The position numbers were made by a program, and so were the translations under genes. DNA of 36,854 nt from Verrucomicrobiota bacterium. Lineage in GTDB: Bacteria; Verrucomicrobiota; Verrucomicrobiia; Limisphaerales; JACQFS01. This document shows, in pieces, positions 1-36,854 of the stretch. The notes beneath the pieces were generated by a model that had not been told where the DNA came from, searched no databases, and saw only the letters and a program-made list of their open reading frames with translations. The stretch spans positions 1 through 36,854 of the forward strand of contig JACQFS010000091.1 in assembly GCA_016199935.1 (NCBI GenBank), given 5' to 3'. Position 1 is the first letter of the stretch. Every line of letters begins with the position of its first letter.

Positions 1-929
1 GCGCTGCCGGCGCCGACGATGGTGTAGAGCTCGTCAATGCAGAGGATGATGTTCTTCGCGCGGCGAATCTCGTCCATCACGGCCTTGATGCGTTCCTCGA
101 ACTGGCCGCGATACTTGGTGCCGGCGACCATGAGCGCGAGGTCGAGCGTGATGACGCGCTTCTCACGGAGAATCTCCGGCACGTTGCCCTTGGAGATTTC
201 CTGCGCGAGTCCCTCGACGATGGCGGTTTTGCCGACGCCGGCCTCGCCGAGGAGCACGGGGTTGTTTTTGGTGCGGCGGCAGAGAATCTGGATGACGCGC
301 TCGATCTCGTTTTGCCGACCGATGACGGGATCCATCTCGCCCTTGCGCGCGATCTCGGTGAGGTCGCGACCGAAGGCCTTGAGCGCGGGAGTTTTCACCT
401 CGCCCTTTTTCTCGGGTTGCTTCTCGGGCGTGCCCTCGCCGGCGGCGGCCTGCTCCTCGCCGGAACCGCCGCTGGAAAAATTCGGATCGAGCTCCTTCAA
501 AATTTCCTGACGCGTCAGCTCGATGTCCACGTCGAGATTCTTGAGCACGCGCGCCGCGACGCCGTCGCCCTCGCGCAGGAGGCCGAGGAGAATGTGCTCG
601 GTGCCGACGTAGGTGTGATTGAGCGCCTTGGCCTCCTTCGCGGCGAGCGAGAGAACTTTCTTCACGCGCGGCGTGTAGGGAATCTTGCCGATCATCTTCT
701 GGTCGGGGCCGGTGCCGACCTGCTTCTCGACTTCGAGGCGGACGGTCTCGAGGTCGAGGCCCATCTTCTGAAGGACGTTCACGGCGACGCCCTGCCCCAG
801 CTTGATGAGGCCGAGGAGGATGTGCTCGGTGCCGACAAAGTTGTGGTTGAACCGGTCGGCTTCCTTGCGCGCGAGCGCGAGCACCTGCTGCGCGCGCGGC
901 GTGAAGTTGTTCATGGCTTCGTCACTCAT
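1..929 (-). CDS. clpC: ATP-dependent Clp protease ATP-binding subunit ClpC, N-terminal part (gene runs off the window)
   Basis: ClpC is the AAA+ unfoldase that feeds substrates to ClpP, including proteins tagged with phospho-arginine by McsB. About 309 codons are visible. Two Clp N-domain repeats are seen: the signature [10 protein letters not shown] occurs near residue 32 and again near 107. A Gly/Ser/Glu/Lys-rich linker (about 155-185) follows, then the first AAA+ module with Walker A GEAGVGKT at 228-235. A Walker B-like stretch ([13 protein letters not shown]) lies at the window edge. The start at 929 gives [15 protein letters not shown]; the internal Met at 914 is an equally possible start, and neither has a strong Shine-Dalgarno. 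It is the last gene of the ilvE-mcsA-mcsB-clpC series but lies 283 bp beyond mcsB, so it may have its own promoter. The family assignment is very secure. Confidence 0.96.
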
Positions 930-1212
930 AATGATTCGCGTTGTCCACTTTTGAAAGTGCTTCGTCTTTTCGGATTTGTCGAGCGCCTTGCTGCCGGGCG
1001 CAACGACGGGCGCAAACTGGCGCACCTCGCAATCGAAAGCAAGTTCCCCGCCGAAGATGAGGAAGATTGGTTTGGAATTGCCGCTGCGTCCTTGGCGCAA
1101 TCCTTCGCGGCCTCCGGGGAAAAAGTATCCGCAGAGCACGGAGAGCGTTTCGTAATCGAACAAAGAGGGAGAGGGAACGAAATCAGGACACGCCCGCCGA
1201 AATCACTAACCG

Positions 1213-2328
1213 CTATTTCGCGCCGCCATTTTCGGCCGGGCCCTTGCCGCCTTCGGCCGGCTTGGTGACCGGTCGGGCGACTTGGCGGAGGCGGTCGCGA
1301 ACCATGTCCGCGCGCAGGAGGTCGCGCTCCTCGGCTCCGAGTTTCTCGGTGAACTGCCGCTGGAGATGCGCCGGCTGGGTGAGGACGAACAGTTCGTCCA
1401 CGAGCGAACGCTCCGCGCTCGGGAAGAGGTCGAGGTCCACGCCAAGTTTCATCAGCGAGAGGAGGTTCATCGCCTCCTTCGAGGAAATGCTGTGCGCGTT
1501 GGCGAGGATGCCGTAGGCGCGGCCGATGTGGTTGAGCACCATCTTGGGCTTCTTCTCCATCAGCGAAGCGCGCGCGTTGTCCTCGTGCTCGATGATCTGG
1601 TTGAGCACCTTGTTGATGCGCTCGACGATGTCGGCCTCGGTCTCGCCGAGGGTCATCTGATTCGAAACCTGAAAAACATTTCCGAGCGCCTCAGTGCCCT
1701 CGCCGTAAAGGCCGCGGACGGCGAGGCCGAGTTTGTTGACCGCTTGAATGATCTGGTTGACCTGCTCGGCGAGCACGAGCGCGGGCAGATGGAGCATCGC
1801 GCTGACGCGGATGCCGGTGCCGAGGTTGGTCGGGCACGCGGTGAGATAGCCGAGGTCGGGCGCGAAGGCGTAGTCGAGTTGCTTCTCGAGGTCGCCGTCA
1901 ATCTTGTCAATCGCCTGCCACGCATCGCGCACCTGGAGGCCGGGCAGCAGCGACTGCATCCGCAGGTGATCCTCCTCGTTGATCATCACGCAGAGGGTCT
2001 GCGCGCGATTGAGGACGACGCCGGAGCCGGTGCTCTTGGCGGCGTGCTCGCGGCTGATGAGGTGACGCTCGACGAGAATCTGTTTGTCGAGCGCGGTGAG
2101 GTCGTCCATCGCGGAGGAGAACGCGCCGGCGAGCGGGGCGAGTTTTTCGACGGCGGGGCGGATGGCTTCGAGCGCCTTCACGCGCTCGGGTTTCTTGGCC
2201 CAGCCGGGAAAGGCGAAACCACGGACGTTGCGCGCGAGCCGGACGCGGCTGGACAACACGATGCGGTCCTGCGGCCCGTGGAGTTGGGCGGCGCCGGCGT
2301 TGGCCTGGAGAAATTCGGAGACGTTCAT
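1213..2328 (-). CDS. mcsB: Protein arginine kinase McsB
   Basis: 371 residues, the normal length for McsB, an ATP:guanido phosphotransferase-fold kinase. It phosphorylates arginines on misfolded or regulatory proteins and so marks them for ClpCP. Visible signatures are SSRVRLARN near the N-terminus, the guanidino-kinase motif NEEDHLRMQ at about 114-122 and CPTNLGTGIR at about 164-173, which holds the active-site cysteine region. A C-terminal extension after about 340 is rich in Pro, Gly and Lys. The start lies 3 nt after the mcsA stop, so translation is probably coupled. No ctsR repressor gene accompanies the cluster here, unlike in Firmicutes. The stop is TAG. Confidence 0.95.
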   Translation of the reverse strand: MNVSEFLQANAGAAQLHGPQDRIVLSSRVRLARNVRGFAFPGWAKKPERVKALEAIRPAVEKLAPLAGAFSSAMDDLTALDKQILVERHLISREHAAKSTGSGVVLNRAQTLCVMINEEDHLRMQSLLPGLQVRDAWQAIDKIDGDLEKQLDYAFAPDLGYLTACPTNLGTGIRVSAMLHLPALVLAEQVNQIIQAVNKLGLAVRGLYGEGTEALGNVFQVSNQMTLGETEADIVERINKVLNQIIEHEDNARASLMEKKPKMVLNHIGRAYGILANAHSISSKEAMNLLSLMKLGVDLDLFPSAERSLVDELFVLTQPAHLQRQFTEKLGAEERDLLRADMVRDRLRQVARPVTKPAEGGKGPAENGGAK

Positions 2329-2331
2329 GGC

Positions 2332-2844
2332 TCAACTCGTCGAAACCTGCCCGCCTTTTTCCTTCGCGTGCTTCAACTCATCGCGCAACTGCGCGGCGGC
2401 CTCGTAGTCCTCCTCGGCGATGGCCTTGTCGAGTTTCTTCTGGAGCGTCTTGAGCTTGTCCTTCGCCTCGCGCACGACGCGGAGCGCGGCGGGCACTTTG
2501 CCGGCGTGCTTCGTGCCCTTGTGCATCGTCTTGAGCAACGCCTCGAGGCCGTCGGAAAAAGTCTGGTAACATTCCGGGCAGCCGAAGCGGCCGGACTTTT
2601 TGAAATCGGACTGCGTGAAGCCGCACGCGGGGCACTTCAACTCGACGCCGTCGGCGGCCGCCTTTTCAATTTCCTGCGACGCGCCGAGGCCGAGCAGCAG
2701 ATCGGCGAGCGAGAAGCCGGTCGGGTCGCTCACGCCCTTTTCCTTCGAGCAGGCCTCGCAGAGGTCCACCTTCTGCATCTTGTCGCCGACGATTTGCGTG
2801 AGATGGACGGTGGCTTCGTTTTCTTTGCAGAGATTGCAGAGCAT
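2332..2844 (-). CDS. mcsA: McsA-like zinc-finger / UvrB-C motif protein, activator of McsB
   Basis: 170 residues. Four CxxC pairs are visible: CNLC at 3-6, CEAC around 29-32, CPAC around 71-74 and CPEC around 90-93. This is the two-zinc-finger layout of McsA. The C-terminal third is a charged helix matching the UVR motif (LQKKLDKAIAEEDYEAAAQLRDE). In known systems McsA binds and activates McsB and links it to ClpC. It lies 18 nt after the ilvE stop and 3 nt before the mcsB start, so it is almost certainly cotranscribed with mcsB. The stop is TGA, which matters because in-frame TGA codons occur in other genes of the window. Confidence 0.93.
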   Translation of the reverse strand: MLCNLCKENEATVHLTQIVGDKMQKVDLCEACSKEKGVSDPTGFSLADLLLGLGASQEIEKAAADGVELKCPACGFTQSDFKKSGRFGCPECYQTFSDGLEALLKTMHKGTKHAGKVPAALRVVREAKDKLKTLQKKLDKAIAEEDYEAAAQLRDELKHAKEKGGQVSTS

Positions 2845-2862
2845 AGTGAGTGGCGCTGAAGG

Positions 2863-3735
2863 CTATATCGGCTCGCCGGAGACTTTCGTCAAGGCATGGA
2901 AGCGCTTCATCAACTCGCGCGTCTTCCGGCCCGGCCTGCCGGTGCCGATCACGCGGCCGTCCACTTTCACCACCGGGACGATCTCGGCGGCGGTGCCGGT
3001 GAGGAAACACTCGTCGGCGTTATACACGTCGTAGCGCGTGAGGTTCGGCTCGGAAGTTTTCACGCCCGCCTCGGCGGCGAGATCAATCACCGTCTGGCGC
3101 GTGATGCCGTAGAGCGCGCCGGCGGAGAGCGGCGGCGTCTGGAGATGGCCACCCTTGAGGATGAACAAATTGTCGCCGGTGCACTCGGCGACGTAGCCCT
3201 CGGAGTTGAGCATGATGGCCTCCTCGCAACCGCCGTTGTTCGCCTCGATCTTCGCGAGGATGTTGTTGAGGTAATTGAGCGACTTGATCGCGGGGTTCAC
3301 CGCGTTGTGCAAATTGCGCGTCGTCGGCACGGTGATCAGGGTCATGCCCTTCGCGTAAACCGACTCGTCGTAGAGTGCGATCTTGTCGGCGATGATGATG
3401 ACCGAGGGACGCCTGCAGCGGATCGGATTCAACCCGAGCGTGCCGACGCCGCGCGTGACGACGAGCCGGATGTAGCCGTCGCGGATTTTGTTTTTACGGC
3501 ACGTCTCCACCACCGCGCGCGACATTTCCGCAGGTGACATCGGGATGGTGAGCAGGATGGCCTTGGCGGACTAGTAGAGCCGCTCGATGTGCTCCTTGAG
3601 CTTGAAGACGGCGCCGTGATACGCGCGGATGCCCTCGAAAACACCGTCGCCATAGAGCAGTCCGTGGTCGAACACGGAGACTTTCGCGTCCTTTTCCGCG
3701 CAGAATTTTCCGTCCAGATAAATTTTCAGAGCCAT
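2863..3735 (-). pseudogene. ilvE: Branched-chain amino acid aminotransferase, interrupted by one in-frame TAG
   Basis: A class IV PLP aminotransferase of 290 codons, full family length. IlvE transfers amino groups between glutamate and the branched-chain 2-oxoacids. The N-terminus reads [11 protein letters not shown], then the conserved [14 protein letters not shown]. The PLP lysine lies in IKSLNYLNN, about K151. The C-terminal signatures EEAIMLNSEG and TGTAAEIVPV are intact. Codon 55 (3571-3573) is TAG inside HIERLY-TAG-SAKAILLTIP, with the same frame open on both sides. Glu or Asp is usual there; GAG to TAG is one G-to-T change. Restart at the downstream ATG (3540, codon 66) would lose the N-terminal strand elements. 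The gene may be dead, read through, or a consensus error. Start 3735 is preferred over the upstream ATG at 3774 because it matches the family N-terminus. Confidence 0.9.
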
Positions 3736-4033
3736 GCGGCGCGGAGCGTAAGCGAGTACGGAAACGGGGTGCAATAGAGGAATTGGTGGATGACCAATTC
3801 GTCTCGCAAGCGCGCGCGTCCAGCGGCTACGTCGCGACGAACTTTCTCAAAGCCGCAAATCCGGCCAGAATACTGCTTTCACCACCCGGCATGGTTACAA
3901 AGCAGAATAATTGCAGCCGAGTGCCGGCGCCCCGGCAGCGCCCGCCAACGCCTGCCTTGAAGCAGTCGGTGGCGCTGAACACCTGACGACCACACAAACC
4001 CAAAGACAACCCTCCAATTTTGGAACAATCGCC
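3736..4033. promoter_or_regulatory. Divergent intergenic region between ilvE and the receiver gene
   Basis: About 298 bp lie between two divergent genes, so promoters for both should be here. I could not pick convincing -35/-10 pairs. A 7-bp inverted repeat, CTGCTTT at 3873-3879 and AAAGCAG at 3899-3905, has a 19-nt spacer. It has no T-run and could be an operator or chance. Confidence 0.35.
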
Positions 4034-4501
4034 ATGCAAAACGCCAAGATTTTAATCATCGATGATGAGTCGGTGATCATCAACACCCTGAAGGCCGTGT
4101 TGCACCGGGCGAATTACGCGAACCTGTTCAGCACCACCGATTCCCGCGAGGCCGCGCTGGTCTTCGCGCAATACAAGCCCGACCTCGTGCTGCTCGACAT
4201 GAACATGCCCCATCTCGACGGCCTCGGTGTCCTGACCCAGCTCAACCGTCTCATCACGCCGGGCACCTATCTGCCCATCCTCGTGCTGACGGGGTATTGT
4301 CCCGGGGAATCCAAGCAACGTGCCTTTGAAGCGGGCGCGAAAGATTTTCTCAACAAGCCCTTTGACAATTACGAACTCATCGCGCGCGTCCGCAATCTGC
4401 TCGAAACCCGCTCGCTGCACCTCGAACTCAACCGGTGCAAGCAGGCACTCGCTGATCTGACCCGCGCTTCGGCCCCGGAACTTCAGGACGCCCTCGCCTG
4501 A
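4034..4501 (+). CDS. Stand-alone response-regulator receiver protein
   Basis: 155 residues, a CheY-like receiver with a short helical tail and no output domain. The acidic pocket is DDE at 10-12 and the phospho-acceptor is Asp55 in LVLLDMNMPHLDG. The switch Thr is in ILVLTGY and the conserved Lys in DFLNKPFDN. The tail (LELNRCKQALADLTRAS) is coiled-coil-like, as in receivers fused to or partnered with kinases or diguanylate cyclases. The start at 4034 places the acidic residues where the family has them; the frame is open upstream to 3911 but that part has no receiver sequence. No cognate kinase is adjacent; the kinase at 10.5-11.9 kb already has an NtrC partner. The target is unknown. Confidence 0.88.
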   Translation: MQNAKILIIDDESVIINTLKAVLHRANYANLFSTTDSREAALVFAQYKPDLVLLDMNMPHLDGLGVLTQLNRLITPGTYLPILVLTGYCPGESKQRAFEAGAKDFLNKPFDNYELIARVRNLLETRSLHLELNRCKQALADLTRASAPELQDALA

Positions 4502-4658
4502 GGGCGGTTGCTTTCGATTTGAATCGGCGGCCCCCGCCTGACCATGCGGCAACCCAGCCGGCCACTCGCGGGACGGATTCGGCGGATTCCCATGAACGGT
4601 TCCGGCACGGCAAAGCGCTGGACAAAAAACTTTACACCTCCGCAACCTTCCGCAAATC

Positions 4659-6713
4659 ATGCGGGCCGTGCGGGAAGCTTCACTCGAAAACAACCGGCTG
4701 ACTGACCGTTCAGCCCAGCAGGAGTTCGGTTTCCGTTCCCCGGTGGACCTGGGGAACGCCATCCGCCGTTCGCAGGAGTATTTGTTTTCCGAACAGAAAC
4801 CGGACGGCTACTGGGTCGGCGAGTTGATCGTGGACTCGACGCTCGTCTCGGACATGCTGGCCTTCTACCACTGGTGGGGCAAGGTGGACAAAGCTTGGGA
4901 GCGCAAGGCGGTGCATCACCTCTTCTCGATGCAGTTGCCCGATGGCGGCTGGAACATTTACCACGGCGGGCCATCCGAAGTGAACGCCACGATCAAGGCC
5001 TACCTCGCGCTCAAGCTCGCCGGCGTGCCGGCCACCGACCGCCGGATGCTCAAGGCCCGCGAGGTCGCGCGCGCCCACGGCGGCGTGCCGCGCATGAACA
5101 CCTTCTCCAAACTCTACCTCGCGCTGCTCGGCCTCGCGGAATGGCGGCACGTGCCGACAATTCCGTCCGAGGTGCTGCTGATCGGCAAATGGTTCCACGT
5201 GAATTTCTGGGACATGAGCAACTGGTCGCGTGCGATGATCGTGCCACTGGCGATCATCAACCACTTCCGCCCCACGCGCCCGCTGCGCAACGGCGTGAAC
5301 CTCGACGAGTTGTATCCGCACGGGAAACACGAACTGAATGAGTCGTTCAAGCCGCGCTACTTCGATTTTAGCCTCCGGAACATGTTTCTCTGGCTCGACA
5401 AGCTGCACAAGCTGGCCGAGTGGTTCGCGCGGCACGGCATCCATCCGTTCCGCCGCCGCGCGCTCAAGCGCGCTGAGCAATGGATGCTCGAACGCTTCGA
5501 GGGTTCCGGCTGACTCGCCGCCATTTTTCCCGCGATGCTCAACTCGCTCATCGCACTCATCGCGCTCGGCTATCCCGATGACCATCCCGAAGTCGTCCGC
5601 GCGCATCGCGAACTCCTCAAGCTCCAGCACGAGACTGCGGACAGCGTGCGCATCGAACCGTGTTTCTCGCCGGTGTGGGACACGGCCATCGTCACCATCG
5701 CCATGGCCGAGTCCGGCGTGCCGGCGGACCATCCGGCGCTCAAGCGCGGAGTCGAGTGGATGATGGCGAAAGAAATCCGCTTCAAGGGCGACTGGATTCA
5801 CAAAAACCCCGCGAAGGTCGAGCCGAGCGGCTGGGTTTTTGAATACGACAACAAATGGAATCCCGACGTGGACGACACGGCGATGGTGCTGCTCGCCTTG
5901 CGCAAGGTGCGCACGGACGACGCCAAGAAACGCGCCGAGTGTTTCAACCGCGGCCTGAAGTGGATGATGACCTTCCAGTGCAAGGACGGCGGCTGGGCCG
6001 CGTTCGACCGGGACTGCACGAAAGGCATTCTCGAAAAAGTTCCGTTTGCCGACCACAACGCGATGCTCGATCCCGAATGCGCCGACATCACCGCGCGCAT
6101 CCTCGAACTGCTCGGTTACGAAAAGTGGAACCTCGACGACCCGCAGGTCCAGCGTGCCATCGCCTACGTGCGCTCGAACCAGGAGGCCGACGGCTCATGG
6201 TATGGCCGCTGGGGCGTGAACTACATTTATGGCACGTGGCAGGTCCTGCGCGGGATGCACGCGCTCGGCCTCGACATGAATCAGGCGTGGCTCCGGCGCG
6301 GCGGCCAGTGGCTCGAGTTCGTCCAACTCGCCGATGGCGGCTGGGGCGAACGCTGCAACACTTACGACGACCCCGTGTTCAAGGGTCAGGGCCCGAGCAC
6401 CGCGTCGCAAACCGCGTGGGCCGTGATGGGCCTGTGCGCCTTCGATGATCCTTACAATCCCGCGCTCGTCCGCGGCGTGAAGTATCTCATCTCGAAGCAA
6501 AATGCCGACGGCTCTTGGAGCGAGGACGAGATCACTGGCACCGGATTCCCGTGCGTGTTCTATCTGAAATACGACATGTATCGGAACAGTTGGCCGCTGC
6601 TCGCGCTGGCCACCTACCGCAACCTGCTGGAGAAACACATCGCGCAGGGCAACGGCCACCTCAAGGAAGAGGAGCCGCGCGAAGAACCGCGCCCCGCCGT
6701 GATCGGCGGATGA
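4659..6713 (+). pseudogene. shc: Squalene-hopene cyclase, interrupted by one in-frame TGA
   Basis: Full-length cyclase frame of about 684 codons. The enzyme folds squalene into hopene, the core step of hopanoid synthesis, as a monotopic membrane protein. The catalytic DxDD motif is D403-V-D405-D406 in NPDVDDTAM. Several QW motifs are seen (LPDGGWNIY, CKDGGWAAF, EADGSWYGRWG, LADGGWGERC, NADGSW). Codon 285 (5511-5513) is TGA in RFEGSG-TGA-LAAIFPAM. The frame is unchanged on both sides, and homologues from memory read S-D-G-L-x-A-I here. GGA to TGA would be a single G-to-T. The two halves alone lack either the N-terminal barrel or the DxDD half, so no half should be active. It is followed by hpnG 37 bp later, probably in one operon. 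Confidence 0.93.
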
Positions 6714-6750
6714 TCCAGCCACTTTGTCCGGCACCACCGTCCCCTGCCCC

Positions 6751-7416
6751 ATGCCCCTTCATCAACCCGTGCTGGTCTGTTTTGCGACGCGGGAAGAGGC
6801 CGCGCCGTTTCGCGAACTCGCGCCGCTGCTCGGCGATGTCCACGTGCTCATCACCGGCATGGGCCGCACAAACGCCACACGCGCGCTCCGGGGCGCGCTC
6901 GGGGCGCGACGAGCCGCGCTCGTGGTCAGCGCTGGTTTCGCCGGCGGACTTGACCCGCAACTCGCGCGCGGCACCGTGATCGGCGAGACGGACGACGCGG
7001 CACTGCAACCCCACCTCGCCGGCGCGCGCGTGCGGCTGGTGCGTTTCACCTGCGCCGACCGCATCGCGATCACCGCCGGCGAGAAACGCGCGTTGCGCAG
7101 CGCCACCGGCGCCGAGGCGGTGGAGATGGAATCGGAGGCGATCCGCCGCGTGTGCGCGGAGGAAAAAATTCCGTGCGCCGTCCTCCGCATCATTTCCGAC
7201 GCGGCCGATGACGACCTGCCGCTCGACTTCAACGCGCTGGCCGGTCCGGACCTGGGGATGGATTACGGAAAACTTTTCGCCACCCTCGTGCGTTCGCCCG
7301 GCCGGCTGCGTCGGCTCATGCGGTTCGCGAGCCAACTCCGCCCCGTCGGCCGCGACCTGGCGACCACGCTCGCCACCTTTCTCCACCACTGGCGCGGGCC
7401 GGTGGGAATGCCCTGA
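6751..7416 (+). CDS. hpnG: Hopanoid-associated nucleosidase/phosphorylase HpnG
   Basis: 221 residues, of the purine-nucleoside phosphorylase-like (PNP/UDP) fold. HpnG removes adenine from adenosylhopane to give ribosylhopane in the extended-hopanoid pathway. Features are the N-terminal strand VLVCFATREEAAPF, a glycine-rich ITGMGRTNA segment, VVSAGFAGGLD, and the substrate-binding motif AVEMESEAIRRVC around residues 119-131. The ATG at 6751 is preferred over a TTG at 6724, because the protein aligns from MPLHQPVLVCFAT. It sits directly downstream of shc on the same strand, which supports the hopanoid role. It is a little short compared with some homologues but complete. Confidence 0.88.
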   Translation: MPLHQPVLVCFATREEAAPFRELAPLLGDVHVLITGMGRTNATRALRGALGARRAALVVSAGFAGGLDPQLARGTVIGETDDAALQPHLAGARVRLVRFTCADRIAITAGEKRALRSATGAEAVEMESEAIRRVCAEEKIPCAVLRIISDAADDDLPLDFNALAGPDLGMDYGKLFATLVRSPGRLRRLMRFASQLRPVGRDLATTLATFLHHWRGPVGMP

Positions 7417-7753
7417 ACGGGGCGTTTGTCACCCATGATAAAGCTGCCGCCGGGCATCCGCTAAATGGGACTTGTCAGCGCTTCGACGGTGGGCTAAATC
7501 ATCCTCAGTCCGGGTGCGGAACGTTTTTTCAATGGCCATCCCCTGGCCTACCTCCTTGGCGTTCTCACCCGGGCTGTTTTTTTCCAGCCCTTCCCCATCA
7601 AACCCGACTCTGCAGTTGAGCCCGCGAAGCACGCCAAGCACACGAACGGGGAACGGATTGGGAGGCAACTGCCGAACTGAATCAGTTGAGTTGGCGGTGC
7701 GCGAAACTCCGCCACGCAAAGAGAGCCGGCGTGGACCGACCCCGCGCGAGCCG
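7417..7753. other. Convergent intergenic region between hpnG and hpnD
   Basis: 337 bp with no credible gene; open frames here lack family features or good starts. Small inverted repeats are visible: GGGCTG/CAGCCC at 7571-7590 with a T-rich loop, GGCCA/TGGCC at 7534-7548, and CCACGC/GCGTGG at 7712-7734. The last is about 20 bp past the hpnD stop. Any of them could help end transcription of the converging units, but none has a textbook trailing T-run. Confidence 0.4.
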
Positions 7754-8623
7754 TCAGGAGAGACCGTAGTTCGGCGTCGTGACTCCCGAGGAGAGCCGGA
7801 ACCACGTGCGGAAAATCAGGTGGAGCTTCTGCAGTTTGTTCAACCGCGTCGGCACCGGGCCGAACACATCGAACCCGCGCGCCTCCAGCTTGCGCAGCAG
7901 CCGCCAATAGACACTTCCCATCAGCTCCGCGGCGATCATCGCGCGACGGTCCTCGGCGGGCAGCGCTTCGCGCGCGAGCCGGTAGAATTCCTTCGCGCGC
8001 GCCGCCACGCTCTCGGCCAGCGCGCGAAACTGCGGCGTGTAACGAAATTTCAACACCTCCTCCTCGCGCACGCCGAAGCGCCGCAGTTCCTCCAGCGGTA
8101 GATAGATGCGGCCCCGCTCCGCGTCCGTGCGCACGTCGCGGAGAATGTTCGTGAGCTGCAGCGCCTTGCCCAGATGCACTGCGTAATCGCGGCAGCGCGG
8201 GTTGGTGTAGCCGAAAATCTCGATGCTCAACAGACCGACCACCGAGGCCACGCGGTAACAGTATTGATCGAGTTGTGCGTGCGTCTCGTAACGCTGGATG
8301 TCGAGGTCCATTTCGACGCCACGGATCAGGTCGTCAAAAAGTTCGAACGGCAACCGGCAGGATTGGATCACGGGTTGAAGCTCGCGGTTCACGGCGAACT
8401 GCGGCACCCCGCCGCCGCACGCGGCCCGCGCATCTTCGCGCCACGCGGCGAGTTGGCGGCGGCGTTCCTCCACCGGCACCGCGTCCTCGTCGGCCACATC
8501 ATCCACTTCGCGGCAGAAGGCGTAGAGCGCCGCCATGCCGTCGCGTTTGGGTTTCGGAAGAAGGATGAAAGCCAGCGCGAGGTTCGAGGCGCTTTTGCGC
8601 GTGATGGCCTGACTCTCCTGCAT
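7754..8623 (-). CDS. hpnD: Presqualene diphosphate synthase (squalene/phytoene synthase family) HpnD
   Basis: 289 residues, the usual length. It condenses two farnesyl diphosphates to presqualene diphosphate, feeding squalene synthesis for Shc. The first Asp-rich motif is DDVAD at 41-45 in AFCREVDDVADED. The second lies in NILRDVRTDAERGRIYLP at 159-176, with D163 and D167. The segment YCYRVASVVGLLSIEIFG is also typical. HpnD fits better than HpnC because of the RGRIYLP element and context. It starts 3 nt after the stop of the small membrane protein gene and so is the last gene of the long minus-strand run that includes a sigma-54 two-component system. hpnC and hpnE are not in the window. Confidence 0.9.
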   Translation of the reverse strand: MQESQAITRKSASNLALAFILLPKPKRDGMAALYAFCREVDDVADEDAVPVEERRRQLAAWREDARAACGGGVPQFAVNRELQPVIQSCRLPFELFDDLIRGVEMDLDIQRYETHAQLDQYCYRVASVVGLLSIEIFGYTNPRCRDYAVHLGKALQLTNILRDVRTDAERGRIYLPLEELRRFGVREEEVLKFRYTPQFRALAESVAARAKEFYRLAREALPAEDRRAMIAAELMGSVYWRLLRKLEARGFDVFGPVPTRLNKLQKLHLIFRTWFRLSSGVTTPNYGLS

Positions 8624-8626
8624 CGC

Positions 8627-9001
8627 TCAAAAATGCAGTCCGCTCTGGTCGGAAGCGCCGCCGGCGGAATCCTCGGGACTGCGCACCGGCGGCATGCCGC
8701 CGACTTCGGCGCGGGTGGGATTGCGCTGGGCGTAGGACGGCCCGCGGTTCCGACGTTTGCGATGACGCTTGCCGGATCCCATCCCGAGGAACCCTCCGCC
8801 GCCGGGAGAACCGGCCGCTTCCGACCGGCGCGAGTGCACAATGGTCCCGTCCTTCCTGACCCGCATGATACGGAAGACGATGAGGAAGAGCAGACCGATC
8901 ACGAGCGCCCCGCCGACTATCATCGCGATGTCAAACCACACGTCGTTGGCGCGCCCGAGGTAAGGCTCGATCTGCGGCAGGAGATTATCGCTATTGGCCA
9001 T
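8627..9001 (-). CDS. Small single-pass membrane protein of unknown function
   Basis: 124 residues, no recognised family. One strong hydrophobic segment is at about 22-45 (WFDIAMIVGGALVIGLLFLI). A basic, Gly/Arg-rich tail follows, with GGGGFLGMGSGKRHRKRRNR and a low-complexity end, presumably cytoplasmic. It begins 9 nt after the NtrC-type regulator stop and ends 3 nt before hpnD, so it is tightly held in this operon. That makes a real gene likely despite the low complexity. A membrane-anchored accessory to the kinase or to hopanoid synthesis is conceivable but unsupported. Confidence 0.72.
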   Translation of the reverse strand: MANSDNLLPQIEPYLGRANDVWFDIAMIVGGALVIGLLFLIVFRIMRVRKDGTIVHSRRSEAAGSPGGGGFLGMGSGKRHRKRRNRGPSYAQRNPTRAEVGGMPPVRSPEDSAGGASDQSGLHF

Positions 9002-9010
9002 GGCTTCCGT

Positions 9011-10455
<1,445 letters not shown>

Positions 10456-10459
<4 letters not shown>

Positions 10460-11853
10460 GCGGCGGGGCCGGAAAGTTTTCTCGTGGGGAACTCTACGAC
10501 GAAGCGCGCGCCCTTTCCAAGCTCCGAGTGGGCGTGAACCGTGCCGCCGTAAAGCTCGACGTTGTGCCGCACGATGGCGAGGCCGAGGCCGGAGCCCTTT
10601 TCCTTGGTCGTGTAATACGCCTCGAAGATGCGGTTGAGATCCGCCGGCGCAATCCCCGGCCCGCCGTCCTCGACGGTGATGACGAGCGTCTCGGATGGCG
10701 TGCAGGCGAGCCGGACGCCGACGTGACCGTGGCCACCCGCGGCGTCGCGCGCATTCGTCAGCAGGTTGACGAACACGGCCGCGAGCTGCGCGCGCTGCAC
10801 GAGCAGCCGCGGCAGGCGCGGCTCGAATTTCCGCTCCAACCGCACACCCAGTTGCAGCGCCGGCGGGAACACTTGGCGGATCGCCTCCTCCATCACCTCC
10901 ACCACGTCCACGCGCTCGACCTTGCCCTCCGCGAGCTGTGCGTAACCCATCACCTGCGAGATGATGCGGTCGGAACGCCCGACCTCCTCGCGGATGATCT
11001 CGATCTGCTGCGCGATTTTCGGCGGCGGGCTGGGGAGGGATTTTTGCAGGTTGAAGGCGGCGTTGTTGATGATCGCCAGCGGGTTCTTCAACTGGTGCGC
11101 AATCTCTCCCGCCAGCCGGCCGGCGGCGTGGAGTTGCTCCTGCCGCAGGTGTGATTCTTGGGTTTCCTCCTCGGTGCGCTTCGCGCGGTCGTAAAGCACC
11201 TGGATCCCGTAGCAGCAGGCCGACATCATCAGCAGCAGCACCAGCCGCAGCACGAAGCCCTCGAAGAACGGATCGGATAATTCACTCTCGCGCAGCAGCC
11301 GCGGCACCACCGTGCTGAGCGTCTCGGGCTGCATCACCCGCGCGTCCACCACCGCCATCGCGCCGTAGAAAAAGCAAACGGAAAGGTTGAGGATGATCTG
11401 CAGCGTGGCGACCGGCACGCTCACCGCGTTGCGCGCAATGAGACCGAGGAAGAGCCAGTAGAGGCCGCTGTCGTAACCGCCGCTCACCAGCACGACCGCG
11501 GTAAGGATGAAGCCGTCGAGCAGGCTGACAGTGAACACCACCCAGCGCGTGAGGCCCCAACCGACCTGCCGCATGAAGAACAGCGCCGCGGACGCACCGA
11601 GGTTGAAGATCACATAGCCGCTCAGGAGTTTGCGGACCAGGTCCAGCACCACCTCCGGCACCGTTCCGACGTCGGTGAGCCAGTTGGAAAAGAACAGGTA
11701 GTAGCCCAGCACGAGGATCACCCCGGCCCGCACGGGCAGGCCAATGTTGCGCTCCATGGACTCGATGCGCTCGAGCTGCTGCCCGCGCTCCAACCGGCCC
11801 GCCGCCAGCAGCGCGGGGATTTTTTTCAGCGCTGCGAGGGCGGCGTAACGCAT
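10456..11853 (-). CDS. Membrane sensor histidine kinase partnered with the NtrC-type regulator
   Basis: 465 residues. The N-terminal half has about five or six hydrophobic segments with short loops (for example VRAGVILVLGYYLFF, YVIFNLGASAALFFM, FTVSLLDGFILTAVVLV, LQIILNLSVCFFYGA, LVLLLMMSACCYGIQVLY). There is no large periplasmic, PAS or HAMP domain, so the signal is probably sensed in the membrane. The H-box is GEIAHQLKNP with phospho-accepting His253. The N-box is VFVNLLTNARDAA, with ATP-lid motifs EDGGPGIAP and GSGLGLAIV. The start is MRYAALAALKK at 11853; the upstream open frame is antisense-like sequence within coaC. The stop overlaps the start of the response regulator by 4 nt. Confidence 0.92.
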
Positions 11854-11864
11854 GGGATGAGGGC

Positions 11865-12422
11865 CTAGCGCTTGCGCGCGGCCAGCAGTTTCAACGCACG
11901 CTCCGCGATCTGCTCCGCCGGCCACAGTCGTCCCACGCCCTCGTAGCCGCACGAGAGCATCCCCTCCTCCGGGCCGATGAACTCCGCGCCACGCGCCTTG
12001 AGCGTCGCGACGTTCTGCTGCGTCGCGGCGTGCAGCCACATCTTGCCGTTCATCGCGGGCGCGATGAGCGTCTTCGCCTTCGGGTTCAGCGCGAGCGCGA
12101 TGCACGTGAGCGCGTCATCCGCCAGGCCGTGCGCGAGCTTGGCGAGGTTGTTCGCCGTCGCGGGTGCGATGAGCAACAGGTCGGCCTCGTCCGCGAGCTG
12201 GATGTGCGTCGGCTTCCAGCCCTCCTCCTCGTCGTAGAGGTCGGTGACGACGGGATGGCGCGAGAGCGTCTTGAAGGCGAGCGGCGTGATGAACTTCAGC
12301 GCGTCGGCGGTCATCACCACGTGGACCTCACACCCGGCCTTCGCCAACTGGCTCGTGAGATCGGCGGCCTTGTAGGCGGCGATGGAACCGGTGACGCCGA
12401 GGACGATGTTGGGCTTCGACAT
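11865..12422 (-). CDS. coaC: Phosphopantothenoylcysteine decarboxylase (CoaC, stand-alone)
   Basis: 185 residues, an HFCD flavoprotein. It decarboxylates 4'-phosphopantothenoylcysteine in coenzyme A synthesis. Visible are VLGVTGSIAAYKA at the N-terminus (FMN site), active-site His73 in THIQLADEADLLLIAPAT, the PxMNxxMW signature as PAMNGKMW at 122-129, and the substrate-flap cysteine in GMLSCGYEGVGRL. The CoaB synthetase half found in the common CoaBC fusion is absent: a stop follows at 11865 and a membrane kinase comes next. MSKPNIVLG at 12422 is chosen over the extended start at 12458, which would run into a palindromic element. Confidence 0.93.
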   Translation of the reverse strand: MSKPNIVLGVTGSIAAYKAADLTSQLAKAGCEVHVVMTADALKFITPLAFKTLSRHPVVTDLYDEEEGWKPTHIQLADEADLLLIAPATANNLAKLAHGLADDALTCIALALNPKAKTLIAPAMNGKMWLHAATQQNVATLKARGAEFIGPEEGMLSCGYEGVGRLWPAEQIAERALKLLAARKR

Positions 12423-12430
12423 GGGGCTAA

Positions 12431-12505
12431 GGAGTAAGGAGTGATCCGTAATTGGCAAGGGGTGTTGTGTTCATCAGTTACGCATCACTTCTTACTCGTT
12501 ACTCC
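12431..12505. repeat. Intercistronic inverted-repeat element A (GAGTAA-type arms)
   Basis: Imperfect palindrome filling the gap between the gmk stop and the coaC start. The left arm begins GGAGTAAGGAGTGATCCGTA (12431-12450). The right arm, read on the minus strand from 12505, is GGAGTAA, then an extra CGAGTAAGA, then AGTGATGCGTAA. The arms are the same except that the right one carries one more GAGTAA-type unit. The RNA would form a long hairpin between two cotranscribed genes. Compare elements B and C. Confidence 0.7.
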
Positions 12506-13129
12506 TCACATTTTCAACGGCTTCACGCGCGCGTGCCGCATCCGCTCGGCATCGTAGATGGCCTGCATCCGCCGCCAATCTTCCTCGATGCTCGTGCTGA
12601 GGATGAGGTAGTCGAAATTTTTCCACTGCGCGATTTCCTGGCGCGCCACCGCAAGCCGCTTGCGGATCGAGGAGTCGGCGTCCTGGTTGCGCTTGCGCAG
12701 GCGCGCCTCCAAAACTTTCAGCGTCTCCGGCGTCAGGAACACTGTGACCAGCACCGGCGCCAGTTCGGGATCGGCGGCCGCCCGTTCGCGAATCGAGGCC
12801 GCGCCCTGCACGTCCACGGCGAGGAGCACATCCTTGCCCTCACGCAGTTTGCCCAGCACCTCCGCCTTGAGCGTGCCGTAGCTGTTGCCGTAAACCGTGG
12901 CGTGCTCGAGAAAATTTCCGGCCTGCACCCGCTTGAGGAAATCATCCGCCTTCAGAAAATAGTAATCCACGCCGTGCTTCTCGCGCCCGCGCGGCCCGCG
13001 CGTGGTGCACGTGACGGCGCGGGTGAGGTTGCGGTTGCGCCGCAACATCTCCTTCATGAGCGTGGTCTTGCCGCCGCCCGAGGGCGCGGACAGGACGATG
13101 AGAAAGGGTTTGCCGTTCGCGGTGGCCAT
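12506..13129 (-). CDS. gmk: Guanylate kinase
   Basis: 207 residues, full length. It phosphorylates GMP to GDP with ATP. The P-loop is SAPSGGGKTTLMKE at 14-27. The GMP-binding region TCTTRGPRGREKHGVDYYFL is clear, as are VDVQGAASIRE and a lid with RLRKRN. The start is 3 nt after the yicC stop, the very common bacterial yicC-gmk pair. The omega subunit gene rpoZ, often next in this cluster, is missing here; an inverted-repeat element occupies the space before coaC. Confidence 0.96.
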   Translation of the reverse strand: MATANGKPFLIVLSAPSGGGKTTLMKEMLRRNRNLTRAVTCTTRGPRGREKHGVDYYFLKADDFLKRVQAGNFLEHATVYGNSYGTLKAEVLGKLREGKDVLLAVDVQGAASIRERAAADPELAPVLVTVFLTPETLKVLEARLRKRNQDADSSIRKRLAVARQEIAQWKNFDYLILSTSIEEDWRRMQAIYDAERMRHARVKPLKM

Positions 13130-13132
13130 CGG

Positions 13133-14011
13133 TCACTCGATGTTTTGCACTTGCTCGCGGATTTTTTCAAATTCCGCCTTCACCGCCACCACGTGCCGCG
13201 CGATGAGTGCGTCGTTGGCCTTGGAGCCGACGGTGTTGATCTCGCGGTTCAGTTCCTGCATGAGAAAATCGAACGTGCGCCCGACCGGCTCGGATGATTT
13301 CAGGAGATCGTCGTATTGCTTGAAGTGGCTCTCCAGTCGCGTGAGTTCCTCGGAAATGTCCGTGCGGTCGGCGAAGAGCGTGACCTCCTTCAGCAGCCGC
13401 TCGTCATCCGGCGCGATGCCTTCGAGCCCGGCGTTGCGGATGCGCGTGAGGAGCGCCTCGCGATAATTCGCCGCGACCTGCGGCGCCTGCCGCTGCACTT
13501 CCGCGACCGCCGCGCGCACGCTGCCGAGGCGCGCGCGCAGATCGTCGGCCAGGTGTTTGCCTTCCCTGCTCCGCATCTTCACGAGATTCGCGAGCGCGGC
13601 ATCGAGCGCCTTCTTCACGGCGGGCCAGAACGCCTCCGCGTCGTCCAGCTCCGCCGCCGATTCGAGCACGCCCGGCGCGCGCAACAGCGTGTCGAGCGTC
13701 AGGTCGGCGGAAATTTTCAACTCCTTCGCCACTGCGCGCAGTTCCTTCGCGTAGGCCTTGGCGACGGCGACATTCACGCGGGCCTTGGCGTGCGCGGTGT
13801 CAGCCGCGTGCATCGAGACGCGCACCGAGAGGCGGCCGCGGGAGATCACGCGGTTGATCTCGTCGCGGACCTGCGCCTCAAGCGGCTCGAGTTCATCCGG
13901 CAGGTTGACGGAGATTTCGCTTTGCTTGCGATTCACCGAGCTGACTTCGACCGCAATCTTGAATCCGTCCTGGGATGCTTCGCCGCGGCCATGGCCCGTC
14001 ATTGATTTCAT
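13133..14011 (-). CDS. yicC: YicC/YloC-family endoribonuclease
   Basis: 292 residues, the usual family length. It begins with the invariant MKSMTGHGRGEA and VEVSSVNRKQSEISVNLP. It ends with the family's characteristic GRTFDFLMQELNREINTVGSKAND and a closing helix FEKIREQVQNIE. YicC proteins are RNA endonucleases linked to RNA turnover and stationary-phase survival. It heads the tight yicC-gmk run. The 78 bp in front of it separate it from the giant secreted protein gene on the same strand and probably hold the promoter. Confidence 0.95.
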   Translation of the reverse strand: MKSMTGHGRGEASQDGFKIAVEVSSVNRKQSEISVNLPDELEPLEAQVRDEINRVISRGRLSVRVSMHAADTAHAKARVNVAVAKAYAKELRAVAKELKISADLTLDTLLRAPGVLESAAELDDAEAFWPAVKKALDAALANLVKMRSREGKHLADDLRARLGSVRAAVAEVQRQAPQVAANYREALLTRIRNAGLEGIAPDDERLLKEVTLFADRTDISEELTRLESHFKQYDDLLKSSEPVGRTFDFLMQELNREINTVGSKANDALIARHVVAVKAEFEKIREQVQNIE

Positions 14012-14089
14012 TCGTGCGGACTATGCGGGAAACGGCGGAAGGGCTGCGATGATTTTTTTGCCGGCGCGCGGAGGCCGCGGCTCCGGCGA

Positions 14090-17000
14090 TCAGGGCTTGG
14101 CGACCCGCACCCGATACGAGCGATTGGTCAGCGCGCTGATCGGCACGGTGTCGCGCACCGAAAGATTGGTCGGCGTGTTGATCTGCGTCAGCATCCCCGC
14201 GCCGGACCAGACGAGCGGATTGGTCAACGGCCCCGTCCACAGCACGGTGTATTGCACGTCGGTGGCGTTCACGTTTTTGGGAACGTCCACGCGGAAGTAG
14301 AGCGCGCCGGCGACATTCGTCACGCTGAAGACATAGGGCGCGACGTTGGCCTGATTGGGATTGGTCCCGGATCCATACTCGGCGAGGTTCGGCAGTCCAT
14401 CGCCATCCGGATCGGCCCCCGGCGCCGCGAGCGCATTGCTGCTGCCGCCGACGAAGTTGGTGAACTGCCACGCGGCGAACGGACTGGTGAAGACGTTGAC
14501 ACTGAGGTCGCCAAAAGTTTCCGCGCTGCCGTCATCGGCGCGCAGCCGCAGCCGGTAGGTTCCATCCGCGCTGAAGGTCGCGGTGGTGTCCACGTTGGTG
14601 GCGTTGCCAAACACCACCGGCGCCGCGCCGCCCACCGAACTCCACAGGGTGGTCAAGGCGGGCGGCGTGGGGAAATTATCGTCCGTCACGGTGGCGTTGA
14701 GCGCGGTGGAGATCATGACATTCGTCGCCACCGTGCCCGGGTCCACGATGGGCGCATTGTTCAGCGGCACGATGCCGAGGTTGCTGAACGTGACGGTGTT
14801 CAGGCCCACGCCCGAGGCGTTGTTCACGTGGAAGCCCACGATCACCGGCGTGGTCATGATGACGGTCTGCGGCTGGCCGAGTTGTGCCCAGGTCCCGGGC
14901 GCGTTGGCCACGTCGGGCGCGTGAAACGCCGTCACGGAATTTCCCTTGCGGATGATCCGAATCCAGCGCGTCGCCGCAGTGAAGCTGGGCACACCGCCGC
15001 TGCCGCCGCCGGCGATGGATTGCCAGAAATAGCCGTTGTAGGCGCTGGTGGGAATGCGGCCCACCTGCACGTAGGCGCCGCTGTCCATGCTCTCGCGGAT
15101 GCGGATGCCCGAGGTCGCCGAGCCCGCGCCCGACGTGGCGTTGGCGTGTTTCACCGTGACCATCATGTCGCCGTTGAACTGCCAGCCGTAAAAAATTCCC
15201 GAGGCGCTGCCGGCGATGGTGTAAATGCCGTTGGTCTCGGACCACGAGCCGGGCTGCGTCGGCGTGAGGCTCGCTTCCTCCGCGATCAACGCCGGGCCGA
15301 CCGGCGCGGGCGTGAGCGTCACGTTGTCGAACACGGCCGTCGCGGTGTTGGTGGCGCTGTTCGCCGTGGTGGTGAAGCCGAGGCTCGCGCGCGTGTCGAG
15401 ATTGGTGAACGTGGTCGCCCCGATCACCGTCCACGCGCCGGGCGCGCCCGCGACATCCGGCGCGAAGGCGGCGGTGATCAAATTGCTCGCGACAGTGCGG
15501 TCGAGTTTCAGCCAGACGGGCAACGTCACGCCCGCGTTCGTGACGGCGAGGTCGTTCGCGCTGACGTTCGTGCGCGTGCGGAATTGCAGCCCCACGCCGG
15601 GCACATAGCCGAGCACCGCGCGCGTGGCCCCGCGTTGCAACAAACTCCGAACGGTCAGGCCCGCGAGCGGCGCGGGCGCATTCGAGACGCTGTTGAGTCG
15701 CGCCACGAGACTCGCATCACCCTCGACCTGCCGGACGAGGACGTGCGCCGTGTCCGTCGTGGTGGCCGCGTAGCCCGTGCCGGTGCCGCTGACGGTGAAG
15801 ACGCCGTTGTTCACCAGTCCCTCGCCGCGCCGCGCGGACGACGGCGACATATCTTGCGCCACCCAATCCGCCGCGACGATCGCCGGCCCCACCGCCACCG
15901 TCGCCTGGTCACTGACGGTGAATTGCCCGTCCGTCGCCGTGATGCGCAGGACGTAAGTGCCGTTGGTGCTGAAAGTGACCGCGCTGTTCGTGTTGGTGGG
16001 CGTTTCAAACGTGGCGATGCCCGGCCCCGCAACCTGACTCCACTGGACCGTCACTGGCTGCGGTGCGCCGTCGTCGGTGACGGTCGCGGTGACGATGAGT
16101 CCGTTGCTCGACGCGACGAGCGGCCCTTGCGCCGAGGGGCTCGAAATGAAAAGCACCGGCGGGTTGTCGTTGTCGGCGATGGTGACGTTGTCGAACGAAT
16201 TGGTCCCGATGTCGTAGCTCCCGGCCGCGAGGGAAATCGTCACCTGCTCCGGCCCCTCGGTGATCGAATCATCAATCGGCAGGATGTTGATGGTCTTCGC
16301 CGACTCACCGATGGCGAAGACCACGGTCGAGGCGATGTTGGAATAATCCACGCCATTGCTCGCCGTGCCGGAGATGGTGAGGTTCACCGTGAGCGTGACG
16401 TTGGTGGGCATCGTGCGCGTGACGGTGAACTGGCCGGGATTGCCCGGCGTCTCGGACGCGTTCGGAATGTTCGCGACGATGTTCACCGTGCTGCGGTCGT
16501 CGTCGGCGATGGTGACGGTCGCGTTGCTCGGCGTGCCGACGACGTAAGCCGCGTTCGACGCGATGGTGAGGATCACGGTTTCCGCACCTTCATTGATCGC
16601 ATCCTGAATGGGGATGACGTTCGTCGAGCCGCTGGACGCGTCGGCGAGGATCGTGAACGACGCCGTGATCGCGACAAAATCCGTGCCGCTGGTCGCCGTG
16701 CCGCTGCGCGTGAGGGAGACGACGAGGTTGCTCGTCGTCGGGCCGGTGCGGCTGATCGTGAACTGCCCGGGATCGAGCCCGGCCTCCGACGCATTCGGAT
16801 CGGTGGCGACGATGGTTACGACCGGCAGGTCGTCGTCCAAAATGGTGAGTGTGTGGTTCGTGAGGTTGCCGAGCGTCACGCCGACGGGGTTGGACAAGGC
16901 GATCACCACCGTCTCGTTGGTCTCGATGATCGAGTCGTTGATGATCGTCACGGGAATCACCTTCACGCTTTCGCCGGCCGCGAAGTTCAGCGTCCCGGCC

Positions 17001-20000
17001 GGCAGATCGAAATCCACGCCGCCATTGGTCGCCGAGCCGCCGGTCACCGCGTAATCCACCGAGATCGCGGCCGGCGCGGGCGCGCTGAGGCTCACGAAGA
17101 TTCCCGCCGTGCCCGCGCTTTCGAGCACGACGCTGTTCGAGGCCGCGAAGGCCACGAGGGGATTCGTGGCGGCCAGGTCGTCATCAATGATCGTGTAGCC
17201 GTGAATGTTCGCAGTGGAGGAAACCGCCGCGCCGTTCGCGTTGGCGAGCAGGATGGTGATGAGGTTGTTCGGCTCGCGGACGTTGTCGTTCACCACGGTG
17301 AACGTGATGTTTTTGTTCGTCTCGCCCGGGGCGAAGGTCAGCAGGCCGGGCGCGAGGGTGTAGTCCACGCCCGTGCCGAAGGCCGTGGTGGCCGACTGCG
17401 CGCGATACTGCTGCTCGACGCTGCCGTTGTTGATGAAGCCCGCATACATCTGCCGCGCGTAATGCGTGCGGTCCTGCCGCATCATCACGCCGGCCTGCGC
17501 CGTCGCCGCGCCGCCGCTGAGCGTGACGACGCGGCCGACCAGCGTGAAATCGCCGCTCACCTCGGTCCCCGTCAGGTGCGCCTCGTCGTTGGCGTTGCCG
17601 ATGCCGTTGCCGGAGCCGTTCACGGTCCACACGCCGTTGGTGAAACTTTCGGAGCCGTCCACGTTCACGAAGCCCACCTCGCGTCCCCGCAGCGGGCCCG
17701 CGGGCGACGGCGTGAGGCTCACGTTGTCGAAGGTCGCCGTCGCGATGTTGCCGTCGGATTTTGCCGAGACGGCAAGGCCGGCGATCACCGTCGGGCCGAG
17801 CGCGATGTTTTGATTCGTCGCGCCGAGACTCGTCCAGTTCGTGCCCTCCTTCGACGAGTAGGTGCGGAACGAATCGCCGATGCGCTCGAGCTTGAACCAC
17901 ATCGGCAGGATTTGCGTCGTCACCGCCGTCTGCGCGGCGGACGAACCGTTCAGCGTGGTGCGATAGCCCGCGAGGAATCCGCCCGTGCCGTTCGCCAACG
18001 TCGCGGCGTAGATCGCGCCCTGATTGTTGGTGTCGGCGCGGAACATCACGCCCACGCGCGCGTTGCCCGCGTTCGTCCCGAGCGCGACGAGCCGCGCGGT
18101 GACGGTGCAGTTGCTGGAGTTCGTCACGGGCTGATAAACGAAACGGAAATTATCCGAGGTCGAGGCGCCGAGCACGCCGCTGCCGGCATTGGTGAACGAA
18201 TACACGCCGGCCGCGACGCCGTTGGTGCCGCCGGACGCGTTGCCGAGATTCACCGCGCTCTCCGCGCCCATCGTGCCGCCGGCCGCGAGACCGGTGATGG
18301 AAAAATTGTCGAGCGTGGCGGTGTTCGTGGTCGCCGATCCCGACGCGACCACGAGGCCGGCGTAGAAAGTGTTGGTCGGCAGGTTGGCATTGGTGATCGG
18401 CCCGCCGCGTTGCAGCCAGTTCGTGCCGTCGGTGGACTCGAAGAAAGTCATCACGAAACCCGCGCGCACCAACCGCACCCAATACGGCAGCGACTGCGCC
18501 GCGACGGTGGTCGCCGTGCCTGACGCCGTGGCGCCACTCACCGCATACTCGACCGTCACCGGCGCGGCGGACGTGGCGGAGAGCGTGACGGGAATGTTCA
18601 CCGTGGTGTTGGTCTCGCTGCCGGAGGAACTCGGCGTCGGGAACGCGACGGTCAAAGTCGCCGCGTTGGTGTCCGCGATATACATCGTGGTGCCCGGCCC
18701 GCGCGAATACGCGCCGGGGGCGAAGCTGAAGTTGATCGTCTCCGTTCCCTCGAAGAGCGCGTCGGACAGGACGGCGATCGGAAGGTCCGCACCGAGCGCG
18801 CCGGCGGGAATGGTGAGCACGCCATTGCTCGTGGCGTTGGTGAACGTGAGCGTGGCCGAGGTGGTGACGCTGTAATCCGTCCCGGGCGTCGCCGTGCCGG
18901 CGAGGTTGAAATTGACGTTAAGCGCGCCCGCGGTGGAGCCGGTGCGGGAAATGTAGAACTTCACCGGCGAAGTCGCCGCGCCCTCGGTGATGGTCACGCT
19001 GCCGCTCGTGCCGACCTGCGTGTCGGCATAGACCGTCGGCTGGTCGTCGTCGCGCAACCACATCGTGGCCGCCCTGGTCGCCGCAAAGGTGGTGTAGTTC
19101 GTGTTCGTCGTGATCGTCAGCGTGATCGTCTCCAGGTCTTCGAGCAGCGCGTCATTGATCGGCGTGACCGTGATGCTCGCCGTAACGGTCGCCCCGCTGG
19201 CCAGCGTGATATTGTTCGAGCCGGTGAGCGTGTTGGTGTCGAGGCCGGAGATCGTGTAATCCACGCCCGCCGTGGCCGTGCCGCTGATCGAGTAAAAAAC
19301 CGTGAGCGTGCCGGCGTTGGTGCCGCCGCGGACAGTGATGCGAAAATTTCCCGCGGTCGAAGGTTCGGAGGCGCTGGCAGTGTTGACCACGTCCACATAA
19401 GGCACGTCGTTCGTGCTGTCGTTGATCGTCACCGTCGCCGAACTCGGCGAGCCGACCACGTAGCTCGTCGAGCCGGAGCCGAGCGAGAGCACCGCCGTCT
19501 CCTGGCCTTCGCCGAAGCCGTCGTAGCGCGGAATGATCGTCACGCTGGCGTTCGACGCGCCGGCGGGAATCACCAGCACGCCCGGCAGCGCGTCGTAGTC
19601 CACGCCGTGCAGCGCCGTCACCCCGCTGTTCGGCGTTCCGGTCATGGCGTAGTAAACCGTGAGCGGATTCGAGATGTCCCCGGTGCGCGTGATGACATAC
19701 GTGCCGGTGTCGGCGACGGCACCCGGCTGCGTGAGATCCACTTCGCGCGCGAAGGGATCGGTCGCGACGACCGTGACCGTCTGCACATCGTCATCGATGA
19801 TGTTCACGGTCGCGTTGCTCGCGAGCGGGTCAATGAGGTAAGTCGCGTTCGTCAGCGTGGTGAGCTTCACGGTTTCCAGCGGCTCGGAAACCGAATCATC
19901 AATCGGCATCACGTTCACCACCGCCGAGGTCGCGCCGACGGAGAAGACCACGCTGCCGCTCAACGCCACGTAGTCGCTGCCGCTCGTCGCCGTGCCGCCG

Positions 20001-22933
20001 ACCGTGTAGTTGACCGTGAGGTTCGAGGCCGTCGAGCCGGTGCGCACGTAGGTGAACACGGCGGGCTGGCCGCTGTTTTCCATCGTATCAGTCACCGTCG
20101 CGGTGAGCGAAATTTTCGGGAGCGCCGTGTCGTCGTCATCAATCACCACGGTGGCGGAGGATTGCGGCCCGACGAGGTAGCCGTTGCCGGGGCCGAGTTG
20201 GAGAATCACCGTCTCCGGTCCTTCCTGAATCGTGTCCACGATCGGCGTGACGGTGATGTCGAGCGTCGCCGAGTCCGCGAGGATCGTGAAGTTGCTGAAG
20301 CCCTGCGAGCCCGGGACGTAGTCGGGCGTGAAGGTGTAATCGGTGTTCCGCGTGGCGCTGCCGAGCGCGGTGTTCACGTTCACCACGAGGTCCTGGCTGA
20401 TGTCGCCTGTGCGCGTGATGGTGAAGCGTCCGACATTCGTCACGGAGGCTTCATTCGCGTTCGGGATCGTCGCCGCGATGGTCACTACCGGCAGCGCGGC
20501 GGCCTCGAAGTTGGCGCCATCGAAATTCGGCGCGACGGTCACGCTGTTGTTGAACAGCTCGCCGAACGTGTAGCCGTAGAGCAGCGGCGTGATGGTGTAG
20601 GTGCTGTTCGTCAGGTTCGGGACGGTGAAGTAGCCATCGGCGTCGGTGACCACGCCGTTCACGCCATTCGCGGTGACGGCCGCGTCCGGCAACCCCTGCC
20701 CCAGCAGCGTGACGCGGCCGCTGATGGTGGAGCGGCCGTTGCCGTTGCCCACGGTGATGAGCTGGTTGCGCGTGGCGGTGCCGCCCTTCATGTCGCTCGC
20801 GGTGCAGGTCACGACGTAGGTGCCGGCATTGGTGAAAGTGCGCGTGATGATAGGCGCATTGGGCGAGACGATTTTCACGTTCGCATCGCCGAAGTGCTGC
20901 CACGCGTAAGCCAGCGTGTCACCGTCCGGATCGCTCGCCGTGGCCGTGAAGGTGACCGTGGCCCCGACCGGCACCACGTCCGCGGAGGCGGAGAGCGAAA
21001 GCGTGGGCGGATGATTGGAAGGGAACTGCCCGAAGTTCACCACCACGTCCATGTAGCGGGGTGAGTCGCTCGCCGTGATCGTGGTCAGGTGGATGCCGCT
21101 CTCAAAATCCGAGAACGTGTTCCCCAGCGAAATGGGCGCGTCCTCCTTGGCGAACGGCGAACCCGGCGTGGTGTCAATGAGCTGGAGGTTGTTGCCCGAG
21201 CCGCCGGGGTAACGCCAGCCGAGCAGCATTCCGTTTTTCACCCACGGATTGGAATCGAAGAGCGAGCGCACTTCGCCCCAGTAGGTTTTTTGCGAATCCT
21301 TCACGACCGTCATCGCGTAGCGGCGCGCCGGATCGAGCACCGCCTGATCCATTGCGTAAATCCGATACACGCCGCTCTGCGTGACGTTCTGAACGTAGTT
21401 CGACGGCAGCCATTTGATTTGGTTCTTGGCCTGCGCGTTGTAGTGGCCGGTCGCGCCGCCGCCGCCCATGATGTCGTAGCTGTCGCCGTATTCCTGATTC
21501 GCGCCCGCGCCGATCGAACTGGTGCCCGCCGTGTCCCAAAAATTCGCGTGCGCCAGGCCGAAGCAATGCCCGATCTCGTGCGCCCAAAGCGTCATGGCGT
21601 CGCTGCGCGCCCAGACGCTGCTGCCGCCGCCAAGCCCGCCATAACTGCCCGGGCCGCCGTTGTGGCGGACGACCACGCAGTCGTAATCGTTCGAGTCGAA
21701 GCCGAGCTTGCGCGCCTCGTCGCGCGCCTCCTGATGCTCGACGCTCGTGCCGCTGATGTCGCCGCCGTTGGAGGTGTCGCGGTTCACATACCAGGCCTCG
21801 TTGTGCTTGAGCTTCACCGGCGGCGTGACGACGCCGACGAGCGTGAGTCGGCCGAACGACGCCTTCGCATAAAAATCTCCGACGTCGCGCAGGGTCGAAT
21901 ACAGCGTCGCCTCCGTGCTCGGCACCGCGTTCTGGTCCGCGTAAGTCATCGGGATCGCCAGCACCTTCACAATGCCGAGCGCCGGCGTCGGTGCCGCGGG
22001 CAGGATGCCGGTGAAGCCGAAGGTTCCGCCCGACACGCCCTCGCCCATGATGAGCGTCTGCCTGTAGAGATCAATGTGCGCGCCACCGCAGAAATAAACG
22101 ATCTCCGTCGCCGTCTCCACCGCGGGCGTCTGGTCCGTGATCGTCTCACCCGGCTGCAAATTTCCGCCTTCGGTTTTGTTGCCCGACACCGGGCAGAGCG
22201 TCACGGCGGGTTTCGCCGTCGTCGGCACTTCGCCGGCCTCGAGGCGACGCAGCGGATCTTCATTCACGGCGAATTCGGAATCAATCGCCACGCCATTGAG
22301 CGAAGCCCCCGGCGTCCAAGTCACCGTTTGCTCCCGGCGTCCATAAACGTAGGCGCGATACGTGCGGCCACCCTTGAACTCCGCTTCACGAAAGGTCAGC
22401 GATCTTGCCGGCCGCGGCTCGCCTTCAAGCGGAACGCCCTGGTAAACGCGCAGCACCGCCACGCCGTTCACGCGCTCCTCGAGTTCGGCGACCACGCTCG
22501 CGGGCAATTGCTGCCGCGCCGCCACCGGCACCGACTGCCGCAATGCCTCGCGCGGATTCGCGGCGATGAGCGCTTTCATTTCGGAACGACGCGCGGCGGC
22601 CAACCGCACACCCTCCGCTTCGATCGCCGAGCGCGCAGCCGGATCGGCATCGAGATACCCGGTCATCCAATCCTGGAATTTTCCCGTCGCCGAATCGGAG
22701 GACGCGGAAGGCGCGGCGACAGACGACGACCCGCCAACGGAAGCGGCGCGCGAGTTTTTTTTTGCAAGCGCAACCACCTGCTGCACCGGCGCGGTCCCGC
22801 CCGCGCTCGGAGTCGGCAAGCGAGAGCGCTCAGTCGATTCGACCGGCGGCGCACTCCGCTTCAAAAAGAAAAGCCCCACACCCGCGACAATCGCGAGCAC
22901 GGCTGAAATGTGGCGGACTAGTTTTCGGTCCAT
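14090..22933 (-). CDS. Giant secreted metzincin-like protein with PKD, Calx-beta and laminin-G/DUF1349-like domains
   Basis: 2947 residues. A hydrophobic export/anchor segment lies at about 8-25 (ISAVLAIVAGVGLFFL). The protease domain (about 320-600) has zinc motif HEIGHCFGLAH, ligands H452, H456 and H462, catalytic E453, and a Met-turn at M489 (YDIMGGGG). A PKD domain (about 640-728) and a carboxypeptidase-regulatory-like domain (about 731-791) follow. About ten Calx-beta modules run from 815 to about 2280; one is split by a 380-residue insert. Then come PKD-like and concanavalin/DUF1349-like domains, a Ca-binding DPDGDGLPNLAEYG loop near 2837, and a C-terminal domain typical of verrucomicrobial secreted proteins. 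It probably acts at the surface on proteins or glycoconjugates. The start at 22933 gives MDRKLVRHISAV; the frame extends to 23002 with no signal-like sequence. Confidence 0.88.
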   Translation of the reverse strand: MDRKLVRHISAVLAIVAGVGLFFLKRSAPPVESTERSRLPTPSAGGTAPVQQVVALAKKNSRAASVGGSSSVAAPSASSDSATGKFQDWMTGYLDADPAARSAIEAEGVRLAAARRSEMKALIAANPREALRQSVPVAARQQLPASVVAELEERVNGVAVLRVYQGVPLEGEPRPARSLTFREAEFKGGRTYRAYVYGRREQTVTWTPGASLNGVAIDSEFAVNEDPLRRLEAGEVPTTAKPAVTLCPVSGNKTEGGNLQPGETITDQTPAVETATEIVYFCGGAHIDLYRQTLIMGEGVSGGTFGFTGILPAAPTPALGIVKVLAIPMTYADQNAVPSTEATLYSTLRDVGDFYAKASFGRLTLVGVVTPPVKLKHNEAWYVNRDTSNGGDISGTSVEHQEARDEARKLGFDSNDYDCVVVRHNGGPGSYGGLGGGSSVWARSDAMTLWAHEIGHCFGLAHANFWDTAGTSSIGAGANQEYGDSYDIMGGGGATGHYNAQAKNQIKWLPSNYVQNVTQSGVYRIYAMDQAVLDPARRYAMTVVKDSQKTYWGEVRSLFDSNPWVKNGMLLGWRYPGGSGNNLQLIDTTPGSPFAKEDAPISLGNTFSDFESGIHLTTITASDSPRYMDVVVNFGQFPSNHPPTLSLSASADVVPVGATVTFTATASDPDGDTLAYAWQHFGDANVKIVSPNAPIITRTFTNAGTYVVTCTASDMKGGTATRNQLITVGNGNGRSTISGRVTLLGQGLPDAAVTANGVNGVVTDADGYFTVPNLTNSTYTITPLLYGYTFGELFNNSVTVAPNFDGANFEAAALPVVTIAATIPNANEASVTNVGRFTITRTGDISQDLVVNVNTALGSATRNTDYTFTPDYVPGSQGFSNFTILADSATLDITVTPIVDTIQEGPETVILQLGPGNGYLVGPQSSATVVIDDDDTALPKISLTATVTDTMENSGQPAVFTYVRTGSTASNLTVNYTVGGTATSGSDYVALSGSVVFSVGATSAVVNVMPIDDSVSEPLETVKLTTLTNATYLIDPLASNATVNIIDDDVQTVTVVATDPFAREVDLTQPGAVADTGTYVITRTGDISNPLTVYYAMTGTPNSGVTALHGVDYDALPGVLVIPAGASNASVTIIPRYDGFGEGQETAVLSLGSGSTSYVVGSPSSATVTINDSTNDVPYVDVVNTASASEPSTAGNFRITVRGGTNAGTLTVFYSISGTATAGVDYTISGLDTNTLTGSNNITLASGATVTASITVTPINDALLEDLETITLTITTNTNYTTFAATRAATMWLRDDDQPTVYADTQVGTSGSVTITEGAATSPVKFYISRTGSTAGALNVNFNLAGTATPGTDYSVTTSATLTFTNATSNGVLTIPAGALGADLPIAVLSDALFEGTETINFSFAPGAYSRGPGTTMYIADTNAATLTVAFPTPSSSGSETNTTVNIPVTLSATSAAPVTVEYAVSGATASGTATTVAAQSLPYWVRLVRAGFVMTFFESTDGTNWLQRGGPITNANLPTNTFYAGLVVASGSATTNTATLDNFSITGLAAGGTMGAESAVNLGNASGGTNGVAAGVYSFTNAGSGVLGASTSDNFRFVYQPVTNSSNCTVTARLVALGTNAGNARVGVMFRADTNNQGAIYAATLANGTGGFLAGYRTTLNGSSAAQTAVTTQILPMWFKLERIGDSFRTYSSKEGTNWTSLGATNQNIALGPTVIAGLAVSAKSDGNIATATFDNVSLTPSPAGPLRGREVGFVNVDGSESFTNGVWTVNGSGNGIGNANDEAHLTGTEVSGDFTLVGRVVTLSGGAATAQAGVMMRQDRTHYARQMYAGFINNGSVEQQYRAQSATTAFGTGVDYTLAPGLLTFAPGETNKNITFTVVNDNVREPNNLITILLANANGAAVSSTANIHGYTIIDDDLAATNPLVAFAASNSVVLESAGTAGIFVSLSAPAPAAISVDYAVTGGSATNGGVDFDLPAGTLNFAAGESVKVIPVTIINDSIIETNETVVIALSNPVGVTLGNLTNHTLTILDDDLPVVTIVATDPNASEAGLDPGQFTISRTGPTTSNLVVSLTRSGTATSGTDFVAITASFTILADASSGSTNVIPIQDAINEGAETVILTIASNAAYVVGTPSNATVTIADDDRSTVNIVANIPNASETPGNPGQFTVTRTMPTNVTLTVNLTISGTASNGVDYSNIASTVVFAIGESAKTINILPIDDSITEGPEQVTISLAAGSYDIGTNSFDNVTIADNDNPPVLFISSPSAQGPLVASSNGLIVTATVTDDGAPQPVTVQWSQVAGPGIATFETPTNTNSAVTFSTNGTYVLRITATDGQFTVSDQATVAVGPAIVAADWVAQDMSPSSARRGEGLVNNGVFTVSGTGTGYAATTTDTAHVLVRQVEGDASLVARLNSVSNAPAPLAGLTVRSLLQRGATRAVLGYVPGVGLQFRTRTNVSANDLAVTNAGVTLPVWLKLDRTVASNLITAAFAPDVAGAPGAWTVIGATTFTNLDTRASLGFTTTANSATNTATAVFDNVTLTPAPVGPALIAEEASLTPTQPGSWSETNGIYTIAGSASGIFYGWQFNGDMMVTVKHANATSGAGSATSGIRIRESMDSGAYVQVGRIPTSAYNGYFWQSIAGGGSGGVPSFTAATRWIRIIRKGNSVTAFHAPDVANAPGTWAQLGQPQTVIMTTPVIVGFHVNNASGVGLNTVTFSNLGIVPLNNAPIVDPGTVATNVMISTALNATVTDDNFPTPPALTTLWSSVGGAAPVVFGNATNVDTTATFSADGTYRLRLRADDGSAETFGDLSVNVFTSPFAAWQFTNFVGGSSNALAAPGADPDGDGLPNLAEYGSGTNPNQANVAPYVFSVTNVAGALYFRVDVPKNVNATDVQYTVLWTGPLTNPLVWSGAGMLTQINTPTNLSVRDTVPISALTNRSYRVRVAKP

Positions 22934-22940
22934 CTCGAGT

Positions 22941-22960
22941 GGCGGAGGCCGGGCTCCGCC
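22941..22960. promoter_or_regulatory. GC hairpin just before the giant protein gene
   Basis: GGCGGAG at 22941-22947 pairs with CTCCGCC at 22954-22960 around a 6-nt loop. On the minus strand the stem ends 7 nt before the ATG at 22933. The only purine-rich ribosome-binding candidates (GGAG) lie in the stem, so it could restrict translation initiation. An overlapping GGCCGG/CCGGCC pairing (22947-22952 with 22972-22977) offers an alternative fold. It may instead be part of a dispersed repeat. Confidence 0.4.
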
Positions 22961-23077
22961 AACAGCGGTGGCCGGCCTCAGGGTCGCCAACAGTATCCAC
23001 AAAAGCGGCCCGTTGGCTAGGCGGTAATGAACCCTCGCCGGTCAGATGGTGAATTCAGGCGTTCCCCTCCGGGCGCC

Positions 23078-25384
23078 TTACTTCGGAATCTGGTTCAGTG
23101 TGTAGTAGCAGGTGTCGTGGCGGAGCTTCGCCCCATCCGCGCCGTTGATGTCGAGCAGACGCAGCGTCGTGACGTAGCCCGCACGCCACCCGGAAAGTTG
23201 GAGGCGCACGGAGAGTTTGTCGGTGGAGACCTTCACGCCCACCACCTTCACGTCGCTCGCGCTGTCGGGCTTGCCGTCGAAGTCATACTCGGCGGAGCCG
23301 TAAGCTTGATGATACTCGGTCCGGTATTGCGTCACGTCGTAGTTGTCCGCCTTGCCCGCGGCCTCGGAGTCCACGGGCAGCGTGAAGACCAACTCGAAGC
23401 CGTCGCTCTTCGCGTGGACCTCCTTGATTTCAAACGGCGTCTTGCCCGTGAAACTCACGCGGTCGAGCGAGGCATTTTTAGCCGCAACGGCGGACCACGC
23501 GCCGTTCTTGAGTCCGCCGACGTAGAGTTTGCCGTCGGGACCGAACGCGAGGCGGTTCACACCTGACTCGAAATTTTTCGCGAACGGCCACACGCAGCCC
23601 TGCCACTCGCCGTTCACCTTTTCCAAAAAACAACGCATCACGATGGCGTATTGGAATTCACCGACGAGCAACTGCCCCTTGAACGGCCCGAAGCGGTCGT
23701 CGTCGGGGATCGTCGCCATGCCGCTCGCGGACTTCGACATGCGCGAGTAGGGAAACCAGATCGCCGGCGGGTCGAACTTCGTCGGGTTGTCGAACTGCTC
23801 CTTCGTCGCCGGCTCGGTGGACGGGTAGCCGTAGAAGCGACCGCGCTGGAGGTGATTCAGTTTGCACGCGCCTTGCCAGTTGCCTTGGTTCTCGGTCATG
23901 AAGATGTCGCCTTGATACGTCCCGAAGCCGTCGGGCGAGCGCAGGCCGGAGCAAAACGGCGTGATTGATCCATCGCCCTTTACGATGATGTCCCACCCCA
24001 TGTAGGGCACGCCCCACACGCCGTGAGTGCCAATGCGGAAAACGTGGAAGTTCCCATCGCAATCGAGCGTGGGGCCAAAAGAGAAATCGTGGTAGTTGCC
24101 GGTGAAGCCCCACGAGTTGTTGATACACCCGAACACGTCGGCTTCGCCATCGCCGTCGGTGTCGCGCAATCGCGTCAACTCGTGCTTCTGCACGACGTAA
24201 ATATCGCCATCAATCACCTTCAGCCCGCCCGGCTCGCAGAGGCCGCGCGCGAAGCGGCGATAAGTCGCAGCGGACGGCGCACCCGTGGGCTTCTGCACGA
24301 TGAACACATCGCCGAGCCACGTGCAGACGGCGAGGTCTCCATTCGGCAGGAAGTCCATGCCGGTCACGCCCAGTTCGATTTCCTTGGGCACAGGGAAATG
24401 TTCGAGGCGATAAGCGGAATCGCCCGCCGGAATCGGGAAACCTTTGTCGGCTGAAAAAACTTTCCTCTTACTCGTGCGCACCGGAAGCGGGTTCAATTCC
24501 TCCGCGTCAGCGACTGTCAACCGGACGCCACCCGCATGAGATGTGGTGTCAACCGTGAGGGCCGCGGACGGGGCGCGTTTCGGCACTTTCCACCACACGA
24601 GTTGAAACTCGCCGCCGAACGGACGCACGCTGGGTTCGGATTCATTCTTCACCTCGCTCCACACGCGCTCATCAATCGAGAGCTTTGCCCGTTGCATGAC
24701 GAGATCCGCCTTGGCAGGCCCGTCAATTTCCAGTCGCTCAGTCGAAGGCACGACATGCACGAGCCACCACAAGCCATCGGCGTTGCCCCCGTGTATCCTG
24801 ACGACCCGCCTGATCCCGTGACCGTCCGGCGTTGGCTGCGGCGTCTCACGAACCACCACGGTGAAACCTCTGGCGACGGGAACCTCGTAAGTAAGCGTGG
24901 TCACGGCTCCGGTGGTGATGATTCCCACAAAGCGCGCGCCCTGGGGTGCCGCAGTCGCGGGCTTGCCCGGCAATTCCCCAAACGCCCACGGAAAAACAGG
25001 CGGCATCGTCCACAGCACCTTGCCGTTTGGTTCGCAGTAAAACCTGTCCTTCCCTTCGTGATACGGCGCGCCCCAGAGGTTCATCATGCCGCCCTCCCAC
25101 GCGACGTGCGTGCGGAGCATCTCGGCGTCGAAGGCGACGTGCAGATTGGTCGCGAGCGGAATGTGGATGCTTCGCACGGCGTTGCTCATCGGCGCGCAGC
25201 GGAACGGAATGTCCGCCTCGTCGTGCCGCGCGGGCTTGGTCACCTTGATCTTCTTCGGCTTGTCGGATTTGGCGGCATCCTTCTTCTCGGCCGCGCCCAC
25301 GGCAAGCGCGAGCAGCGCGAGAAAAAATCCGACGAGCGAGGCGGCGAACCAGCGCCGGGGAGAAGAGGGAGTCAGCGGTTTCAT
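23078..25384 (-). CDS. Secreted sorbosone-dehydrogenase-like beta-propeller protein
   Basis: 768 residues. The N-terminus MKPLTPSSPRRWFAASLVG leads into a hydrophobic signal peptide (about 12-30, ending near VGAAEKK). A first region (about 35-330) carries a beta-rich domain of a type found in PVC secreted proteins. A propeller with repeated D-x-N/D-G turns follows (GVTGMDFLPNGDLAV, LRDTDGDGEADVFG, VNRLAFGPDGKLYVGG). The closest fold I can name is the glucose/sorbosone dehydrogenase propeller; no cofactor ligands can be assigned from sequence alone, so the substrate is unknown. PVC bacteria use many such proteins in sugar or polysaccharide oxidation. It is divergent from metH. Start 25384 fits the signal peptide; the longer frame from 25480 does not. 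Confidence 0.8.
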   Translation of the reverse strand: MKPLTPSSPRRWFAASLVGFFLALLALAVGAAEKKDAAKSDKPKKIKVTKPARHDEADIPFRCAPMSNAVRSIHIPLATNLHVAFDAEMLRTHVAWEGGMMNLWGAPYHEGKDRFYCEPNGKVLWTMPPVFPWAFGELPGKPATAAPQGARFVGIITTGAVTTLTYEVPVARGFTVVVRETPQPTPDGHGIRRVVRIHGGNADGLWWLVHVVPSTERLEIDGPAKADLVMQRAKLSIDERVWSEVKNESEPSVRPFGGEFQLVWWKVPKRAPSAALTVDTTSHAGGVRLTVADAEELNPLPVRTSKRKVFSADKGFPIPAGDSAYRLEHFPVPKEIELGVTGMDFLPNGDLAVCTWLGDVFIVQKPTGAPSAATYRRFARGLCEPGGLKVIDGDIYVVQKHELTRLRDTDGDGEADVFGCINNSWGFTGNYHDFSFGPTLDCDGNFHVFRIGTHGVWGVPYMGWDIIVKGDGSITPFCSGLRSPDGFGTYQGDIFMTENQGNWQGACKLNHLQRGRFYGYPSTEPATKEQFDNPTKFDPPAIWFPYSRMSKSASGMATIPDDDRFGPFKGQLLVGEFQYAIVMRCFLEKVNGEWQGCVWPFAKNFESGVNRLAFGPDGKLYVGGLKNGAWSAVAAKNASLDRVSFTGKTPFEIKEVHAKSDGFELVFTLPVDSEAAGKADNYDVTQYRTEYHQAYGSAEYDFDGKPDSASDVKVVGVKVSTDKLSVRLQLSGWRAGYVTTLRLLDINGADGAKLRHDTCYYTLNQIPK

Positions 25385-25540
25385 TTCAAATCGAGAATGG
25401 CGGGAGGCTTCGGTTTGCGGACACCGCCCGCAAGCGAAAACTCCGGGACGCATGGCCGACGAATCGTGCGCGCCAGCCATTCAGCCGGGCGGCGTTGCGT
25501 TTGGTTCACCCGTTGCGCGGGCACAGTGAAGTTGAATTCA

Positions 25541-25621
25541 ACGCAAAGGCGCAAAGACGCGAGAAGGAACAGACCCCGCTCCGATTCCCCTCGCGCCTTT
25601 GCGTTTTTGCGCCTTTGCGTT
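25541..25621. repeat. Inverted-repeat element C (AACGCAAAGGCGC-type arms)
   Basis: Perfect 16-bp arms: AACGCAAAGGCGCAAA at 25541-25556 and its complement at 25606-25621. Going inward, the right arm repeats AACGCAAAGGC once more before the shared GCGAG, while the left arm has only one copy. This is the same 'one arm has an extra unit' design as elements A and B, built from a different word. The loop is about 49 nt. Confidence 0.78.
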
Positions 25622-25688
25622 AAAAAACAATTCCTTCCGACCGCATGACTTCGGTTGGAGCAATCTTCAGCAGCTGTCATATCTTCCC

Positions 25689-25714
25689 ATCAAGATGCCT
25701 TGATTTATCATTTT
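25689..25714 (+). promoter_or_regulatory. Hairpin plus T-rich tail in the metH leader
   Basis: ATCAAG (25689-25694) and CTTGAT (25699-25704) form a perfect 6-bp stem with loop ATGC. TTATCATTTT follows, and the metH ATG is 22 nt downstream. The shape is that of a weak terminator or attenuator. No sensing aptamer was recognised upstream. Confidence 0.3.
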
Positions 25715-25736
25715 ACCTCTGCCACCTTCCCCGCCG

Positions 25737-29609
<3,873 letters not shown>

Positions 29610-29610
29610 G

Positions 29611-29706
29611 CCAAGGTAGGGATCGCTGTCCTCAGCGAGCCGCGGTGACACCGCAAACGTCCGGCCTGCCCGCGGCGCGGTGAGGACACCGCGCCCTACC
29701 CTTTGG
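29611..29706. repeat. Nested inverted-repeat element D next to the metH stop
   Basis: It starts 2 nt after the metH TAG. The outer arms are CCAAGGTAGGG (29611-29621) and the complement of CCAAAGGGTAGGG ending at 29706. Each arm contains its own hairpin around TCCT: CGCTG-TCCT-CAGCG on the left, and CGCGGTG and CACCGCG around the same kind of core on the right. It may act as a 3' end or terminator structure for metH and the opposing gene. Confidence 0.68.
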
Positions 29707-29728
29707 TGCGCCGTAAGGTAGAAGAGCG

Positions 29729-30232
29729 CTAACCTGGGAACCGGATACCCTCCTTCGTCAAATATCGAACGACTTCGCCACGGTTTGCATTGAAGAGGTC
29801 TGGCAACCCCATCCGCCGCATCGTTCCGTCCCGGCCTTCCAACATCCAGTAGAGCTTCGTTGGGCCCAACCTCGCCTTCTCCTGTTTGACGCCTACTTCA
29901 TAAATGGAAACCACACCTTCGAGGTCAAAGGTTTCAACGTGAGGAGAAAACCAGAACCCAACCCTGATTTCGATGCGCTTGGGGGATACTCGGATTTTCT
30001 CTGTCACAAAGCCTGGCAGCACAATCAGTGGTATGACAAACGAGGCGAAGAAGATGGACACCGCATAGACCTTAAGGAGCTTTTTCCGCCACAGAAGGAA
30101 CGAGACAGGCGCAATGACCAGAAAGGCGATCGTCCACACCACGAAACGGCCAATCGAGCTTTGCATGGCCAGGCTCCCGTCTGTTTGAAGAGAAGTTGCC
30201 CCTTGAGAGAAGAAATTGAGGAGGGTGTTCAT
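29729..30232 (-). CDS. Two-pass membrane protein of unknown function with a PH-like C-terminal region
   Basis: 167 residues from ATG 30232 (MNTLLNFFSQG); an ATG eight codons upstream at 30256 is possible. Two membrane segments are at about 28-48 (RFVVWTIAFLVIAPVSFLLW) and 56-75 (VYAVSIFFASFVIPLIVLPG). A beta-rich region of about 90 residues follows (EKIRVSPKRIEIRVGFWF, ETFDLEGVVSIYEVG), reminiscent of bacterial PH-like membrane proteins. That resemblance is by eye only. Base composition is clearly less GC-rich than the neighbouring genes, suggesting separate acquisition. Elements D and E lie on either side. Confidence 0.72.
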   Translation of the reverse strand: MNTLLNFFSQGATSLQTDGSLAMQSSIGRFVVWTIAFLVIAPVSFLLWRKKLLKVYAVSIFFASFVIPLIVLPGFVTEKIRVSPKRIEIRVGFWFSPHVETFDLEGVVSIYEVGVKQEKARLGPTKLYWMLEGRDGTMRRMGLPDLFNANRGEVVRYLTKEGIRFPG

Positions 30233-30383
30233 CTGCCGTTCAGCGTGTCGCCCCAAGAATTGCTTCCGAGCCTTCTGCCTCTTGTATAATTCCGAACAAA
30301 AGTTTCATACCGCCTGATCCATGGTTGACGCCGGCAGACTAGGCTTCACGGCCGCGCGTGTCCATCGGCTTTCGGTTCGCGCA

Positions 30384-30524
30384 AGGTAGGGACGAGCCGC
30401 TGGCTCGTCCCCGTCGCCGAGCGCAGCGTCAGGCGACGGAACGAGGGCACGCCGCAAGCCCTCGGCCTACGTTCCGCCCGCTGCTGAACGCGGGCGGGGA
30501 CAAGCCGGCGGCTTGTCCCTACCT
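30384..30524. repeat. Multi-hairpin inverted-repeat element E next to the collagen-like gene stop
   Basis: The outer arms AGGTAGGGAC and GTCCCTACCT bracket four nested hairpins: GACGAGCC/GGCTCGTC, CCGTCGCC/GGCGACGG, GAGGGC/GCCCTC and GGGACAAGCC/GGCTTGTCCC. The predicted RNA is cloverleaf-like. Its last base is the first base of the collagen-like gene's stop codon (minus strand). It shares the GGTAGGG terminus with element D, so the two look like one family. Confidence 0.72.
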
Positions 30525-30979
30525 CACCGCCGCTGCGCCAGCACCAGCGTGTTATACGCCTGACGCAGCGCCTCGGCATCCGGGTCGGCGAAGGGCGTGT
30601 CTAGCGTCGGCACGGCGTTGGTGTTGGCCGAACTGTTCGCGTTGGCGGAGGCGAGCGTGGCGGTGAGGCCGTCGCTCAACTGCACCGCGCTCACCTCGCC
30701 CATCGGGCCTTGCGGACCCTGCGAGCCGTCGCTTCCGTTCGTTCCGTTCGTTCCGTTCGCGCCGTCGTTGCCGGGCGGACCTTGCGCGCCATCCGCACCG
30801 GCGGGACCGGGATCGCCCTGCGGACCGGGCGGGCCGCCGGGATCGCCCGGCGGTCCTTGTGGCCCCGGCGGGCCGGCGGGCACGGCGTCCACCTTGTCAT
30901 TGAGCGCGTTCAACTGCGCGCGCATCACATCCGCGTCGGCCAGCGTGTTGGGCTGCGGGAGAGTGGGGTCGAAGGGCAT
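30524..30979 (-). CDS. Collagen-like (Gly-X-Y) protein
   Basis: 151 residues. An N-terminal region (1-35) includes a short predicted helix ([16 protein letters not shown]) that could trimerise. A Gly-X-Y stretch follows at about 36-93, with four triplets, a one-residue interruption, then about 15 more (GPPGPQGDP ... [13 protein letters not shown]). A C-terminal segment (94-151) carries Ala/Asn-rich sequence and ends in [14 protein letters not shown]. Bacterial collagen-like proteins form surface fibres or phage tail-fibre tips. There is no signal peptide, so a phage- or tailocin-like fibre or non-classical export is possible. No Shine-Dalgarno is seen because element B fills the upstream gap. 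Start 30979 is preferred over 31015, which lies inside that element. Confidence 0.78.
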
Positions 30980-30986
30980 GGGGGGA

Positions 30987-31071
30987 AGCGGTAAGGGGTA
31001 AGAGGTAAGCGGCAAGTGCCAGCGGCAAGAGGTTCGGGGCGCTTCGCGCTTGCCCCTTACCCCTTACCGCT
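30987..31071. repeat. Intercistronic inverted-repeat element B (GGTAAG-type arms)
   Basis: Perfect 16-bp arms: AGCGGTAAGGGGTAAG at 30987-31002 and its complement at 31056-31071. The left arm continues with a further AGGTAAG and CGGCAAG, while the right arm has a single GGGCAAG. It lies between the stop of the gene ending at 31080 and the collagen-like start, just as element A lies between gmk and coaC. Confidence 0.75.
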
Positions 31072-31079
31072 TTGCGCAC

Positions 31080-31843
31080 CTACGGCGCCACCGTCACACT
31101 CGCCACGTCGCTGAAGTCGCCCACGGCGCTGGTGCCGTCGAAGAATTGCAGCCGATAGTCGCGCACCTCGGGCGTGCCGGCGGTGAGCAACGGCCGTTCG
31201 TCCGTGAAGGGCGAGGTCAGCACGATGGCCACGAGTTCCCACGCGCCGCCGGCCCGTTTGGACCAGACCGCCACGCCGGGGTTGCCGAACTTCTTGAAAC
31301 TGATCCGCACCACCTGCTGGCCGCCCTGATGATCCAGCTTGAGCTTGAACTCGGGCGCGTTGTGCGTCGCCGCATCCTCGGGGCCGATGATGCGCAGCGT
31401 GGTGCCGATGGTATCGGTGTAGGTGGGCTTGGTCTTGGCGGCCTGCACCCACGCAAAAATGCGCGCGAGCGCCCCGGCGGCCACCGCCACCACCGCCGGC
31501 AGCGGCGCGGCGGCTCCAACTGCGTCAACGCGCGCGTGGCCGTGGGCCCGAACTCCCGCGCGGCCGTGAGGTAGGGACCGGTCACATATTCCAGATACAG
31601 CGAGTCGGCGACGACGACGTTGATCTCGCCGCTGGTGAAGCCGAGGCCGGTGCCGAGGTTGAGCGCCTCCAAGGCCAGGTTGTGATACCACTCCGGCCGG
31701 TCGGCCACCTTGTTGGGGAAGAAATGTTGGTGCTTCATGGTGTGCTTTTTACCTTTCTTGTTTGGGTTTACCGTTGGGACCGGCATCATTGTCGGTCCCC
31801 AAAGTGTGCCGTCGTTCCAGTTGAACTGGCCCCAGTCCGGCAT
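31080..31843 (-). pseudogene. Protein of unknown function, frameshifted near 31520
   Basis: The start at 31843 (MPDWGQFNWNDGTLWG) follows a good Shine-Dalgarno (GGAGGA, about 7 nt upstream). The first frame continues through MKHQHFFPNKVADRPEWYH, GEINVVVADSLYLEYVTG and AREFGPTATRALTQLEPP. It then loses sense in a Pro/Arg-rich shadow. The second frame takes over at PLPAVVAVAAGALARIFAWV, TYTDTIGTTLRIIGPED, KLDHQGGQQVVRISFKKFG and a fibronectin-like ending (YRLQFFDGTSAVGDFSDVAS). One extra base in the GC run near 31515-31530 would rejoin them. I recall similar unnamed proteins in Verrucomicrobia but no function. It sits upstream of the collagen-like gene, so a structural or surface role is possible. 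Confidence 0.6.
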
Positions 31844-31910
31844 CAGGCAGTCCTCCAATGGGGGTCAAAACCGCCTCCCAACCGGCCAAACGGCCAAGTC
31901 GGGTCAAAAA

Positions 31911-32207
31911 TTACGTTTTTTGAGGGTTTTTCCACCCTGCTGGCTCGTCCAGCAGCCGTGCTGGGTCGTCCAGTAGCCTTGCTGGGTCGTCCAGTAGCCT
32001 TGCTGGGTCGTCCAGCAGTCGTGCTGGCTCGTTCAGCAGTCGTGCTGGCTCGTTCAGTAGCCCTGCCGGACGACCCAGCAGCCGTGCTGGATCGTTCAGC
32101 AGTCGTGCTGGATGACTCAGCAGCCCTGCCGGATCGTTCGGCAGTCCTGCGGAACGAGCCAGTCGCCCTGCCGGATGAGTCGGGAAAGGGTCTGACAGAC
32201 CGGGCAC
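31911..32207 (-). CDS. Possible heptapeptide-repeat protein encoded by the 21-bp array
   Basis: 98 codons (MPGLSDPFPTHPAGR...). The core is about 11 copies of a 7-residue unit of the ARLLDDP / AGLLNEP type. Because the DNA unit is 21 bp, other frames are open too: an S/T/R-rich frame on the same strand and an L-G-R-P-V-A frame on the plus strand. Many of the differences between units fall at third codon positions of this frame, and replacements are mild (D/N/E), which weakly favours it. A proline in each heptad argues against a coiled coil. No ribosome-binding site is obvious. It may not be translated at all. Confidence 0.25.
   Translation of the reverse strand: MPGLSDPFPTHPAGRLARSAGLPNDPAGLLSHPARLLNDPARLLGRPAGLLNEPARLLNEPARLLDDPARLLDDPARLLDDPARLLDEPAGWKNPQKT
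31939..32169. repeat. 21-bp tandem repeat array, 11 units
   Basis: Eleven contiguous 21-bp units starting at 31939, 31960, 31981 and so on to 32149, plus a decayed twelfth. The unit begins GCTGGNTCGT, continues YCAGYAGY and ends CGT or a variant. Units 2 and 3 are identical; those toward 32169 are more diverged. Each unit has a small internal palindrome (CTGG...CCAG or CTG...CAG). There are no unique spacers, so it is not a CRISPR array. Confidence 0.9.
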
Positions 32208-32242
32208 TTGGGCTGGACGGGCGGGGCTTCATGCGCGGAGGC

Positions 32243-32536
32243 TCAGGCAAAGAGCGGCAGGGCGAGGGCGAGGAGATGGACGAGCTTGTTCACGGGATGA
32301 TCCCGGAGGTGGTCACGCAGCCGACGGAGGTCGTCGTTGGTGGCGTGCGCGAGGATGCGCAGGAAGCGGTCGAGCGACGTATGCTTGTCGCCAGCTTCCA
32401 TGCCGCGTTCGTGGCGCTCGCCGATGCCGTAGTGCTCGGCGAACTCCTCCTGCGTGAGGTCCAGTTGGTGGCGCACGCCAAGAATCAGCATGGCCGATTG
32501 CCGGCGGTTGTGGGCATTCAAGTCTTCCGGGTTCAT
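32243..32536 (-). CDS. Small XRE-like helix-turn-helix protein
   Basis: 97 residues from ATG 32536 (MNPEDLNAHNRRQSAML). The middle resembles a Cro/C1-type helix-turn-helix: VRHQLDLTQEEFAEHYGI, then a divergent recognition region, then SLDRFLRILAHAT, which matches the usual final helix. The tail (NDDLRRLRDHLRDHP, then VNKLVHLLALALPLFA) ends hydrophobic. The recognition helix is unusual (GERHERGMEAG), so DNA binding is a prediction, not a certainty. A perfect 10-bp palindrome starts 2 bp in front of the ATG, as expected for an autoregulated repressor. It lies between the NHL-protein gene and the 21-bp array. Confidence 0.6.
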   Translation of the reverse strand: MNPEDLNAHNRRQSAMLILGVRHQLDLTQEEFAEHYGIGERHERGMEAGDKHTSLDRFLRILAHATNDDLRRLRDHLRDHPVNKLVHLLALALPLFA

Positions 32537-32537
32537 G

Positions 32538-32560
32538 CGCACGTTTGTAGCAAACGTGCG
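32538..32560. promoter_or_regulatory. Perfect palindrome at the start of the XRE-like gene (candidate operator)
   Basis: CGCACGTTTG (32538-32547), spacer TAG, CAAACGTGCG (32551-32560): 10-bp arms with no mismatch. On the minus strand it ends one base before the ATG at 32536. It could be a repressor operator, or an RNA hairpin that blocks ribosome access. No other copy was seen in the window. Confidence 0.55.
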
Positions 32561-32617
32561 GGAAGTTGAACAGGTGCCCACAGGGCCGGTTTTGCCGGGC
32601 GGGGCGGGCGGCGGGGC

Positions 32618-33940
32618 TTACGGCGTCAGGCGCTGGAAGGGGATGACGCGGATGAAGCCGTTGTCGTGCTCGCAGATGATCAGGTTGCCATTGCGGTCCA
32701 GCGTCACGCTGCGCGCCTCGCTGATTTTTTTGCCCGCCGAGTGAAACCACGCGCCGTCGCCGCTGTGCGAGTTGTGCGAGCCGTCCACGAAGAGGTGAAT
32801 GATTCCCGCCGGGTCCACATACCACACTTGGCAGCCCTCGTGCGTGGCGAGAAAATACGCGCCGCTGGGGAGAAACCAGATGCCGCGCACGCCGTAGAGG
32901 CCCGTGCTCAACGCCGCGAAGCCATCCCCGCCGCCCGTGGTGCCGCCCGTGCCGGCCACAATCGTCTTGGTGCCGGTGCCGTCGTCGTTCACCTGATAGA
33001 CGAGGTTGCCCACGCGGTCGGTGACGTAGAGCTTGCCCGCCGGGCTGATCGCGAGGTTGCCGAGTTCGGCGAAGCCGGTGGCGACGTTGGTGACGCCGGT
33101 GGCGGCGGTCCATTTGCGCACGCGCGTGCCGGCGCAGAAATAGACGAGTGATTCATCCGCCTTCACCCAGAGGCCGCGGCCCTGGCTGATGTTGCTGTTG
33201 CTGGTGGTGAACATCGTGGTCATCACGCCGCTGGTGTCCACCTTGCGGACTTTGCCGTTGTCCTTGTCGAGCACGTAGAAGGTGCCGTCGCCGCGCACCC
33301 ACAGGCCGTTGGGCGAACTCATCTCCAGCGTGGTCGCGGGCGCGGGGCCGTCGCCGTTGAAGCCGAGCGTATGCGTGCCGGCGACGGTGTGGAGCAGTCC
33401 GTCGGGCGTGACTTTCAGCACGGAGTCGCTGTCCTTGTCCACGATGTAGATGTTGCCGGCGTCGTCGGCCTGCGCCATGTGCGGGCGGGAGAGCTGGGCG
33501 TTGGTGGCGGGGCCGCCCTCGAAGGCGTCGTCCCAGTAATTCACCGTGTCCGTGCCCGCGAGGCCGATACCGGCAACCGTGCTGAGCGCGCCGTAGGACT
33601 GGGTGAGATTGGTGAAGCCCTGCGGGAAGTTGGTGGAAATGTCCACGGCGCGGACGCGGTAGTAGAACTGGTTGGTGACGGGGAAGACGAGCGGGACGGA
33701 ACCGCCGGGAGCGGTGGTGAAATAACTCTGGAGCGAGAACCACGCCCCGCCCGGCGCGGCGGCCGACTGGACGTTGCACACGCCGTTGGTGAAGGCATTG
33801 GCCCACGTGAGCGATCCCCCGGACGCAATGCCGGTGAGCGTGAAGGTGGCCGCGGGGGCGCGGAGCGGCGGGAACAGGGACAGCACGCCGAGGAGCAGGG
33901 CCGCGAAGCGGCGCGCGGCGGGCGAAGCGAGGGACGGCAC
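32618..33940 (-). CDS. Secreted NHL-repeat beta-propeller protein
   Basis: About 440 residues. The GTG at 33940 gives a clean signal peptide (MPSLASPAARRFAALLLGV... ending near RAPAATF); a TTG at 33976 is the longer alternative. After a fibronectin-like N-terminal domain ending YYRVRAVDIS, several NHL-type blades follow. Each has the pattern hydrophobic-x-D-x-x-G-N-I-Y-I-x-D (MAQADDAGNIYIVDKDSD, LWVRGDGTFYVLDKDNGK, LAISPAGKLYVTDRVGN, VTLDRNGNLIICEHDNG). NHL propellers bind proteins, polysaccharide or RNA. In this phylum many copies are secreted with no assigned role. The stop is TAA. Confidence 0.82.
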   Translation of the reverse strand: MPSLASPAARRFAALLLGVLSLFPPLRAPAATFTLTGIASGGSLTWANAFTNGVCNVQSAAAPGGAWFSLQSYFTTAPGGSVPLVFPVTNQFYYRVRAVDISTNFPQGFTNLTQSYGALSTVAGIGLAGTDTVNYWDDAFEGGPATNAQLSRPHMAQADDAGNIYIVDKDSDSVLKVTPDGLLHTVAGTHTLGFNGDGPAPATTLEMSSPNGLWVRGDGTFYVLDKDNGKVRKVDTSGVMTTMFTTSNSNISQGRGLWVKADESLVYFCAGTRVRKWTAATGVTNVATGFAELGNLAISPAGKLYVTDRVGNLVYQVNDDGTGTKTIVAGTGGTTGGGDGFAALSTGLYGVRGIWFLPSGAYFLATHEGCQVWYVDPAGIIHLFVDGSHNSHSGDGAWFHSAGKKISEARSVTLDRNGNLIICEHDNGFIRVIPFQRLTP

Positions 33941-33994
33941 GCGACCGTTCGTAACACAGCCGTCACCCAAAGACAAGCGGACAACCCGGCGCGG

Positions 33995-36647
33995 TCAGGT
34001 CGCGGCGGCTTTCCGGGTGCGCCTGGCTTTGCCGGTGGGCGCGAGGGGGGCGGTGAGTTGTTCGTAGAGTTGGAAGAGGTATTCCACGCGGGCGCGGTCG
34101 CTGGGGAAATCGGCGGGGCGGTAGCAGCGGTCCACGGCCTTGTCCAACGCGGCGTGGGCGGCGGCGAGGGCGGGCGGCATGGCCAGCGGGTCGTAGAGGT
34201 CCGCCAGCGTGGCGCCGGGGAATTGCGCCCGCGCGTCCAGCACCCGCTGCGCCGCCTTCTCCACCGCCGAACGCTGAACCGCCGTCGGCGTCGCGGGCCA
34301 GGGGTAGTTGTTGTAAACGATCGTGTTGGAATACTGGTAACGCGACTCCAAGCGTCCGCAGGTCTGGCGCATCCACGCCATGTGCATGGACGAGGAAAGA
34401 ATACCGAAGTGATAAATGGTCGCGTCGGGAACAACGAGCGAGCTTCCGTTAGCGACAATGCTCTTGGGTAGGAAGCCAAGAGGAATGTAGAGGCGACGCT
34501 CGGACGAGACTTTTGGGAACAGAAGATAGTCGCTCGAAGGCTGGCGATCTTCTCCAACTGCCGCAGGAATCTTCGCCAACTCGACTGTTGGGGCTTTCTT
34601 GCTCGCCGCGCGAAACGCGCGAACCCGCTCGATTCGTTCCATCACTGGAGGGCAGGCTCGCAAGTCAGCCGGATTCGCATCGGTAAGCCAAAGCACCCAG
34701 CGTTCGCCACCATTCAGGAACTCTTCGCCGCCAATGTAGGGCCGGATGTAGCGAGCGATGCCGGGGTAGTCCCGCCGGAGTGTCGCGCGTTCAGCCGCGT
34801 CCAAAACAAAGTGCCCGTCGTCCACGAGCTTCGTGCCAAAGACCATCGGCGGCACATCCGCGATGGGCGAGGTGCGTCTCGTCGCGACGGTGTCGTTTCC
34901 CTCGATGAGATAGGGGGAGATGTTCCGGACGACGGAGACGGCAGGATTGAGCGGGTCATGGTCGTAATCGTAGAGCCTCTTCTCCGGCACGTCGCCGAGT
35001 CCGAAGCCGATGATCACGCAATGCACATGTGCTCTTCCTCTGGCCTCGCTCTCCCAAGGAAACGTGCGGTGAGCAAAGTGAATCTTCACATGATAGCGAG
35101 AAAGCAGATTGCTCCAGAGAACGCTCACCTGCTCGCCTTGAGTGATGGAGTTCGTCGAGACGAAGGCGACTCTGGCCGCAGTGCCTTGAATGTATTCCGC
35201 TGCGAGGCGATGCCAGCAAGTGACGAAGTCGAGGACGCCTGCACCTTGCACTTTGCCCCAGACGGCATCCATGTCCGCCTTCTGTGCTGGGTCTTGCTCC
35301 TTCTTTCCCACGAACGGCGGATTGCCGAGGACGTAGCTGCATTGGGCGGGCGGGAGGACTTGCTTCCAGTCCTTGCGCAGCGCGTTGGCCACGTGGATGT
35401 GCGGGCTTTTGCGCAGCGGTATGCGCAGGTAGTTCTGCGTGAAGAGCAGGCCCAGCGCGACGTTCGCCTGATGGTCGGTGAGCCACAGCGCCGTCTCCGC
35501 AATGCGCGCCGGGAATTCCTCGATCTCGATGCCGAACATCTGGTCCACGTCCAGCAGGGAGAGCTTGTTCACGTCGGCGAGCGTCATCTCCTGCTGCCCG
35601 CCGTGGAGCGCGGCGAGGATTTCCAGTTCCAGCGCGCGCAGTTCGCGGTAGGTGATGACGAGGAAGTTGCCGCAGCCGCACGCGGGGTCGAGGAAGCGCA
35701 GCGCGGCGAGTTTCTTTTGCAGTTCGGTCAGACGCTGCGCCCGGCCGATCTTGAGCTTCTTGGCGCGGTCGAACTCGGCGCGGAGGTCGTCGAGGAACAG
35801 GGAGCGGACGACCTTGAGGATGTTGCGCTCGGCGGTGTAGTGCGCGCCAATCTGCCGGTTTCTGGCGGCGCTCGGGCGGGGTGTTGAGCACCTCGAACAG
35901 TTCGTGGAGCTTGGGGCCGAGGTCGGAGCCATCGGCGGCGGTGTGGTCCTCCAGATAGAACTGGAAGGACTTGGTGGCGAAGATGCCGTTGTCCTCGGCG
36001 AACAGGCAGAAGAGCAGGCGGACGAGGAATTGTTTCAGCTCGTGCCCGGCGTGGCCCGTGGCGTCGGTGCCGTATTCGCCGGCCTCCAAGGCGTCGTGCA
36101 GGTCGCACATGAGGCGCGTGGCTTCCTCGTTGGCGGGGTCTTCGGGGTTGAGCTTGTGCTGCCGGTAACCCGCCATGAAGAAGAAGTGGCGGATTTGCTT
36201 GTGGAAATCGGCGAGCGGAAACTCGAAGGAGGGCGGGAGGCGCTGAAAGAGCGGCGCGTCGGGGTCCTGCTCGGGTTCGAGGTCGTGAATGGCGATGCGC
36301 TGGAAGTCCGAGACGATGAGGTAGCGCGGGACTTCCTTGCCGCGCCCGCTGTCCACGAGGCCGCGGATATATTCCATGCCCTGCGCGTGGGCTTTGCCGA
36401 GGTCTTCACCCGCGCTCTTGTGCTCGGCGAGCAGCACCTTGGGCCAGAAGAGATCAATGAAGCCCCAGTTGCCGGAGAGTTTCCGCACCGGCTCCTCGTA
36501 GCTGGCGACGTGGCGGCGCTGCTGGCCGAAGACGTGGAAGAAAGCGTCCCAGAAAGATTTCGCCTCGGCCTCCTCGCGCGTCTCGTCCTTCCACTCCTTC
36601 GAGAAGGCGATGGCGCGGTGTTTGATTTCGTTCCAGGAGAGCGGCAC
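33995..36647 (-). pseudogene. MmeI-like (type IIL/IIG) restriction-modification enzyme with an internal deletion/frameshift
   Basis: The N-terminal part (MPLSWNEIKHRAIAFSKEW...) carries a PD-(D/E)xK nuclease motif with the MmeI spacing, D65-x9-E75-x-K77, in FIDLFWPKVLLAEHK. A helical linker (LVRLLFCLFAEDNGIF) follows, then LNTPPERRQK. There the frame breaks near 35875. In the next frame come IGAHYTAERNILK, methyltransferase motif I DPACGCGNFL, catalytic NPPF in VLGNPPFVGKKEQ, a target-recognition region and the family ending YNNYPWPATP ... LADLYDPLAMPP. In MmeI, as I recall it, about 60-65 residues separate NTPE from GAHYT; here they are missing. So the lesion looks like a deletion of roughly 190 nt, not a one-base slip. 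Activity is unlikely. Confidence 0.82.
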
Positions 36648-36819
36648 GGCGGCAGAGGCTAACGACTCGGCGGCAGCGGCGGCAAGGCGGGAAGTGCGGG
36701 ACGGTTGCCGGACGTGCCGGTGGCCCGGCCCGCCGACGCAGCTTCACACCTTTACAGTATCCCGCCCCGTTTCCGCAGCACCCACTCCACCGCGGGCGTG
36801 ACAGCGGAAGGTCTTCGCG
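36648..36819. other. Gap upstream of the MmeI-like gene
   Basis: 172 bp with no gene I can support. It should contain the promoter or ribosome-binding region for the restriction enzyme, unless that gene is read from the upstream one. No clear -35/-10 pair or terminator was found. Confidence 0.3.
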
Positions 36820-36854
36820 CTACAAGTTGAACGTGTCCATGAGCGAACCATCGC
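36820..36854 (-). CDS. Probable C-terminal end of an upstream gene
   Basis: On the minus strand the last bases read ...DGSLMDTFNL followed by TAG at 36822-36820. It looks like the natural end of a protein, but 11 residues are too few to name a family. Confidence 0.3.
   Translation of the reverse strand, partial: DGSLMDTFNL

Follow-up and report, generated by a model that had tools for sequence, protein, structure and literature searches.

A widely conserved, circularly permuted DUF1349-like insert nested in a Calx-beta module of predicted secreted M6-like metalloproteases

The split module and its host gene

How does a Calx-beta module come to be broken in its middle by several hundred residues of another domain type, and is the break a recent scar or part of an inherited design? 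The question is raised by a giant gene in the window (the whole 36,854-nucleotide stretch of DNA analysed here, from a 5.03-Mb Verrucomicrobiota genome in 260 contigs). Its ORF (14090..23002, minus strand) starts with TTG, comprises 2970 codons and is open along its full length; an ATG first occurs at 22933, just ahead of a signal/anchor-like stretch. The product is a predicted secreted M6-like metalloprotease with a Calx-beta array. Its N-terminal end consists of the anchor-like stretch, the M6-like peptidase and PKD and carboxypeptidase-regulatory-like domains, followed by nine Calx-beta modules, a further PKD domain, two DUF1349-like domains in ordinary tandem order (E1 and E2, 14759..15865, minus strand) and a C-terminal tail. 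The peptidase domain carries the zinc motif HEIGHCFGLAH (21548..21580, minus strand), which fits the HExxHxxGxxH pattern of M6-like metallopeptidases. All matches to M6, M66 and M10 profiles fall under the curated cut-offs, and since TIGR03296 scores only 42.7 bits against a cut-off of 110.8, we name the peptidase no more precisely than M6-like. The Calx-beta assignment is far firmer, with PF03160 matching nine stretches at 267 bits (cut-off 27; E = 1.6e-80 for the array).

Modules 1-5 (18665..20491) and 7-9 (16166..17161), all on the minus strand, are matched by the profile. Module 6, as delimited by alignments of the joined module, breaks off after aa 1494 (N-terminal part 18521..18661, minus strand, aa 1448-1494) and picks up at aa 1876 (C-terminal part 17177..17377, minus strand, aa 1876-1942). 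The intervening insert, window 17378-18520, measures 1143 bp and adds 381 codons in frame. The sequence-only reading had described such a break and resumption of one module, and the alignments bear it out: when joined, the flanks align without gaps to intact modules in two relatives (L070, 49% over 118 aa; L215, 40% over 113 aa), and a module tree groups the joined module with module 5 of relatives and with module 7 from the insert-bearing proteins themselves (clade support 0.998). By sequence, then, the joined halves make up a Calx-beta module, and module 7 is an intact neighbour of the same type in the same protein. Both halves retain the module consensus, and the insertion point aligns to the GTANAGSDY stretch of NCX1, which we take to be a loop between strands. 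The two Calx-beta halves most likely pair across the insert.

Several genes elsewhere in the window are not intact. A squalene-hopene cyclase (4659-6713, plus strand) is divided into two ORFs, 4659-5513 for the N part and 5535-6713 for the C part. An MmeI-like restriction-modification protein (33995-36647, minus strand) lies in two overlapping frames, with the N part and spacer in 34956-36647 and the methyltransferase to C-terminal part in 33995-35932, reflecting either a frameshift or an assembly error. The MetH methionine synthase ORF (26565-29609, plus strand) holds only the end of the S-methyltransferase domain, and a domain search of the ORF upstream of it (25655-26581) found none.

The insert carries DUF1349-like domains in permuted order

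We searched the insert with a profile of DUF1349-like (concanavalin/laminin-G-like) domains made from 77 sequences, all of them outside the insert-bearing subfamily. It recovered, in order, profile positions 103-175 (50 bits), 9-176 (125 bits) and 2-100 (67 bits), that is, exactly the succession of C-half, whole domain and N-half proposed from the letters alone. Re-joining the outer halves, end to beginning, restores a second whole domain as had been claimed, with one full-length match (2-175, 115 bits). The best score among 200 shuffled inserts was 6.5 bits, and the permuted order is real and far above chance.

The pieces, all on the minus strand, are a C-half (C1, 18275..18520, aa 1495-1576, profile 103-175), a complete domain (D2, composed of N1 and C2, 17690..18274, aa 1577-1771) and an N-half (N2, 17381..17689, aa 1772-1874, profile 2-100). 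D2, the middle copy, is identified by the outside profile, by a fold match to 3o12 and by PF07081, which scores 49.3 bits on the insert alone (curated cut-off 32.4). A C-half followed by an N-half, nested in a host domain, is the arrangement of the swaposin type, and five genes have it in a one-unit form. A PDB sequence search with the middle copy gave no relative, and neither did a search of viral contigs.

Age of the interruption and its uninterrupted counterpart

Within the source order, the search found only one further gene, in genome G002, with the module split at the identical place by a single C-half plus N-half and a peptidase part ~60% identical to that of the window. This orthologue is interrupted by contig ends, its N part closing contig C3 (L043) and the remainder opening contig C90 (L089). 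An even draw from the phylum then yielded G479 (one unit) and G553, G518 and G509 (two units), and searching by family raised the count to 43 genes, including the window gene, with the same architecture at the same site. Two units are present in 38 of these and one unit in five, and the insert-bearing genes span at least three bacterial families. In two genomes (G741, L186/L187; G740, L203/L204) two insert-bearing paralogues lie ~14 kb apart. The window gene itself sits among genes of another order's family (f69), with 75% peptidase identity to G712 and with G759 and G726 as its nearest tree rows; this nesting suggests transfer between orders.

The same site and the same order of pieces in 42 other genes at low identity imply that the event is old. 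To judge from these relatives, the interruption goes back a long way and has been inherited as part of the protein's design; it is no mark left by a recent insertion. The same genes bear on whether the architecture might be a chimera of metagenome assembly, a suspicion that could be fed by the 260 contigs of the genome and the broken genes nearby. Identical junctions in 42 genes from other genomes and a giant ORF that is open throughout make that explanation practically negligible.

The 43 genes had been picked by their permuted unit, and f69 was hence also searched with the peptidase alone, blind to the insert. Matches of at least 48% identity were insert-bearing genes apart from G713, G738 and G733, the first two being partial genes that match the insert query and were read only in part, the third a fragment. 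A divergent insert-bearing gene, G745b, has 45% peptidase identity. A separate group in f69, at about 38-45% peptidase identity and with ORFs mostly near 2000-2270 aa, has module 6 uninterrupted in all ten genes fetched, and eight of the ten carry just one DUF1349-like domain, close to the C-terminal end. The intact counterpart recurs in more distant members of the family (L070, with the 49% over 118 aa given above). The sequence-only reading had suggested looking among orthologues for an uninterrupted Calx-beta module, and by these alignments a sister subfamily has the site without the insert.

Origin of the insert

We suggest, as the probable reading, that this nested-domain architecture was inherited from an ancestor in which a linear piece of a tandem array was copied into the loop of module 6. 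In the ancestor of the secreted M6-like/Calx-beta subfamily, linear coding DNA for tandem DUF1349 domains would have been copied into the sixth Calx-beta module, the acceptor being the loop with the GTAxxGxDY motif, probably through a template switch or ectopic recombination. With its start halfway through one domain and its end halfway through a later DUF1349 copy, the copied stretch would have produced a circularly permuted DUF1349 unit (C-half, linker, N-half) forming a side branch on the Calx-beta stalk. Two units may have arisen at once or through later tandem duplication, and some lineages would have returned to one unit through deletion. The halves most likely pair in such a way that each belongs to a complete sandwich. 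We infer the linear mechanism and the source array, as we do the folding and the ligand-presenting role discussed below.

The sequence-only reading had instead proposed that a DNA circle bearing two copies of DUF1349 had entered the Calx-beta module by recombination at the heptamer GGCACGG. The order of the pieces fits such an event, being by itself compatible with a circular intermediate, and GGCACGG is indeed present at both junctions. As a signature of the junctions, however, it does not hold: there are 12 copies in the coding sequence, every one in frame, and several encode the G-T of the Calx-beta GTA/GTG motif. The longest word common to the junction stretches of the window, at 7 bases, is equalled in 21% of random comparisons, and in other genes the longest shared word is 4-10 bases, mostly at chance level across 42 genes. 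Because of the 12 copies and the 21% chance match, the heptamer says nothing on mechanism; the same two observations rule it out as a target duplication. Moreover, an event older than such deep divergence would not have left a surviving DNA footprint. No circle is needed, since a linear piece that both starts and ends mid-domain within a tandem array gives the observed order without an extra step, and such arrays exist: ordinary-order DUF1349-like pairs occur as E1-E2 in the window protein and in many relatives. We therefore regard the circle as very unlikely.

Copying from a linear array could have drawn on the same gene. The insert domains and the E1/E2 domains of the same proteins form a clade with a support of 0.88 in the profile-based alignment and 0.50 in an independent alignment with more rows, and because of this disagreement we treat a same-gene donor as a lead and not as a result. 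A donor composed specifically of the C-half of E1 and the N-half of E2 was considered and found unsupported, as E1 groups with E2 and the insert units with each other.

Unit number, folding and pairing

In a gene tree built without the insert, and with a root not fixed by an outgroup, the one-unit genes form two groups nested among the two-unit genes, requiring two changes that are forced by well supported branches. The two-unit state thus looks ancestral, and the parsimonious reading is that one unit was lost at least twice. Trees of the half-domains separate C1, N1, N2/N0, C2/C0, E1 and E2 as distinct old classes with few stray rows, and the mean identity within each half class between genes is 43-53%. 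The C-half of one-unit genes is C2-like over most of its length, with a start that is ambiguous or C1-like, as expected from recombination between C1 and C2. Their N-half is clearly N2 in G709 and less clear in the other four genes.

A structure prediction of the insert region had been proposed as a check. AlphaFold with a single sequence gave a useless model (pLDDT 34), and with 11 sequences a weak one (pLDDT 58) whose alignment spans the middle copy only; MAFFT misplaced the alignments that added other Calx modules or the E1-E2 pair, and these were left out of the folding. In this pLDDT 58 model the middle copy matches 3o12 (Z 17.9, rmsd 2.7, 175 aligned) and 3mep (Z 17.5, rmsd 2.8, 168 aligned), and a predicted concanavalin-like sandwich fold can be assigned to the middle copy only. 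The predicted break falls in a strand-free stretch (residues 249-267 of the same model) between domain strands. Given the coverage of its alignment, the model does not decide how C1, N1, C2 and N2 pair.

The fold could be one of serial permuted domains, (C1+N1)(C2+N2), instead of C1 and N2 closing around an intact N1+C2, with the same origin possible in both cases. What the one-unit genes retain is essentially C2+N2, which fits the deletion of a single C+N unit, and the internal domains of potato type II (Pot II) proteinase inhibitors take the permuted form (PMC2259423). The weak AlphaFold model nevertheless builds an intact middle copy (Z 17.9 to 3o12), albeit from an alignment of the middle copy only, and the loop from N1 to C2 looks ordinary; we consider the serial fold a real possibility that is nonetheless less probable than its converse. 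The halves might also be unpaired relics, in which case neither the Calx-beta module nor the outer halves of DUF1349 would still fold. This is improbable, given that the halves are still recognisable at the identities quoted above, that the junctions stay put over many lineages and that both Calx halves keep the module consensus.

Further inserts in the same loop

In about 18 of the 43 genes a second Calx-beta module, number 4 or 5, is split. The break lies at the same profile position and holds an insert of about 240-280 residues, for example at ORF aa 1240-1487 in L188 (G726) and at aa 1370-1648 in L190 (G712b). The window gene lacks this second split. Seven of these genes had their inserts read, which consist of repeats like WxxQxSGTTxxLRxVWGxxxxxVWAVGDxGTILK, for which a Pfam search found no family and which may be propeller-like. 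As modules 4 and 5 are affected in different genes, the GTAxxGxDY loop took inserts more than once. A broader scheme, in which this loop is a general acceptor in the protease family where repeat arrays were planted several times (permuted DUF1349 units and, independently, the propeller-like repeats) and the two-unit form consists of serial permuted sandwiches on a Calx-beta stalk, is tentative and less likely than not.

Relation to known systems and implications

The closest parallels are swaposin and the Pot II inhibitors. Swaposin is, like the present insert, a permuted domain nested inside an unrelated host domain. We know of no such insert in a Calx-beta module, and a limited literature search for Calx-beta modules with a domain insertion found none. 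The order of swaposin, the permuted saposin unit of plant aspartic proteases (plant-specific insert), has been explained by descent from tandem saposin copies (PMC3320104). Swaposin differs in being built of saposin helices and in occurring in plants, whereas here one or two units of a concanavalin-like sandwich are found in bacteria. Pot II inhibitors are similar in that the half-repeats at either end of a tandem series come together as one non-contiguous domain enclosing the internal ones (PMC2259423), but those ~50-residue cysteine-rich units are not nested in another domain. Both elements, permutation from a tandem array and closure by the terminal halves, are thus already known; as far as the same limited literature search goes, the two do not seem to have been described together in a Calx-beta host that has one-unit and two-unit forms. 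As to the individual domains, the middle copy matches PF07081 and its modelled fold the DUF1349 structures 3o12 and 3mep; the known structures are single, unpermuted domains. The array matches PF03160, and intact module 7 aligns to the NCX1 chains (CBD1/CBD2), but module 6 carries a 381-residue insert at the GTANAGSDY position.

DUF1349-like, concanavalin-like domains are placed as a side branch on the stalk and again near the C terminus. We suggest that the secreted protease most likely presents ligand-binding surfaces on a predicted Ca-binding Calx-beta stalk; the modelled fold also resembles CBM66, and the ligands are therefore plausibly glycans.

These genes are a natural bacterial example, widely conserved, of one domain sitting in circularly permuted form inside another. 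Because one-unit, two-unit and uninterrupted forms survive, a tree can put the steps of permutation by duplication in order, and those steps are open to laboratory tests. The genes also indicate that one Calx-beta loop tolerates insertions of very large size, a property of use in protein design and in the correct interpretation of giant surface proteins.
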